Shown here in pieces: positions 1 through 64,000 of a stretch of 64,000 bases of DNA. The notes beneath the pieces were generated by a model. That model was not told the DNA's origin. It saw only the letters and a list, made by a program, of their open reading frames with translations, and did no database searches. The number at the start of each line of letters is the position of its first letter. Within the stretch, counting starts at the first letter, position 1. Source of the DNA: Oscillibacter valericigenes Sjm18-20 (GTDB lineage: Bacteria; Bacillota; Clostridia; Oscillospirales; Oscillospiraceae); contig AP012044.1 of the NCBI GenBank assembly GCA_000283575.1, positions 1,612,001-1,676,000 on the forward strand, read 5' to 3'. A program made the position numbers and the translations under genes.

Positions 1-129
1 CATAATTGATAAAAATTCGCCTTTGGGGATTTGCAGTGAGATACCCTTGAGCACTCTAGTGACGGTGTCACCTATTTTAAAATCTTTTATGATATTTTCG
101 CCTTCTATGGCGACAGGCATTTTAGTCAT
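1..129 (-). CDS. ABC transporter ATP-binding protein, N-terminal part
   Basis: The first 43 codons of a gene that continues past the left edge. The start reads MTKMPVAIEGENIIKDF and continues into VLKGISLQIPKGEFLSIM, the strand before the Walker A loop in MacB/LolD-type ATPases; the Walker motifs themselves lie outside the window. AAGGAG precedes the ATG at good spacing, and the gene follows the large permease by 17 bases, so the two form a transporter operon. By family this subunit powers a MacB/FtsX-type exporter, often for peptides or antimicrobial resistance. The substrate cannot be told. Confidence 0.85.
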   Translation of the reverse strand, partial: MTKMPVAIEGENIIKDFKIGDTVTRVLKGISLQIPKGEFLSIM

Positions 130-146
130 ATGCATTCTCCTTATTC

Positions 147-2708
147 TTATTCGAATTTGATCTCTTCTACGAGCTTCATTCTAGAGCCTTTCAAAATCGG
201 TACAACGGAACCAAGCAGGGTAATAATGATTCCCGCAAGACCGGCCATCATAAATATTCCTGCGTCCAGCTCCGGGGTAACCAAAATTTTCGGGCCGGCA
301 ACGATAAAGATTGTTCCTATTTCCATGTATGAGACAAACATTCCGATCACTGCACCAATAAGCCCTGATGTAAACCCTTCCAACAGCGTCATTTTTACAT
401 TCTGACGGTTGCTCATTCCGACCGATTTGTACATGGCGATGGAGCGTTTCCTTTGAATATAGTTGATGAGCAGATTGTTAATAATGCCGACAGCCGCAAG
501 CAGCAGAATAAAATACGTAAGCTTTCGCATTGGCTCCAAAAACGAGCTAACGGTACTCATCGCATCCTGGTTAAATTCTTCTATTGTACGGCACCAGTTT
601 GTTTTGTTTCCAAATAAATTACGGATTTGCACCATAACGGCATCGGGGTCGGCGGCGGTATAGGTCAGCATACCGTAATTCTGTACACCGAAATCACTTT
701 TCACATAGGCAGCCGGGATAACGGCATCCGAATTGTCTGCGCGCGACTGAAAGGCTCCGATAATCCGGTAGTTGAATGTTTTTCCGTGATATGCAAGGCT
801 AACGGTATCGCCAATCGTCAGGTTGTGTTTTGTCATACAATCTTTGGTCAGAAGGATGTTTCTCTCATTTGCGAAGGAAGTATCAACATCATTTTTTACC
901 TGTTCGCTGTCATAGTGAATATTGAGCATGGAATTATACAGGCTGACATTATCCACAGCTTCCACTTGATTAAGGTCAAAGCCGTCCGTACTGATTTCAT
1001 TGGTTAACTGATAGATAGGCAAAACATTGTCAATTCCTTGAACGCTTTTAACCTCATTTACAAACTCCTCGCTCATGTCTGCCTGCGCGAAACCGTTCAG
1101 TCCAGCGCCATGAAAAACATCTCCCACATAGGAGGAAACAAAGTTTCCAATCACACTGATTGCGATAACTGCCGACAGGCTGATAAACAGCAGCGTGATA
1201 TTCTGGCTTGCATTTTTATTCTGTTTCATGTTCCGGGCGGCAAGTCTGCCTTCATTACCGAATATCAGCCCGTAAACCTGCTCCAGAACATAAGAGAAAA
1301 GGTTTATAAGCATCGGAATGATGATAATTGTTGCCGTGATCAGTCCAAGCAATGAAAACCCTCCCGCAAGCGTGAGCAGGTTTCCGGAGTTTTTATTCAC
1401 AACACGCGGAAGAATGACGGAAAGGATAAAAAGGACAGCTCCAAATATGAGTTTTGTCTTGTTGGAGATATTCTTTTCTTCTACTGTACCCAAAACGATG
1501 TCCTTTACCGGAAGGCGGCTTGCCCTGCGGATCGGGAGATAGGCACTCAGCATAGATACGGAAACTGCCACCGTGCAGGAGAGCAGAATGTTAAGCGGTG
1601 AAACCACCATTGGTATTTCGATACCCATCGACAGTGATTCACCCAGCCCGTTAAGGATCAGTTTCAAAATACCGTAGCTCAGCGGAATGCTGAGCAGGCC
1701 TCCGGCAATTCCGTATATCAGGCTTTCGAACAACAGAATTCTGGTCGTCATCTTTTCGGAAGCACCGATGCTGCGGAAGGTCCCGATGACCGGAAGACGC
1801 TCAAGTGTGATGACCTTGTAGCTGCCGAAAATAATAAAAGCGCTCATTGTAAGGGAGAAAAAGCTGATCAGATAAAACGGCAGGGATTTTTGCTTTGCAT
1901 CCGACGCGACCTGCGTTTCGTTATAGACCTTTGTCACATTATATTTTTCCGAAAGCAGGGAAGACGACAGTTCAGATTTCAGTTCCTCTGTACTTATTCC
2001 GCCAGATGGCACAATCAGTATTTTACTGTTGCCGCCGGAAGTGTTTAGAATAGAGGATAGGGTATCCTTCGGAAGCAGAGCGTTAACGCCCCTCGTGCTT
2101 CTTAGGAACACCGTGTCATAGGCGGCTATGGCGGCAAGACTGAATTGGTACTTCGTTTCACCTATGGTAAGTGTGACGGTATCCCCCGGTTTAATACCAT
2201 ATTTGGTTGTGAATTTTTCGGGTAGGACAATACTGGATCCGGTAAAATCCGTAAGTGTGGCGCCGTTCAACAGCCGGGGCTTATTGATAGAGTTCAGCTC
2301 ATTTAAATTGGCCGCAATCAGGTCAATGTTCTCATAATAACTGCCTTTGTTATAAAGTGCCGGTGCAGTTATAAAACCGACCATATTTTTTATCGATGCA
2401 GTCTGAGGAATTTCGTCTTCCGAAACCCAGACTGTGTTGCCGGTTGCATCTTGTTTCGCTGAAACCTCTACTGTAGCTGTTCCCGCCGAGCCTTTTGCCA
2501 TCTTCTGTTGGGCGCTTTCATAGGAATCTCCAATCGCCATGGAAACAAACAACAACGTTGATGACAGGACAATAGACAACAGCATTACGATTGTTCTTAG
2601 CTTTCGTTCTTTGATATTGTTTACAATGTACTTCAGTATGATCTTCAAATATGTACCTGCTTTCTTAAACCAAAAAGATTGATCACTTATATTAAAACGA
2701 TAAGCCAT
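147..2708 (-). CDS. FtsX/MacB-type ABC transporter permease
   Basis: About 853 residues, a usual size for the Firmicute permeases with two FtsX domains. One membrane segment lies near residues 38-60, followed by a large extracytoplasmic region, then three segments at about 280-400. A second half repeats the plan (large domain about 530-700, last helices about 740-840). An ATG at 2,708 is chosen; a TTG one codon upstream is also possible. It pairs with the downstream ATPase. Two AATTAAG boxes 11 bp apart lie 27-44 bases upstream, matching boxes next to the two-component system at 9-11 kb, so regulation by that system is likely. The BceAB/VanRS-style role in envelope stress or antimicrobial peptides is inference. 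Confidence 0.88.
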   Translation of the reverse strand: MAYRFNISDQSFWFKKAGTYLKIILKYIVNNIKERKLRTIVMLLSIVLSSTLLFVSMAIGDSYESAQQKMAKGSAGTATVEVSAKQDATGNTVWVSEDEIPQTASIKNMVGFITAPALYNKGSYYENIDLIAANLNELNSINKPRLLNGATLTDFTGSSIVLPEKFTTKYGIKPGDTVTLTIGETKYQFSLAAIAAYDTVFLRSTRGVNALLPKDTLSSILNTSGGNSKILIVPSGGISTEELKSELSSSLLSEKYNVTKVYNETQVASDAKQKSLPFYLISFFSLTMSAFIIFGSYKVITLERLPVIGTFRSIGASEKMTTRILLFESLIYGIAGGLLSIPLSYGILKLILNGLGESLSMGIEIPMVVSPLNILLSCTVAVSVSMLSAYLPIRRASRLPVKDIVLGTVEEKNISNKTKLIFGAVLFILSVILPRVVNKNSGNLLTLAGGFSLLGLITATIIIIPMLINLFSYVLEQVYGLIFGNEGRLAARNMKQNKNASQNITLLFISLSAVIAISVIGNFVSSYVGDVFHGAGLNGFAQADMSEEFVNEVKSVQGIDNVLPIYQLTNEISTDGFDLNQVEAVDNVSLYNSMLNIHYDSEQVKNDVDTSFANERNILLTKDCMTKHNLTIGDTVSLAYHGKTFNYRIIGAFQSRADNSDAVIPAAYVKSDFGVQNYGMLTYTAADPDAVMVQIRNLFGNKTNWCRTIEEFNQDAMSTVSSFLEPMRKLTYFILLLAAVGIINNLLINYIQRKRSIAMYKSVGMSNRQNVKMTLLEGFTSGLIGAVIGMFVSYMEIGTIFIVAGPKILVTPELDAGIFMMAGLAGIIITLLGSVVPILKGSRMKLVEEIKFE

Positions 2709-2734
2709 CAACCTAATTTTATCTTTCAGCTATC

Positions 2735-2752
2735 CTTAATTTAATCTTAATT
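2735..2752 (-). promoter_or_regulatory. Two AATTAAG boxes 11 bp apart upstream of the permease
   Basis: Read on the minus strand, AATTAAG occurs twice with an 11-bp start-to-start distance. Direct repeats one helical turn apart are the usual target of OmpR-family response regulators. The same heptamer at the same phase lies at 11,181, 11,192 and 11,214, beside the sensor kinase gene. Confidence 0.55.
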
Positions 2753-2873
2753 TGCATTGGAACATGCGATTGTGATGCCTAGAATTTCATCCCATGGAGG
2801 GATATCATAGAAGTGCAGAGGACAAACACCCCAAAGGTGATAGAATCAAAGGAAGAACAAGGTGGTGTTTGCA

Positions 2874-3161
2874 ATGCGCAAATATGATAAGGAGTTCAAA
2901 GAAGAAGCGGTCAAGCTGTCCGATGAAATCGGCGTGAAGCAGGCGGCGGCACAGCTGGGCATTCCGTACTACTCTCTGGCGGAGTGGCGGCAAAAGCGAA
3001 AGGCCTTCGGAGATCACGCCTTCGTCGGCAGCGGCATTCGCCGCGACGCACCGCTTTCCGAGAACGAACGTCGACTAATAAAGGAAATCGCGGAGCTGCG
3101 AAAAGCAAATGAGATTCTTAAAGATGCGCTGGGTTTTTTCGCCAAAGACCGGAAACGGTAA
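2874..3161 (+). CDS. IS3-family OrfA, element A copy 1
   Basis: 95 residues: an N-terminal helix-turn-helix (MRKYDKEFKEEAVKL) and a C-terminal leucine-zipper-like helix, as usual for IS3 OrfA. The ATG after AAGGTGGTG is preferred to the GTG four codons upstream. Near the end the codons GGT TTT TTC form the slippery heptamer T TTT TTC, and the -1 frame then runs into OrfB, so an OrfAB fusion by programmed frameshift is expected for this family. Confidence 0.88.
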   Translation: MRKYDKEFKEEAVKLSDEIGVKQAAAQLGIPYYSLAEWRQKRKAFGDHAFVGSGIRRDAPLSENERRLIKEIAELRKANEILKDALGFFAKDRKR

Positions 3162-4017
3162 AGCCGGAGCGGCTGTATGAGTACATCACGCTGCGCCGTG
3201 AGCGGTTCTGCATTCATACCATGTGTCGGGTTGTGAAAGTCAGTGAATCCGGGTACTACCGCTCTTTGCAGTCGGCTGGCAAGCCAAAACCATGGCAGCT
3301 GCTTCTGGTCAAAATACGAGAGATTTATAATGAAAATCCGGACAATGACAATTATGGCGTTGGCCGAATTCTCCTGGCGCTTATGCAGCGCGGTATTGCG
3401 GTAAGCCGCAGCAGCGTACGGCGGGCCATGAAACGTGAAGGCCTGCCATCGCGCTCCTCGGCACCCCTGCGCAGAAGGCGGAGAACCTGATTCACCGGGA
3501 TTTTACCGCAGACGCCCCTAACCGGAAGTGGCTGACAGATATCACGCAGATCCAATGTAAGGACGGCAAGCTGTATTTGGCAGCAGTTCTGGACTGTTAT
3601 AACAGAGAGATCGTCGGTCTTGCCATGGATGACAACATGAAGAAGGAGCTGTGTATCCGGGCGTTTCGGTCTGCCTGCCAGGCGCAGGGAGCCTATGGAA
3701 TGACCCTGCACAGCGACCGCAGCAGCCAATTTACCAGTTCCTCATTTCGGAAGGTGCTGGCGCAATACGGTGCGGTTCAAAGCATGAGCGGTACGGAACA
3801 CTGCTACGACAACGCCAGGATGGAGAGCTTTTTTGCTACGCTGAAAAAAGAAAAACTTTATCGAATCCGGACGGAGCAGATGCCCATGGCACAGGTTAAG
3901 AGCATCGTGTTCCGGTACATCATGACCTACTATAACCGCCGGCGAATCTACACTGCCAACCCCGGCGGCCTGCCGCCGGCCACATATCGTCAGGCCGCCA
4001 GAGGCCTGGCCGCATAA
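3136..4017 (+). pseudogene. IS3-family OrfB transposase, frameshifted (copy 1)
   Basis: DDE integrase-type transposase in two frames. The first part, with its MCRVVKVSESGYYRSL core, goes out of frame at about 3,445 in a short deletion and runs to a stop at 3,490. The rest continues in another frame from IHRDFTADAPNRKWLTDITQ to the C-terminus, including DNARMESFFATLKKE with the catalytic Glu. Copy 4 carries the same lesion, while copy 3 still has the missing stretch. Not expected to make active transposase. Confidence 0.85.
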
Positions 4018-4065
4018 GCCGCAGATTTTGGGTGTTCACATTCTGCACGGTTCTTGACTTCTCCA

Positions 4066-4122
4066 AAGGATCTGGGGAAGCAAGTTGTTCTGGTCGAAGC
4101 ATTGGACAACTTTTGAGGTGGC
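4066..4122 (+). pseudogene. Flavin reductase (OYE/enoate-type) fragment, 3' side of an IS insertion
   Basis: Reads DLGKQVVLVEALDNF then a stop. This matches the second beta strand of the NAD-binding Rossmann fold in 2,4-dienoyl-CoA/enoate-reductase-type proteins. It is the direct in-frame continuation of the fragment at 12,798-12,870 (minus strand), which ends GYELALWLTK, once the IS and one AAG copy are removed. Confidence 0.6.
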
Positions 4123-4390
4123 CAACCATATTTGATAGGAGCCGTATGGTCTTTTGTGGACACCATTTTTCCAAGCCTGTCAGGTTCACCATCATGTGTA
4201 CAGCTGGCAGTGAATATACAATAATGTTTGGAGGAGAAGCATTCATTGAACGACTCGGACGCGCCAAGGGAAGAATATATGCAGATTTGCTTTTCGCTTG
4301 ACGGCATGACTTCAGCCAATGTTCCAAGATATGTTGCAATAAGTTTTTTATCTCTTTCACGTCAATTGCAACGCAACTGTTTCAAGCTTT

Positions 4391-4446
4391 TAGCACGCCG
4401 GACTCTGACTCCGCCTGTGAGGATTCGAATCCTTCACCCGCTGCCA
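4391..4446 (+). repeat. tRNA-Gln(CTG) 3' fragment, att remnant 1
   Basis: Anticodon arm with CTG, variable loop, T arm and acceptor 3' strand ending GCTGCCA; the D arm and 5' acceptor strand are missing. It is nearly identical to the 3' half of the complete tRNA-Gln at 38,903-38,976. The bases just before it (AAGCTTTT) are shared with the fragment at 25,986, as expected for a phage-side att arm. The adjoining tyrosine integrase supports an attachment site. Confidence 0.8.
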
Positions 4447-4456
4447 AAAGGAAAGT

Positions 4457-4486
4457 GCTGTATCGCAATCGATACAGGGCTTTTTT
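4457..4486 (+). terminator. Intrinsic terminator after the tRNA-Gln fragment
   Basis: An 8-bp stem CTGTATCG/CGATACAG with a 4-base loop, followed by GGGC and six T. Confidence 0.75.
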
Positions 4487-4798
4487 CATATTCATAACAG
4501 ATCAATCACCACAGTTTTTACCACAATCGGCTTTCGAGACAGAATAACCGGTACAGTTACAACCGGAAAAAGGCAATAAAAAATGACATGCTGACGGTGG
4601 GGGTGGTTTGCAAGTCAGATTAGGCCCAGAACACCGCCGAGGCCGTATGCTCTTCCTCACCTATCCATGTTCCTCTACGAAAATAGCAGTATTTATAGCT
4701 TTTAGCCTTATACATTAAGAGGGGGGCGCGTTACGCGCCCCCCTCTTAATTCTTGTTGGAACTTACTCAGGTTTGAGCAGGTTCTTATTTTTTTGCGC
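4487..4798. other. Intergenic att flank with a 35-base palindrome
   Basis: No gene seen. Positions 4,715-4,749 form a near-perfect palindrome: two 16-base arms of TTAAGA, G6 and CGCG around a TTA loop. It probably serves as a bidirectional terminator below the integrase gene. Confidence 0.6.
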
Positions 4799-6012
4799 CT
4801 ATGCCTGTTTAGAACTGATCTGGTTAATATATGTCTCCATTCGGTTGGTACTATCCTCTTTCATCCTCTCGGAGACATGACCGTACCGGTCCAGTGTGAA
4901 TGCCGCCGTTGCATGGCCCAGGTTTTGCTGAACGGTTTTTACGTCGTCTCCATTCTGAAGGCTCAGAGTGGCGTATGTGTGCCTCAGGTCGTGCACGCAG
5001 GCGCTGTCGGCGCCTAGCTGAACGGCCAACGTCCTGAAATGGCTATAGACCGTTCCGGGGTTCAAGTGCAGGCCATATTCATTCGTAAACACAACAGACG
5101 TTTTGCGTTCTTTTTCTGTAGTCCATCCCTGCCATTGATCCAAAGTTTTCATCCTGGCTGATAGCTGCTGAATGCTCTGCTGGTGAAGTACCTCCATAAC
5201 GAACGGTGCCGGTTTGATTATCCTTGTCTTGTCATTTTTGGTGCTGTCAAAGACAAAGCCGCCGCCTTTTTTCGAGCGCTTTTGAAGCTGCTTACAAATG
5301 GTGATCGTCCCAGATTGGAAATCCACGCAGTCCCATATCAATCCAATGGCCTCGCTCTCGCGGAGACCGCAGAACAGTATTACCTTGAACAGCGGCGCAT
5401 AATACTCGTCGCCATCGACTATTTTCAAAAATTCTTTGACCTGCTCATCCGTTAAGGGTTTGACCTGGCTTTTAGGGGCACGAGGAAGTTTTGCCTTATT
5501 GCATGGATTGGAGCGGATATACTCAATTTCCACCGCCGTATCCAGAATCGCGCTCAGAACGCCGTGAATGTTCTTTACGGTTTTTGGTGCGAGACCGTCT
5601 TTTCTTGTCAGATTGTTTATGAACGTCTGCACAGCGTGTTTTGTCAACTCACCTAGGGCCGTTGTACCAATGCCGGGCTTGATATGATTTTCAATCTGAG
5701 CTTTATAAGTTTTTTTGTCAAATATTTTAAGTCACTCGTATAATCGTCTAACCAGATATCACACCATTTTTTGAGCGGCATTTTATTCGGCTCAACGTAG
5801 CTGTTATCATCAACCGAAACCGTGACCACCCGGAGTTTTTGCGCAACGTCGAAAGAAGTTGCGCCGGTGATTGTCTTGCGGATCAGTTTGCCGGTTCCTG
5901 GGTTCACGCCAGAGCAGTACTGTGCCTCCCACCAATGATGGGTTTTTCCGTTCCGCATCACAGTTCGCTCCCGGATGCAGCCGGATCCGTTTACACTACG
6001 CTTCCTCGCCAT
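4799..6012 (-). pseudogene. int: Tyrosine integrase of an integrative element, -1 frameshift in an A7 run
   Basis: Two frames together give a complete phage/ICE integrase of about 400 residues. An N-terminal AP2-like arm-binding region (start MARKRSVNGSGCIRERT at 6,012) runs to about 5,710. There ACA AAA AAA CTT carries an A7 run, and a -1 shift continues as ACT TAT AAA GCT into the core-binding and catalytic domains. Catalytic residues seen: Arg in FCGLRESEAIGL, HDLRHTYATLSL, the LGHA box and Tyr in LDRYGHVSE. The gene ends beside the tRNA-Gln att fragment, the usual layout. The A AAA AAA C string is either a one-base loss or a programmed slippery site. Confidence 0.85.
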
Positions 6013-6148
6013 TTAGAACGCCCCCTTTTTCGTTTTTTGCCGCCGCTTCGTCCAACAGCTTTTTTGCCAATATTGTAATAGGCCACTGCGCTTCAGTCAT
6101 CGCAGCATTAAACTCTTTGGTCTTCTCATGTTCAACAAGCAGTCTCAT
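5996..6148 (-). CDS. Small ORF between the XRE gene and the integrase
   Basis: 50 residues starting MRLLVEHEKTKEFNAAM and ending KGGVLNGEEA, overlapping the integrase start by 17 bases. The frame is open up to the stop of the XRE gene, so it could also be the detached C-terminal end of that protein after a TAG mutation. No family recognised. An excisionase-like or regulatory role is only suggested by position. Confidence 0.35.
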   Translation of the reverse strand: MRLLVEHEKTKEFNAAMTEAQWPITILAKKLLDEAAAKNEKGGVLNGEEA

Positions 6149-6199
6149 GTTCCCGTCAATTTTATCTCCCAATCGAATAAGGGCTTGCTCAAATAAGGA

Positions 6200-6592
6200 C
6201 TAATTTTTTCCATATTCCATGCAAGATACTATTCCTCTAATAAAGTTTCCAAACTCGTCTGTTTCAAGCACTGCGTTCAATGCTTTTAATTCGCTAGGAT
6301 GTTGACGAATTCGAAAAATTTTATCAATAGCATTTGCCGTTAGCCCGGTCTTTTTGTTTATATCAACGTTTTCAGCTTTTATTCCTCTTAGTATTTCATC
6401 GCAGGTCACGCCAAAGAAATCAGCCAAGCTGATAGTAGCTTGTGTTTTCAAATCGCGATCTCCATTTTCCCACTGGACAACCGTTTCACGTCTTACATAC
6501 ATTGCCTTTGCAAGCTCTGCCTGGGTTAAACCTTTATCTTTACGGAGTTGCTCAATTCTACCGCCTATTGTGTTACTCCTGTCCATAACGCA
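6200..6592 (-). CDS. XRE-family transcriptional regulator
   Basis: Cro/CI-type helix-turn-helix at the N-terminus (IGGRIEQLRKDKGLTQAELA, then YVRRETVVQWENGDR) and an unassigned C-terminal half. The start used here begins MDRSNTIGG (about 6,586-6,592); a longer reading from 6,637 has no better ribosome site. Divergent or repressor control of the neighbouring integration module is typical. IS element B copy 1 has landed 88 bases upstream of the long frame. Confidence 0.75.
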   Translation of the reverse strand, partial: CVMDRSNTIGGRIEQLRKDKGLTQAELAKAMYVRRETVVQWENGDRDLKTQATISLADFFGVTCDEILRGIKAENVDINKKTGLTANAIDKIFRIRQHPSELKALNAVLETDEFGNFIRGIVSCMEYGKN

Positions 6593-6711
6593 CCCCCAGA
6601 TGTTGTTATTTTGTTCCTTTTGTTCATTTAATAACATAATATGTCGCTTTATCTCTGCTTATGTTACTATAATATCACTGACCTGCCCCCTGATTTCGCG
6701 CAGAGGGAATG

Positions 6712-7461
6712 TTAGTAACAACTTGAAAGTTTCAAGGCATATTCTTCCGGCGTCAGGTTGTCGAGAGAGGAATGCGGCCTGATCCTGTTATATTCCAACC
6801 GCCAGTTTTCAATTATCTCCCTTGCCTCAGACAAGCTTTGAAACCAATGTTGGTTTAGGCATTCCGCGCGGAGTTTCCCGTTGAAGCTTTCTATGTAGCC
6901 GTTTTGCATGGGCTTGCCCGGATCTGTAAAAATGTGTTCCACTTTGTGATCGTACGCCCAGGCATTCATTACATTACTGGTAAATTCAGAGCCGTTATCG
7001 GTCAGAATTTCTTTCGGCAGCCCCCGGAACAAGGCGATCCGGTTTAGAACAGCCGATACCCTCCGCCCGGAGAGAGAGCTATCCACTTCAAGAGCCAGAC
7101 ATTCCCGCGTCACTTCATCAATTACGGTCAGAACGCGAATGTTTGAGCCATATCTGGTTCTGTCGCTGACAAAATCCATCGACCAGCGAGCATTCATTTC
7201 TTTTGCGGTGCGTTCCGGCATGCCGCGCTTTTCATATTTCTTCTTTTTGCTTCGCTTCTGAAGGGTTAATCCTGCATCCTTGTAAAGCCTGTATGTTTTT
7301 TTGTGGTTAATCTCAAAGCCTTCGCGCAGAAGCATGACATGTAACCGGCGATAACCAAATCGTTTCCAGCGCACCGAAAGTGCCTTCAGCCGTTCTGTTA
7401 CCAAAGTATCCCCGCTTTTATCGGTCGGCTTGTATCGTTTGCTGTTCTGGCTGATCCCCAT
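6712..7461 (-). CDS. IS407-group OrfB transposase, copy 1
   Basis: About 249 residues from the first ATG, with an open -1 frame extending upstream to OrfA. DDE domain residues seen: RWSMDFVSD (first Asp), [10 protein letters not shown] (second Asp), [14 protein letters not shown] (Glu). The OrfA end carries A AAA AAC, a standard -1 slippery site, so the active form is probably the OrfAB fusion. Confidence 0.93.
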
Positions 7462-7538
7462 TAGCCTGCACGCGCGGCGCTCGCTGATTTCATAGCATTC
7501 CTGTACTTCGGCTGCTATTTTGCGTTTTACGGCAGGCT

Positions 7539-7802
7539 TCAGACGTTTTTTGAAAGCACGTCCTTTAATATCTTATTATCCAAAGACAAGTCGGCGACCA
7601 TTTCTTTCAGCCGACGGTTTTCTTCTTCAAGCTGTTTCAGACGCTTGGCTTCACTAACGTCCATGCCGCCATATTTGCTTTTCCAACGGTAAAAAGTCTG
7701 TTCTGTGATATTGTACTCACGGACAATATCCACTGCCTTCTTGCCACCCTCGTGCTCCTTGAGAATCTTGATGAGCTGTTCTTCTGTAAACCTTACCTTC
7801 AT
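7539..7802 (-). CDS. IS407-group OrfA, copy 1
   Basis: 87 residues starting [20 protein letters not shown]: helix-turn-helix followed by a coiled coil ([20 protein letters not shown]). The ATG after GGAGTGATTGAC is preferred to the upstream frame extension. Its 3' end overlaps OrfB in the -1 frame. Confidence 0.92.
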
Positions 7803-7879
7803 GTCAATCACTCCATTTTTTCTATTGTAGCATATCGTGACTAACATTCCTATTGACGAAGTTTTTCGGGTTCAGGTCA

Positions 7880-8307
7880 TCACCATGAATGCAGAACCGC
7901 TCACGGCGCAGCGTGATGTACTCATACAACCGCTCCGGCTTTACCGTTTCCGGTCTTTGGCGAAAAAACCCAGCGCATCCTTGAGAATCTCATTGGCTTT
8001 CCGCAGCTCGGCGGTTTCCTTTATCAGCCGGCGTTCGTTCTCGGAAAGCGGCGCGTCGCGGCGAATGCCGCTGCCGACGAAAGCGTGGCCTCCGAAGGCC
8101 TTTCGCTTTTGCCGCCACTCCACCAGAGAGTAGTACGGAATGCCCAGCTGTGCCGCCGCCTGCTTCACGCCGATTTCATCGGACAGCTTGACCGCTTCTT
8201 CTTTGAACTCCTTATCATGTTTGCGCATTGAAAACACCACCTTATTCTTCCTTTGATTCTATCACTTTTGGGGTGTTTGCCCTCTGCACTTCTATGATAT
8301 CCCTCCA
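7880..8307 (-). mobile_element. IS3-family element A, copy 2, left-end remnant
   Basis: Carries the left terminal repeat (ending at 8,307), an intact orfA (7,941-8,228, 95 residues) and the first bases of the orfB region. The rest is gone, and element B copy 1 abuts the break. OrfA differs from copy 1 at only a few residues. Confidence 0.88.
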
Positions 8308-8353
8308 CATCTAGGCATTGCAAGGGACAAGCAATCAAGAAAGGAGGCTCATT

Positions 8354-8560
8354 ATGCCACACACAAAGCTGTCATCACACTCGGACACGCAAAAGGATTT
8401 AGCAAATCGCATTAAGGCCGAGAGCTATGCGCTGTATGGCTCCTACACACAGGCTGCGCCCCATGGAATCAGCCAGCCTACATTAACCCGGCGGTTGAAA
8501 GACGTGGACTCGTTCAGCATTAGGGAATTAAGAGGCCTGCGCACAGCCCTGAAATCATAA
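8354..8560 (+). CDS. Small HTH-like protein (phage/ICE type)
   Basis: 68 residues starting MPHTKLSSHSDTQKDL, after a strong AAAGGAGG. The stretch GISQPTLTRRLKDVDSFSIR resembles the recognition part of a phage Cro-like or XRE helix-turn-helix. It begins 46 bases from the end of IS element A copy 2, so its former upstream context is lost. Function unproven; DNA binding is inferred from the motif. Confidence 0.5.
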   Translation: MPHTKLSSHSDTQKDLANRIKAESYALYGSYTQAAPHGISQPTLTRRLKDVDSFSIRELRGLRTALKS

Positions 8561-9047
8561 AGGAGGAAATGTTAAAGCATTTGGTGGCACTACTTTAACC
8601 GCTTGGTAGAGCACGCGGGACGGTTTCAGCAACAGTTGTGTATCTCACTTGGCAGCCACTCGGTTCGCATCAGCAAAAATAGAAAAATATGGGGGCGTAG
8701 CTCAGCTGGGAGCGGAGAAGACACGGAAATCGCAATAAGAAAGGATTAAATCTCGCTCTGTGTTGACGCCGATTCTCTGCGCGGTCCGCAGCTTGATATA
8801 CATAATACGGAGCAAAGCCCACTGGAGTAACGGGCTTTGTTGTCATGGCAAACTTCGGCAGAAGCGTTGCGACTGTTATATGCCAGCGGACAAAGTCTGC
8901 CGGTGAGATTTGACAAATTGTGCTTGACTTTGCTTAACTGGTCTGGTCTAGTGTGCCCATCGGCGTATAATTGATAAATAAACATGCTGATGATATAATC
9001 ATTATAAAACAGCTTATTCGCTGGATTTTTACCATAGAGGTGAAAAA
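8561..9047. other. Intergenic region with a tRNA 5' fragment and the two-component promoter
   Basis: At 8,572 AAGGAGGAA precedes a 9-codon ORF of no clear meaning. Positions 8,691-8,714 match the 5' acceptor and D arm of a tRNA (GTAGCTCAGCTGGGAG core) and then break off. TTGATA (8,971-8,976), a 17-bp spacer and TATAAT (8,994-8,999) form a near-consensus promoter 48 bases upstream of the response regulator. Confidence 0.6.
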
Positions 9048-9779
9048 ATGGAGAGCACTGATTGGGTGAACCTTTTAGATAAAAAAATTCTTGTCGTAGA
9101 TGATGAAAAGGACATTACAGATCTAATAGAAGATGTGTTGGACAAAGACGGCTTTCGCAAAGTCTTAAAAGCATATACCGGCTTGGATGCTATAAAAATG
9201 TCCCGCGAATTGCTGCCTGACGCAATAATCCTTGATATCATGCTTCCCGATATTGACGGAATAGAAGTATGTAAAAAAATCCGGGAATTTTCATTTTGCC
9301 CGATTATGTTTCTGTCCTCCAAAAACGATGATATAGACAAAATATTGGGCTTAAGCAGCGGCGGCGATGATTATGTAACAAAGCCTTTCAGCCCGAGGGA
9401 GATTGTGTTCCGGATAAAGGCCCAGCTTCGTAGAAAACAATATGATTGCTCAGAGAAAAGTAAAGAAAAGCAGCAAATGCTCTTTGGCGATTTGAAGATG
9501 GACACCGATGGTTGCTGTGTATATAAAAGCGGCAGGGAGCTAGAACTTACCGCAAGAGAATTCGGGTTGCTTCGCTACCTTGCCGAAAATCCAAACAAGA
9601 TCATCAACAAGGAACACCTATACGAGCAGGTCTGGGGAGAGGACAGCGTCGGCTGCGACAATACCGTTATGGTTCATATTCGTCATATCCGAGAAAAGAT
9701 AGAGGATGATCCGGCAAATCCCAAACTGCTTCAAACAGTAAAGGGGCTTGGATACAGACTTGTGAAAAGGGATAGCTAA
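9048..9779 (+). CDS. OmpR/PhoB-family response regulator
   Basis: 243 residues. Receiver domain with the acidic pair in VVDDEKD, the phospho-acceptor Asp63 in ILDIMLPDIDG and Lys in DDYVTKPFSP. The C-terminal winged helix (about 145-240) contains LTAREFGLLRYLAENPNKII and the HIRHIREKIEDDP recognition helix. The kinase ATG follows the stop directly, so the two are translationally coupled. AATTAAG repeats near the hydrolase and the ABC permease are candidate binding sites. Most like the VanR group. Confidence 0.93.
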   Translation: MESTDWVNLLDKKILVVDDEKDITDLIEDVLDKDGFRKVLKAYTGLDAIKMSRELLPDAIILDIMLPDIDGIEVCKKIREFSFCPIMFLSSKNDDIDKILGLSSGGDDYVTKPFSPREIVFRIKAQLRRKQYDCSEKSKEKQQMLFGDLKMDTDGCCVYKSGRELELTAREFGLLRYLAENPNKIINKEHLYEQVWGEDSVGCDNTVMVHIRHIREKIEDDPANPKLLQTVKGLGYRLVKRDS

Positions 9780-11186
9780 ATGAAACAGTCAGGATATAAG
9801 TCGGCATTCCATATTTACGTTATCTTCTTTGTTTTGCTCATTGGGACGCTAGCGACAGGGTTTGGCATGGTCGTTTATAATATAACCATACAAAAACCCG
9901 ATGGTCATATTGAATTCAGCAAATGGCCGGTTGATTTTACAAAGGATTTTCCCGAGTATGTTATTTTTACTGGCGATGTGCCCCAGATTAAGCAATCAGG
10001 TCTGAAACTGTTGCAGGAAAACAACCTGTGGCTTCAAATCATTGATGCTAACGGAAACGAGATTCAAAGCTATGATAAGCCTCAGGGTGTTCCGTCGCAT
10101 TACTCTCCTTTGGCTATACTGAACATCTATCAGAACGGGAACGGAAAAGATACCGTGTTTTTGGGGAACCTTTATTCGGGCGATAATGAATGGACATATA
10201 TGATCGGTTTTCCCGTGCAGATTTCCAAAGTTACCATGTATGTGAGCGGGGACAGATTTGCATCCTTCAAACCCGTTGTGCTCGTTATGTTTGGGGTTAC
10301 GCTGTTTCTTTTAATCCTATCAAGCTTTATATACAGTTTCTTAGTCGCGAAGCAAACAAAACATATCCGAAAATCAATCAGGGAAATTGTTTCACGCACC
10401 TATATACCTGTTTCGACCAACGGCTCGTTTGGTGATATTTACGAGGAACTGAATGCCATGAGCACGGAGATAAGATCGAATGATGAGGCAAGAGCCAGGG
10501 ATGAAAAGCTGCGCGAGGAGTGGATCGCCAATATCACCCACGACCTGAAAACTCCGCTGTCTCCCATCAGGGGGTATGCGGAGCTCATTTCCGATACTAA
10601 TTCCCATCCGGGGGCTGACACCATCAAAAAATACGGCGACATTATATTGAAGAATACCGCTTATGCCGAGACGCTTATCAACGATTTAAAGCTTACCTAT
10701 CAACTGAAGAATGAAATGCTCCCGCTCCATAAGAGCAAACAGAACATTGTACGATTCACAAAAGAACTGGTGATTGATTTGCTCAACAACCCGGAATACG
10801 AGCACAGAAACATCTCCTTTTGCAGCATGGACGATACGGTTGAGCTTACGTTTGACGCGGTGCTTCTAAAGCGGGCGCTTAGCAATTTGATCACCAACGC
10901 TCTGGTGCATAACAATAGGGATGCGGAGATTTCTGTTTCCATCACGGCGAGTGACCGCATTAAAATCAGCATACAGGATCATGGCTGCGGAATGAAAAAG
11001 GAAGAACTGGACAATTTGTTTGTCCGGTATTACCGGGGGGAAAATACGGCCGCGAATCCGGAGGGCTGTGGTTTGGGAATGGAAATTGCCAAACAGATTA
11101 TCGAGCTGCACGGAGGGAGTATTTTGGTGGAAAGCGAACCCGGCTCCGGTACATGCATCACCATTGAGTTTGCCAAACGAAATTAA
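9780..11186 (+). CDS. Sensor histidine kinase of the two-component system
   Basis: 468 residues. Membrane helices at about 11-33 and 163-187 enclose an extracytoplasmic sensor of about 130 residues. A linker leads to HisKA with His254 in ANITHDLKTPLSP, then HATPase with the N box (NLITNALVHN), DHGCGM and GCGLGMEIAK. It partners the response regulator directly upstream. The signal is unknown; the former neighbourhood (hydrolase plus ABC exporter) suggests cell-envelope or antibiotic stress. Confidence 0.93.
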   Translation: MKQSGYKSAFHIYVIFFVLLIGTLATGFGMVVYNITIQKPDGHIEFSKWPVDFTKDFPEYVIFTGDVPQIKQSGLKLLQENNLWLQIIDANGNEIQSYDKPQGVPSHYSPLAILNIYQNGNGKDTVFLGNLYSGDNEWTYMIGFPVQISKVTMYVSGDRFASFKPVVLVMFGVTLFLLILSSFIYSFLVAKQTKHIRKSIREIVSRTYIPVSTNGSFGDIYEELNAMSTEIRSNDEARARDEKLREEWIANITHDLKTPLSPIRGYAELISDTNSHPGADTIKKYGDIILKNTAYAETLINDLKLTYQLKNEMLPLHKSKQNIVRFTKELVIDLLNNPEYEHRNISFCSMDDTVELTFDAVLLKRALSNLITNALVHNNRDAEISVSITASDRIKISIQDHGCGMKKEELDNLFVRYYRGENTAANPEGCGLGMEIAKQIIELHGGSILVESEPGSGTCITIEFAKRN

Positions 11187-11220
11187 GGATAAATTAAGAT
11201 TCATAGGGCAGTGAATTAAG
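11181..11220 (+). promoter_or_regulatory. Three AATTAAG boxes spaced 11 and 22 bp
   Basis: AATTAAG starts at 11,181, 11,192 and 11,214, overlapping the kinase stop codon and leading toward the hydrolase. Exact multiples of 11 bp place all three on one face of the helix, the arrangement expected for a response-regulator dimer array. The same boxes precede the permease at 2.7 kb. Confidence 0.55.
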
Positions 11221-11221
11221 G

Positions 11222-11257
11222 TTGCAGGTCTACTCTTAAAGTGGGCCTGCAGCTTTT
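11222..11257 (+). terminator. Terminator after the kinase gene
   Basis: TGCAGGTC and GGCCTGCA pair around a 13-base loop, followed by GC and six T. It lies between the kinase and the hydrolase start, so it either ends the two-gene operon or attenuates read-through. Confidence 0.65.
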
Positions 11258-11286
11258 TTATGCAGAGGCCGGAAGGAGAACTGATA

Positions 11287-11999
11287 TTGCGAATATTTAA
11301 GAAAACTATCTGTGCTGCGGTATTCTCTGTTTTGCTTTTCACCATAACCGCTCCGGCACACGCAGCGGAAACCATTACCGCCGTTCAAAGCCTCGAAAAA
11401 ATGACGGACGAATATTTTAACAATGCGTTTCCCGATGACCATGTGGCCGGAGCGGCAGTATTTGTTGTAAAAGATGAGAAAATCCTTTTTGAAAAAGGAT
11501 ATAGCTATGCAGATCTTGAAAGCAAATACCCGTAGACGCTAAGAGTACATTGTTTCAGATCGCATCTGTATCAAAAGTGTTTACCGCCACAGCCGTCATG
11601 CAGATGGTAGAAAAGAGTAAGCTTTCGTTGGACAAGGATGTAAACAGCTATCTGATGACTTTTAAAGTGAATACTCCGTTTTCCACTCCTGTTACTTTAA
11701 GAACTCTGCTGCCCCATACTTCGGGGCTTGATTTTCGAATTCCGCTGCTTGTCCTGCGTTCGGGAGATGTTCTTTCCGATTGAATGGAAGCACTTGAAAG
11801 CAATTTGAAGGAAAACCTGCCGCCCGTTATCCGGGAGCCGGGAACCTTCTGCCAATATAACGGCTACGGTATCGCTTTGGCGGGTTATCTGGTTGAAATC
11901 GCTTCCGAAGAACCGCTCGGCCGGTACATTACCGAAAACATATTGAAGCCGCTTGAAATGAACCATTCCTCCTATGGCCTTACGAAGTCCGTACTCCCG
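11287..11999 (+). pseudogene. Serine hydrolase (beta-lactamase / penicillin-binding type), broken
   Basis: A TTG start with GGAAGGAG eight bases upstream gives a signal peptide (MRIFKKTICAAVFSVLLF, cleavage near AHAAE). The frame is lost at KYP, where one C seems missing at 11,530; the next frame continues VDAKSTLFQIASVSKVFTAT with the catalytic SxxK (SVSK). A further in-frame stop lies at 11,781. The YNG motif (CQYNGYGIALAG) is still present. The gene then fuses to a truncated IS element at about 12,000, losing the C-terminal third. Family role: cell-wall or D-aminopeptidase-like hydrolysis outside the membrane. Confidence 0.85.
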
Positions 12000-12797
12000 T
12001 CCATAGCAAGACCGACGATCTCTCCGTTATAACAGTCCAGAACTGCCGCCAGGTACAGCTTGCCGTCCTGACACTGGATCTGCGTGATATCTGTCAGCCA
12101 CTTCCGGTTGGGTGCGTCTGCGGTAAAATCCCGGTGAATCAGGTTCTCCGCCTTCTGCGCAGCCAAGTCTGCTCTTGTCAGATTCCCGGGGTGACGGGGA
12201 GAGCGATGGAGCAGACCTCCACGCTTCATGGCCCGCCGTACGTTGCTGCGGCTTACCGCAATACCGCGCTGTGTAAGCGCCAGGAGAATTCGGCCAACGC
12301 CATAATTGTCATTGTCCGGATTTCCATTATAAATCTCCTGCCACGGTTTTGGCTTGCCAGCCGACTGCAAAGAGCGGTAGTACCCGGATTCACTGACTTT
12401 CACAACCCGGCACATGGCATGAACGCAGAACCGCTCCGGCTTTACCGTTTCCGGCCTTTGGCGAAAAAAGCCAGCGCATCCTTGAGAATTTCATTGGCTT
12501 TCCGCAGTTCCGCGATTTCCTTTATCAGCCGGCGCTCGTTCTCGGAAAGCGGCGCGTCGCGGCGAATGCCGCTGCCGACGAAGGCGTGGTCTCCAAATGC
12601 CTTTCGCTTTTGCCGGAGAGTAGTACGGAATGCCCAGTTGTGCCGCCGCCTGCTTCACGCCGATTTCATCGGACAGCTTGACCGCTTCTTCTTTGAACTC
12701 CTTGTCATATTTTCGCATTGCAAACACCACCGTATTCTTTCTTTGATTCTATCACTTTTGGGGTGTTTGCACTCTACACTTCTATGATATCCCTCCA
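12000..12797 (-). mobile_element. IS3-family element A, copy 3, truncated
   Basis: Left terminal repeat intact (end at 12,797); the right end is missing and fused to the hydrolase. orfA has a small internal deletion (SPAKAKGIW replaces the tryptophan-rich stretch). orfB lacks the QLLLVKIR region but retains the RSPRHPGNLTRADLAAQKAE stretch that copies 1 and 4 have lost. Its outer flank, read on the minus strand, ends ACAAAG and pairs with AAGGAT beside copy 1. Confidence 0.88.
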
Positions 12798-12870
12798 CTT
12801 TGTCAGCCACAGGGCAAGCTCATAGCCCACCATGCCGCCGCCAGATAACTTTTCATCTGTTCCAGACGGA
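12798..12870 (-). pseudogene. Flavin reductase (OYE/enoate-type) fragment, 5' side of the IS insertion
   Basis: On the minus strand it reads GTDEKLSGGGMVGYELALW then LTK, a Rossmann GxGxxG turn as in the NAD(P)-binding domain of enoate/2,4-dienoyl-CoA reductases. The coding sense stops exactly at the IS end and resumes at 4,066. Nothing upstream of it looks coding. Confidence 0.6.
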
Positions 12871-12995
12871 ACAAGATTTTACTGCGTAGCAAGGGACGCT
12901 TTATCATATGATATATCGTTAACTTGAATAACCGGAGAGTGGGGGCGGCTATGCCGTCCCTGCTTTTTCAAGGGCCGCCGTTAGGTTTCATAAGG

Positions 12996-13024
12996 TTGAC
13001 AATGCAGCGCTAACATGGTAGACT
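12996..13024 (+). promoter_or_regulatory. Promoter of the L25-type gene
   Basis: TTGACA (12,996-13,001), 17-bp spacer, TAGACT (13,019-13,024). Transcription would begin about 120 bases before the start codon, leaving room for the hairpin leader. Confidence 0.6.
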
Positions 13025-13056
13025 ATATACAATTTAATAATAAAGAACCGTCTTTT

Positions 13057-13112
13057 AAGAAGGGCTTTTGGTATTGCGCTGCAGGGCGCACTATGAAAAG
13101 CCCTTCTTTTTT
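13057..13112 (+). terminator. Intrinsic terminator inside the leader of the L25-type gene
   Basis: GAAGGGCTTTT (13,059) pairs with AAAAGCCCTTC (13,096-13,106) and is followed by a run of T. The loop contains a second small hairpin around GCTGCAGGGC. It lies between the promoter and the ribosome site, so it can act as an attenuator. Confidence 0.65.
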
Positions 13113-13150
13113 TACAAGACGCCACAAATAAATGTTCAGGAGGAATTACA

Positions 13151-13735
13151 ATGGACACCATCAAGGCAGAAATGCGGAATCCAGCAGCAAAGGCAAAGCA
13201 GCTCAGACGCGCCGGTATCATCCCCTGCGTGATCGGCGGCGTAGGCCTGAAGGAATCTCTCTTAATTCAAATTGATCAGAACACAGCAAGGCAGCTCAAA
13301 CGCACCAAGCGGGACGGGAGCAAGGTCGATATTCAGGTGGATGGGAAGATCTATCACACGCTCATCAAGGATTTGGAATACAACAGTTTGAATGACTCCA
13401 TTGTTCATATCTGCTTTCATGTCTTAGACGCCGGGAAGAAGGTCAACAGCGTGGCGGACATTATGCTGTTCAACAAGGACAAGGTTCAGGGCGTTTTGGA
13501 ACAAATACAGCTGAAGGTCCCGCATGCGGCGAAGCCGGAATATTTGCTGGATACCGTCACGATCGATCTGGCCGGCATTCCGATCGGCACGACGCTCACG
13601 ATTGGTGATATCCCCGAGTTCCAAAGCGACAAAATTGAATTACAGGTCGATCCAGGCAGTATCGTATTGCGTATCAGAGACAAGAAACGCGCTGGCGAAA
13701 GACCATCGGAAGAAAATACGGAAGCGGGGGAATAG
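13151..13735 (+). CDS. Ribosomal protein L25/Ctc-family protein
   Basis: 194 residues, the size of the long Ctc (TL5) form: an N-terminal 5S-rRNA-binding L25 domain (about 1-90) and the C-terminal beta domain (about 95-185) ending in an acidic tail. CAGGAGG lies 7-8 bases before the ATG. The sequence is divergent, lacking the usual RxxGxxPAVxYG (here RRAGIIPCVIGGVG), which suggests a paralogue carried by the mobile region rather than the housekeeping copy. Role by family: binds 5S rRNA in the large subunit, often stress-linked. Confidence 0.8.
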   Translation: MDTIKAEMRNPAAKAKQLRRAGIIPCVIGGVGLKESLLIQIDQNTARQLKRTKRDGSKVDIQVDGKIYHTLIKDLEYNSLNDSIVHICFHVLDAGKKVNSVADIMLFNKDKVQGVLEQIQLKVPHAAKPEYLLDTVTIDLAGIPIGTTLTIGDIPEFQSDKIELQVDPGSIVLRIRDKKRAGERPSEENTEAGE

Positions 13736-13756
13736 TTTTCAATTTTCAAAACAAGC

Positions 13757-13786
13757 TGTCCTCGCCCTTAAAGGGCGGGGACTCTT
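13757..13786 (+). terminator. Terminator after the L25-type gene
   Basis: CTCGCCCTT and AAGGGCGGG pair with almost no loop, followed by GACTCTTTTA. Confidence 0.55.
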
Positions 13787-13811
13787 TTATATGAAAAGGA
13801 AGGGAGAAAAA

Positions 13812-14615
13812 ATGAACCTCATAGGACAACCGATCAAACACAAAATCTTTGGCTCCGGTATCGTAACGGATTTGACAGAAGGCATTGTGACAATATGCTT
13901 TCAGGACAATGAAAAGAAATTTATCTATCCCGATGCGTTTCATGACTTTCTGATTCTAAGGGATCAGAAAACTCAACGGTATATTGAGAAGCAGATCAAA
14001 GATCGGGACATCGCAATACAGGAAGCAAGGCAGTCCGAGCAGGCGGAAGAAGATCGAAAGCGAAAATTATTGAACTTCAAGGTTACTGCAAATTCTCACG
14101 CCGTGTTTCATGTCGCGCCGGATCAAATCGACCAAACTATCAGGACATGTCAAGTCTCTACAGGAACATATTTGAGCGGATATTCCAAGGGACAGCCCAG
14201 GGTTGCAGATCGCATGAAGCCGAATTCCGTATGCCTACTTACTACACGTCTGAACGGGCAGGACGAGCAAGAGCGTAGCATCATCGGCGCTTTTATGGTC
14301 AGTGAAGACTTCTTTGGAGAAGATGTTCATGACGGTATCATTGAAGGGCACCCGCAACACCGAATTTCTCTCCCAGAGGGAAGCTACGTGCTCTTTTGGA
14401 AATACTTCGGTCAGAATACCCCTCCCCGCTGGGGGAACACGGCATTCAAATACTGCTCTGATGATGTGATCAATCAGATGCTGGCCGATATGATAGAGCT
14501 GTTGAATCCTTCCGAGCAGGAGAATACATCTGTAGACTTTTATCGGTATTTCTGCAAGATAAACCACCTGCGTCCGCTCATAAAACTCGAAGAAGATAAA
14601 TTCGAGGAAAAGTAA
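13812..14615 (+). CDS. Uncharacterised protein with an N-terminal PcrA/UvrD-tail-like motif
   Basis: 267 residues. The first 45 (GQPIKHKIFGSGIVTDL, then a short strand pair and KFIYPDAF) resemble the small beta fold at the C-terminus of UvrD/PcrA helicases, a nucleic-acid or protein docking module. Residues about 60-85 form a charged helix. The rest (about 90-250) is a globular domain seen in Clostridia but not assigned here. The ATG follows GGGAG, and the stop overlaps the next gene by one base, so the two are probably co-expressed. Confidence 0.7.
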   Translation: MNLIGQPIKHKIFGSGIVTDLTEGIVTICFQDNEKKFIYPDAFHDFLILRDQKTQRYIEKQIKDRDIAIQEARQSEQAEEDRKRKLLNFKVTANSHAVFHVAPDQIDQTIRTCQVSTGTYLSGYSKGQPRVADRMKPNSVCLLTTRLNGQDEQERSIIGAFMVSEDFFGEDVHDGIIEGHPQHRISLPEGSYVLFWKYFGQNTPPRWGNTAFKYCSDDVINQMLADMIELLNPSEQENTSVDFYRYFCKINHLRPLIKLEEDKFEEK

Positions 14616-15173
14616 TGATAGCAATCACGCAATTTCTTTCCGGAAGATCTCCGTTCGTATACTGCTTCATATTTTTTGGGAAGCTTGTAGAAGTCTCACT
14701 GGCGTCGCTGCGTTCCCAGCTGATCGTCAAGGGCCAGCGCGTTCCGGGCGCCATTGTAGCCTTGTTTGAATACACCTTCTGGCTGTGTATCACAGCCTCC
14801 GCAATCGCAGGCTTTTCCGAACATCCGTTGAAAATACTCGTTCTCGTGCTGGCCTTTGCAGCCGGGCAGGTCCTTGGCTCCGTTTTAAAGGAAAAAATGG
14901 CTTTGGGCTACTGCTCTGTAACAGCGATCTTTCTATCCAAAGACAGTGCTATGGCCGCTGCTGAAATGCTGCGTTCAAAAAGGACACGCCCTGACACTTT
15001 TTCCGGCAGAGGGGATTCATGGCGCGGAGCGCACCGCTCTTATCACGGCGGTTAAGCGGAAAAACATTGGCAATGTGAAAAAGACGATTTTTACCAGCGG
15101 CAAGGAAGCGGTCATTACAGTACAAGAAATTCAGCAAGTCAATGGTGCAACCATGCGAAAAAATGATAAGTAG
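14615..15173 (+). pseudogene. UPF0316/DUF2179 membrane protein, frameshifted
   Basis: The first frame gives three hydrophobic segments (about 13-32, 43-65, 68-90) and KSLAS/RSQ-type features of the DUF5698 membrane domain. At AAAAAGG (about 14,972) the frame shifts, and the C-terminal DUF2179 domain continues in the +1 register as GHALTLFPAEGIHGAERTAL through KEAVITVQEIQQVNG. One extra A in the run explains it. A sequencing error cannot be excluded. Confidence 0.7.
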
Positions 15174-15461
15174 TAGGGTGGCCGAGTAGACTGAAATCCT
15201 CTGCGCGACGCTGGAAACTAAACCGCTGAGCTGTTACAAAATAAACCGTACCGTAATTAAAACGGCGCTGTGACCTCGTTTGCAAGTCATAGTGCCGTTT
15301 TAACCTATTGCTTTTTTTACTTTCTGTAGGAATTATTTCTTTGCTAACACCTATATCTTCGCACAACTGCCGGGCCGGCTCACGGAGAAAGTCACCTCGT
15401 CGCCCCCACCCCGCCGCGGCGGGTCCCCCCGCTCACCACTCCGACTATCTCTCTCCAAAAG
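15174..15461. other. Intergenic region with a terminator
   Basis: 15,256-15,304 holds a hairpin (AAAACGGCGCTGTGAC against GTCATAGTGCCGTTTT) that can end transcription in both directions. A GC-rich stretch with CCGCCGCGGCGG lies at about 15,410. No gene seen. Confidence 0.55.
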
Positions 15462-17249
15462 TCAATACTTTTTAAATGCGCTGGAGGATAAATCAATTTC
15501 ATGTTTTCCAGATGGTATAAAATTGGATCCAAGGGTCGCTTCATTATGAGAGGAGTGCTTGTCGTTTAGCTTGAATACGCTGGCACCTTTTTTCAACTCG
15601 TCAGCCTGTGCGGAAAGCTCCTCGCTGGCCGCGGCGCATTCCTCGGCTGCCGCCGCGTTGCTTTGAACAACCTGCGAAACCTGCGTGATACCCTGATTGA
15701 TCTGTTCCAGCGCTGCCGCCTGCTCATTTGAAGCAGTGGCGATCGCCCCGACAAGCTCAGCTGACTGTGAAATCCCCTCCGTGATTTTTTTGAGCGCCTC
15801 GGCTGTATTGTTGGCAATTCCAGTTCCGGCATTGACCTTTTGGGACGAGACTTCAATCAGTTCGGTTGTTTCCTTTGCTGCCTGGGCAGACTTTCCGGCG
15901 AGGTTCCGCACTTCCTCCGCAACAACCGCAAAGCCCTTTCCGGCGCTACCAGCTCTCGCTGCCTCCACCGCCGCATTGAGCGCGAGAATATTTGTCTGGA
16001 AAGCGATATCATCAATTACCTTTATGATTTTGCCAATACTCTCGGAGGATGCGTTGATTTCATCCATGGCCTTGAGCATTTCTCCCATTTTCACGTTGCC
16101 GGTCTCCGCATGCTTCTGCATATTTTCCGCAAGCTCATTTGTTTTCTGCGCGTTTTGGGCATTCAGCGTTGTCTGTGACGTGATTTCCTCTATGGACGCC
16201 GACAGTTCCTCGACAGAACTGGCCTGCTCTGTCGCTCCTTGTGACAAAGAGGTGCTGGAATCCGCCACTTGCCTTGAACCGGCGTCAATCTCATTCGCGG
16301 ACGAAACAATCGACAACGCGAGTATATGGAATTTCTCAACAAGTTCAGCAAGCGCCTTGCCCATCACGTCATACTCAGACCGAATCGTAATACTTGTTGT
16401 AAGATCGCCTTCCGCAATTGCCGCAGTCTTCCGAGCTTGCTCGGCTGTACTCTCCATCACTCTATTGAAAGATAGGGCAAGAGTCCCGATTTCGTCTTTT
16501 CTGTATTTAAGCTGCAAGTCGTCTTTGTTCAAGACTTTACTTGAATCAATATCGCCGACCGCCAGCAACTCGGCAAACGCCGCAAATTTTTGCATGGGTT
16601 TGCTAATAACACCAGATATGTAAAAGCTCAGAAGCAGCGCAATGATAAAAGATATGACAACCACGAGTATCATGATAATCATGGCTATTGTTGCCGACAC
16701 CTGACTGGCCGCTATGTTTTCCTGAGCACGAGTAGCATTATATCCTGCCACATCTTCGAATGCATCTAATGCTTCCTGAGCCTTTGTTGCCGCATCATTA
16801 ATCAAGGTTAGAATATTTTCTTTTGTCGCTCCTGCCTCGGCGGCTTGCTGAATTTCATCGATTGTATTTTTATAGGTCTCGTAAGCTGTTTTTGCCTTAT
16901 CATAATTCTCCTGATCCTGGCTGTCTGATAGTGTCTTGCTATAGCTATCCAGCTGCGTCTGAACGGATTCCATGCCAGCTGTAATTTCCTCGGAGTATTT
17001 TTCCTTATCAGTATCATAGTATATGTATAGATTCCTGATCGCACTTCTGACATTGTTAAAAGCATTCTCCGCGCCGGTAGAGTAAACAATACCCAGAGTG
17101 CATTGATTATATGTTTCCTCGCGGCTATTGTTCATGCTGATCATGTTAAAAATACCGGTTATCCCGACTACGATACCTAACATTGACACCAAAAGAAACC
17201 CCACCATTAGCTTCTTAGATATTTTCAAATTTTCAAACCACTTTTTCAT
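15462..17249 (-). CDS. Methyl-accepting chemotaxis protein
   Basis: 595 residues from the ATG after AAAGGAAAAAAGAAT; an upstream GTG would add six. Membrane helix at about 13-35, a four-helix-bundle periplasmic sensor (about 36-185), second helix at about 186-212, HAMP, then a long cytoplasmic coiled coil. The signalling hairpin contains [20 protein letters not shown] and [15 protein letters not shown]. It signals to CheW/CheA; the ligand is unknown. No che genes lie nearby, so it is an orphan receptor within the mobile region. Confidence 0.93.
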
Positions 17250-17267
17250 ATTCTTTTTTCCTTTCAC

Positions 17268-17883
17268 TTCAGCTTCGAATTCTTATCTCCGCCGCCGCTT
17301 TAACATAAACCAGTCGCCCCGGAACGGATTTTCTGTTTCTTACCAATACGGTCCTAAATTGTTGTATCACGGCATAACTCCGTTTACTGGATTTTAAAGA
17401 GAGAGAACCAGACTATCCGCAAACACGGACAGTATAAAGAGTAGATTGAAGCCGGTGTCACAAGCCTTCAAGATATGTGGTTGCGCTGCTTTCATCGTCA
17501 TTGTACAGCAGGTCATTAAAAACCAATTGTTATAGAATGGCTGCGTACTTACGCAAGGTAGGTTGTTCGAGGACGATGCGAACATATTTGCATAAATTCT
17601 CTACACTGAACTTTTCCCTGGTCTGGTCACCTTGTCTCTTAGAGGTACCGGATTCCATAAAACACCGTTGTACCAATTTGTATGTTATTTTCTCTTCACA
17701 TAGATTCTCCCCATTCCTATCATCCTTCGTTAAAAGTGCTTTATTATACCAGTATCCGACTTCATCAGCAAGCTCTTTTTAAATATAAAAAAGCCATTTC
17801 ACTTGAATTTTTGCACCATCAGTGCGTAAAAACCTGATGCTTAACAGTCCAATTTGGACACCAAATAGTAATATACTTAAAAA
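17268..17883. other. Intergenic region
   Basis: I see no convincing gene here. Short frames on both strands lack ribosome sites and family resemblance. It ends at the tRNA-Lys fragment. Confidence 0.5.
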
Positions 17884-17933
17884 CCACTGCCTTTTAAGCA
17901 GTGGGCCCGGGGTTCGAATCCCCGCCTAGTAAC
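17884..17933 (+). repeat. tRNA-Lys(TTT) 3' fragment, att-like remnant
   Basis: Anticodon stem CACTGC/GCAGTG with loop CTTTTAA, variable loop, T arm GGGGTTCGAATCCCC and 3' acceptor strand. No D arm or 5' acceptor. A second fragment in the same orientation lies at 29,525. A terminator (TCCCTAGAG against CTCTAGGGA, then TTTTC) follows at 17,942-17,977. Confidence 0.7.
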
Positions 17934-18042
17934 CCGCATTTTCCCTAGAGTTGTAATAGCTCTAGGGATTTTCTTTACCAGCAAATCATAGCAATGGAGC
18001 AGTCAAGAACCGTGCAGAATGTGAACACCCAAAATCTGGGGC

Positions 18043-18945
18043 TTATGCGGCCAGGCCTCTGGCGGCCTGACGATATGTGGCCGGCGGCAGGCCGCCGGGG
18101 TTAGCGGTGTAGATTCGCCGGCGGTTATAGTAAGTCATGATGTACCGGAACACGATGCTCTTAACCTGTGCCATGGGAATCCGCTCCGTCCGGATTCGAT
18201 AGAGTTTTTCCTTCTTCAGCGTAGCAAAAAAGCTCTCCATCCTGGCGTTGTCGTAGCAGTGTCCCGTACCGCTCATACTTTGAACCGCGCCGTATTGCGC
18301 CAGCACCTTTTGAAATGAGGAGCTGGTAAATTGGCTGCCGCGGTCGCTGTGCAGGGTCATTCCATAGGCTCCCTGCGCCTGGCAGGCAGACGGAAACGCC
18401 CGGATACACAGCTCCTTCTTCATGTTGTCACATCCATGGCAAGACCGACGATCTCTCTGTTATAACAGTCCAGAACTGCTGCCAAATACAGCTTGCCGTC
18501 CTGACACTGGATCTGCGTGATATCTGTCAGCCACTTCCGGTTGGGGGCGTCTGCGGTAAAATCCCGGTGAATCAGGTTCTCCGCCTTCTGCGCAGGGGTG
18601 CCGAGGAGCGCGATGGCAGGCCTTCACGCTTCATGGCCCGCCGTACGCTGCTGCGGCTTACCGCAATACCGCGCTGTGTAAGCGCCAGAAGGATTCGGCC
18701 AACACCATAATTGTCATTGTCCGGGTTTTGTGTATAAATCTCTCGTATTTTGACCAGAAGCAACTGCCATGGTTTTGGCTTGCCAGCCGACTGCAAAGAG
18801 CGGTAGTACCCGGATTCACTGACTTTCACAACCCGACACATGGTATGAATGCAGAACCGCTCACGGCGCAGCGTGATGTACTCATACAGCCGCTCCGGCT
18901 CTACCGTTTCCGGTCTTTGGCGAAAAAACCCAGCGCATCTTTAAG
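18043..18945 (-). pseudogene. IS3-family OrfB transposase, copy 4, broken
   Basis: Has the same deletion as copy 1 (LPSRSSAPLRRRRRT then stop). In addition, a 2-base insertion at GGATGTGACAAC shifts the frame between the VGLAMD and MKKELCIRAF stretches. The catalytic Glu region (DNARMESFFATLKKE) remains. Confidence 0.85.
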
Positions 18946-19188
18946 AATCTCATTTGCTTTTCGCAGCTCCGCGATTTCCTTTATTAGTCGACGTTCGTTC
19001 TCGGAAAGCGGTGCGTCGCGGCGAATTCCGCTTCCGACGAAGGCGTGATCTCCGAAGGCCTTTCGCTTCTGCCGCCACTCCGCCAGAGAGTAGTACGGAA
19101 TGCCCAGCTGTGCCGCCGCCTGCTTCACGCCGATTTCATCGGACAGCTTGACCGCTTCTTCTTTGAACTCCTTGTCATATTTGCGCAT
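18901..19188 (-). CDS. IS3-family OrfA, element A copy 4
   Basis: 95 residues, identical in translation to copy 1. Helix-turn-helix plus C-terminal helix, with the T TTT TTC slippery heptamer near the end. Confidence 0.88.
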   Translation of the reverse strand: MRKYDKEFKEEAVKLSDEIGVKQAAAQLGIPYYSLAEWRQKRKAFGDHAFVGSGIRRDAPLSENERRLIKEIAELRKANEILKDALGFFAKDRKR

Positions 19189-19419
19189 TGCAAACACCAC
19201 CTTATTCCTCCTTTGATTCTATCACTTTTTGGGTGTTTGTCCTCTGCACTTCTATGATATCCCTCCAAAACAATAGCCGGAATTCTTATAAACTTCAATC
19301 CAAAAATCATCATTTTCAAAATCAAAGTAATATACTTTACTTTAAATTCATTACTATTTATAAAACTATTAAACTCAAATGAATTAATAACATTTTTGAA
19401 CATTTCAGTAAATACCAAT

Positions 19420-19831
19420 ATGTTTTTAACGGATCACACCGGCATTGCCGAGAGCGTCACGGCGTCCGGCGTGATTGCCATTGAGGGCAATACCGGATCA
19501 GGCAATGATGCAAACGGCGGGCAGGTGCAGCGGAGGCCACGCAATTACAATGTAATCAAGGGGGCTCTGCGGCCCGCCTATGAACCAGAAGAAAGCGAGG
19601 AAGACGAAGTGGTTACTTACAAGAAACTGGCCCGACATGCCCGAGAAGTTCCGGCCCATCATTGACAAGCTCATGACGGCGGGCATTATCCAGGGCGACG
19701 GCTCCGACGCGACCGGCAACGGCGACATCATCAACCTGACGCATGAGCAGGTGCGGACGCTGGTGTTCATCTACCGGGGCGGCGGGTTCGACAGAAAGCT
19801 GCAGGCCGTCGGGATGGAAACGGCAGTATAA
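19420..19831 (+). pseudogene. Phage-type CHAP endolysin, C-terminal remnant
   Basis: The first frame reads TDHTGIAESVTASGVIAIEG then NTGSGNDANGGQVQRRPR, the second half of a CHAP (NlpC/P60-like) peptidoglycan hydrolase containing its conserved His. After EEDEVVTYKKL the frame shifts, and RNWPDMPEKFRPIIDKLMTA through LTHEQVRTLVFIYRGGG gives the C-terminal wall-binding-like repeat common in Clostridial phage lysins. The N-terminal catalytic Cys part is missing. Confidence 0.7.
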
Positions 19832-19839
19832 TAAATGAG

Positions 19840-19886
19840 ATTCCCCGAAGCTTACCAGACGGTAGGCTTCGGGGAATTTATTTTTA
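19840..19886 (+). terminator. Terminator after the endolysin remnant
   Basis: ATTCCCCGAAGCTTACC pairs with GGTAGGCTTCGGGGAAT around AGAC, then TTATTTTT. Related hairpins recur at 20,551-20,594 and 21,401-21,436. Confidence 0.8.
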
Positions 19887-20282
19887 GGCCCGTTCATACT
19901 TTATATCAATCAATTCTAAGTTGCTTAATTCCATGCTGTCATAGAAATATCCGTTTTTTGAAAGATTTCCTCTGGCCATCATATCAAACTTTAATCGTAT
20001 TTTGATTGGAATCCACATTCTGGAATCTTTGTCCCTGCCTATTGCGGTTAGTATTGAGTCGCGCTTTTTCACATCGGAAACACTCGGCTGAGTATAACCC
20101 GCAACTGGATTCGACAGTGTTACATTAGTTAGCATTATGACCTCAGGCACTTTGCCGTAGTTAATTAAATTCAAAATTGCCATTTCAGCATCTGGTGGCA
20201 AGACAAAATGACTTTTTCCGATATAATTGCCTGTTTCTCCATCGTGAATAGTAAAACTTGTATTTGCTAATTTGTCAAACAT
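19884..20282 (-). CDS. Hypothetical protein, 132 residues
   Basis: Starts MFDKLANTSFTIHDGETGNY behind GGGGGTG. The composition is that of a soluble beta-rich protein with no signal peptide or membrane segment. It runs opposite to the flanking lysin remnants and shares the bidirectional hairpin at its 3' end. The sequence (VIMLTNVTLSNPVAGYTQPS, WIPIKIRLKF) hints at a phage structural or accessory protein, but I do not recognise the family. Confidence 0.5.
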   Translation of the reverse strand: MFDKLANTSFTIHDGETGNYIGKSHFVLPPDAEMAILNLINYGKVPEVIMLTNVTLSNPVAGYTQPSVSDVKKRDSILTAIGRDKDSRMWIPIKIRLKFDMMARGNLSKNGYFYDSMELSNLELIDIKYERA

Positions 20283-20389
20283 TGCGAGACACCCCCGGTA
20301 CTAATGTATGCCGCGGGTGAATGAATAAGTAGCGTCCTTCTTGTCCTGTTTTCAAGGTGCCTATATCAACGTGGCGGCACGGCCGCGGA

Positions 20390-20535
20390 CCATACCAGCG
20401 TCGTCGAGAGCGTGGGCGGAAGAAAAAGGAATTCTGACCGGCTATTCCGATGGAACCAAGCGATACAAGGCGTACTGTACCAGAGAACAGATGGTGATCT
20501 TCCTGAACCAGCTCTGGAAACTGATTGCGAAGTAA
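20390..20535 (+). pseudogene. Lysin C-terminal wall-binding-like remnant
   Basis: SRAWAEEKGILTGYSDGTK then TREQMVIFLNQLWKLIAK is an SLH-like repeat of the type that ends Clostridial phage amidases. Only about 45 residues survive. The upstream DNA (20,330-20,400), read on the minus strand, instead resembles the WYG...RRHVDI region of the remnant at 24,885-25,089. It is followed by a terminator (20,551-20,594). Confidence 0.55.
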
Positions 20536-20550
20536 TTTAATATGAAAGCA

Positions 20551-20594
20551 TACCCCGGGGCCTGCCAACTTGGTAAGCTCCGGGGAATTTTTTG
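20551..20594 (+). terminator. Terminator of the second lysin remnant
   Basis: CCCCGGGGCCTGCC and GGTAAGCTCCGGGG pair, followed by AATTTTTT. Same design as 19,840-19,886. Confidence 0.7.
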
Positions 20595-20676
20595 CCGCTT
20601 AGTCATTATAAAAAATGTCCAGAGTAGCAATCTAGAATATGCTCATACTACTTTGACGAAAAGAGGATGAGAAGCA

Positions 20677-21396
20677 TTGAGGTTTCAACGAATTATATTT
20701 TTGCTGGTGGCTGCAATATTTTTAGGTGGAGTGCTGGCTCCTGAGACGGCCGCTCTTACTGACGCTCAAGTTGAGATTCCTGTAACTGAAAAGTACGTCG
20801 CGTTGACCTTTGATGATGGACCGAGAGAGGATACAACGACTCGGCTTTTGGACGGGCTTCGTGATCGAGGAGCCAAGGCGACTTTTTTCTTGGTAGGGAA
20901 GCAGATCGCCTCCAATGCTGATTTGATATTACGTATGAAGGCGGAAGGGCATCAAGTTGGTAATCATACTTGGGACCATTCGAAGCTTCAAGGCATGTCA
21001 TCATCGGCAGTCTTGGAAGAAATTACAGAGACTGATGACGAGCTTCGCAAGGTACTCGGAGATGATGACTACTGGGTGCGGCCGCCATTTGGAAAAATAG
21101 ATCAGGAGCAGAAAGAATTATTTACAGTTCCTCTCGTCAAGTGGTCTGTAGATCCATGGGACTGGAAGCTAAGAAATGTGAATAAAGACATCGCAGCCGT
21201 GATGAAGCAAGTAAAAAATGGAGATATTATTCTTATGCATGACACTGTGACAGAGTCGGTTGATGCTGCGCTACAAATCATAGACCTTTTACAAGCCAAA
21301 GGGTATAAATTTGTTACAGTGAAAGAATTGCTGTCAAAAAATAAAGTCGTATCACAAACTGGAGTTATGTATTATTCGGATACGAGATGCTCATAA
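20677..21396 (+). CDS. Polysaccharide deacetylase (NodB domain), secreted
   Basis: 239 residues from a TTG start after GAGGATGAG. Signal peptide at about 1-27. NodB catalytic motifs are complete: TFDDGP (general base and metal Asp), NHTWDH (metal His pair), RPPFG, WSVDPWDW and ILMHD. Such enzymes remove acetyl groups from peptidoglycan or chitooligosaccharides and can give lysozyme resistance. It lies between lysin-type remnants whose terminator design recurs just behind it (21,401-21,436), so it may have been carried with a phage lysis cassette. Confidence 0.9.
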   Translation: MRFQRIIFLLVAAIFLGGVLAPETAALTDAQVEIPVTEKYVALTFDDGPREDTTTRLLDGLRDRGAKATFFLVGKQIASNADLILRMKAEGHQVGNHTWDHSKLQGMSSSAVLEEITETDDELRKVLGDDDYWVRPPFGKIDQEQKELFTVPLVKWSVDPWDWKLRNVNKDIAAVMKQVKNGDIILMHDTVTESVDAALQIIDLLQAKGYKFVTVKELLSKNKVVSQTGVMYYSDTRCS

Positions 21397-22412
21397 AACT
21401 TTCCTAGGGTTTATCAGACGGCAGGCTCCGGGGAAGCTATTTGTTACTATCAATACTAATTGCATAACTTTTATCCGGTGACTCTGGCTAACTCGAGGGA
21501 CAATCCCAAGTTTTGTGTAAACCTCCGATGTGGTGTAAAATAGAAGCACCACATCGGAGGTATTATTATGGCCAGAAAGAATCGCAGTCCCGAAGAAAAT
21601 GAGCGCAGGGCAAAAATCCGTGAGCTGCTACAGGCAAGCAATATCAGCAGCATGGATGACATCCAGAACCTGTTCAAGGAGACGATTGCTGAATTCATAG
21701 AAAACGGTCTCGATGCAGAACTGGATGACGAGCTGGGCTACAGCAAATATGATTACAAAAACAAGTGGACCGATAATAGCCGGAACGGACACAGCAACAA
21801 GACGCTGCGCACCAGATTCGGCGATGTGAAAGTTGCTGTCCCACGGGATCGGAACGGCGAATTTGAACCGCAGCTTTTGAAGAAAAACCAGACCAGCATC
21901 AGTCAGGACATTGAAGAAAAGATCCTGTCTATGTACGCAAAGGGTATGACGACCAGCGATATCGAGAGCCACATTCGTGATATTTACGGCATAGAGGTCT
22001 CTGATACGACGGTCAGCCGAGTGACGGACAAGATCCTTCCCATCGCAAAAGAATGGCAGCAGCGCCCCTTGGAAGCCACCTATGCGGTGGTATTTCTGGA
22101 TGCGATCCATTTCCACGTCCGGAGCGAAGGGCAGATCGTCAAGAAAGCCGTATATATCGCCATTGGCATCAACCTTGATGGGCGGAAAGATGTCCTTGGA
22201 ATGTGGGTTGGTGAAAACGAAAGTGCCAAGTTCTGGGCAACGGTACTCAACAGTCTACGTAATCGTGGTGTGGAAGATATTTTTATTGCCTGCACAGACA
22301 ATCTCACCGGATTTTTCGCTGCCATTGAGGCGGTGTGACCTGAACCCGAAAAACTTCGTCAATAGGAATGTTAGTCACGATATGCTACAATAGAAAAAAT
22401 GGAGTGATTGAC

Positions 22413-22676
22413 ATGAAGGTAAGGTTTACAGAAGAACAGATCATCAAGATTCTCAAGGAGCACGAGGGTGGCAAGAAGGCAGTGGATATTGTCCGTGAGT
22501 ACAATATCACAGAACAGACTTTTTACCGTTGGAAAAGCAAATATGGCGGCATGGACGTTAGTGAAGCCAAGCGTCTGAAACAGCTTGAAGAAGAAAACCG
22601 TCGGCTGAAAGAAATGGTCGCCGACTTGTCTTTGGATAATAAGATATTAAAGGACGTGCTTTCAAAAAACGTCTGA
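22413..22676 (+). CDS. IS407-group OrfA, copy 2
   Basis: 87 residues, differing from copies 1 and 3 by EEQII in place of EEQLI. Ends in the A AAA AAC slippery site. Confidence 0.93.
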
Positions 22677-22753
22677 AGCCTGCCGTAAAACGCAAAATAG
22701 CAGCCGGAGTACAGGAATGCTATGAAATCAGCGAGCGCCGCGCGTGCAGGCTA

Positions 22754-23503
22754 ATGGGGATCAGCCAGAACAGCAAACGATACAAGCCGACCGATAAAAG
22801 CGGGGATACTTTGGTAACAGAACGGCTGAAGGCACTTTCGGTGCGCTGGAAACGATTTGGTTATCGCCGGTTACATGTCATGCTTCTGCGCGAAGGCTTT
22901 GAGATTAACCACAAAAAAACATACAGGCTTTACAAGGATGCAGGATTAACCCTTCAGAAGCGAAGCAAAAAGAAGAAATATGAAAAGCGCGGCATGCCGG
23001 AACGCACCGCAAAAGAAATGAATACTCGCTGGTCGATGGATTTTGTCAGCGACAGAACCAGATATGGCTCAAACATTCGCGTTCTGACCGTAATTGATGA
23101 AGTGACGCGGGAATGTCTGACTCTTGAAGTGGATAGCTCTCTCTCCGGGCGGAGGGTATCGGCTGTTCTAAACCGGATCGCCTTGTTCCGGGGGCTGCCG
23201 AAAGAAATTCTGACCGATAACGGCTCTGAATTTACCAGTAATGTAATGAATGCCTGGGCGTACGATCACAAAGTGGAACACATTTTTACAGATCCGGGCA
23301 AGCCCATGCAAAACGGCTACATAGAAAGCTTCAACGGGAAACTCCGCGCGGAATGCCTAAACCAACATTGGTTTCAAAGCTTGTCTGAGGCAAGGGAGAT
23401 AATTGAAAACTGGCGGTTGGAATATAACAGGATCAGGCCGCATTCCTCTCTCGACAACCTGACGCCGGAAGAATATGCCTTGAAACTTTCAAGTTGTTAC
23501 TAA
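22754..23503 (+). CDS. IS407-group OrfB transposase, copy 2
   Basis: 249 residues from the ATG, with an open -1 frame back to OrfA ([20 protein letters not shown]). Intact DDE triad as in copy 1. It differs from copy 1 by substitutions such as MNTRW for MNARW. Confidence 0.93.
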
Positions 23504-24884
23504 CATTCCCTCTGCGCGAAATCAGGGGGCAGGTCAGGTGTTCCCTAAAACAGGGATCCAGAACTGCATCATCCACCAGATCCGGAATTCCACTCGGTAT
23601 GTTTCCTACAAGGATCTGAAAGCCTTGGTGGCTGACCTCAAGGCGGTTTATGCGGCCGCGGATGAGCCGTCGGCACTGGAAGCTCTGGAGGCGTTTGCTC
23701 AGCGCTGGGACAAGAAATACCCCAAAATCTCGGCCTCCTGGCAGGATAACTGGCCCAATCTGAGTACTTATTTCAAGTTCCCACAGGAAGTCCGGCGCCT
23801 CATTTATACCACCAATGCCATTGAGGGCTTTAACCGCCAGCTTCGTAAAGTGACCAAGGCAAAATCTGTCTTCCCCACGGATGACAGTCTTTTGAAAATG
23901 CTGTATTTAGCCATGATGGACATTACAAAAAAGTGGACCGGCAGACGTCAGGACTGGAGTATGATCCACGCACAGTTGGCAGTCTACTTTGCAGACAGAC
24001 TGCCCGATTGAGCGACTGATTCTTGACATGCGGCAAGTTCGCCACTAATATGACACCAAGGGAGCAGCCCCCTTGATAGACGCTGCTCCCTTGAAATAAA
24101 TCGCTCTATTCGCACCATGGTTGACCGTTTACACAGAATTCGGGGCAGACCCTAACTCGAATTCTGTTGCTTCCAATACCAAGATGAGTCTGTCATTGTT
24201 AACATCCAGAAAACTTATGGGTATTGCCATTCCTGTGGTAGAGTCAGATACGCTTAATGACTTTATCTCATCGTCCATGTTTATACTTGACATATCCATT
24301 TTAAACAGCCTATAAAAAGAATCCTTGCTATAACATATATCGGTAATATTATAGAGAGGTTTATCTAATTCGTACTGATAAGCATCATGGCTTTTAAATC
24401 ATTTTGATGAAAATGAGCCTTTGCTAATTACAATTTTATCATCAATAATTTTTTGCCCTGTTGGATACTCTGATGCATCTTTATAAGAATCTGCGAATTC
24501 AAGTAGCTTATCTACTTTACAAGTTCCATAGAAAAACTCGCTGGTTTCACTGCCCAAATCCGCTTTCCCTATAAAAGGTTCAGATGTATTGATAGGAATA
24601 CTACTGATATCATCTTCTGTAGTATCCGTTGCACTATTGTCCACGTGTTCATCTGGCTCATTGCCAGCATCAATGGATGGATTACCACTACAACCAAACA
24701 AACAACCACACAATATGGACATTATCAAACATGACAGAATTTTTTCCCCATCTTTTCCCTCCAAATTATTATTATACAAAAATGGCATCCGGACGAATTA
24801 TTCTAAACACTAAATGAAAAGATTTTCAACAAAAAAGGGCAATTCTTTCGTAATATCTGTTGACTGAGCCGGTAAATGTCATAT

Positions 24885-25089
24885 GTACAAATATCAACGT
24901 GGCGGCGCTTTCCCACGTAGCCGACGGGAAGCTTCTCACCATACCAGTCATCGTCCTCGATCTTAATGGCCTGCGTCCGAATGGGACACGCAGCATTGTG
25001 TTGTACTCCGATTCCGGGATTGTAGCAATGCTGTCTTTTCTCCAGATGCCCATATCTCTGTAATAAAGCTGGACTCTGATATCTGCCAT
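24885..25089 (-). pseudogene. Phage-like small protein, frameshifted
   Basis: Behind GGAGGAAAAGGCG it starts MADIRVQLYYRDMGIWRKDS, then loses the frame at about 24,985. The other frame continues IKIEDDDWYGEKLPVGYVG to KRRHVDI. A short hydrophobic ORF (25,114-25,194, MHKVVYVFLEISICLSVWVI) ends just upstream. Not assigned to a family. Confidence 0.45.
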
Positions 25090-25230
25090 CGCCTTTTCCT
25101 CCTGCCTTTCGGCTCACTTCTTCAAATTCCGTGCGATCACCCACACGCTCAGACAAATGCTGATTTCCAGAAACACATAAACGACTTTATGCATCTTGAC
25201 ACCTGGCAAGCGATTTGATATTCTTGATAT

Positions 25231-25256
25231 GCAGGGGAGGTTTTGCCCTCCCCTCG
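25231..25256 (-). terminator. Hairpin below the micropeptide gene
   Basis: GGGGAGG and CCTCCCC pair around GCAAAA when read on the minus strand. No clean T run follows. Confidence 0.5.
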
Positions 25257-25258
25257 CC

Positions 25259-25381
25259 CTATCGCCTTATGTTCTCGTAAAGGAGAATCAAAGCGGCGAT
25301 TAGGTTTAGCAGTGCGGTGACGAGGTTGATGTGGTGGTCGGTCTCGCCGCCGCTCTTTTTTCGCTTGCTCGTGGTGCTCAC
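25259..25381 (-). CDS. Small hydrophobic peptide (37-40 residues), start codon uncertain
   Basis: Basic head KRKKSGG, then HHINLVTALLNLIAALILLY, one membrane helix, ending ENIRR. GGAGGTGAGCACC precedes an ACG at the ideal distance, where an ATG would be expected. A GTG three codons earlier overlaps the Shine-Dalgarno itself. Thus either the start has mutated or ACG/GTG is used weakly. The build (basic head, single helix) resembles holin-like type I toxins or small phage membrane peptides. Divergent from the HTH gene at 25,522. Confidence 0.45.
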   Translation of the reverse strand: MSTTSKRKKSGGETDHHINLVTALLNLIAALILLYENIRR

Positions 25382-25416
25382 CTCCGCTCTATGGTTTTAC
25401 TATAGCACAAAGATGT

Positions 25417-25488
25417 GTGATATCGATTGACAGTATCACCAAACATTGTGCTACTGCATTGGCTAAATTATCACTTGTGTTTGTGATA
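25417..25488 (+). promoter_or_regulatory. Two inverted repeats GTGATA/TATCAC between divergent genes
   Basis: 25,417-25,439 reads GTGATA-N11-TATCAC, and 25,469-25,488 reads TATCAC-N8-GTGATA. A TTGACA (25,427-25,432) lies inside the first. Paired palindromes between a small XRE gene and a divergent gene are typical phage-type operators, so autorepression by the 25,522 protein is likely. Confidence 0.55.
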
Positions 25489-25521
25489 TAGCCGGTGTAT
25501 CATTAACGCAGGGGTGATGAA

Positions 25522-25824
25522 GTGATTTCATATGAAAAATTATTTGAAAAATTAAAATCCGCGGGGCTTACCTCTTACAAATTGCGCCTGATGGATGACC
25601 CGATTATAGCGCAGTATACCTTAACACGGCTTAAAAAAGGCGCGGGCGGGATGGATAGCAACACCCTGAATCGGCTGTGCAAATACTTTGATTGCCAGCC
25701 AGGGAACTTAATGGAGTATATCCCGGACCCTGTGACGGAATGGCAAACGATCAATGTAGAGACGGGCGAACAGTCGAATGCTGATTTCAAACTCAAATTT
25801 GAGAAGAAAACTCCAAAAGAATAA
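25522..25824 (+). CDS. XRE/Cro-type small DNA-binding protein
   Basis: 100 residues from a GTG after AGGGGTGATGAA. A Cro/CI-type fold covers about 1-66: YEKLFEKLKSAGLTSYKLRL, LTRLKKGAGGMDSNTLNRLC, then CQPGNLMEYIPD, as in the YozG/HTH_26 group. The C-terminal 30 residues are polar. It probably binds the two inverted repeats upstream. Confidence 0.85.
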   Translation: MISYEKLFEKLKSAGLTSYKLRLMDDPIIAQYTLTRLKKGAGGMDSNTLNRLCKYFDCQPGNLMEYIPDPVTEWQTINVETGEQSNADFKLKFEKKTPKE

Positions 25825-25827
25825 AGC

Positions 25828-26041
25828 AACCCCCGTGGGAGCCAGTGCGGTTCTCACGGGGGCATTCGTTTTAACCGCTTTTTAACCACTGAAACGCATT
25901 ATAACGCGCCGATAAAATCTGAAAGTAAAAAAAATAATTAACCGTCAAACCATTGAAAAATCAATGCTTTTCGGCTAATTATCTTTGGCAGCGGGTGAAG
26001 GATTCGAACCCTCACAGACTGAGTCAGAGTCCGGAGTGCTA
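25828..26041 (-). repeat. Element end plus tRNA-Gln 3' fragment (att remnant 2)
   Basis: 25,986-26,041 is the 3' half of tRNA-Gln(CTG), minus strand, ending CCA at 25,986. The anticodon stem carries changes relative to the complete gene (CACTCC, ACTCAG). Downstream, 25,828-25,985 aligns with the DNA below the intact tRNA (38,735-38,902), including the CCCCCGTG hairpin and the tRNA terminator. On the other side AAGCTTTT matches the arm beside fragment 1. Confidence 0.8.
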
Positions 26042-26520
26042 AAAGCTTGTAATTATTGATATACATGAGCATCGAAAACCAGTAAATTTTAATTGCAACA
26101 CCATTTGTAACATAAACGGGCAAGTAGATAAAGAGAAAGAGTTCGATATTAACCGCCAGCAAATCCATACTGCTACCGCCTCACGGTGCTGGTACCCAGA
26201 GGTGATGCCATTGAAAACTGCCCACCAAACAGCCTTGTAGTAATAGGCGGCATTGGCTATCGCTGAATGGGTAACGCGTGAAAGCGGTTCGGGGCAGCCT
26301 ATTAGATTGATTCAAAATAGTTTAAGACTGACGAGACAACAGCAAATTAAGCTGAGGTATTAGAAGTCAAGCGGTAAATCATGACAAAATGTGACCAATA
26401 TGTTATACTGAAAACCAAGTAACACATTTATACAAATAATGGATCAAAAGATAGAAATTATGACCAAGCCATTTCTAAACATATTTGGTCTGTTGCCATT
26501 AGAAGGGAGCCAAAACATAA
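26042..26520. other. Intergenic region with the Sel1-gene promoter
   Basis: ATGACA (26,381-26,386), a 17-bp spacer and TATACT (26,404-26,409) form a plausible promoter about 110 bases before the Sel1-repeat gene. A short minus-strand hydrophobic frame (to 26,168) runs into the tRNA fragment and looks accidental. Confidence 0.5.
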
Positions 26521-29430
26521 GTGGATAATAAGAACACGCCTCAAAACAACGATGCCAATCACAATGATACGGCATCCGTCTTTTTTCTGAATCCCCAGCT
26601 TATGGTCAGTGCGGCCGCCAAAGCAAAACAGCAGAAAAAGAATTTGCAGGAACTGACAGAACGCGCAAACGGCGACGATTTACAGGCACAGCACGAGCTT
26701 GCGATCTGCTATTATACAGGCGATGGTGTAAAACAAGATTATGAACAAGCCGTTTATTGGTTCAGCCGTGCTGCCGAGCAAGGACATGTCGTGGCACAAT
26801 ACAATTTGGGCAGTTGCTATGAAAACGGCGTTGGCGTGGACCTAGACGATGAAAAGGCTGTGCGGTGGTATCAGGAGGCGGCGGAGCAAAACTTCGCACC
26901 TGCACAGTGTGCCTACGGCTGGTATATGGAACTGGGCAGGGGTATAAAGGAGGACAAGGAACAGGCGGCGCATCTCTATCTGCTGTCTGCCGAACAGGGC
27001 TATGCTCCGGCGCAATGTAATTTGGGCTTTTTCTACTACCATGGTATTACTGTGGAAGTTGATAATCAGGAGGCTGTTCACTGGTTTTCGGAATCGGCGG
27101 AACGGGGGTATCCGCGGGCTCGGTTTTTGTTGGGAGAATGCTATGATTACGGCTATGGCGTACAGCAGGATAGGGCCAAAGCCGTTGAGTTATACCGCCT
27201 TGCCGCCGAGGACGATTTCGCTATGGCCCAGAGCAGACTTGGACTACTCTATTTGCGGGGAGAAGTTCTTGAACAAAGCGATGAGCAGGCATTTTTATGG
27301 TTTTCCAAAGGCGCCGAACAAGAAGAGCCTTCCGCACAGTGTCTCCTCGGGGAGTGCTATGAATTTGGCTACGGAACAGAGCCGAATCCCCAAAAGGCGT
27401 TGGAACTGTATCGGCAGGCCGCCGAACAAGGCTCTGTTCCGGCGCAATGTAATGTAGGCTATTGTTATTATGTAGGTGTCGGTGCAGAAGAAGACGAGGA
27501 AGAAGCTGTCAAATGGTTTTCTCTGGCGGCAGAGCGAGGGTATGCCCGCGCGCAGTGCCTGCTGGGGGAATGCTTGCTGAATGGCCATGGTGTTGAGAAA
27601 GGCCCCATTAAGGCAGCCGAATATTTTGGCGCGGCGGCTGGCCAAGGTTATCCGCAGGCGCAATTTAACCTTGGCTGGTGCTTTGAGTGCGGCATTGGCG
27701 TGGAGCAGGATCTGGAAAAAGCACGAGAGCTATATCGGCAGTCCGCCGAACACGGGTATGTCCCCGCTCAGTGCAATTTGGGAAATCTATATTATTCGGG
27801 CATCGGTGTAGAGGAAAATAACGAGGAAGCCGCCAAATGGTTTGCGCTGGCGGCGGAGCGGCGGTATCCTCGGGCACAGTTTTTACTGGGGGAATGCTTC
27901 GAAAACGGCTTTGGAGTGGAAAAAGGCAATGAAAAGGCATTGGAGCTATATCGATTGTCCGCCGAACAGGGGTATGCCACGGCACAGAACAGGGTCGGTG
28001 TTTTTTATTATCACGGAATTGTGGTGGAGCAAGACTATCCGGCAGCTATGAAATGGTTTGAACGTGCGGCGGAGCAGGGATTCATCAGTGCCAGACACAG
28101 TCTTGGAAAATGCTATGAATTCGGCTACGGTGTGAAGAAGGATTACGCGCAGGCCGCAGAGCATTATCATATTTCAGCAGGTCAGGGCTATGCGCCGTCA
28201 CAGGTGGATTTGGGCGTGTTTTATGAGAATGGATGGGGTGTGGAAAAAAATCTGGAAACAGCCTTTCATTTTCACATGATGGCTGCAAAGCAGGGTTTTG
28301 CAATCGGACAGTGCAATGTGGGCTACTGCTACGAAGCTGGAACTGGCATAGAGATAAATTACGCCGAAGCGCTGCGCTGGTATCGCCTTTCTGCGGAGCA
28401 GAGACATGCGCGGGCACAGTATCATTTGGGGCTTTGCTATGAGGATGGCATAGGTGTGGAACCCGACTTTTCAGAAGCAATGGCATGGTATCAGCTTGCC
28501 GCCGAGCAGGGTTACGTGTACTCTCAGCGTAGTATGGGCCGTTTTTATGAAAAAGGGCTTGGAGTCGGGCAGGACTATGAGGAAGCAATCAAATGGTTCT
28601 CTCTTGCCGCCAAACAGGGGGATGACGAGTCCATGTGCACATTGGGTATTTTTTTCAAACACGGGCGAGGCGTGCAGCAAGATTACCAGAAAGCCATATG
28701 GTGGTATCAACAGGCCGTAGATCTGGACTGCGCGCGGGCACAGACCTGCCTTGCCATCATGTATGAAAAGGGATTGGAAGTAGATCGGGATTACGGGGAA
28801 GCCGCCCGGCTGTATCGCCTTGCCGCAGACAACGGAGATATGCATGCGGTGTATAACCTCGCGGTGTTGTACGATTATGGGCGCGGTATGCCGCAGGATC
28901 AGGTTGAGGCGGTTCGCCTGTACCGGATAGCCGCCGAGCAGGGTCAGCCCAGTGCTCTGGCCAATCTGGGCTATGCCTACAACCATGCGGAGGGTGGGTT
29001 GGAAAAGGATTCGCAGGAGGCATTCCGGCTATACCGGCTGGCGGCAGAAAAAGGAAACGCAGTTGCACAGTGTAACTTAGGAGTCATGTACAAAAACGGG
29101 GAGAATGTGGAACGTGATCTGCAAGAGGCGGTTCGCCTTTATCGTCTTGCGGCCGAACAGGGCAATCTGACGGCGCTCAACAATTTGGGCGAATGCTATG
29201 AAAATGGTGAAGGGGTAGAGCAGGATTACGCACAGGCCATGCAGCTTTACCGGCAAGCCTTTGAACGGGGTCATGCGTTCGCGGCATCCAGCATAGGGGC
29301 TCTTTATGAAAAAGGGCTTGGCGTTGAGATAGACCGTGACGAGGCAATTCACTGGTACCGTCTGGGGGCGGATCAGGGAGATGAATCTTCAAAAAAAGAT
29401 CTAGAGCGTTTATCTGATTTTTTGGGTTAA
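26521..29430 (+). CDS. Giant Sel1-repeat (TPR-like) protein
   Basis: 969 residues from a GTG; AGAAGGGAG lies somewhat far upstream (about 13 bases). No signal peptide, so cytoplasmic. After a 50-residue polar head almost the whole length is about 25 Sel1-like repeats of 36 residues, each of the pattern A-Q-xx-L-G-xx-Y-xx-G-x-G-V-xx-D-xx-xA-xx-W-[YF]-xx-A-A-xx-G. Repeats 4-14 show a two-repeat (72-residue) period. Family role: alpha-solenoid scaffold for protein-protein contacts. No catalytic domain is attached, and partners are unknown. Confidence 0.93.
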   Translation: MDNKNTPQNNDANHNDTASVFFLNPQLMVSAAAKAKQQKKNLQELTERANGDDLQAQHELAICYYTGDGVKQDYEQAVYWFSRAAEQGHVVAQYNLGSCYENGVGVDLDDEKAVRWYQEAAEQNFAPAQCAYGWYMELGRGIKEDKEQAAHLYLLSAEQGYAPAQCNLGFFYYHGITVEVDNQEAVHWFSESAERGYPRARFLLGECYDYGYGVQQDRAKAVELYRLAAEDDFAMAQSRLGLLYLRGEVLEQSDEQAFLWFSKGAEQEEPSAQCLLGECYEFGYGTEPNPQKALELYRQAAEQGSVPAQCNVGYCYYVGVGAEEDEEEAVKWFSLAAERGYARAQCLLGECLLNGHGVEKGPIKAAEYFGAAAGQGYPQAQFNLGWCFECGIGVEQDLEKARELYRQSAEHGYVPAQCNLGNLYYSGIGVEENNEEAAKWFALAAERRYPRAQFLLGECFENGFGVEKGNEKALELYRLSAEQGYATAQNRVGVFYYHGIVVEQDYPAAMKWFERAAEQGFISARHSLGKCYEFGYGVKKDYAQAAEHYHISAGQGYAPSQVDLGVFYENGWGVEKNLETAFHFHMMAAKQGFAIGQCNVGYCYEAGTGIEINYAEALRWYRLSAEQRHARAQYHLGLCYEDGIGVEPDFSEAMAWYQLAAEQGYVYSQRSMGRFYEKGLGVGQDYEEAIKWFSLAAKQGDDESMCTLGIFFKHGRGVQQDYQKAIWWYQQAVDLDCARAQTCLAIMYEKGLEVDRDYGEAARLYRLAADNGDMHAVYNLAVLYDYGRGMPQDQVEAVRLYRIAAEQGQPSALANLGYAYNHAEGGLEKDSQEAFRLYRLAAEKGNAVAQCNLGVMYKNGENVERDLQEAVRLYRLAAEQGNLTALNNLGECYENGEGVEQDYAQAMQLYRQAFERGHAFAASSIGALYEKGLGVEIDRDEAIHWYRLGADQGDESSKKDLERLSDFLG

Positions 29431-29524
29431 CGATATTGCTAATGCTGCTACCTTCGTCAGGTTGTTCGGGCAAAGAGGCATGTTACGCAAACTTGAAGAG
29501 AAGCCTGACAAATATTGCCGGACC

Positions 29525-29573
29525 AGCTGCCTTTTAAGCAGTGGGTCCGGGGTCGAATCCCCGCCGGGTCACC
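29525..29573 (+). repeat. tRNA-Lys(TTT) 3' fragment, second copy
   Basis: Same anticodon arm CTGCCTTTTAAGCAG and T arm as at 17,884, but with one T missing in the T loop (GGGGTCGAATCCCC), so not a functional tRNA. The copies are direct repeats 11.6 kb apart. Confidence 0.7.
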
Positions 29574-29645
29574 TGTCAGCGCCAGTGAATTTTCTCCTTC
29601 CATTTTTGATGTATCATTATCTTTCTTCCAATTGAATAACCCCAT
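29574..29645 (-). pseudogene. Gene start cut off at the tRNA-Lys fragment
   Basis: GGAGGAAATTGT precedes ATG and a frame MGLFNWKKDNDTSKMEGENS that runs straight into the tRNA-Lys remnant. A good ribosome site and a plausible N-terminus suggest the 5' end of a real gene whose body was lost at the integration junction. Confidence 0.4.
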
Positions 29646-29845
29646 ACAATTTCCTCCAGTTCATATTTCATACACATATCAAATACATAACAAACAATTT
29701 GGCGAATTGCGCAGTATGGTACTAATCTACTATTTTCTAATTCTAGAGCTATCTGGCTGTTTGCAAACCTAAGGGATACCCCTCGGGCTTGTCCTGTATT
29801 AAATATGATGGGTACTTAAGTGCCATATAGAATCGCGACGTATTT

Positions 29846-30274
29846 CTTATTTGAGTACAAGATTAGGCCTCATTTTGTTTAAGCTTGCGCAGTACACGCA
29901 GCGATTTATCAAGAAGAGTACTATCATACAGCCCAATAACCGCCCAAAGAATATCGTCCTGTTGTTTGATTTGCTGATAGTATACCATTACAGCATAACA
30001 GAGGACCATCAGCATTGTAAAAGATGGAAGAGATAAAAACCCCCAACTTCCAATGTTTCCCAGTTCCTCGGCTTTTGTGTTTACGTCATCCTGTATAATG
30101 AAAAGGAAAACCGTGACGAGCATCAGACATAATAAAACAGGCACCGAAATTGATACCGAAAAAAGTGAAATTATCATACAGATAATGTAAATAGCAAAAA
30201 AACAACTGATATGATAGAGAAGTAGCGTCGTAGCGCAGCTTTGCGGTTCTCCACCATTTACTGTCCTCCTTAAA
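29846..30274 (-). repeat. Duplicated locus, copy 1 (about 430 bp)
   Basis: Nearly identical to 34,308-34,733 in the same orientation; both cover a whole small-membrane-protein unit with its AAGGAGGA ribosome site. Direct repeats 4.46 kb apart. Confidence 0.85.
29866..30263 (-). CDS. Small membrane protein unit, copy 1 (leader ORF plus membrane ORF)
   Basis: After AAGGAGGACAGTAA, an ATG opens a 27-residue frame (MVENRKAALRRYFSIISVVF then LLFTLSV). It stops at TGA, whose A-TGA overlaps the ATG of the next frame, MIISLFSVSISVPVLLCLML. That frame gives about 104 residues with helices near 3-28 and 50-70 and a charged tail ending RKLKQNEA. Either two coupled cistrons or an ancestral frameshift; copy 2 has the same arrangement. 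Function unknown. Confidence 0.55.
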
Positions 30275-30282
30275 AGCAATGC

Positions 30283-30483
30283 TTAGCGCTTTGGATTAAA
30301 AGATACATTATAAGCGCCAGGCCAATTCAAATTAACGAACGGATGCGCATCCCAGCCAAGCAAAACCTTAGAAGATCCGCCGGAATTAGAATCATAAACA
30401 ACAGAGAGTTTGCTGTACCTGTTTGCATCATCTTTGATATTGGAGTCGCTCAAGGTTACAATCAGCTTGAGCCTTCTTCGCAT
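30283..30483 (-). pseudogene. C-terminal fragment of an unidentified protein
   Basis: 66 residues at most. The tail SGGSSKVLLGWDAHPFVNLN then WPGAYNVSFNPKR looks like a beta-rich C-terminus; the start has no ribosome site. It ends just before the copy 1 membrane unit. Family not recognised. Confidence 0.3.
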
Positions 30484-30651
30484 AGTGTAAATATTACAGG
30501 AAGCTAATTAGTGCCGCTATGCCATACAATGCAATGCAATGCTTTTAAACTATATCCTTTTGAATGTTGACAAAGCCCCCGGTGGAAAGCTGCTGTAGCG
30601 TAAAATATGTAGCCAGCTTTTCGCCCTTTGTGAACTAACTCCGTTTCTGTT

Positions 30652-31173
30652 TTACCCTAACTTTTTTTCAAGGCAGACAAGCTGTAGACCATCAATTCCA
30701 TTAAAAGCACAAGGTACAATAGCTCGTTCGCTATAACCAAGCTTTTTGTAGAGCGCACGTGCGACGGTATTCTTTGCATTTGTATCCATGCGTAGGTAGT
30801 GGCAATTATACTTCAATGCGAATTCTTCATAAAAACGTACGAACTTACTCCCAATCCCACAGCCAGATGCGTCCGGATCAACCACCAGTGTGTGGATGAC
30901 CATGACCTCAGAATCAGGAGCATTATACGCCCATTGGCAGTTAGCGTACTCCGGCACCTGTTCCTGATTGATTCTGGCTGCTGCAAGGACGCGTCCGTCT
31001 TCTTCCAAAACATACAACTCATTTTTAGAAAATGCATCCTGTGCAGTCTTTTCTGTAGGATAAATATTCTTTTTCCAGCCGGTACATACTTTCCCTTCAG
31101 CCTCAAGCTCTAAAATCTTGCTGTATATATTTACAATCCTTGGAATGTCTTTTTTCGTTGCTTTTCGAATCAT
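30652..31173 (-). CDS. GNAT-family N-acetyltransferase
   Basis: 173 residues from the inner ATG (MIRKATKKDIPRIVNIYSKI), preferred because GGAAGG lies nine bases before it; a start six codons earlier is possible. GNAT fold: beta-4 LVVDPDASGCGIGSKFV with the acetyl-CoA loop (Q/RxxGxG-like GCGIGS) and ARALYKKLGYSE near the end. Acceptor substrate unknown. Single gene, no obvious partner. Confidence 0.9.
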   Translation of the reverse strand: MIRKATKKDIPRIVNIYSKILELEAEGKVCTGWKKNIYPTEKTAQDAFSKNELYVLEEDGRVLAAARINQEQVPEYANCQWAYNAPDSEVMVIHTLVVDPDASGCGIGSKFVRFYEEFALKYNCHYLRMDTNAKNTVARALYKKLGYSERAIVPCAFNGIDGLQLVCLEKKLG

Positions 31174-31429
31174 AAAGTTTAATCCTTCCATACTTAATAT
31201 TCATTAACAGAAGATAATAATCATAATCTTTGAAAGAAAGGCCATAATAATTATTGGGTACAAAAGTGCCCAGCAGATATTTAGTTTGAAATCAGGAGAT
31301 GATTGAGTTGAATCGATCTATCTTTAATCCTATTATGATTTGAGCTGTTTAGCTGAAAGATTAACGGAAAAATTAGACTGATAAACTCCATTTTCCTGAC
31401 CTGCCCCCTGATTTCGCGCAGAGGGAATG

Positions 31430-32179
31430 TTAGTAACAACTTGAAAGTTTCAAGGCATATTCTTCCGGCGTCAGGTTGTCGAGAGAGGAATGCGGCCTGA
31501 TCCTGTTATATTCCAACCGCCAGTTTTCAATTATCTCCCTTGCCTCAGACAAGCTTTGAAACCAATGTTGGTTTAGGCATTCCGCGCGGAGTTTCCCGTT
31601 GAAGCTTTCTATGTAGCCGTTTTGCATGGGCTTTCCCGGATCTGTAAAAATGTGTTCCACTTTGTGATCGTACGCCCAGGCATTCATTACATTACTGGTA
31701 AATTCAGAGCCGTTATCGGTCAGAATTTCTTTCGGCAGCCCCCGGAACAAGGCGATCCGGTTTAGAACAGCCGATACCCTCCGCCCGGAGAGAGAGCTAT
31801 CCACTTCAAGAGTCAGACATTCCCGCGTCACTTCATCAATTACGGTCAGAACGCGAATGTTTGAGCCATATCTGGTTCTGTCGCTGACAAAATCCATCGA
31901 CCAGCGAGCATTCATTTCTTTTGCGGTGCGTTCCGGCATGCCGCGCTTTTCATATTTCTTCTTTTTGCTTCGCTTCTGAAGGGTTAATCCTGCATCCTTG
32001 TAAAGCCTGTATGTTTTTGTGTGGTTAATCTCAAAGCCTTCGCGCAGAAGCATGACATGTAACCGGCGATAACCAAATCGTTTCCAGCGCACCGAAAGTG
32101 CCTTCAGCCGTTCTGTTACCAAAGTATCCCCGCTTTTATCGGTCGGCTTGTATCGTTTGCTGTTCTGGCTGATCCCCAT
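31430..32179 (-). CDS. IS407-group OrfB transposase, copy 3
   Basis: 249 residues from the ATG, DDE triad intact. Differs from copy 1 by NHTKTYR for NHKKTYR and ECLTLE for ECLALE. Confidence 0.93.
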
Positions 32180-32256
32180 TAGCCTGCACGCGCGGCGCTC
32201 GCTGATTTCATAGCATTCCTGTACTCCGGCTGCTATTTTGCGTTTTACGGCAGGCT

Positions 32257-32520
32257 TCAGACGTTTTTTGAAAGCACGTCCTTTAATATCTTATTATCCA
32301 AAGACAAGTCGGCGACCATTTCTTTCAGCCGACGGTTTTCTTCTTCAAGCTGTTTCAGACGCTTGGCTTCACTAACGTCCATGCCGCCATATTTGCTTTT
32401 CCAACGGTAAAAAGTCTGTTCTGTGATATTGTACTCACGGACAATATCCACTGCCTTCTTGCCACCCTCGTGCTCCTTGAGAATCTTGATGAGCTGTTCT
32501 TCTGTAAACCTTACCTTCAT
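32257..32520 (-). CDS. IS407-group OrfA, copy 3
   Basis: 87 residues, identical in translation to copy 1, with the A AAA AAC slippery site at the end. Confidence 0.93.
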
Positions 32521-32597
32521 GTCAATCACTCCATTTTTTCTATTGTAGCATATCGTGACTAACATTCCTATTGACGAAGTTTTTCGGGTTCAGGTCA

Positions 32598-33058
32598 ATC
32601 CGAATTATGACATTGATCGATGAGGCCACAAGGCAATGCCTTGCTCTGGAGGTAGATAGCTCCATCACGGGGAGGAAAGTAGCCTCCGTGCTTAACCGAG
32701 CAGCCCTGTTTCGGGGATTACCCAAAGAGATCTTGACCGATAATGGTTCTGAGTTCACCGGAAATGCTCTGAATGCCTGGGGACACGATCGCGGAGTGGA
32801 ACACATCTTTACCGATCCTGGCTGCCCGACACAAAACGGGTATATTGAAAGTTTCAATGGCAAATTAAGAGATGAATGCCTCAATCAAAACTGGTTTTCC
32901 AGTCTGTCAGAAGCAAAGAGTATTATCGAAGAATGGCGGTTGGAGTACAACAAACTCAGGCCTCACTCATCTCTTGGCAACTTGACCCCGGAAGAATACG
33001 CCCTTAAAATTTCAGGTGATTACTAGCATTCCAAGTGGTCGGATTGGGGGGCAGGTCA
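32598..33058 (+). mobile_element. Diverged IS407-group element, right-half remnant
   Basis: The transposase C-terminal half ([20 protein letters not shown] through PEEYALKISGDY) is clearly related to OrfB of element B but diverged at many sites. It keeps [10 protein letters not shown] and [10 protein letters not shown]. Its right end reads, inward, TGACCTGCCCCCCAATCCGA. The left half has been replaced by element B copy 3. Confidence 0.85.
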
Positions 33059-33123
33059 ATATTTATTACATATCCTACAATCAGTGGGACAAAAGTCAAT
33101 AATATGAGAATGCTTTTTTTCAT
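33059..33123 (-). pseudogene. N-terminus of a membrane or secreted protein cut by an IS
   Basis: ATG after GGGAGTACGCGT gives MKKSILILLTFVPLIVGYVI, a hydrophobic leader, then runs into the IS end. The remainder is not found with certainty on the far side of the IS pair. Confidence 0.5.
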
Positions 33124-33257
33124 ACGCGTACTCCCTGATAATTTGGAATAATTAACTTTTTAAGGATAGGTATGTCTTAAACATTAAGCGAAGCTCAGCG
33201 AGTTGTATAACCGAGAAATTTGGCACGATCACAGATGCATGAAAATTAAGTAACGAG

Positions 33258-33545
33258 CTATAAGTCATACTTGTTCCGCACTTTAAATACAAGAACAAAT
33301 ACTATTGCGCCAATGACTATTAAACCAATGCAGAATTGCAATGTATTTTGTTCGTAAAAATTCGGATATTTTAATCCCATAAGAATAAATCCAACTCCAA
33401 GTATCAAGTTTGGTAGGGCAATATCTCGTTGGAAATCTTTTCGCCAAGGCTCTTCTCTATATTTCCTCCAAACAATATAAGGATAGCCAAGCCAGCTTAG
33501 AATTGCCATCACAAGCCAATAGATACCTAAAAATACAATCGTCAA
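33258..33545 (-). CDS. Small membrane protein, three predicted helices
   Basis: 95 residues from a TTG with GAAGTGA upstream. Helices at about 3-22, 46-58 and 70-88, with a basic loop WRKYREEPWRKDFQRD. Resembles small DUF-type proteins of mobile regions. No function known. Confidence 0.6.
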   Translation of the reverse strand: MTIVFLGIYWLVMAILSWLGYPYIVWRKYREEPWRKDFQRDIALPNLILGVGFILMGLKYPNFYEQNTLQFCIGLIVIGAIVFVLVFKVRNKYDL

Positions 33546-33707
33546 ATTATCACTTCGTTCCTATTGAAACTAACTGAGAAGTTCATGTTGTAAACAAATC
33601 TATTAGCTAAAGCTAATACGAATTTGGCATAGTAGCCGTTACTTCCCTTGGACTCACCCCATTGTGGCCTTTTGGCACACAATAATACCCCATGTACTAA
33701 GCAAATC

Positions 33708-34229
33708 TTATACATTGCATATTGCTAAATCATATAACAGGTGTACAAGAATTAACGAGTAAATTGAGCAGTTTCTATTTTTAACTAATACAATTGCAAA
33801 AAGCAACCCCACGATTAGCGCAACGACAAATTGGACTGGATTTTGATAAAATACAAAGTGAAGACCTGCAAACAGTGCAGCTGTACACAGAATGGCTCCC
33901 ATGGCTGATTTGGTAATCCTCTTGAAAATACATAATAGATATCCGCGAAAAAGAAGTTCCTCTGTTACCGCAACAAGAAGCTGAAAAGCGAAAAAGTTAA
34001 CCCTGGCAAAAACACCAAGTTTCATAAATTGAAAAACCGAGAAAGAGTGGAACCACACAAGATTTATAATTCCAAGAGTAAAAATTAAGATGAAGGCTAA
34101 AGCCAATCCAATTAAAATTTGCTGAAAAATATGTTTATAGGAAAAATGAACAACACATATGCACTCATTATTATTTTTTATACGTGCAATAGTAATAATC
34201 AGCACTACTATATAGATGACATAGTACAT
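33708..34229 (-). CDS. CPBP-family intramembrane metalloprotease
   Basis: 173 residues, helices throughout. Abi/CPBP motifs: EELLFRGY with Glu90, Glu91 and Arg95, AGLHFVFY, and LVHLLYDLAI at the end. CAGGAG precedes the ATG. Family roles include CAAX-type prenyl-protein processing and self-immunity to bacteriocins; no bacteriocin gene is visible, though the adjacent small membrane units could be partners. Confidence 0.88.
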   Translation of the reverse strand: MYYVIYIVVLIITIARIKNNNECICVVHFSYKHIFQQILIGLALAFILIFTLGIINLVWFHSFSVFQFMKLGVFARVNFFAFQLLVAVTEELLFRGYLLCIFKRITKSAMGAILCTAALFAGLHFVFYQNPVQFVVALIVGLLFAIVLVKNRNCSIYSLILVHLLYDLAICNV

Positions 34230-34307
34230 TATTTAAACTCCTGTAAACTGTTAAGCCTTAAAATTAAGATTACAGCCTTGACTTTCTGTGTGTAGGCGCA
34301 TTTCTTA

Positions 34308-34733
34308 TTTGAATACAAGACTAGGCCCCATTTTCTTTAAGTTTGCGCAGTGCACGCAGCGATTTATCAAGAAGAGTACTATCATACAGCCCAATAACCA
34401 GCCCAAGAACATCGTCCTGTTGTTTGATTTGTAGATAGTATACCATTACAGCATAACAGAGGACCATCAGCATTGTAAAAGATGGAAGAGATAAAAACCC
34501 CCAACTTCCAATGTTTCCTAGTTCCTCGGCTTTTGTGTTTACGTCATCCTGTATAATGAAAAGGAAAACCGTGACGAGCATCAGACATAATAAAACAGGC
34601 ATGGAAATTGATACCGAAAAAAGTGAAATTATCATACAGATAATGTAAATAGCAAAAAAACAACTGATATGATAGAGAAGTAGCGTCGTAGCACAGCTTT
34701 GCGGTTCTCCTCCATTTTCTATCCTCCTTAAAA
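34308..34733 (-). repeat. Duplicated locus, copy 2
   Basis: Counterpart of 29,846-30,274. The flanks diverge at once outside the stated limits. Confidence 0.85.
34324..34714 (-). CDS. Small membrane protein unit, copy 2
   Basis: AAGGAGGATAGAA then ATG opens MEENRKAVLRRYFSIISVVF and LLFTLSV, again stopping in an ATGA overlap with MIISLFSVSISMPVLLCLML. The second frame ends RALRKLKENGA. A few substitutions separate it from copy 1. The overlap is conserved, so the split predates the duplication or is functional. Confidence 0.55.
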
Positions 34734-34841
34734 GGATAATTCAATGTCATTAAGTATTTCAAAATTTACTAATCCAAAGAAATACAAGAAGCATGGAAGG
34801 GGAGTTGCCTATTTCCAATGGCTGTTCAATAAATGAAATTA

Positions 34842-35012
34842 TCATCTTTTGTTATCTTTGAAAAACCAATAAATTTCCCTTCCGGCACAAAATATTAAAG
34901 CCACAATAACCACATAATTTATGGATTTTAACAAGCATGAAATCAAAACTAATGCTAGAAAAAACAATGCAGAAAACCAATAACTCAAATTATGTTTATA
35001 TCGTCTTTTCAT
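34842..35012 (-). CDS. Very small membrane protein (56 residues)
   Basis: MKRRYKHNLSYWFSALFF start with a basic head and two hydrophobic helices (about 11-28 and 30-45), ending WFFKDNKR. The ribosome site is weak. Lies upstream of the copy 2 unit in the same direction. Confidence 0.4.
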   Translation of the reverse strand: MKRRYKHNLSYWFSALFFLALVLISCLLKSINYVVIVALIFCAGREIYWFFKDNKR

Positions 35013-35224
35013 TACTATAAACTCTATTCAAATTTTGATATTTACGAGTCTACATTTTACAAACTCTGCAAATCAAATACTGCAAATTATATTTAATTTG
35101 CGCCATCCAATATAATGACTAGCCTTTGGCGTTTTTTATATTTTTAATGAAGAGTAAATTTAGCCTGAGTTTATTAACCGTTAAGCAAAGCTTATAAACT
35201 CCGCAGAGTTTCCTAATTTTTCTA

Positions 35225-35461
35225 TTAATATTGAATTATGATCTTTTTACAGTTACGGCAAATAAAAGCTGCTGGCCAAGTTGGAGAGACATCTAAAATT
35301 CCAGGAGGGAGTGAGACGGTATTCTTTTTAGCCATAGATTTGGCTGAATATGTCCATGGCATTTTTTCATTTATAGGCAAAAAATAGTTTCCGCCTTTGC
35401 TTCTCAATGTCCCTTCTTCCATTTCTTGGCCGCACCATGGACAGGCTTCTATTTTGGGCAT
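35225..35461 (-). CDS. Zinc-ribbon protein of the DUF6487 type
   Basis: 78 residues. CPWCGQEMEEGTL near the start and CRNCKKIIIQY at the end supply the four Cys; the middle carries LPPGILDVSPTWPAAFIC. GGAGG lies before the ATG. Common as a lone small gene in Clostridia; role unknown. Confidence 0.75.
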   Translation of the reverse strand: MPKIEACPWCGQEMEEGTLRSKGGNYFLPINEKMPWTYSAKSMAKKNTVSLPPGILDVSPTWPAAFICRNCKKIIIQY

Positions 35462-35579
35462 CTTCTTTAGCCTCCATTAGGCAGAATTTCTTAATTGAGG
35501 CGCTGCTTAGGTATATCATAAACATAGCACTAAACCGCTGGCGCGGTGGTATCTAAACCCTGAATTTTTCTTCTATCGA

Positions 35580-35612
35580 ACCTGCTGCAGTTGCGGCAGG
35601 TTTTCTCTTTGC
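35580..35612 (+). terminator. Hairpin upstream of the IS91-type genes
   Basis: AACCTGC and GCAGGTT pair around a Cys-free GC loop, followed by TTCTCTTTGCC. May be the outer boundary of the IS91-type element. Confidence 0.45.
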
Positions 35613-35651
35613 CCTTTACAATGGAAACATCACTTTTAAGGAGATGATTCC

Positions 35652-36539
35652 ATGACAAACGAAGAAGTCTTTTCTCGAGCCTACGATGAGGTGCGGCTGC
35701 GAGGTTTATCACCCGAAACAGTTGAGTCATATCTGGGACGGCTCAAGCTGTTCCTAAAGTATTTCAATGACCAACCCATTGAAGAAATGAATGAAATCGA
35801 GATTCGCGAGTACCTGCTGTATCTATTGGATTCCGGACACAGCGCGGGATCAGTCAATGTTTACAATAGCGCACTGCGTTTCATTTTCGGTGCAGTCATG
35901 GGGCAAAACCTAAACTATCAGCTAATCCATCGACGGCGCGAACACCGGGAGTTCCCAGCATTGATGAGCAAAAAAGAGCTTGCGCATTTCTTTTCCAGCA
36001 TGGACAACCTCCGTGACAGAGCTATGTTTGAAACCGCATACGGCGCGGGATTGCGCCTGTCCGAAATAACTTACCTCCGCGTTCAGGACATTGATAGCCA
36101 GCAGATGAGAATCTTCGTCCACCACGGAAAAGGCAGCAAAGACAGATATACACTGCTCTCACATCGCAATGTGGAGGTGCTGCGGGACTATTGGAGAGAA
36201 TACCGCCCAAATCATCCGGAGGGTTATTTGTTTTATCCCAGAAAGCAGCGGCAAAAAGTATTGATGACGCGCTCGGTGGCAAATGCCTTTCGCAACTGCT
36301 GCAAAAAAGCCGGCCTGCCGGATACTTACACAGTTCATACGCTGCGCCACTGCTTTGCAACGCATCTTCTGGAATCCGGTGCAGAAGTCTGCCAAATCAA
36401 AGAAATGCTTGGTCATACGTTCATTCAGACAACAGCATTTTATCTTCATATCGGCAACATGAACAAGCAGATTCAAAGCCCGTTGGACACGCTGCCTAAA
36501 AAACGGGGCCGCAAACCGAGGGTGTCATCAAATGCCTGA
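35652..36539 (+). CDS. Tyrosine recombinase of an IS91-type element
   Basis: 295 residues. SAM-like N-terminal domain (about 1-85), then the catalytic domain: Arg in AYGAGLRLSEITYL, Lys in HGKGSKDRYT, HTLRHCFATHLL, LGHTFIQTTAFYLHI with Tyr. AAGGAG precedes the ATG. The stop overlaps the transposase start by eight bases. Pairing of such a recombinase with an IS91 transposase is a known subgroup arrangement. Confidence 0.93.
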   Translation: MTNEEVFSRAYDEVRLRGLSPETVESYLGRLKLFLKYFNDQPIEEMNEIEIREYLLYLLDSGHSAGSVNVYNSALRFIFGAVMGQNLNYQLIHRRREHREFPALMSKKELAHFFSSMDNLRDRAMFETAYGAGLRLSEITYLRVQDIDSQQMRIFVHHGKGSKDRYTLLSHRNVEVLRDYWREYRPNHPEGYLFYPRKQRQKVLMTRSVANAFRNCCKKAGLPDTYTVHTLRHCFATHLLESGAEVCQIKEMLGHTFIQTTAFYLHIGNMNKQIQSPLDTLPKKRGRKPRVSSNA

Positions 36540-37625
36540 GGTACAAGATATCTTTGAGGAACACGGTGAAGCATACTGCCAAAACCACCGGCTGTCCATG
36601 GCTCAACATAAAGCGATGAACGCCATTCTCAATTGCCGCACGGCCAAACTTGGAGGCCACATGGATCACTGCCCGGAGTGTGGATACCAAAGGCCATCCT
36701 ACAACTCGTGCCGTAACCGGCACTGTCCGAAATGCCAGACACTCTCCAAAGAACGCTGGATTGACGCGCAAAAGGGAAACCTGCTCAACGTGGGCTATTT
36801 CCATGTGGTATTCACCGTACCGCAGGAACTGAATTTATGGATTTACCGGAACCAGCAGGACTGTTATAATCTGCTTTTTCGCTGTGTAGCTGAGACGATA
36901 CAGGAGTTGTCTGCTGACAAAAAATATCTTGGCGCCGCCACCGGCCACACCGCTGTGCTCCATACGTGGGGTCAAAACCTCTGCTTCCACCCACATATAC
37001 ACTGCATTGTTCCGGGCGGTGGCCTCACCAAGCTGGGCAAATGGCTTCCGTCCAGGAAAAAGTTCTTCCTGCCGGTGAAGGTCCTGTCCAGGAAATTTCG
37101 AGGCAAATTTTTGGCGCTGCTTAAGCAGCAGTTTCCTAACATAGACCCGTCACTGCTCAGCGAGTGCTATTCCAAAGAATGGGTGGTCTACTGCAAGCCG
37201 CCTTTCAAAGATGCAGCCTGCGTGGTGGAGTATCTTGGACGCTACACCCACAGGGTGGCGATCGCCAATAACCGTATTCTAAGTACAGAGAACAGGCAGG
37301 TCTCTTTCAAATGGCGAGACTACCGGAACGGCAGCCGCTGGAAAGAGATGACGTTGGGAGCGGAAGAATTTATTCGGCGCTTCCTGATGCACGTCCTGCC
37401 AACCGGGTTCATGAAATTCGGCACTATGGTTTTCTGTCCAGCCGTGGCAAGCAGAAGAAACTGCACATCTGCAAGGTACAGACGGGCACATCACTGAAAA
37501 AAAGAGAAAAGCTCTCCACGGAGGCCCTCATCCAAAAGATCCTCGGCAGAAAGCCCTCTCAATGCCCAAACTGTGGCTTTTGCGGTCTGCTTCGAACCGG
37601 ACTCGCACCACCCACAGCCTGCTAA
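36532..37625 (+). pseudogene. IS91-family transposase, C-terminal frameshift
   Basis: An N-terminal zinc-binding domain (CPECGYQRPSYNSCRNRHCP, then CQTL) leads to the HUH motif CFHPHIHCIVPGG and the Tyr region YLGRYTHRVAIAN. At MKFG (about 37,410) one A seems lost; the other frame continues IRHYGFLSSRGKQKKLHICK to a C-terminal CPNCG ribbon. The N-terminal 290 residues remain, so partial activity is conceivable. Confidence 0.88.
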
Positions 37626-38902
37626 ATTACAAAGCCTTTTTAAGTCTGCTCCAAGGGCAGGCTGGCTTTGCTGCACCCATTTTACCATAGAAAGAAAAGA
37701 ATTGATATGACTTTTTCCGGAAACTGTGCTTTTCAGGTATCTGCGCAGCTGTAATTTCAAGAAATAAAAGCGATGCTTTTCCCATAGCTGCCAGCAAACC
37801 GCCCGCGGTTTCGTGCTATGGAATTATCCAAACAAGGGCGACGCAGTTTCTGCTGTGTCGTTCTTTTTTTCGCCCATGCTCAGATAATTCTCTACTCATA
37901 ATGCGAAACTGGACCGGTATTTTAAACTTTGGATTTTGCTTAGAATAAGATTGGGACGGCGTTCTAAATTAACTTAGTTGGGTGGTAAACCTCCGTACAG
38001 AATGGGCATATATAACGCAACGTTTCATTGCCGCAATTAGGGCATATTACTCGGCGCTTCTTAATTAGCCGTATTGCTATTTCTCGCGTAAGATTACCTC
38101 GACAAAAATTCTGCTGTTCTGAAAGCGGTGTATCAGGCAAAGTAAGTTCCTATGCGTTTGATACATGCATTTCATTAAACTAAAGTAAGCTCTTCGGTAG
38201 TTCGTGTGGGTAGCAAAATGGCGTTCAGGCCAGATGTCGCAAGAGTTTGCATGGAAATAAAACCTACAGTGAAAAAGCACGTGTTTAGCATAAGAATCAA
38301 AGCCAGTCAAGGAACCGGCTTCGCCTTGCCTGTGGCATCCTTGACAGCCTTAGAATCCAATGTTTTGCGGTAACCAAGAGGGGCTAATGCCCCTCTATGA
38401 GCAAGACTTATGTGCTCTATTTTTACCCACATAAACTACCGAAGCCTCTTTTTTGGGCTCCATAATGCTGTACTGTAATGCCCAACATCTTCTCCCTTTA
38501 ATCTAGATACAGCAAAGGTTTATGTAGCAGCGTTTCTGCTATCCCGTTCCCGATACAAATACGCTGAATTGCAAAGCCGGCCCTTTACGGCAGTAGACGC
38601 CTTGTCAAACCTGCCCCATGAAACCAATATAAAAGTATGGTAGCCTTGAATGCTGCATATCTCGACATTATAAAGTTCATCCCGCTCCTGTCCTAATTGG
38701 ATGGGGGCGGTTCTTTGTTGCTCAAGAACATATTAACCCCCGTGAGAGCTGGTGAGGATCTCACGGGGGTGCTCATTTTAACCACGTTTTAACCAGTGAA
38801 ACATATTTAAACGCATTTTAACGCATGACTAGCTTTTAGAAAGCAAAAAAATAATCAGCCGTCAAACCATTGAAAAATCAATGCTTTTCGGCTGATTATT
38901 GT
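37626..38902. other. Decayed region up to the tRNA-Gln gene
   Basis: 37,964-38,142 (minus) retains the end of a protein with two CxxC pairs, VICPNCGNETLRYICPFC then TEVYHPTKLI, without a valid start. The rest (38,200-38,700) has only short broken frames, one reading RGALAPLGYRKTLDSKAVKD (minus, about 38,380). From 38,735 the sequence is the element end also seen at 25,828. Confidence 0.5.
38735..38902 (-). repeat. tRNA-Gln downstream flank with two hairpins
   Basis: Minus strand, below the tRNA: a long stem AATAATCAGCCG/CGGCTGATTATT with inner CATTGA/TCAATG, then T run; further on CCCCCGTGAGA pairs with TCTCACGGGGG. The same arrangement follows fragment 2 at 25,828-25,985. Confidence 0.75.
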
Positions 38903-38976
38903 TGGCAGCGGGTGAAGGATTCGAACCCTCACAGACGGAGTCAGAGTCCGGCGTGCTACCATTACACAAACCCGCT
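38903..38976 (-). tRNA. tRNA-Gln(CTG)
   Basis: Complete cloverleaf of 74 bases including encoded CCA: acceptor AGCGGGT/ACCCGCT, D arm TGTAATGGTAGCA, anticodon stem CCGGA/TCCGT with loop CTCTGAC (anticodon CTG), T arm GAGGGTTCGAATCCTTC. The 3' half is repeated at 25,986 and 4,391, marking it as an integration target. Confidence 0.93.
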
Positions 38977-39110
38977 ATCTGCCGTTCGAAACGCAAACTG
39001 CGTAGCGAACAGATATTATTATACAAAAAATTCCGCAATTGTCAACCCTTTTTTAAAAAAAGACGAGAATACTTTTTTCATCTGACCACACACTATTGAA
39101 GGGTGATTTC

Positions 39111-39290
39111 ATGAGAGAAAAACAGCGGACGAACAATTCCGCAAAAAATAAGCCGGCCCTGCGCATCGAGCCGGAAAAACGGCTTTGCCCGGCTTTTGAT
39201 CCTGTGAGTATCGCGCTGTTTCCTGTAGCGAACCAGGAGGATATGGGCGTGCGGGTGCTGGACAACTTCTGCGAAGAACACATTATGTAA
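39111..39290 (+). CDS. Small hypothetical protein, 59 residues
   Basis: AAGGGTGATTTC precedes ATG. MREKQRTNNSAKNKPALRIE then ALFPVANQEDMGVRVLDNFC. Polar, no membrane segment. Could be a fragment of an element-encoded regulator; not recognised. Confidence 0.35.
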   Translation: MREKQRTNNSAKNKPALRIEPEKRLCPAFDPVSIALFPVANQEDMGVRVLDNFCEEHIM

Positions 39291-39397
39291 GGCTCCCGTG
39301 AACCGAAAAAGCAAAATGAAACATTGCCAATGCAAACCCCAGCCCCGCTTCAGGCGGGGTGTCATAGAGGCAAAAGAGAACCAAATATAAATCTCTG

Positions 39398-39438
39398 CGA
39401 TGGGGCGGGCAGTTTCTACTGTCCGCCCCACTTTTTTG
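39398..39438 (+). terminator. Strong terminator
   Basis: TGGGGCGGGCAGT pairs with ACTGTCCGCCCCA around TTCT, then six T. Confidence 0.8.
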
Positions 39439-39510
39439 CCTATGTTCTCAGGTTTCCGGTTCGGATATCCATGGACTTGCATTCGTATTCCGCAGTACTG
39501 CTTTTATCCT

Positions 39511-39690
39511 TCACGGCTGTTCTACCGGCGTATCCATCAGTCTGATATCACAGCAATTAATCCATATATCCTGCTTGGCGGTGTTTGGATACTTCTGCAA
39601 TTTTTCGTCCGCCACGATCTTCTCAATGAACAACCGCAGGATTTCCGGCATGAGTTGGTATGCTGGTGTACAGCCGATTGCCGGTTGCCT
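39511..39690 (-). pseudogene. Large serine recombinase, C-terminal remnant
   Basis: LMPEILRLFIEKIVADEKLQ then KYPNTAKQDIWINCCDIRLM matches the last part of Tn4451/TnpX-type serine recombinases (the FIEKIVVHE...IYY motif), ending DTPVEQP. No upstream domain remains. It marks a former mobile element at the edge of the GC-rich chromosome. Confidence 0.6.
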
Positions 39691-39801
39691 ACGACTTTTT
39701 AAGGGCGTTTTCAAGCGCTCTTTGCACCGCTTGCGACTCTGTTTTTTCGGACACACAGGGAGATTTTTTGAAGTGATAGGGCTGGGTATACATTTATTTT
39801 C

Positions 39802-40383
39802 TCAGGCGCTTTTCGCTTGCGTCTGGGCAGCACGGAGGTCGGCGCAGGTAAAGTATTTCCGCAGAGGCCGGTACAGCAGGGAGAAAAGAACCGTGCAAAT
39901 TGCCATGTCAAGCAGCATGTAGCTGCCGTTATAAAGCAGGGAGTAGAACCAGGGATTTGTCATGGTCATTCCGAAGAACTCAGGCGGCATGTACTTGCCC
40001 CATACGATAGCGCCCACGACCAGATGGGCCAGGAACCGCAGAAAACCGCCGCAGAGAGTGCCGTAATAAACGCCATACTTCCTGCCGTGGAATAGTCCGG
40101 CGCCCAGACCCAACAGGGCGTAGGCAATAAAATAGTCGCAGATGATGGTGGTCCAGTCAATGGAGATTCCATTGGCGAAGAAATACTGCATCGCGCCGTA
40201 GACAAAGCCGACGCCGGTGCCCCAGCCGGGACCGTATCGAACGGCAAAGAGGATAATGGGGATCATGGCACAGTCGATGGACCCGCCGTTGGGAAACTCA
40301 TAGAGCTTGATGTAGCTGAGGATCTGTGCCAGGGCCATCAGGACGGCGGCCTCACAGATGATTCGGATGCTGCTGTGTTTCAT
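39802..40383 (-). CDS. thiT: Thiamine ECF transporter substrate-binding subunit
   Basis: 193 residues, six predicted helices, the ThiT fold. Conserved stretches: IKLYEFPNGGSIDCAMIPII and FVYGAMQYFFANGISIDWTT carry the residues that bind thiamine in the family, with RFLAHLVVGAIVWGKYMP. It works with the shared ECF EcfAA'T module encoded elsewhere. A TPP riboswitch and terminator lie directly upstream, so it is repressed when TPP is plentiful. Confidence 0.95.
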   Translation of the reverse strand: MKHSSIRIICEAAVLMALAQILSYIKLYEFPNGGSIDCAMIPIILFAVRYGPGWGTGVGFVYGAMQYFFANGISIDWTTIICDYFIAYALLGLGAGLFHGRKYGVYYGTLCGGFLRFLAHLVVGAIVWGKYMPPEFFGMTMTNPWFYSLLYNGSYMLLDMAICTVLFSLLYRPLRKYFTCADLRAAQTQAKSA

Positions 40384-40446
40384 AATTCGAAACTCCCTTT
40401 TTGAAATTTGGCAACCCCGTTTCCCCCGGCCTTCGCCCGCGGGCTA

Positions 40447-40487
40447 TAAAAAAATCCGCACGGCGGGCCTCGGCCTCGTCATGCGGT
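40447..40487 (-). terminator. Riboswitch-controlled terminator
   Basis: On the minus strand CCGCA and TGCGG close a GC-rich stem followed by A-TTTTTTT, between the TPP aptamer and thiT. Confidence 0.8.
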
Positions 40488-40499
40488 ACTGCTGAAACA

Positions 40500-40592
40500 G
40501 CTCACATTCCTACGCCGGCATTACCCGGATCAGGTTCGAGGGACCGGGCGGCAATACGCCCATCTCAGCCGGCTTCCGCCAGCACCCCTTGG
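40500..40592 (-). promoter_or_regulatory. TPP riboswitch (THI element)
   Basis: Minus strand shows the hallmark blocks GGGGTGC, CTGAGATGGG and GAACCTGATCCGGGTAATGC, then CGGCGTAGGAA. Aptamer upstream of thiT with a terminator as expression platform. Confidence 0.95.
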
Positions 40593-40726
40593 AATTGTCG
40601 GTATTCATTATAATGTGGTACCACCTGTTTGTCAAGAGAGGGGGACTTGTGGTACAATTAAAATAAGCCGGCGGGCAAAAGCGAACGGGGCCTGCCGTTA
40701 TATCAAGAGGAACAGAGGGAGCGCGC

Positions 40727-41356
40727 ATGAGACGCTGTTTTGTTTTTGCCGCAGGGAGCTTTTACGGCCTTCGGGAACGGCCTTCGCCCGGCGATCTGGT
40801 GATCGCCGCCGACGCGGGATACCGGCTGTGCCGGAGTTTGGGCATTGTGCCCGATCTGGCGCTGGGGGATTTTGACTCCATGCCGGAGCCGGTTGGCGTG
40901 CCGGTCCGGCGGGTACCGGTGGAGAAAGACGACACCGACACGATGCTGGCGCTGAAAACCGGGCTGGAGGAGGGGTGCAGCGAGTTTTGCCTCTATGGGT
41001 TTGCCGGCGGGAAACGGCTGGACCACACGCTGGCGAACCTTCAGTCGCTGCTGTACCTTCGGCGCAGGGGAGCGCGGGGATGGCTGTACGGCGACGACTT
41101 TGTCTGGACGGCGATTGAAAACGAGTCCCTTACAATCCATAAGGAAGTGGAATGGGGACTGTTCTCCGCATTCTGCCTGGGTGACAGGGCCGGCGGAATT
41201 GATGAGGTTGGGTTCCAGTATCCCCTGAGGGACGCGACGCTCACGCCGGAGTTTCCCCTGGGCGTCAGCAATCACATTGTGGAGCCGGAGGCCGCCGTCA
41301 CAGTCCGGGACGGCGCACTGCTGGTGGGGTGGGAGCTTCCACACGAGAAAGCGTGA
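40727..41356 (+). CDS. thiN: Thiamine pyrophosphokinase
   Basis: 209 residues, usual for bacterial TPK. It makes TPP from thiamine and ATP. Motifs: IAADAGYRLC, LALGDFDSM, EKDDTDTMLA, GFAGGKRLDHTLANLQ in the catalytic domain, and a C-terminal thiamine-binding beta domain with GVSNHIVE. It is divergent from thiT: uptake on one side, activation on the other. The riboswitch faces only thiT. Confidence 0.95.
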   Translation: MRRCFVFAAGSFYGLRERPSPGDLVIAADAGYRLCRSLGIVPDLALGDFDSMPEPVGVPVRRVPVEKDDTDTMLALKTGLEEGCSEFCLYGFAGGKRLDHTLANLQSLLYLRRRGARGWLYGDDFVWTAIENESLTIHKEVEWGLFSAFCLGDRAGGIDEVGFQYPLRDATLTPEFPLGVSNHIVEPEAAVTVRDGALLVGWELPHEKA

Positions 41357-41392
41357 TTATTTAAATAGTATAACGAGCTGCACAAACAAAGA

Positions 41393-41421
41393 TTGCGCTG
41401 GCCTGAAAATTATTGTATAAT
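41393..41421 (+). promoter_or_regulatory. Promoter of the fused molybdenum hydroxylase
   Basis: TTGCGC (41,393-41,398), 17-bp spacer, TATAAT (41,416-41,421), about 97 bases before the start codon. Confidence 0.6.
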
Positions 41422-41517
41422 GAAACAAAAAGGTCGACCTTTCAAAAACGATGGAGGGAAGGCCCCGAAAAGACCGTGGGACCGGAGCCGGGCACGGAGT
41501 TTGAGGAGGAGCGCACG

Positions 41518-44067
41518 ATGGCAACATTTACCGTGAACGGCAAAGCTGTGACCGTGGAAAAGAATCAAAAACTCATCCGCTTCCTGCGGGATGAGCTGCA
41601 TTTGACCTCCGTAAAGGACGGGTGCAGCGAGGGGGCCTGCGGCACCTGCACGGTGCTGATCGACGGGAAACCCACGAAGGCCTGCATCCCCCAGACCGAC
41701 AAACTGGAGGGGACCTCCGTTTTGACGGTGGAGGGCCTGAGCGATTTTGAAAAGGACGTGTTTACCTATGCGTTCGGCAAGGCCGGGGCTGTTCAGTGCG
41801 GATTCTGCATTCCGGGCATGGTGATCTCCGCCAAGGCGCTGCTGGATACGAACCAGAATCCGACCCGGGAAGAGGCGGCGTTCGCCATCCGCAACAACAT
41901 CTGCCGCTGTACCGGGTATGTGAAGATCATCGATGGCATTTTGCTGGCGGCGGAGACACTGCGGGAGGGAAAGCTCCCGCAGCCGCCTTCGGATTGGAGC
42001 CTGGGCGCGCGGGTCCCGCGGGTGGACGTGCGGGAAAAGATCACGGGCGCGGGGCAGTATCCGGACGATGTCTATCTGGACGGAATGATTTATGCCAGCG
42101 CGGTGCGCAGCGCCTATCCCCGGGCGCGGGTGCTGGCCATCCGCACGGAGGAGGCGAAGGCCCTGCCGGGTGTTGTGGGCGTGTTTACGGCGGCGGACAT
42201 CCCGGGACAGAACAAGGTCGGGCACCTGACGAAGGACTGGGACACCATGATCCCGGTGGGGGAGATCACGCATTTCCTGGGCGACGCCGTGTGCATTGTG
42301 GCCGCTGAGACGAAGGAGCTTTTGGAGCAGGCGAAGTCTCTTGTGAAGGTGGACTATGAGGAGCTGCCCATGGTTCGCAGCCCAAAGGAGGCCATGCTGC
42401 CAAACGCACCGCTGGTCCACAGGTCCGGAAATCTTCTGGCCCATAAGCACATCCAGCGGGGCAACCCGGCCAAGGCCATTGCGAGATCAAAATACGTGCT
42501 GACGCAGCACTTTTCTACCCCCTGGACGGAGCATGCGTTTTTGGAGCCGGAGTGCGCCGTGGCGTTTCCGGAGGGGGACGGCGTGGTGATCTGGTCCACG
42601 GACCAGGGGGCCTATGACACGCAGCACGAGACCATGGGGATGCTGGGCCTGCCCGCCGAGAAGGTGAAGGTCAAGAATCTGCTGGTGGGCGGCGGCTTTG
42701 GAGGCAAGGAGGACGTGACCGTGCAGCATCACGCGGCACTGGTGGCCTATCTCACGAAGCGCCCTGTAAAGGTGAAGCTCAGCCGGACGGAGAGCATCCT
42801 CATTCACCCCAAGCGGCACCCGATGGAGATGGAATTTTCCATGGGCTGCGATGAAAACGGCATCATTCAGGGTGTGGCGGCGGAGGTCATCGCGGACACC
42901 GGAGCCTATGCGTCCCTGGGGGGGCCGGTGCTGGAGCGGGCCTGTACCCATGCGGCGGGGCCGTACAACTATCAGAATTTTGAGATCGACGGGTGGGCGT
43001 ATTACACAAACAATCCCCCCGCCGGGGCGTTCCGGGGATTCGGGGTTACGCAGACCTGCTTTTGCGTGGAGAGCCTTTTGAACCAGATGGCGGATAAGGT
43101 GGGAATCACTCCCTGGGAGATCCGCTGGCGCAATGCCATCCGGCCGGGACAGGAACTGCCTAACGGCCAGATCGTGGACGCGTCGACGGGGCTTGCGGAG
43201 ACGCTGGAGGCGGTGAAGCCCTATTACGCCGCCGCCAAATATGTGGGTATCGCCTGCGCCATGAAGAATGCGGGCGTGGGCGTGGGCATCCCCGACACCG
43301 GTCGGGTGCGGCTGGTCGTTGCGGGCGGAAAGGTCCATATCTGCGCCGGAGCGTCCTGCATCGGACAGGGGCTGGGAACGGTTTTGACCCAGATGGTCTG
43401 CGACCGGACGGGCTTAAAGCGGGACGATGTGATCTACGAGCGCTCCAATACATATCTGGCGCCGGACTCGGGGACTACCTCCGGGTCCCGGCAGACTCTG
43501 GTGACGGGCGAGGCTTGCCGTCGGGCGTGTGAAAAGCTGAACGGAGCGATGGACGGAAAATCCCTGCCCGATTTGGAAGGGCAGGAATTTTACGGGGAGT
43601 ATCTGGCAAAAACCGACCCGCTGGGAGCGGATGTGCCCAACCCCGTGAGCCACGTGGCCTACGGCTATGCGACGCAGATCTGCATTCTGGACGACGAGGG
43701 AAAGATTGAGAAAATCGTGGCGGCCCACGATGTGGGCAAGGCCGTGAATCCGACCTCCGTGGAGGGGCAGATCGAGGGCGGCGTGGTCATGTCCATGGGG
43801 TTCGCTCTGACGGAGCGCTATCCTCTGAAAGACTGCAAGCCCCTTGCCAGGTACGGTACCCTGGGGCTGTTCCGGGCAAACCAGGTTCCGGAGGTGAAGG
43901 CGCTGATTGTGGAAAAGCCGGGCCTCAACGTGGCCTGCGGGGCAATTGGCATCGGGGAGATCACTTCCATCCCCACCGCCCCCGCCATCGCGGACGCCTA
44001 TTTTCGCTATGACGGAAATTTCCGCACAAGCCTGCCTCTGGCGAACACGCCTTACAGCAAAAAATAA
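41518..44067 (+). CDS. Molybdenum hydroxylase, fused 2Fe-2S and Mo-binding subunit
   Basis: 849 residues from the ATG behind GAGGAGGAG; a frame extension to 41,413 is ignored. Ferredoxin-like cluster CSEGACGTCTVLIDG with a further Cys in KACIPQ (about 40-66), second cluster domain QCGFCIPGM...CRCTGYVKI (about 100-145), then the Mo-pterin domains (GGGFGGKEDVTVQHHAALVA, RGFGVTQTCFC, GASCIGQGLGT, and GIGEITSIPTAPAIADA at the end with the active-site Glu). Domain order as in Desulfovibrio aldehyde oxidoreductase, without an FAD domain. Substrate probably an aldehyde or N-heterocycle; not decidable. Confidence 0.92.
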   Translation: MATFTVNGKAVTVEKNQKLIRFLRDELHLTSVKDGCSEGACGTCTVLIDGKPTKACIPQTDKLEGTSVLTVEGLSDFEKDVFTYAFGKAGAVQCGFCIPGMVISAKALLDTNQNPTREEAAFAIRNNICRCTGYVKIIDGILLAAETLREGKLPQPPSDWSLGARVPRVDVREKITGAGQYPDDVYLDGMIYASAVRSAYPRARVLAIRTEEAKALPGVVGVFTAADIPGQNKVGHLTKDWDTMIPVGEITHFLGDAVCIVAAETKELLEQAKSLVKVDYEELPMVRSPKEAMLPNAPLVHRSGNLLAHKHIQRGNPAKAIARSKYVLTQHFSTPWTEHAFLEPECAVAFPEGDGVVIWSTDQGAYDTQHETMGMLGLPAEKVKVKNLLVGGGFGGKEDVTVQHHAALVAYLTKRPVKVKLSRTESILIHPKRHPMEMEFSMGCDENGIIQGVAAEVIADTGAYASLGGPVLERACTHAAGPYNYQNFEIDGWAYYTNNPPAGAFRGFGVTQTCFCVESLLNQMADKVGITPWEIRWRNAIRPGQELPNGQIVDASTGLAETLEAVKPYYAAAKYVGIACAMKNAGVGVGIPDTGRVRLVVAGGKVHICAGASCIGQGLGTVLTQMVCDRTGLKRDDVIYERSNTYLAPDSGTTSGSRQTLVTGEACRRACEKLNGAMDGKSLPDLEGQEFYGEYLAKTDPLGADVPNPVSHVAYGYATQICILDDEGKIEKIVAAHDVGKAVNPTSVEGQIEGGVVMSMGFALTERYPLKDCKPLARYGTLGLFRANQVPEVKALIVEKPGLNVACGAIGIGEITSIPTAPAIADAYFRYDGNFRTSLPLANTPYSKK

Positions 44068-44110
44068 AGCGGATTCCGCGCAGCGACCGCCCCGCGGGGG
44101 ACGGCCGAGC

Positions 44111-44476
44111 TTATCCGGCCAGAGATTGGCTCAGCGTCTGCCCCAGCCAGATACCCGTGAGGCAGCCGGCGAGACTGAGAAGTATGTACAGCGCGGCCGG
44201 CCCCCGCTCTCCGGCGGAAATGAGCTGCATGGACTCCAGCGAAAAGGTGGAGAAGGTCGTGAAGCCACCGCATATCCCGGTTTTCCAGAAGAGGAGAGTC
44301 CGGGGTCCGATCCGGCGCTGGGCGGCGAGACCGGCGAGAAAGCCAATGACCGCCGCGCCCAGAAGGTTGATGAAAAGTGTTGAGAGCGGGAAGCTTCCCC
44401 GCCACGGGAGAAGTCCAATACCGTACCGGACAGCGGCTCCCAATCCGCCGCCCAGACCCACAACCAGAAAATTCAC
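44111..44476 (-). CDS. crcB: Fluoride channel FluC/CrcB
   Basis: 121 residues from a GTG that overlaps the upstream stop by four bases (GTGA). Four helices. Motifs GGGLGAAVRYGIG, TLFINLLGAAVIGF and GICGGFTTFSTFSLE. Exports F- passively as a dual-topology dimer. Why it follows a molybdenum-cofactor gene is unclear. No fluoride riboswitch seen upstream. Confidence 0.94.
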   Translation of the reverse strand: MNFLVVGLGGGLGAAVRYGIGLLPWRGSFPLSTLFINLLGAAVIGFLAGLAAQRRIGPRTLLFWKTGICGGFTTFSTFSLESMQLISAGERGPAALYILLSLAGCLTGIWLGQTLSQSLAG

Positions 44477-45069
44477 GGTCTGTCCTCTTTCTTTATGGTA
44501 TATTCCGCCTCGCGCAGTGCCTGGGGCGTGTCCACATCCCAGAGCTCATCGGCCGGGACCTCCAAAAGCCGCAGGGCGTCTTTGTGCCGGCGGATGACTG
44601 CCGCGCCGCCGGTGTCGCCGGTGAGAGACATCAGCTCGGGGAAGAACTTTACGGGAAAAATACAGGGATTCCCCCGAATGCCGCCGTGGGCCAGGGCCGC
44701 GATCTGCTCCGGTGCCTGATGCCAGAAATCAGCCAGCGCGGCCACGGATTCCCGCCGCAGAAGCGGCTGGTCCGAGACCTGAAAGCAGATGGCCGGGCGG
44801 TCCCGCAGAGCCGTGAGCCCCAGATGGAGGGAGCGGCTCACTCCCAGTTCCGGCTTGTCGTTGAGGACGGCGGCGAAATGAAACTCGCCCGCCAGCTTTA
44901 GAATTTCGGGGTACTGCGTCACCACGACAACGGAGGAAAAGCACTCCGCAGGAACGGTCTCCAAAGACCGCAGGATCAGAGAGCGGCCATCCAGCGCCGC
45001 CGTCAGCTTATTTTGGCCGAAGCGTTTTCCGTTTCCGGCGGCCAGGACCACACAGCCCGGTTTTTCCAT
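44473..45069 (-). CDS. MobA/MocA-like nucleotidyltransferase
   Basis: 198 residues. GT-A fold with VVLAAGNGKRFGQNKL at the N-terminus, LGVSRSLHLGL, FQVSDQPLLRRE (metal Asp) and GGIRGNPCIFP. This is the molybdopterin cytidylyltransferase type that matures the cofactor of xanthine-dehydrogenase-family enzymes, in keeping with its place between two such enzymes. GGGGGCACC precedes the ATG. Confidence 0.88.
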   Translation of the reverse strand: MEKPGCVVLAAGNGKRFGQNKLTAALDGRSLILRSLETVPAECFSSVVVVTQYPEILKLAGEFHFAAVLNDKPELGVSRSLHLGLTALRDRPAICFQVSDQPLLRRESVAALADFWHQAPEQIAALAHGGIRGNPCIFPVKFFPELMSLTGDTGGAAVIRRHKDALRLLEVPADELWDVDTPQALREAEYTIKKEDRP

Positions 45070-45179
45070 TTTGGTGCCCCCATTTCGTTCTATTTTAAAT
45101 TCGTTTTCCTATTATATCCGATTTCCCAGCGTCAAGTCAACCGAGCGGGAAAGTTCAGTTGAAAAGGAGGCCAAGCCAC

Positions 45180-47474
45180 ATGAGCAAAAGCGTCGGCAAA
45201 AGCGTCGCGCGCGTAGACGCATACGAAAAGGCCACAGGCCGGGCAAAGTACATGGACGATCTGTGTGACCAGGGAGCCCTGATCGCAAAGGTCAAGCACA
45301 GCACCATCGCCCACGGGTACGTGAAGTCCGTCGATACCAGCGAGGCGGAGACCATCCCCGGAGTGGTGAAGATTCTCACCTGTTTTGACGCGCCCGACCG
45401 CCCCTTCCCCACGGCCGGTCATCCCTGGTCCATGGATCCGGCACATCAGGATGTGGCGGACCGGATGCTGCTGAACCGCCACGTGCGGTACTACGGCGAC
45501 GACGTCGCCGCGGTGGTGGCGGAGGACGAGGTGGCCGCCATGCAGGCCGTCCGGGCGCTGAAGGTGGAATATGAGGAGCTGCCCTTCGTGCTGGATGCGC
45601 AGAAGGCCATGGAGCCGGACGCGCCGCAGATTCATGAGGAGTATCCGGGCAATGTGCTGGCACACACCGATATTCGCAAAGGCGACTACCAGAAGGCCAT
45701 TCAGGAGCCGGGGCTCATCCGGGTGGAGGGCTGGTACGACACACCCACGGTTCAGCACTGCCACATCGAGAATCACGGCTGCTTTGCGTATGAAGAGGCG
45801 GGCCGGGTGGTGGTGGTCTCCTCCACCCAGATCCCGCATATCGTCCGCCGCGTGGTGGGGCAGGCGCTGGGGATTCCCTGGGGTCAGGTGCGGCTCATCA
45901 AGCCCTATATCGGCGGGGGCTTCGGCAATAAGCAGGACGCGCTGTATGAGCCGCTGTGCGCCTGGCTCTGTACTCAGGCGGGCGGGCGGCTTGTGAAGCT
46001 GGAATGCTCGCGGGAGGAGACCTTTGTGTCCAACCGGGTCCGGCACGCCATCCGTACCCACATCATCTCATGGGTCCGGCCCGACGGGACATTCGCGGCC
46101 CGGAAGTTTGAGGCATTTTCCAATCAGGGGGCCTACGCCTCCCACGGCCACGGCATTGTGGCCAAGGGCATGGGCGCGTTTGCCCAGCTGTATCCCTGCG
46201 ACAATCTGGAGTGTGACAGTTGGACCGTGTTCACAAATCGGCCCGCCGCCGGGGCCATGCGGGGCTACGGAATTCCGCAGGCCATGTTTGCCGGGGAGTG
46301 CCACATCGACGACGTGGTGAGGGCGCTGGGTGAGGATCCCATCGCGTTCCGGCGGGCGCATCTGATGCCGGTTGGATATGTGGATGGGTTCTCCAAGAAC
46401 GAGCTGTATAGCGACACGTTCAACCAGTGCATGAACAAGGGCATGGCGTACATCGACTTTACGCGGAAGTTCGCGGCATATCGGAACCAGACCGGGCCAG
46501 TGCGCAGGGGCGTCGGGTGCGCGGTGTTCTGGTACAACACGGCGGTGTGGCCCATCTCCATGGAGAGTTCCTCCTGCCGGATGGTGCTGAATCAGGACGG
46601 GTCCCTGCAATTCCAGACCGGCGAAACGGAGATCGGACAGGGCTGCGATACCGCCTATTCCCAGATGGTGGCGGACGCGGTGGGCGTGCCGCTGGAAAAG
46701 GTCCACGTGATCTCCACCCAGGACACCGACGTGACGCCTTACGGTACCGGAGCCTATGCCTCCCGGCAGACGTACATAGGCGGATTCTCCATCATGCAGA
46801 CCGGACTTGCCCTGCGAGAGCGAATCTTAAAGATCGCCCATGAGCAGACCCGTATGCCGGTCTCCAATCTGGATTTAGTGGACGGCAGCATCATTCGCAA
46901 ATCCGACGGGCGAATTTTGAAAACCTTGGGGGACCTGGCTATGGAGGCTCTATATTCCATGGACCACAGCCAGCACATCACCGCCGAGACCACCGCCCAG
47001 ATCCGGTCCAACGCCTATTCCTTCGGCTGCTCCTTCGCGGAGGTGGAGGTGGACATCCCTATGTGCAAGGTGAAGCTATTGAATCTGGTGAACGTCCACG
47101 ACTGCGGGACCCTCATTAATCCCCAGCTGGCAGAGGCGCAGGTTCACGGCGGCATGTCCATGGCCATCGGATACGGGCTTTCCGAGGAGCTGAAATTTGA
47201 TGAAAAGATTGGCAAACCACTAAACAACAACCTGCTGGACTACAAGCTATCCACATTTATGGACCATCCCCATCTGGAGGGGGAGTTTGTGGAAAACGCG
47301 GAGCCCACCTCGCCCTATGGAACCAAAGCGCTGGGCGAGCCGCCGGCCTGCTCCGGCGCCCCGGCTATCCGCAACGCGATTCTCAACGCCACAGGGGTGG
47401 CCTTCGACCGCTGCCCCATTACGCCCCACGTGCTGTACGCGGAGTTCCGCAAAGCGGGACTGATCGAAGAGTGA
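45180..47474 (+). CDS. xdhA: Xanthine-dehydrogenase-type molybdenum-binding subunit
   Basis: 764 residues from the ATG after AAAAGGAGG. Aldehyde oxidase/xanthine dehydrogenase a/b hammerhead (about 10-125) and two Mo-pterin domains: GGGFGNKQDALYEPLCAWLC, AGAMRGYGIPQAMFA, TGETEIGQGCDTAYSQM and GTKALGEPPACSGAPAIRNA (active-site Glu in GEP). First gene of a three-subunit operon with FAD and 2Fe-2S subunits. Likely oxidises purines or related heterocycles; exact substrate unknown. Confidence 0.93.
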   Translation: MSKSVGKSVARVDAYEKATGRAKYMDDLCDQGALIAKVKHSTIAHGYVKSVDTSEAETIPGVVKILTCFDAPDRPFPTAGHPWSMDPAHQDVADRMLLNRHVRYYGDDVAAVVAEDEVAAMQAVRALKVEYEELPFVLDAQKAMEPDAPQIHEEYPGNVLAHTDIRKGDYQKAIQEPGLIRVEGWYDTPTVQHCHIENHGCFAYEEAGRVVVVSSTQIPHIVRRVVGQALGIPWGQVRLIKPYIGGGFGNKQDALYEPLCAWLCTQAGGRLVKLECSREETFVSNRVRHAIRTHIISWVRPDGTFAARKFEAFSNQGAYASHGHGIVAKGMGAFAQLYPCDNLECDSWTVFTNRPAAGAMRGYGIPQAMFAGECHIDDVVRALGEDPIAFRRAHLMPVGYVDGFSKNELYSDTFNQCMNKGMAYIDFTRKFAAYRNQTGPVRRGVGCAVFWYNTAVWPISMESSSCRMVLNQDGSLQFQTGETEIGQGCDTAYSQMVADAVGVPLEKVHVISTQDTDVTPYGTGAYASRQTYIGGFSIMQTGLALRERILKIAHEQTRMPVSNLDLVDGSIIRKSDGRILKTLGDLAMEALYSMDHSQHITAETTAQIRSNAYSFGCSFAEVEVDIPMCKVKLLNLVNVHDCGTLINPQLAEAQVHGGMSMAIGYGLSEELKFDEKIGKPLNNNLLDYKLSTFMDHPHLEGEFVENAEPTSPYGTKALGEPPACSGAPAIRNAILNATGVAFDRCPITPHVLYAEFRKAGLIEE

Positions 47475-47489
47475 AGGGAGGAAGACGAC

Positions 47490-48371
47490 GTGTATGATAT
47501 GAAAGCCCTCTATGAGGCGGGTTCTGTGGAGGAGGCCGTCTCTCTTCGGTTGGAGCATCCCGAGGCACAGATCATCGCCGGCGGGTCCGACGTTCTGGTT
47601 CAGATGCGGGAGGGAAAACGGGCCGGTGCGGAGCTGATCTCCATTTATGGCATTGACACCCTGCGGGGCGTGCGCATGGAGGAAGACGGGACGCTTCGAA
47701 TTGGATCCCTTACCAGCTTTTCCCACATTACCCGGGACACGCTGATTCAGCGGTACATCAATGTGCTGGGTCAGGCAGTGGATCAGGTGGGAGGACCGCA
47801 GATTCGAAACATCGGTACCATCGGCGGCAACACCTGCAATGGAGTGACCTCCGCGGACTCGGCCTCCACGCTGTTTGCCTGGGATGCCATAATCGAGTTG
47901 ACCGGGCAGGCGGGAACGCGCAGAGTTCCCATTCAGGAATTTTACATCCGGGCCGGAAAAGTGGACATCCGGGCCGGAGAAATCCAGACCGGTATTTTGA
48001 TTCCCCAGAAAAGCTATGAGAATACGTACGGACACTATATTAAATACGCCATGCGCAACGCCATGGACATCGCCACACTGGGGACTTCGGTCAATGTTCG
48101 GTTGTCCGCCGATAAAAAGACGGTGGAGCGGGCGCGGGTGGCTTTCGGCGTGGCGGGGCCGATTCCCCTGCGGGCGGCGACGGCGGAAAGACTGTCGGCG
48201 GGCCAGCCGGTGTCGGAGGAACTGGCGGAGCGGTTTGCCCAGGCGGTGAAGGAGGACATCAATCCCCGGGACAGCTGGCGGGCCAGCCGGGATTTCCGGC
48301 TCCACATCGCCGTGGAGAGCGCGAAGCGGGCGTTCCTTGAGAGCATGAAGCTGGCGGGAGGTGCGCTGTGA
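47490..48371 (+). CDS. xdhB: Xanthine-dehydrogenase-type FAD-binding subunit
   Basis: 293 residues from a GTG after GGGAGGAAGACGAC. FAD contacts IIAGGSDVLVQMREGKRAG and IRNIGTIGGNTCNG (about 110-120), C-terminal CO-dehydrogenase flavoprotein domain to the end. Passes electrons from the iron-sulfur subunit to the acceptor. The stop overlaps the next start. Confidence 0.94.
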   Translation: MYDMKALYEAGSVEEAVSLRLEHPEAQIIAGGSDVLVQMREGKRAGAELISIYGIDTLRGVRMEEDGTLRIGSLTSFSHITRDTLIQRYINVLGQAVDQVGGPQIRNIGTIGGNTCNGVTSADSASTLFAWDAIIELTGQAGTRRVPIQEFYIRAGKVDIRAGEIQTGILIPQKSYENTYGHYIKYAMRNAMDIATLGTSVNVRLSADKKTVERARVAFGVAGPIPLRAATAERLSAGQPVSEELAERFAQAVKEDINPRDSWRASRDFRLHIAVESAKRAFLESMKLAGGAL

Positions 48372-48883
48372 TGGAAAAACACGTGATACAGTATAAAACC
48401 GTCCATTTCACCCTGAACGGCAGGGATGTGGAGCGCGCGGTGGATGTGCGGGCATCCCTGACCGACATGCTGCGAAATGATTTTCGGATGACCTCGGTGA
48501 AAAAGGGCTGCGAGGTGGGAGAGTGCGGCGCGTGCAACGTCCTGATCGACGGAGAGGCGTTCAACTCCTGCATCTATCTTGCGGTCTGGGCGGAGGGAAA
48601 GACCATACGGACACTGGAGGGGCTGCTGGGACCTAACGGGGAGCTCTCCGATATCCAGCAGGCGTTTGTGGACGAGGCCGCCATCCAATGCGGTTTCTGC
48701 TCCCCCGGCTTTATGCTGACCGCCGTGGAAATTCTGGAGTCCGGGAAGGAATACACGGACGACCAGCTACGTAAATTGCTGTCGGGGCACCTTTGCAGGT
48801 GTACGGGGTATGAAAATATCCTGCGGGCGGTGAAGAAGACCATGTACTGCAGGCTTGGAAAACCACTGCCCGAAGAAAACTGA
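48368..48883 (+). CDS. xdhC: Xanthine-dehydrogenase-type 2Fe-2S subunit
   Basis: 171 residues. Plant-ferredoxin-like cluster CEVGECGACNVLIDG with the fourth Cys in FNSCIY; second cluster QCGFCSPGFML and CRCTGYENIL. Starts at GTG (overlapping the previous stop) or the following ATG; GGGAGG serves both. Completes the ABC set. Confidence 0.94.
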   Translation: MMEKHVIQYKTVHFTLNGRDVERAVDVRASLTDMLRNDFRMTSVKKGCEVGECGACNVLIDGEAFNSCIYLAVWAEGKTIRTLEGLLGPNGELSDIQQAFVDEAAIQCGFCSPGFMLTAVEILESGKEYTDDQLRKLLSGHLCRCTGYENILRAVKKTMYCRLGKPLPEEN

Positions 48884-48925
48884 CCTGCGGGTGGGAACTT
48901 CAAAAAAAGATGGGGAGGACATTCT

Positions 48926-49537
48926 ATGAGGACCATTATTACCATAGGACGACAGTTTGGCAGCGGCGGGCGGGAGATTGGCGTCCGGCTGGCGAAGAAG
49001 CTGGAGATTCCGTTTTACGACAAGGAGTTGCTGCGGGAGGCGGCGGAGAAAAGCGGCCTGTGCGAAAAGCTATTTGATAACTTTGACGAGCGTCCCAAAA
49101 GTCTGCTCTATTCCATCGCCATGGACTCCTACATGTTCACCCTGCCCGGCGCGGGAGTCAGCGACTCGCTGGAGCAGCAGGTGTATCAGGCGACCTTTGA
49201 CACGATCAAACGTGTGGCCGGAGAGGGCCCCTGCGTCATCATCGGCCGGTGCGCGGACTATGCGCTGGCGGGCAGGGACAATGTGCTGAGCCTGTTCATC
49301 CACGCGCCGCTGGAGCGGAGGATCGCCGCCGAAGCCCGGCGGCAGAATCTGGATGCGGATAAGGCCCGCCAACAGGTCCTGCGGACGGACAAGCGCCGCG
49401 CAGCTTACTATGAATATTACTCCGCCAAGAAATGGGGCGCGGTGGACAGCTACAATTTCTGCCTGGACAGCAGCGTATTCGGGCAGGAGGGAACCGTGGA
49501 GCTCATCGAAAAGCTGGTACAGATGAAAGAGCGGTAA
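48926..49537 (+). CDS. Cytidylate-kinase-like family protein
   Basis: 203 residues. P-loop variant TIGRQFGSGGREIGVRLA, ERPKSLL lid-like stretch, IIGRCADYAL and R-rich C-terminal part (RTDKRRAAYYEYYSAKKW). This family (often annotated AAA/cytidylate kinase-like) is common beside Clostridial operons without known substrate. It follows xdhC by 42 bases and may be co-transcribed. Not the housekeeping cmk. Confidence 0.85.
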   Translation: MRTIITIGRQFGSGGREIGVRLAKKLEIPFYDKELLREAAEKSGLCEKLFDNFDERPKSLLYSIAMDSYMFTLPGAGVSDSLEQQVYQATFDTIKRVAGEGPCVIIGRCADYALAGRDNVLSLFIHAPLERRIAAEARRQNLDADKARQQVLRTDKRRAAYYEYYSAKKWGAVDSYNFCLDSSVFGQEGTVELIEKLVQMKER

Positions 49538-49611
49538 ATACCGTTTGCATAATTTAAAATTGTACCGCGCGGAGACCCAGGGACCCCCGCACAGCGGTAT
49601 GGGCGGAATAC

Positions 49612-49653
49612 AGGATGGCCGGAGCAGGGATGCTCCGGCCATCCTGTGTGTTT
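49612..49653 (+). terminator. Terminator after the xdh operon
   Basis: AGGATGGCCGGAGCA pairs with TGCTCCGGCCATCCT around GGGA, then GTGTGTTT. Confidence 0.75.
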
Positions 49654-49867
49654 AATGGGACGGCTATAATTGGTGAGAGGCTGGGACTACTCACAAAAAA
49701 AGAAGTCCGTTTACAGTGTGCTCTAATAAGCATAGTCCGGAGCTTTTTACCTCCGATGAAAATAGAGCATGAGCTTTTGCAGATTTTTTCACGAAACGGG
49801 TGAGCGGTTCGGTTTTGGGGCAGACTGGGACTACGAAAAGAGAACGTTCATAAAGTTGAAAAGCGGC

Positions 49868-49928
49868 TTGACATATACCCGGTGGGGGTATATAGTAAAG
49901 ATGCAAAAAAAATACCCGGTAGGGGTAT
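49868..49928 (+). promoter_or_regulatory. copA promoter with two CsoR-type operators
   Basis: TTGACA (49,868-49,873), 17-bp spacer, TATAGT (49,891-49,896). ATACCCGGTGGGGGTAT (49,875-49,891) fills the spacer, and ATACCCGGTAGGGGTAT (49,912-49,928) lies in the early transcript. Both match the TACCC...GGGTA palindrome of CsoR repressors, and a csoR gene follows copA. Confidence 0.85.
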
Positions 49929-49954
49929 GTTTCAAGGCCGGAAAGGAGCCGATT

Positions 49955-52192
49955 ATGCGCGAGGAAGCTTATGATATCAGCGGAATGCACTGTGCGGCGT
50001 GCAGCGCCTCCGTGGAACGAGTGACGCGGAAGCTTCCGGGCGTTGCCCGGAGCGAGGTGAATCTCACCACAGGGGTCTTGTCCATCGAATATGACGAGGG
50101 TCAGACCGAACAGTCGGACATTATCAAAAAGGTGGAAAAGGCGGGCTTTGGCTGCAAGCCCCGGACACAGCGGCAGGAGACACCACCAAAAGCGGAAGTG
50201 GACGAGGCGGCTCTGGAGCTTCGGCGGACGAAGCAAAACCTGATCGGTGCGGCGGTGACGACGGTCATTTTGCTCTACGTGTCCATGGGGCAGATGTTGA
50301 CTAGGCCTCTTCCGCTGCCGGATATTTTGTCCATGGCGACCCATCCGGTCAATTACGCCATAACGCAGCTGATTTTGACCATCCCGGTGCTGTGGTTTGG
50401 GCGAAACTACTTGATAGGAGGACTAAAGGCCCTGTGGCACAGGAACCCCAATATGGATTCGCTGGTGGCCATCGGAAGCTCCTGCTCATTTTTGTACTCG
50501 TTGGTCATGACGTATCTGATTTCCGACGTTCCTCACCATGTCCATTATTTATATTATGAGTCGGCAGCTGTGGTGCTGACCCTCATCATGGTGGGGAAAT
50601 TCCTGGAGAGCCGGAATGTGCAGAAGACCAAAGGGGCCATCACAAAGCTGATGGATCTGCGGCCCGATGTGGCAATTCTGGCGGAGACCGGGGCGGAAGT
50701 GCCCACTGCGTCCCTGAAGGCAGGGGACCTGATTCTGGTAAAGCCCGGAACGAAAATTGCCGCCGACGGCACTGTCACCAAAGGGGAGAGCAGCGTCAAC
50801 GAGGCCATGCTCACCGGCGAGAGCCTGCCGGTGGAAAAAGGGATGGGCAGCGCCGTCATCGGAGGCAGCATCAACGGCGACGGGGTGCTGTACGTCTCCG
50901 TGACCCGGGTGGGAGAGGACTCCACCCTGTCCAAAATTATCAAATTCGTAGAGGATGCCCAGGGGAAGAAGGCGCCCATCTCCCGCATCGCCGACAAGGT
51001 GGCGGGTGTGTTTGTTCCGGTGGTTATGGCCATTGCCGTGCTGGCCGCCGCCGTGTGGCTGCTGGCGGGATATGAATTCTCGTTCGCCCTGCGAATATTT
51101 ACCTCCGTGCTGGTGATCGCCTGCCCCTGTGCGTTGGGACTGGCTACGCCCACGGCCATCATGGTTGGGACCGGCCTGGGCGCTTCCAACGGAATTTTAA
51201 TCCGCAGCGGCGAGGCTCTGGAAATCACCCACAAGACCTCTGCCGTGGTGCTTGACAAGACCGGCACGGTCACCGAGGGAAAACCCGTGGTGGCGGAGAT
51301 TTTGCCGCTGAGTGCTGAGGAAAACGAGTTGCTGGCGCTGGCGGCGGGTGTGGAATCCGTATCGCAGCATCCGCTGGCCTCCGCCATTGTGGAAGCGGCG
51401 AAGGCGCGGAATCTGCAGGCGGCTGACGCGCCGGAGAAGTTTGAAAATCTGCCGGGCCGGGGGCTGCGAGCCGAGGCGGGCGGCGGCACGGTTCTGGCGG
51501 GGAACCAGAGGCTGATGGAGGAATCCGGCGTGGACCTGACGCCGCTGGAGCGGGACGGTTCACGGCTGGCGGGGCAGGGGCAGACGCCCATGTATTTTGC
51601 AAGGGACAAAAAGCTGCTGGGGTTGATCTCGGTGGCCGACCAGGTGAAGCCCACCAGTGCGGACGCCATTGCCGCGCTGAAGAACCAGAATATCCGTACG
51701 GTGCTTCTGACCGGGGACAACCGGGCTGCCGCCGAGGCCATCGCCTCCCAGGTGGGCGTGGACGAGGTGGTGGCGGAGGTGCTGCCGGAGGAGAAAGCCG
51801 GCGTGATCCGGCGGCTGCAGGACGAGGGAAAGACTGTCATGATGGTGGGCGACGGAATCAACGACGCCCCTGCTCTTGCTCAGGCGGACATCGGCTGCGC
51901 CATCGGAAACGGCAGCGACATCGCCATTGAGTCTGCTCAGGTGATTCTGATGCGGGGCGATCTGCGGGACGTGGCTCGGGCGATCCGACTCAGCCGTCTG
52001 ACCATCCGGGACATCAAGCAGAACCTGTTCTGGGCGTTTTGCTACAACACGGTTGGAATTCCCATCGCCGCCGGAGCGCTGTTCCTGAGCCATGGACTTT
52101 TGCTATCTCCCATGATCGCGGGGGCGGCCATGTCCCTGAGCTCAATCTGCGTGGTAACCAATGCGCTGCGGCTGGGTCATAAGAAACTGTGA
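49955..52192 (+). CDS. copA: Copper-exporting P1B-type ATPase
   Basis: 745 residues from the ATG behind GGAAAGGAG. One N-terminal metal domain (GMHCAACSAS, Cys13/Cys16), eight helices, TGES actuator loop, CPC in IACPCALGLATP, phosphorylation site DKTGTVTEG, HP in QHPLASAIV, hinge MVGDGINDAPAL, then helices 7-8 with YN and MSxSS. Pumps Cu(I) out. It heads a copA-csoR-copZ operon under CsoR-type control. Confidence 0.96.
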   Translation: MREEAYDISGMHCAACSASVERVTRKLPGVARSEVNLTTGVLSIEYDEGQTEQSDIIKKVEKAGFGCKPRTQRQETPPKAEVDEAALELRRTKQNLIGAAVTTVILLYVSMGQMLTRPLPLPDILSMATHPVNYAITQLILTIPVLWFGRNYLIGGLKALWHRNPNMDSLVAIGSSCSFLYSLVMTYLISDVPHHVHYLYYESAAVVLTLIMVGKFLESRNVQKTKGAITKLMDLRPDVAILAETGAEVPTASLKAGDLILVKPGTKIAADGTVTKGESSVNEAMLTGESLPVEKGMGSAVIGGSINGDGVLYVSVTRVGEDSTLSKIIKFVEDAQGKKAPISRIADKVAGVFVPVVMAIAVLAAAVWLLAGYEFSFALRIFTSVLVIACPCALGLATPTAIMVGTGLGASNGILIRSGEALEITHKTSAVVLDKTGTVTEGKPVVAEILPLSAEENELLALAAGVESVSQHPLASAIVEAAKARNLQAADAPEKFENLPGRGLRAEAGGGTVLAGNQRLMEESGVDLTPLERDGSRLAGQGQTPMYFARDKKLLGLISVADQVKPTSADAIAALKNQNIRTVLLTGDNRAAAEAIASQVGVDEVVAEVLPEEKAGVIRRLQDEGKTVMMVGDGINDAPALAQADIGCAIGNGSDIAIESAQVILMRGDLRDVARAIRLSRLTIRDIKQNLFWAFCYNTVGIPIAAGALFLSHGLLLSPMIAGAAMSLSSICVVTNALRLGHKKL

Positions 52193-52203
52193 GGAGGAAG
52201 AGC

Positions 52204-52530
52204 ATGGAGAACGAAAAATGCCCGGAAACCGGAGAGAAATGCGCCTGCTGTACCCGGCATAAGCACCGGGAACCGGCGGAGGAGGACGCGCTGCTTCGCC
52301 GCCTTAACCGAATCGAGGGACAGGTGCGGGGTATTCGGGGCATGGTGGAGAAGGAGGCCTACTGCACGGATATATTGACGCAGGTGTCGGCGGTGCAGGC
52401 GGCGCTGAATGCCTTTTCCCGGGAGCTGCTGGGGAACCATATCAAAACCTGCGTGGTGCAGGATATTCAGGCGGGGCGTACCGAGGTGGTAGACGATCTT
52501 CTGAATACGCTGCAGAAGCTGATGAAGTGA
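52204..52530 (+). CDS. csoR: CsoR-family copper-sensing repressor
   Basis: 108 residues from the ATG after GAGGAGGAAGAGC. DUF156 four-helix fold with the Cu(I) ligand set Cys54 (AYCTDILTQV), His79 (GNHIKTCV) and Cys83. An N-terminal extension adds CPETGEKCACC, an unusual extra Cys cluster. It overlaps copA closely and should repress the operon from the two palindromes upstream until Cu(I) binds. Confidence 0.93.
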   Translation: MENEKCPETGEKCACCTRHKHREPAEEDALLRRLNRIEGQVRGIRGMVEKEAYCTDILTQVSAVQAALNAFSRELLGNHIKTCVVQDIQAGRTEVVDDLLNTLQKLMK

Positions 52531-52584
52531 GCGGCCGGCTTTGATGGGCCGTAAACAATAAAACCATGAAGAGGAGAATAAAAA

Positions 52585-52779
52585 ATGAAAACGATTTCGG
52601 TACCCGACATGATGTGTGAGAACTGCGTCCGCCGTATCACGGATGCCCTGACCGGGGCAAACCTGAAATTTCAGGTTTCGCTGGAGAAGAAAACTGTGGA
52701 GATCGACGGAAGCGACGGCGATGTGGAGACTGCCCTCGGAGAGCTGGAGGATCTGGGCTTTACGCCCTCAGTCAGATAA
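52585..52779 (+). CDS. copZ: Heavy-metal-associated domain protein (copper chaperone type)
   Basis: 64 residues, single HMA fold. The metal site reads DMMCENCVRRI, a CxxC with Met before the first Cys. Beta-alpha-beta repeats complete the ferredoxin-like fold. Last gene of the copper operon; delivers Cu(I) to CopA by family analogy. Confidence 0.9.
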   Translation: MKTISVPDMMCENCVRRITDALTGANLKFQVSLEKKTVEIDGSDGDVETALGELEDLGFTPSVR

Positions 52780-52797
52780 AACCGCTGCTGTACAAGG

Positions 52798-52845
52798 GAA
52801 ACAGGGGGGGCGTCCATTGGGACGCCCCCCCTGTTTCTCTTTATA
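52798..52845 (+). terminator. Terminator of the copper operon
   Basis: GAAACAGGGGGGGCGTCC pairs with GGACGCCCCCCCTGTTTC around ATTG, then TCTTTATACTTTTT. Confidence 0.9.
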
Positions 52846-52959
52846 CTTTTTGTAATTTTTTTGTTACTGTTGAATCTGACAATATCCAAAATTATCCAGT
52901 AATTTTTTCGCAAATTTGGGCGAAAGTGGGGAGACAACTCTACATAACACCATATAAAC

Positions 52960-52988
52960 TTGACAAGAGTGGGAAATGGAGTTATAAT
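52960..52988 (+). promoter_or_regulatory. Consensus promoter of the G5/3D protein gene
   Basis: TTGACA (52,960-52,965), 17-bp spacer, TATAAT (52,983-52,988): a full sigma-A consensus. The leader of about 115 bases contains GTAACAAAAGGTTAC, a small inverted repeat, with no other recognised element. Confidence 0.85.
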
Positions 52989-53111
52989 AAGCCCGATTTT
53001 TCATTTAGTAACAAAAGGTTACAAAACACTTCTCCCTAATTTTGGACGCGAATAAATGTTTTCCAAATTGGGGAAAATTCGGAATGGAAACGATTCTCAG
53101 GAGGTATTGTT

Positions 53112-54161
53112 TTGAAACTGCAACTACTGTCCCGCGTGAAAAACGCGGCGCGGCGGCTGATCCCGTTCGTCAGTGTGACGGTACTGGTTCTGACCGCCTG
53201 CTGGTTCACCACGGACCGGGCAGCTGCGCTCTATATCCTTACCGATGAGGACGATGCAACCATCGTTTTGGAGCAGGGCGCCAGCGTGGCGGACTTTTCC
53301 TCTCAGATGGTGTATATCGGTACGAACGCCAGCGGCTTTGAGTTGACGCTGGCAGCCGGATGGCCCGTGACGGTACTGTATGACGGCGCGTCCATCTCCA
53401 CGACTTCCCGTCAGGAGACGGTTTCCGAACTGTTGAACCGGGTCCATACAGTTCCCGGGCCGTTGGACATGGTGGCCGTGGACCTGCAGGACAAGGGGCT
53501 GATACTGACCGTGGCTTCCGATCTGACCTACTATGAGCATGTGACCGAGAGCGCTCCCTATCAGACGGAGTTTGTGAATGATCCGACGCTGGAGGCCGGG
53601 ACGCAGAAGGTGGTCCAGACCGGTGCAGACGGCATTTGCTCCGCGGTGTATGAGGTGAGCTATTCCGGCGGCGAACGGGTCTCCCGCCAGCTGGTCTCCC
53701 AGGAAGATTCCACTGCCGTGGACGAGATTGTCCATGTGGGGACCGCGCCGGTGGCTGCCGCCAGTGATCCTGTCAGTGCTCCCGCCAGTGGGGACCAGGT
53801 GGTGAATGTGGCGAAGAATGCCGATGGAAGCGGCACATTGACCCTTGCCTCCGGCGCGACGCTGAACTTCGGTTCCGTCAAGTCCATGACTGCCACAGCT
53901 TATACCAAGGGCCATGGCGGCGCAGACAACTGTACCGCGACCGGTACCGCTGTCCGGGTGGGCGTAGTGGCTGTCGACAAGCGGGTGATCCCGCTGGGGA
54001 CGAAGCTCTATATTGTCACTGCCGACGGTAAGGTGACTTACGGCATGGCGGTGGCCGAGGATACCGGCGTCAGCGGCAATATCGTGGATCTGTACTATGA
54101 CACCTATCAGCAGTGTATCGACTTTGGTCGCCGCGCGGCCACGGTGTACGTGCTGAACTGA
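53112..54161 (+). CDS. Secreted G5 and 3D-domain cell-wall protein (YabE/RpfB-like)
   Basis: 349 residues from a TTG with AGGAGG eight bases upstream. N-terminal signal/anchor helix (about 16-38), two ubiquitin-like DUF348 segments (about 40-140), a G5 domain (about 145-215), an Ala/Ser/Pro linker, and the C-terminal 3D domain: MTATAYT, CTATGTAVRVGVVAVD, IPLGTKLYI, AEDTG and NIVDLYYDT, keeping its three Asp. By family a peptidoglycan-acting (lytic-transglycosylase-like) enzyme of spore revival or wall turnover. Confidence 0.9.
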   Translation: MKLQLLSRVKNAARRLIPFVSVTVLVLTACWFTTDRAAALYILTDEDDATIVLEQGASVADFSSQMVYIGTNASGFELTLAAGWPVTVLYDGASISTTSRQETVSELLNRVHTVPGPLDMVAVDLQDKGLILTVASDLTYYEHVTESAPYQTEFVNDPTLEAGTQKVVQTGADGICSAVYEVSYSGGERVSRQLVSQEDSTAVDEIVHVGTAPVAAASDPVSAPASGDQVVNVAKNADGSGTLTLASGATLNFGSVKSMTATAYTKGHGGADNCTATGTAVRVGVVAVDKRVIPLGTKLYIVTADGKVTYGMAVAEDTGVSGNIVDLYYDTYQQCIDFGRRAATVYVLN

Positions 54162-54184
54162 GCGATTTCCAAAGAAACAGGCGC

Positions 54185-54224
54185 GCCCATCCCACTGATT
54201 TTCGGTGGGATGGGCGATTTTTCG
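54185..54224 (+). terminator. Terminator after the 3D-domain gene
   Basis: GCCCATCCCAC pairs with GTGGGATGGGC around TGATTTTCG, then GATTTTT. Confidence 0.85.
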
Positions 54225-54464
54225 TAAATGGAGAAGGGCTGGCGTACGGGTAAAATTTATAAGCTATCATTTTTTTCAGCAAAGACTTCCAAAATGCAAA
54301 AAGAAGTGGTACAATAACCAAAAAACTGCAATTGAATGTCGGCTTTGACTGTTTTTTCACTGAAAATTGCAGTCGTTTTTCAAAACAGAAAAAAATATGC
54401 GTGAATTCCCAAAGCGGCGGGGCCTTATTTTAAAGGGTTCCGTGGCATGGGAGGGAGGGTCCGG

Positions 54465-55799
54465 ATGAAGCAACTGACTCAGGGAGCTTTGGCTGACAGT
54501 GAGTTGACGGAGGAATCGCCGGGCGGGAGAATGGTGAAATTCCCCGGAGAGATGGAAAAGCCGGGGGAAACGGCCGCCGACGGTGCGGATTCCTGGATGG
54601 AAGATTTTACGAAAGCGGAAAATGCCGAAACGGATGCAAAGGACGAGAGTTCCGCAGACGCGGAGGATACGCGGACGGAGAATTCCGGAGAGACGGAAAA
54701 ATCCGACGGAGCGGAGGAAGATGCAGTGTTGGAGGAGACTGCAAAAGCGGGGAACGGCGACGAGTTTTCCGACAGCCTCCGCAATGAGACAGTTCCAAAG
54801 AGCGCCGCGGAGGAGCGTTCGGCGGGAGAGAAGAAGCTGTATTTTGGCAGCGTTAAATTTTTTAAAAATATGATCCTGCTGGCGGTTGTTATCGCCATTG
54901 CCGTACCTTCCGTACTGGCGGTCACATTCTGGCGGCATGGCCGGGCGGTGGCCGCGGCACTGGAGGGACAGAGGGACGCGCTCAGCGACACACTGGCGGA
55001 TTTACAGGTACAATATGACCAGCTGGACGCGGATAAGAGGGCGGAGGAGACCATCTGGGGCGGTTCGGTCGCCGATCAGGTGGTGAAGACCGAGCCGCTG
55101 GACTATCAGACGATGTATCCGGATTTTTATGTGGATACGCCTGTGGGCGCGCCGGTACAGGACAACGGAACCATGTACCTCACCTTTGACGACGGCCCCT
55201 CCTCCAATACGCCGCTGTTGCTGTCCATTCTGCGGAGCAAGGACGTGAAAGCCACATTTTTCGTAGTGGGCGGCGACACGACAGAGCAGCGCCAGTGGAT
55301 GCGGGACATCGTGGAGGACGGCCATACCTTGGGCATGCACAGCTATACCCACAATTATCATCAGATCTATTCGTCTGTGGAAGCGTTTCTGGACGACTAC
55401 TACAAATTGTTCACCAATATCAAGGAGGCCACCGGACAGACGCCCACAATTTTCCGGTTCCCCGGCGGCAGCGTCAACAGTTATGATTACCCGGTGTATC
55501 GGGAGATTGTGGCGGAGATGCTACGGCGTGGCTTCGTGTTCTATGACTGGAACCTGTCCAGCGGGGACGCCTCTTCCAACTACATATCTCCCGAGCGGAT
55601 TACGGCGAATATTCTGGATCATGCCCCGGCATTTTCACGGGGAATCGTGCTGTTCCACGACGCGCCCAGTAAGGACAGCACGGTGGAGGCCCTTGCCGGT
55701 GTGATCGACGGGCTGCGGGATCAAGGGTTCACCTTTGGCCCGCTTACCCGTGAGGTGCGCCCCATCCTGTTCAATTACACTGACTATCAGCCAGACTGA
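54465..55799 (+). CDS. Membrane-anchored polysaccharide deacetylase (NodB domain)
   Basis: 444 residues from the ATG after GGGAGGG. A highly acidic, low-complexity cytoplasmic head (about 15-118), one membrane helix (ILLAVVIAIAVPSVLAVTFW, about 137-156), a short coiled coil (about 162-190), then NodB: LTFDDGPSSNTP, HSYTHNYHQ, FRFPGGSVN, YDWNLSSGD and LFHDAPSKD. Acts on the outer face, probably de-N-acetylating peptidoglycan. The acidic inner head is unusual and may bind another protein. Confidence 0.92.
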   Translation: MKQLTQGALADSELTEESPGGRMVKFPGEMEKPGETAADGADSWMEDFTKAENAETDAKDESSADAEDTRTENSGETEKSDGAEEDAVLEETAKAGNGDEFSDSLRNETVPKSAAEERSAGEKKLYFGSVKFFKNMILLAVVIAIAVPSVLAVTFWRHGRAVAAALEGQRDALSDTLADLQVQYDQLDADKRAEETIWGGSVADQVVKTEPLDYQTMYPDFYVDTPVGAPVQDNGTMYLTFDDGPSSNTPLLLSILRSKDVKATFFVVGGDTTEQRQWMRDIVEDGHTLGMHSYTHNYHQIYSSVEAFLDDYYKLFTNIKEATGQTPTIFRFPGGSVNSYDYPVYREIVAEMLRRGFVFYDWNLSSGDASSNYISPERITANILDHAPAFSRGIVLFHDAPSKDSTVEALAGVIDGLRDQGFTFGPLTREVRPILFNYTDYQPD

Positions 55800-55901
55800 G
55801 CAAAAAAGACCGCAAATCAAAGTGATACCCGTTGGAAGGCACAGCGAAAAACGCCCGCGGCCAGGGCGAAGCCAGAGTTGAGAAAGGAATTGGAGAACAG
55901 A

Positions 55902-56597
55902 ATGAAAAAAGAAAATTTCAGCAAGGCAATGAATGAGATGTTTGGAGTGGGCGGAGACAGCGGAGCGGAGCCGCCCGCCGCGGAGCCGGTTATGGCGGCT
56001 TCATCGGAGCCTTATGTTCCGGAAGAACCATACGAGCCTGCGGATATCTCCGCCGCCCCGGTTCCCGCGCCGGAACCCATCGCTCCGCCGGAGATGTCCT
56101 CCGAGCCCGCACCGGATCCTTTCGCCTCCGCCGTGTCCTATTCAACCGAACCCTCCTATAACAGGACCGTGCCTATGCAAAAGACCATTCTGGCGGCGGG
56201 TACCACGTTTGTGGGGAACATGACCGCACAGGGCGATGTGGATATGGACTGTGAGTTCCAGGGCGATATCCGGGCCAACGGCACCGTGACCATCCGGACC
56301 AAGCTGGCGGGGGACCTGAGCGCGAAGGTCGCGGAACTGGTGGCCTGTGAGGTGCAGGGTGACGTCCACGCCGACGAGAGCGTGCGGATCGACAGCAACT
56401 CCAAGGTAATCGGCAACATTACCGGAAAGGACCTGAACTGCGCCGGAAGCGTTCAGGGCAACATTCAGGTCAGTGGCCATGTGACGGTCAGCGGCAGCGC
56501 TTATATCGAGGGCGATTTGGAAGCCGCCAGCATCTCCATTGAAAACGGCGCGGGCGTCAACGGACAGATGCAGGTCCTGCCCCGCAGAGTCCAGTAA
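55902..56597 (+). CDS. Bactofilin (polymer-forming cytoskeletal protein)
   Basis: 231 residues from the ATG after GGAGAACAGA. A Pro/Glu/Ala-rich N-terminal tail (about 20-95), then a right-handed beta-helix of short repeats (AAGTTFVGNMTAQGDVDMDC through GSAYIEGDLEAASISIENGA), ending GQMQVLPRRVQ. Forms filaments that position cell-wall enzymes; next to a wall deacetylase this suggests a local envelope role. Confidence 0.93.
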   Translation: MKKENFSKAMNEMFGVGGDSGAEPPAAEPVMAASSEPYVPEEPYEPADISAAPVPAPEPIAPPEMSSEPAPDPFASAVSYSTEPSYNRTVPMQKTILAAGTTFVGNMTAQGDVDMDCEFQGDIRANGTVTIRTKLAGDLSAKVAELVACEVQGDVHADESVRIDSNSKVIGNITGKDLNCAGSVQGNIQVSGHVTVSGSAYIEGDLEAASISIENGAGVNGQMQVLPRRVQ

Positions 56598-56736
56598 CGA
56601 AGAACACAAGACGGGCTGGCGATTTTCGCCAGCCTGTGTTTGTCTTTTGAAATGACTGCCGGACCGGTTTTAAACCGTTATCTTGCAGCAATACTACCTG
56701 TGTGCGGGCGATGCCCGCGGAAAGGCGGCAAATACT

Positions 56737-57585
56737 TTGAATCTTTGCGATCTGAATGATCTGCGGGACTTGCTGGGACGGCACGGTTTCCGCTTCTCAA
56801 AATCCATGGGCCAGAATTTTCTCATTGATTCTGCTATCCCCCGGGACATTGCGCAGGCCTCCGGCGCTTCGGCGGAGTGGGGCGTGCTGGAGATCGGTCC
56901 CGGAGTGGGACCGCTGACGGTGGAGTTGGCGCGCAGGGCCGGAAAGGTGGTATCTGTGGAGCTGGACCGGTCGCTGTTGCCGGTGCTGGCGGAGACGCTG
57001 GCGGAGTATCCCGGCGCGGAGGTCGTATCCGGCGATGTGATGAAGCTGGACCTCGACACACTGCTGCGGGAGAAATTCGGGGACAGGCCGGTCATGGCCT
57101 GCGCGAACCTGCCCTACAACATCACCACACCGGTATTGACAAAATTTGTGGAGACGGAGTCGATCCGGCAGTTCACCGTGATGATCCAGAAGGAGGTGGC
57201 CAAGCGGATCTGTGCTGTGCCGGGAAGCAGCGGAGGAAGCTCCTTCTCCCTTTTTTTGCAGTACTACATGGAGCCGGAATATCTTTTTACGGTGGAACCG
57301 GAAAAGTTTTATCCCGCGCCAAAGGTGACTTCCGCTGTGATACGGTGCGTCCGGCGGGAAAAGCCGCCTGTGGAGGCGCAGGACGAGGAACTGCTGTTTC
57401 GGCTGATGCGGGGGGCCTTTGCCCTTCGGCGCAAAACGCTGGCCAATAGTCTGTCTTCCGCGCTGGGGCTGCCCAAGGCGGAGCTGCTGGCCGCTATTCG
57501 GGCGGCGGGATTGCCCGAGACCGTGCGGGGGGAGCAGTTGACATTCGCGGACTTTGCGGCGCTGTGCGGTATTTTGAAAGAGTGA
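56737..57585 (+). CDS. rsmA: 16S rRNA dimethyladenosine transferase
   Basis: 282 residues from a TTG with GGAAAGGCGG about eight bases upstream; a longer frame from 56,683 has no ribosome site. KsgA motifs: KSMGQNFLIDSAI, EIGPGVGPLTVEL (SAM loop), ANLPYNITTPVL (catalytic NLPY) and FYPAPKVTSAVI. Dimethylates two adenines near the 3' end of 16S rRNA. Confidence 0.95.
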   Translation: MNLCDLNDLRDLLGRHGFRFSKSMGQNFLIDSAIPRDIAQASGASAEWGVLEIGPGVGPLTVELARRAGKVVSVELDRSLLPVLAETLAEYPGAEVVSGDVMKLDLDTLLREKFGDRPVMACANLPYNITTPVLTKFVETESIRQFTVMIQKEVAKRICAVPGSSGGSSFSLFLQYYMEPEYLFTVEPEKFYPAPKVTSAVIRCVRREKPPVEAQDEELLFRLMRGAFALRRKTLANSLSSALGLPKAELLAAIRAAGLPETVRGEQLTFADFAALCGILKE

Positions 57586-57612
57586 GCGGCCCGCAGCAAG
57601 GGAAAAAGCCGT

Positions 57613-57658
57613 CCGTCCCCGGTCGAAGGCGCTGCCTTCGACCGGGGACGGATATTTT
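57613..57658 (+). terminator. Terminator after rsmA
   Basis: CCGTCCCCGGTCGAAGGC and GCCTTCGACCGGGGACGG form an 18-bp perfect stem, then ATATTTTC. Works for both strands. Confidence 0.85.
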
Positions 57659-57697
57659 CTGCGAACGGATGGACGGCGATTTTAAAAAAGCCTGTCC

Positions 57698-58138
57698 CTA
57701 TTTGCGGTCGGGAAATTTTTTACACAGGGTATCCAGCTCGTCGATGAGCGTACTTAGTTCCGCGGTGGTCATGACGCAGCGGAGTTCGGCGTTTTCGATG
57801 TCCTCCATGGTGTTGGGCAGGGTGAAGGAGACGTCCACGACATAGCGGCCGTCAACCTCCGAACGGGCCGAAAGAAGAAAATACGGCTCGGAAAAGTCGC
57901 TGTCGTAGATGTCCCGGATGCCGGATTTCAGAACCTTCAGTCCGGCGGTCAGCTCGTTTAGCTCAGAGGTCAGAAGGCAGCTGTTGGAGTCCTTGATGAT
58001 GAGGCCGTCCTCGGTGGTATAGGTGCCGCGTAGGACAAGCCAATTGCGGTCGTCGCCGTCTGGCGCACCGGAATCTTCCGAAAATTCATAGTTGACGATT
58101 TCAAGCTCCAGTCTCGCCTCGTCGTTTTTAAAAAGCAT
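57698..58138 (-). CDS. WapI-like immunity-family protein
   Basis: 146 residues. The pattern ARLELEIVNYEFSE, NWLVLRGTYTTEDG, DSNSCLLTSELNELTAGLKV and a predicted alpha/beta fold resemble the WapI-type immunity family of contact-dependent toxins, which also occurs as lone genes. No WapA-like toxin is in the window. AAAGGAG precedes the ATG. Could equally be an unrelated DUF; role not shown. Confidence 0.55.
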   Translation of the reverse strand: MLFKNDEARLELEIVNYEFSEDSGAPDGDDRNWLVLRGTYTTEDGLIIKDSNSCLLTSELNELTAGLKVLKSGIRDIYDSDFSEPYFLLSARSEVDGRYVVDVSFTLPNTMEDIENAELRCVMTTAELSTLIDELDTLCKKFPDRK

Positions 58139-58152
58139 GGAGTCGTACTCCT

Positions 58153-59184
58153 TTAATCGTTATGGTGCAGGGCATAAAATTCGTCGTAGTCCTTCAGCAT
58201 GGACCAGAGCAGCTCCGGTGTGTCCAATTCGTAGGGACAGCGGCTCTTGCAGGCGTTGCAGTGGATACAGTCCTCAATTTTGTGCATTTTGGCGTACCAC
58301 GCGTCGGTCATGTACGGCCGATAGGGTGAACGGCGCAGGAGCATGGCCATCCGGGCGGCCTGGGGAATGTCGATCCCGACCGAGCAGGGGAGACAGTATC
58401 CGCAGCTGCGGCAGAAGTTGTGGGCAAGCTCCCTGCGGTCCTTTTCAATTACGGATTGGAATTCCGGGGTCATCTGCTGATTTTTCTCCGTCAGCTCCAG
58501 CCACTGGTCCAACTCCCATTCATGCTGAATCCCCCAGATGGGAACCACATTGTCATAGCCCTGCATGAACGCATAGCAGGCCGCAGCGTTGTTCAGCATG
58601 CCGCCGGAGAGCCCCTTCATGGCGATGAAGCCCATATCTGCGGCTTTACAGCGGTTCACAAGGTCGATATCCCTGTCCGAGGACAGATAGCAGAAAGGAA
58701 ATTGCATGGTTTCAAAATTACCGGAGTCCACGGCGGCCAGCGCCACCTTTAAACGGTGATTCGTAATGCCGATGTGACGGACATAGCCCTTTTGCTTTGC
58801 ATCCAGTGCGGCGGCAAAGGGGCCGGCTGGATCGTCGATATCCGGAAGCAGGGCCGGATTGTGAAACTGAAACAGATCGATATAATCCGTCTTCAGTCGG
58901 CGAAGGCTCTCCTCGATGTGGGCCTGGACGGTCTTCTTATCCGCACCGTCGCTCTTAGTGGAGATCACGATATTGTGGCGGACATCCCCAAGTGCCTCGC
59001 CGATCTTCTCCTCACTGTCGGTGTATGCGTTGGCGGTGTCAAAATAATTGATGCCCGAGTCGTAGGCGCGGCGCAGGAGTTTTTTTGCGTCGGCATGGCC
59101 GATTCGCTGGACGGGCAGGGCGCCAAAAGCGGTCTTTGTGACCATTAACCCGGTTCTGCCGAGCCGGATCTTTTCAATTTTCAT
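58153..59184 (-). CDS. Aldo/keto reductase with C-terminal 4Fe-4S domain
   Basis: 343 residues. TIM barrel with the catalytic Asp/Tyr pair in YFDTANAYTDSEEK, Lys in VISTKSDG and a His-type region FQFHNPAL. The C-terminal 80 residues carry CRSCGYCLPCSVGIDIPQ and CIHCNACKSRCPYEL, a ferredoxin-like pair of Cys sets. Clostridial members act in redox metabolism with NAD(P)H and ferredoxin; substrate unknown. It shares a 200-bp intergenic region with the divergent ModE-like gene. Confidence 0.93.
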   Translation of the reverse strand: MKIEKIRLGRTGLMVTKTAFGALPVQRIGHADAKKLLRRAYDSGINYFDTANAYTDSEEKIGEALGDVRHNIVISTKSDGADKKTVQAHIEESLRRLKTDYIDLFQFHNPALLPDIDDPAGPFAAALDAKQKGYVRHIGITNHRLKVALAAVDSGNFETMQFPFCYLSSDRDIDLVNRCKAADMGFIAMKGLSGGMLNNAAACYAFMQGYDNVVPIWGIQHEWELDQWLELTEKNQQMTPEFQSVIEKDRRELAHNFCRSCGYCLPCSVGIDIPQAARMAMLLRRSPYRPYMTDAWYAKMHKIEDCIHCNACKSRCPYELDTPELLWSMLKDYDEFYALHHND

Positions 59185-59357
59185 GAAGAATTCCTCCCTA
59201 TGTGCAATTTACGGGATTCTCGTAGTTCCTTAAACTGATTGTATCCCATCCGGAAAAAGTTTGCAAGGAGAACGGCGCTTTCTGCCTCCGCGCCGATGTC
59301 CCGGCATTCAGGCAGCGTATAGGGTCTTGTGGTTGCGGGAACCGGAAATCCTGCCGT

Positions 59358-59386
59358 TTGACGAGAGAATTGAAATGTGCTATCAT
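59358..59386 (+). promoter_or_regulatory. Promoter placing the start point at the modE-like ATG
   Basis: TTGACG (59,358-59,363), 17-bp spacer, TATCAT (59,381-59,386). The next gene's ATG at 59,393 lies seven bases after the -10 element, where transcription should begin. Confidence 0.65.
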
Positions 59387-59392
59387 GCAGGC

Positions 59393-59749
59393 ATGAAGAA
59401 AGATATACGGTTAAAACTGACCATTCGATTGTATTCCGACGATGATGAACGCTGCTTTGGGCCGGGGATTGCCACTCTGCTTCACCGGGTGGAGGAGCAC
59501 AGATCCCTGCGCGCCGCCGCGGCGTCCATGGGAATGGCGTACTCCAAGGCATGGCGCATTATCCGTACGGCGGAAGCCGTGTTCGACTGTAAGCTGCTGG
59601 ACAGTGTTACCGGCGGCAAAAACGGTGGGGGCGCCGTTTTGACGAAAGAGGCGCAGGCGCTGCTGGCGGCCTACGACGGGTACTGCGCTCAGGTGGGAGA
59701 ATTTGCGGCGGAAAAATTCAAAAGCTGTTTTGGCAAGCTGACGGAATGA
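59393..59749 (+). CDS. ModE-like LysR-type HTH regulator (short form)
   Basis: 118 residues. Winged helix of the ModE N-terminal domain: GIATLLHRVEEHRSLRAAAA, SMGMAYSKAWRIIRTAE and the wing VTGGKNGGGAVLT. No MOP molybdate-binding domain follows, so it is the short type common in Clostridia. No ribosome site lies before the ATG; the promoter suggests a leaderless transcript. Regulation of nearby molybdenum enzymes is possible but inferred from location (10-18 kb away). Confidence 0.85.
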   Translation: MKKDIRLKLTIRLYSDDDERCFGPGIATLLHRVEEHRSLRAAAASMGMAYSKAWRIIRTAEAVFDCKLLDSVTGGKNGGGAVLTKEAQALLAAYDGYCAQVGEFAAEKFKSCFGKLTE

Positions 59750-59775
59750 ACGGCCGGTTTCTTGTAACGGACCAA

Positions 59776-59809
59776 GCGGAGGGAGATAAAATCTCCCTCC
59801 GCTTATTTC
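59776..59809 (+). terminator. Terminator after the modE-like gene
   Basis: GCGGAGGGAGAT pairs with ATCTCCCTCCGC around AAA, then TTATTT. Confidence 0.8.
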
Positions 59810-59817
59810 CAGTTATA

Positions 59818-59875
59818 TTGACAATATCGATATTCGATGATATAATATGCCGATGAAATATCGATGTTCGATATT
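59818..59875 (+). promoter_or_regulatory. PadR-gene promoter with two repeat operators
   Basis: TTGACA (59,818-59,823), 17-bp spacer, TATAAT (59,841-59,846). ATATCGATATTCGAT fills the spacer (59,824-59,838), and ATATCGATGTTCGATAT lies just past the start point (59,858-59,874). Two near-identical palindromic sites around the start suggest autorepression by PadR. Confidence 0.75.
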
Positions 59876-59901
59876 TAGTATTCGCGGAAGGAGGAGTGAC
59901 G

Positions 59902-60222
59902 GTGGCGCGGGAAAAATTCCAGACGCTGACGGAGCAGATGTTTTATATTCTGCTGTGTCTGCGGCGGGAACGGTGCGGTGTGGACGTGATGGCGCGGGTG
60001 GAGGAGATGACCCAGGGAAGAGTGGTCATCGGGCCCGGGACGCTGTACAACCTGCTGGAGAGCTTTCTGACCGCGGGGATGATTGAGGAGACGGCGGTGG
60101 AGGGCCGCAGGCGCAGCTACCGGATCACGGCGGCGGGAGAGCAGGCGCTGGCGGAAGAGGCGCGGCGGCTGGAGACGCTGCTGGAGGACTACCGCGGTTT
60201 TGGCGGGGAGGAAGCTACATGA
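59902..60222 (+). CDS. PadR-family transcriptional regulator
   Basis: 106 residues from the second GTG (GGAAGGAGG about seven bases upstream). Winged helix: FQTLTEQMFYILLCLRRERC, VVIGPGTLYNLLESFLTAGM and RRRSYRITAAGEQALA, then a short dimerisation helix. Overlaps the next gene by four bases. PadR with a DUF2812 partner is a recurrent Firmicute pair. Confidence 0.92.
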   Translation: MAREKFQTLTEQMFYILLCLRRERCGVDVMARVEEMTQGRVVIGPGTLYNLLESFLTAGMIEETAVEGRRRSYRITAAGEQALAEEARRLETLLEDYRGFGGEEAT

Positions 60223-61610
60223 AATACAAATACGAATACAGACGCTACGAATTTTATGAGGATGCCGCCATTGCCGCCCATCTGGAGAAAATGGCCATGG
60301 AGGGCTGGCGGCTGGAGCGGATGGGCAGGACCCTGTGGCGTTATCGCAGGGTGGAGCCGGAACAGGCGCGCTACGCCGTGACCTACTTTTGGGAATCCTC
60401 GGAATTCAATCCCGCGCCCACGGAGAACGAAGAGACACTGCGGGACTATTGCGCGGCGGCGGGGTGGCAGTTCGAGTGCGGCCGAGACCAGATGCTGGTG
60501 TTCCGGGCCGACCGGGCGGATGCGCCGCCGATCGAGACGGAGGAATCCACGAGGCTGGAGGCTGTCCATAAGGCCATGAAAAAGAGCTTTCTGCCGAGTA
60601 GCGCCGTACTGTTGGCGCTGGTCATCTTTCAGATTGTCCGTCAGTGTATGGGCAGTGTCGTGAGGCTTTTTTCCGACGGCGGGATGCTCGCGGCTACGGG
60701 AGTGTTGCTGCTGGCGGCAATCTATCTGACGCTGGTCCTGGCGCTTTATGCCCGGTGGTATTTCAAAAGCAAAGCGTCCGTGGCACGGGGAGGGCCGTGC
60801 CTGACGCGAAACGCGGCGGCGGGGCGGGTTATGCATTTGGGACAGATGGCGGTGCTTCCGGTGTTTCTGGCGGCATTTCTTCCTTACCTTCTCCAAGAGG
60901 AGCGAGGCGTGATAATTCTGACCGTGATGCTTTTGGGCGTGCTTTTGCTGGAGCAGGGAATGATGGTGGGGATCCGGGCGTTGCTGAAGCGGCGGGGTGT
61001 GGACGCGGTGGCCAATCGGGTGGTTACCGTGGCGGTTTCCCTGGTTGTCACGTTTGTACTGATGCTGGTGATCCTGTTCCAGGGAGTGGACGCGATCAAA
61101 AACGGCTGGCTGGCGGAGACGCCGGAGGAGACCTATACGACCTCTGCCGGGAAGGTGGTGGGGATCCAACACGACGATCTGCCCCTGACGGTGGAGGAAC
61201 TGGGGGCGGGGGAAGACCCACACTATTCCTATGAAGCCGAAGAGCAGTCCACGCCGTTTTTGAAGTTTCGGTTAGGAGTGCAGCAGAGCGAGGAGGGCGC
61301 GCCGGGGATGAATTATAAGATTCTGGACGTCCAAGCGGCATTTTTGTATCAGGCGTGCCTGAACGAATACCTGAGTCCGGCAAAACCACCGGCGGGTATC
61401 CCGAAAATAGCGTTCCCGGAAATGATATTCCGAAAGGCGGACCCTGTGCCATGGGGAGCGGAGGCAGCATGGCAGTATGACTTTGGCGGGACCATGTTGA
61501 ACCGCTATCTCCTGTGCAGCGGGAGTCGCATCGTATGGATTGACTTTGACTGGGTACCCACGGCGGAGCAGATGAAGATTGCCGGGCGGGTCCTGCTGGG
61601 GACAGAATGA
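60219..61610 (+). CDS. DUF2812 membrane protein, PadR partner
   Basis: 463 residues. N-terminal DUF2812 soluble domain (about 1-105; AAIAAHLEKMAMEGWRLERM, RYAVTYFWESSEFNP), then helices at about 126-147, 150-176, 205-225, 231-250 and 264-285, and an outer C-terminal domain (about 290-463). Coupled to padR by ATGA. The protein probably senses or acts in the membrane under the PadR switch; no substrate is known. Confidence 0.88.
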   Translation: MKYKYEYRRYEFYEDAAIAAHLEKMAMEGWRLERMGRTLWRYRRVEPEQARYAVTYFWESSEFNPAPTENEETLRDYCAAAGWQFECGRDQMLVFRADRADAPPIETEESTRLEAVHKAMKKSFLPSSAVLLALVIFQIVRQCMGSVVRLFSDGGMLAATGVLLLAAIYLTLVLALYARWYFKSKASVARGGPCLTRNAAAGRVMHLGQMAVLPVFLAAFLPYLLQEERGVIILTVMLLGVLLLEQGMMVGIRALLKRRGVDAVANRVVTVAVSLVVTFVLMLVILFQGVDAIKNGWLAETPEETYTTSAGKVVGIQHDDLPLTVEELGAGEDPHYSYEAEEQSTPFLKFRLGVQQSEEGAPGMNYKILDVQAAFLYQACLNEYLSPAKPPAGIPKIAFPEMIFRKADPVPWGAEAAWQYDFGGTMLNRYLLCSGSRIVWIDFDWVPTAEQMKIAGRVLLGTE

Positions 61611-61616
61611 AAAAGA

Positions 61617-61655
61617 CACGTCGGCCTGCCGAATGCGTTTCGGCAGGCCGACGTA
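61617..61655 (+). terminator. Bidirectional terminator
   Basis: ACGTCGGCCTGCCGAA pairs with TTTCGGCAGGCCGACGT around TGCG. It serves the DUF2812 gene and the opposing GH18 gene. Confidence 0.8.
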
Positions 61656-61675
61656 TTGGAATCAGGCGCAGGGGA

Positions 61676-62113
61676 TTACCGGATGTCGTACAGCGCGGAC
61701 ATGGCAAGGTAGAGCTGAGAGAAAGGGCGCATGACGTTCCAGATGCCCGCGCCCTGAAAGCCGTACTCTTTTATGAGGCGGAGGCGGGCGGAAAGACTGC
61801 GTGCGTCGTCAAACCAGACCTCATGAACGGTGCCGCCGGGGGCGGCATAGTGGAAAAAGGGGGCCTGGGCAGTTTCGTCATACTGAATGGCGACGCCGTA
61901 CTGGACGGCAAGCTCAATGGCCCGCTGGTTGGAGATGGACTGGGCTTTTGTCTCGCCCTCTACAAAGGGGAGAGGCCAGTCGTAGCCGTAATTGGAGAGC
62001 CCCAGAAAAATTTTTTCGGGGGGCATTTCCGTAACGGCGTAGTCCAGCACAGCCCGGACCTGCGGCATAGGAGAGACCGCCATGGGCGGGCCATATGTAT
62101 AGGAACCGGCATG
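61676..62113 (-). pseudogene. Glycoside hydrolase family 18, C-terminal part, split by an element
   Basis: The frame begins at the serine-recombinase junction and reads GSYTYGPPMAVSPMPQVRAV, LGLSNYGYDWPLPFVEGETK and VWFDDARSLSARLRLIKEYG to the stop, the end of a GH18 barrel like spore cortex-lytic SleL/YaaH. The catalytic DxxDxDxE part and any LysM repeats must lie across the element, outside the window. Precise excision could restore the gene. Confidence 0.8.
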
Positions 62114-63709
62114 TTATAATTCATCAGAAAACGGTGTAATCTTTGGATAGATGAACAGCTTTAGATCGCTCTCTTTCCATTTCCCACCGACGGTTTTGGA
62201 ATAGATGACGTGATCCAGCACGGATTTCAGCAAGGCGTTTTTTTGAGAGGATGTCTCCAAAACGCCGTATACATCCAGCACGTTTTGAATTTGGGGGATA
62301 AGGTTCCCTCCGGCCAGTTCCGCCCGGTGCAGCGAAGTCAGATGGCCGCTTAGAGACCGTATCCGTTTTTCGGCATCTAAGACGCGTGCGTCCAGGTTGT
62401 GGGAGCGCTCCAAATAGATATCCTGTGTATAAATTCCCTGCTCCAGCAAATCGCACAGGCTGCCCTTTTGCTTTTTCAGAGCGGCCAAGTTTGCTGTGGC
62501 CTTGGTAAGGCTCCTCTCCGCGTCCCGGAGGGCGGATTGACCGCCCGGCTGCAACAGATTGTCTTTCGGCATGCTGACACGATAGCCGTCCAGCCAGTCC
62601 TGAAGACCGTCCAGCAGAGCAGCCTCTATGACATCCAGACGGCTTCCCACGGAGGGGCATTTCGGAGTTGGACACAGCAGCATGGGCATGCCATGACTGC
62701 CCTGAGGCAGTTGAACCAGCGACCGGCCGCAGGCGGAACAGTACAGAATTCCGGCCAGCGGATTTGAAATCTGCCCGCTGCCGGGCACCGGCGCATGGCT
62801 CCGATCCAGCATTGCGCTTCTGGCCGCTTTCCAGGCTGCCTGTGTGATGATTGCCGGATGCAGGCCTTTTTGCATTTGGTTATCATGGCTGACCGGATGG
62901 GAAACCACCACGCTGCCGTCCACCATCTGCTTGCGCTCCGGGCGGTATGCCCAGCGGACATATCCTGCGTAGGTGGGATTTTTCAGGATATCCCGGACGG
63001 AAGCCGCCGACCACTTCACTCCACCGGGGGAGGGAATGCTTCGGGCATTTAACTGATTGGCGATGCCATAGCTGCCGATCGGCTTCAGCGTTCCATCTCG
63101 ACACGGGTCGCCGACCGTATATAGGCTGAAAATCTCCCGGACCACCTCGGCCTGTTCCGGGATGATCTCCAGCGTATAGCCTTTCTGACGAGTTATTTTT
63201 ATTTTACGGTACCCATAGGGAGGTGTGCCGGCGATATACTTTCCCTCGTTCAGTGACGCCATACGGCCGCGTTGAAGACGGCGATTGATCGCCTTATACT
63301 CCCGGCGGGACATAAACAGGCCAAATTCAAAATACTCCTCGTCAGACTCGTTGGACGGGTCATAGATTTTATCCGGCGTGATGATCTTTGTGCCGGAATA
63401 CTGGAAAGTCTCGGCCACCGTCCCCTGATCCCGCGTATTGCCGCGGGCCAGCCGCGGGACTTCCATGACCAGTACACCGGCATATTTTCCGGTTTCCACG
63501 GCGGAGAGCAGCTTTTGCATCTCCGGACGCTCTGCAATTGTATCGCCGCTGACGACTTCCTCAAATACGCAGGCAATCCTGTAGCCGTACGATTTGGCCA
63601 GAGCCATGAGGGTGTCGCGATGCCGCTGGAGCGTATCGAATACGCCGGTTTGCAGTTCCAGGTCGCGGTCTTGTCTGGATTTGCGAAGGTAAATCAGGTA
63701 CTGGTCCAT
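62114..63709 (-). CDS. Large serine recombinase of an integrative element
   Basis: 531 residues. Resolvase domain with catalytic Ser11 (YLIYLRKSRQDR), Arg pair in MEVPRLARGNTRD, recombinase domain (about 160-260, GTPPYGYRKI), zinc ribbon YCSACGRSL...CPTPKC, then a coiled coil (about 390-460) and C-terminal tail. The stop codon lies a few bases from the GH18 fragment, so the gene sits at the end of its element with the attachment site in between. The rest of the element runs rightward out of the window. Confidence 0.95.
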   Translation of the reverse strand: MDQYLIYLRKSRQDRDLELQTGVFDTLQRHRDTLMALAKSYGYRIACVFEEVVSGDTIAERPEMQKLLSAVETGKYAGVLVMEVPRLARGNTRDQGTVAETFQYSGTKIITPDKIYDPSNESDEEYFEFGLFMSRREYKAINRRLQRGRMASLNEGKYIAGTPPYGYRKIKITRQKGYTLEIIPEQAEVVREIFSLYTVGDPCRDGTLKPIGSYGIANQLNARSIPSPGGVKWSAASVRDILKNPTYAGYVRWAYRPERKQMVDGSVVVSHPVSHDNQMQKGLHPAIITQAAWKAARSAMLDRSHAPVPGSGQISNPLAGILYCSACGRSLVQLPQGSHGMPMLLCPTPKCPSVGSRLDVIEAALLDGLQDWLDGYRVSMPKDNLLQPGGQSALRDAERSLTKATANLAALKKQKGSLCDLLEQGIYTQDIYLERSHNLDARVLDAEKRIRSLSGHLTSLHRAELAGGNLIPQIQNVLDVYGVLETSSQKNALLKSVLDHVIYSKTVGGKWKESDLKLFIYPKITPFSDEL

Positions 63710-63726
63710 AATCCCTCCTGAAATAA

Positions 63727-63752
63727 GAGCCGCCCGTCCGGGCGGCTTACTT
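63727..63752 (+). terminator. Hairpin upstream of the recombinase gene
   Basis: AGCCGCCC pairs with GGGCGGCT around GTCC, then TACTTTTT. Confidence 0.6.
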
Positions 63753-63943
63753 TTTACTTTGCCGGTAATGCTTCCGGTTCATGGGTCTCCTGTGTATTTT
63801 GGCATAGCTTCTTTTCACAAATACCCGCTTATCATAGTATGAGTATTCAGCTTTGAGCTGAAGTAGAAATTGAAAAAGGGAAAAGCTCCAATTAAGGAAT
63901 AGGACATGCTGTCAGGCCAGTAGATTGCAGCGGGGTGATATTT

Positions 63944-64000
63944 ATGATCAAAACCAGATTCCCGTATGTTCCGGATATGGCGGAGTGCAAGATGATGAAG
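63944..64000 (+). CDS. Start of an unidentified element gene
   Basis: GGGGTGAT precedes ATG; 19 codons reading MIKTRFPYVPDMAECKMMK to the edge. Divergent from the recombinase. Too short to assign. Confidence 0.5.
   Translation, partial: MIKTRFPYVPDMAECKMMK

Follow-up and report, generated by a model that had tools for sequence, protein, structure and literature searches.

A probable inversion by recombination between inverted insertion sequence copies that split a regulator-transporter cluster in Oscillibacter valericigenes Sjm18-20

In the clam-gut bacterium Oscillibacter valericigenes, the genes for a response regulator and a sensor histidine kinase and the remains of a serine hydrolase gene face away from the genes for an ABC permease and ATPase. 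Copies of one insertion sequence (IS), here called copy 1 and copy 3, stand in inverted orientation at the two ends of the block that contains the regulator and kinase. The question raised by this locus is whether the divergent order is the original one or whether the block was turned around, and if so by which route. The window is the whole 64,000-nucleotide stretch of strain Sjm18-20 that was analyzed. A sequence-only reading of it had proposed that the segment 4,066-12,000 was flipped by recombination between the two IS copies. Our analysis supports this proposal with a reductase paralog at one breakpoint and with a related gene cluster from another family, in genome G569, at the other. Very probably, the cluster was split when the 7.9-kb block was flipped by recombination between the inverted IS copies. 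The coordinates of the features are collected in Table 1.

Table 1. Features of the window and of the corresponding gene run in G569
Feature	Position	Strand	Remarks
ABC ATPase gene start	1-135	-	runs on leftwards beyond the window
FtsX-type ABC permease, 854 aa	147-2711	-	
Repeated box AAATTAAGATTAAATTAAGG	2734-2753	-	upstream of permease; likely response-regulator site (predicted function)
Probable last hydrolase codons (GMKF-stop)	2779-2793	-	far side of copy 1; short, suggestive
IS copy 1	2795-4065	+	full length, 1271 bp, IS3-type; left inversion breakpoint
Reductase remnant, right side of former IS insertion	4066-4109	+	44 bp; 43/44 to L043:9468-9511
Reductase remnant, 3' end and downstream	4112-4202	+	91 bp, 78% to L043:9813-9902, past the stop
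tRNA-Gln 3' half, probable att site	4391-4447	+	inside flipped block
Tyrosine integrase split over two ORFs	4799-5647, 5653-6012		adjoins tRNA-Gln fragment
Second IS-like repeat, 1202 bp	6678-7879	-	inverted copies at 100%
Second IS-like repeat, other copy	22336-23537	+	
OmpR-type response regulator, 243 aa	9048-9779	+	inside flipped block
Sensor histidine kinase, 468 aa	9780-11186	+	inside flipped block
Related repeated box AATTAAGGATAAATTAAG	11181-11198	+	upstream of hydrolase; predicted function
PF00144-type serine hydrolase pseudogene	11260-11999	+	three separate ORFs, C-terminal part lost
IS copy 3	12000-12797	-	right breakpoint; limited to IS positions 1-835, cut off at 12000 where it meets the hydrolase
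Reductase remnant, left side of former IS insertion	12798-12849	-	52 bp; 47/52 to L043:9420-9470
tRNA-Gln fragment (3' half)	25928-26041	-	
Intact tRNA-Gln gene	38903-38976	-	
G569 (L077) regulator	13846-13133	-	
G569 (L077) kinase	13129-11726	-	
G569 (L077) hydrolase	11687-9741	-	
G569 (L077) permease	9675-7117	-	
G569 (L077) ATPase	7095-6412	-	

Inverted copies of an IS3-type element

Inverted copies of the same element were confirmed at both breakpoints, copy 1 on the plus and copy 3 on the minus strand as first described, with the correction that copy 3 is incomplete and that its inner end is not an IS terminus. The IS proteins, an HTH_Tnp_1 orfA (PF01527) and an rve-domain orfB (PF00665), both scored above the cut-offs of these models, which places the element in the IS3 kind. 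The orfB of copy 1 is broken (its longest frame has 192 codons), and two ORF pieces of this copy scored 41.5 and 130.3 bits with NCBIfam NF033516, below the cut-off of 160. A stop-to-stop orfB frame of 303-310 codons is retained in the IS copies L012, L016, L022, L023 and L024.

BLAST aligns copies 1 and 3 in two pieces, at 90% and 85% identity when gaps are counted; with gaps left out, they differ by 3-9% per 150-column window. The longest identical run that they have in common today is 65 bases. They belong to different variant classes: a 26-bp segment at IS position 672 is found in copy 3 and is absent from copy 1, and IS positions 505-525 of copy 1 are absent from copy 3.

The genome (two contigs) contains at least 44 matches to the element; this count comes from 40 scored candidates of 89, with copy 3 absent from the list and some matches being pieces of one copy. 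Target duplications of 3-4 bp were found at 12 of 29 full copies, and the other 17 have no matching duplication of 3 bp or more. Mapping of crossovers within the IS sequences was abandoned, as the variants at the 98 variable columns are combined as mosaics and no crossover point could be placed. The mosaics and the 17 copies without duplication are signs of much recombination or conversion among the copies. On the basis of these two observations, we tentatively suggest, as a possibility somewhat short of probable, that this inversion is one visible case of a chromosome-wide reshuffling in O. valericigenes by about 40 copies of this IS that recombine freely with one another. Flanks were compared among 28 fetched IS copies and the copies in the window. 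Two common 300-bp flanks were identified, both outside the window, one in L015 and L018 and the other in L025 and L026, at 99-100%, pointing to duplicated or recombined segments; two short, chance-like matches were also seen.

The reductase remnant at the first breakpoint

Read on the minus strand, the outer flank of copy 3 has GTGGCTGACAAAG at its end, and AAGGATCTGGGG opens the inner flank of copy 1, exactly as the sequence-only reading had given them. Joined with one AAG, the flanks read GGGMVGYELALWLTKDLGKQVVLVEALDNF, followed by a stop. This peptide is 87% identical over query residues 10-40 (E 1.6e-12) to the product of an intact reductase gene at another site of this genome, a 666-aa ORF of the OYE type (L043:7836-9836). 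At the DNA level, the joined flanks match L043:9420-9511 in 87 of 93 positions; the only gap, of 1 nt, lies towards the left end, and the join itself is ungapped. The alignment scores are 40 and 42 for the flanks apart and 79 for the flanks joined, while 200 shuffles per flank reached no more than 18 and 16, and 1000 random pieces of 100 bp from window positions 13000-63900 no more than 17. Because the alignment to the paralog is unbroken and the controls score far lower, both flanks evidently bordered one IS insertion with a 3-bp duplication, as had been proposed. The further claim that the joined flanks restore one open frame stood in part: the alignment continues without a break, but the remnant is short and no long frame results, since it consists of only 52 bp and 44 bp, after which 301 bp of the paralog are missing, and of a further 91 bp at 78%.

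The sequence-only reading had taken out one AAG copy to join the flanks. This triplet does match across copies 1 and 3, but it carries little weight by itself: 14 of 522 pairs of left and right flanks match over 3 bp where 8.2 are expected (1/64), none of them in a reciprocal pair, and another IS fragment (L034) likewise has a left flank ending in AAG. For these reasons the matching of target duplications was dropped as a main argument. In addition, L021, a distant copy, has a right flank that fits the left flank of copy 1 (CCA). Only one of the two target duplications can be checked, the partner of the second having gone in the deletion described below.

The gene cluster at the second breakpoint and in relatives

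The sequence-only reading had predicted that flipping the block back would place the regulator, kinase and hydrolase on the same strand as the permease and directly upstream of it, and had called for a relative with regulator, kinase, hydrolase, permease and ATPase in one run. Such a relative was found. G569 belongs to the same order and another family, and in it all five genes (locus L077) form one run on one strand, with 81-93% protein identity. Window positions 1-2759 align with this locus in +/+ orientation at 85%, and positions 9234-12014 align in +/- orientation at 88%, the last 15 bases of the latter falling within the IS, at the junction. Both sides of the breakpoint thus fall within one co-directional run in G569, and approximately 1.17 kb of G569 between the two aligned stretches is without a match in the window. 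A search of G569 with the IS at E <= 0.001 gave no match, with the same query giving at least 44 in the O. valericigenes genome.

Related loci were collected with the permease at several levels. At the class level (391 genomes, E <= 1e-80) 26 genomes had a match, and at the order level (394 genomes, 1e-180) five, the own genome included in each; a search of the 22 genomes of the family of G148 (1e-180) gave two, and a further contig search gave one locus, in Eubacterium callanderi. Flanks were read in nine of the 25 other genomes from the class search, in two new ones from the order search and in E. callanderi. The other 16 of the 25, in which the permease is 28-32% identical in the rows listed, were kept outside the gene-order count. 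No new close clusters were added by the own genome and 39 others or by the 22 genomes of the G148 family. At E <= 1e-60 neither kinase nor permease had a match in these 39 other genomes (24 of the same genus, many of these incomplete), and the best 5000 matches listed in a plasmid search with the kinase were all below 60% identity.

Kinase and permease are co-oriented, with the kinase upstream, in all ten relative loci that have both on one contig (L047, L067, L068, L069, L070, L071, L072, L074, L077 and L078), although L047 and L069 are closely alike in their upstream sequences and the ten are not ten independent cases. A relative that lacks the IS copies and has the present orientation had been named as contrary evidence; none of the ten loci is divergent, and G569, with no IS match, is co-directional. 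The regulator lies just before the kinase in nine of the ten and was not found in the L068 stretch. The hydrolase lies between kinase and permease only in L077. L073, L075 and L076 lack a kinase match and are uninformative on orientation.

The box upstream of the permease was looked for in the 160 bases upstream of each permease match. Its pattern occurs at the likely place in L067, L077 and L078, and a similar string, missed by the pattern and seen by eye, occurs in L047 and L069. The box was not seen in L070, L071 and L072 within these 160 bases, and L068 has one different pattern match. G569 has close counterparts of both boxes, upstream of the permease and of the hydrolase. Through its predicted site upstream of the permease, the regulator of O. 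valericigenes could continue to act in trans on this gene. The hydrolase gene is broken either way.

Two-component systems beside FtsX/MacB-type ABC transporters are known as Bce-like or VanRS-like modules. The cluster resembles these modules in having, in the relatives, an OmpR-type regulator and a kinase beside a permease and an ATPase. However, all NCBIfam models listed for the regulator, kinase and permease (the best 25 each, five for the permease) were below cut-off, and for this reason no named subfamily is given to these proteins. For example, the best scores for VanR and VanS were 239.4 against a cut-off of 350 and 135.1 against 400. The G569 hydrolase scored 83.3 against a cut-off of 415 for class C beta-lactamases (NF033085), leaving only its PF00144 superfamily match. 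The cluster was likely acquired by horizontal transfer, as judged from its 81-93% protein identity to a genome of another family, the lack of a kinase or permease match at E <= 1e-60 among 24 genomes of the same genus, many of them incomplete, and its G+C content, which is 44-45% (147-2711 and 9048-11999) versus 59% at 40001-62000.

The point at which copy 1 entered the cluster is suggested by its outer flank. Between copy 1 and the conserved box lie 41 bases, which align with the G569 hydrolase end and the sequence that follows it, and the best of 2085 positions for the 16-nt outer flank is exactly the G569 hydrolase stop (11/16). Equally good scores were reached by 85 of 5000 shuffled versions of these 41 bases and by 93 of 5000 random pieces of the window, and the match is suggestive of an insertion point in the last codons of the hydrolase. 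At the other side the hydrolase ends at 11999, abutting IS position 835. A 10-mer at this junction, GCCATGGATG, is common to IS copy 1 and the G569 hydrolase, and the window's own junction is two bases off the common 10-mer. These positions are suggestive of a deletion via microhomology that removed the 3' end of the IS and more than half of the hydrolase, relative to the 648-aa protein of G569. The deletion may have preceded or followed the inversion.

Route of the inversion, rival explanations and other repeats

The ancestral regulator-kinase-hydrolase-permease-ATPase cluster would have lain on the minus strand. One IS copy would have entered the interval between hydrolase and permease, apparently in the last hydrolase codons, and a second copy, in opposite orientation, would have entered the nearby reductase remnant and generated an AAG target duplication of 3 bp. 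The two inverted copies would then have undergone homologous recombination, which flipped the intervening 7.9 kb. As a result, the genes for regulator, kinase and hydrolase came to lie on the plus strand and to point away from the permease gene, and the reductase remnant was divided between the two copies. A deletion, before or after the flip, would have joined IS position 835 to the hydrolase. We infer this route and this order of events; recombination between the inverted copies accounts for both breakpoints at once.

The same gene order and the same split of the reductase would also result from replicative intramolecular transposition, in which the IS in the reductase remnant was copied into the hydrolase end, flipping the block and leaving two inverted copies. 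This route is unlikely, because the two copies fall into separate variant classes and so are not simple daughters of one element unless they were converted later; moreover, elements of the IS3 type are not known to take such a route. If there had been no inversion, and the regulator-kinase and permease-ATPase blocks had come or moved separately, each beside an IS, the reductase would have to have been split by coincidence at the same two IS copies, and kinase and permease adjoin in the relatives examined. The abundance of the IS (at least 44 matches) and the 17 of 29 full copies without a duplication of 3 bp or more do suggest that much may have moved, but separate movement is extremely improbable here.

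The block might still flip and turn the cluster on and off, a reading that agrees with ours as to origin and that draws on the inverted IS copies persisting at both ends. Such a switch is very unlikely: copy 3 has lost one end, no identical stretch longer than 65 bases is left between the copies, and permease and hydrolase each have their upstream box in the current orientation, with no promoter evidently cut off. Because the breakpoints lie within repeats, an assembler could also have flipped the block. The differences between copies 1 and 3 (90% and 85% BLAST identity; 3-9% per 150-column window) speak against this, and the published account of the Sjm18-20T genome describes finishing with ABI 3730xl sequencing, at 10.2x, of inserts of 1.7, 4.6 and 40 kb, and validation against an optical map (PMC3558957). 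Given these differences, clones of three sizes and optical mapping, an assembly error is scarcely credible.

Recombination between the inverted IS copies is an event of a known kind, and the evidence for it is unusually complete. The socru article (PMC7478630) deals with inversion through homologous recombination at inverted repeats, for example rRNA operons, in which, as here, the intervening segment is flipped; in the present case the repeats are IS elements and the flipped segment is short. For S. aureus OC8, the corresponding article describes a one-megabase inversion and the spread of IS256 (PMC5065196). The S. aureus and O. valericigenes cases both concern a large inversion in a genome rich in one IS, but the O. 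valericigenes inversion spans 7.9 kb, lies within one gene cluster and has lost one IS end by deletion. The locus is a clear and checkable example of IS copies breaking a conserved regulator-transporter neighbourhood with the unrearranged sequence known at both breakpoints. It also serves as a warning, in that the divergent regulator/transporter orientation in this genome is derived.

Other repeats lie within the flipped block. A 423-bp fragment of the first IS (7885-8307) is 5 bp from one copy of the second IS-like repeat, and the remainder of the element was not found beside the fragment. The sequence-only reading had noted that flipping the block back makes all tRNA-Gln fragments co-oriented. 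This holds for the three pieces in the window, but elsewhere in the genome there are two further fragments (57 and 106 bp), one per strand, in addition to shorter weak matches. Since a single orientation amounts to a coin toss and the further fragments are on both strands, the tRNA-Gln orientation is a weak argument. The tRNA-Gln fragments and the integrase are probably remains or att sites of integrative elements, as suggested by the integrase gene lying beside a tRNA-Gln fragment.
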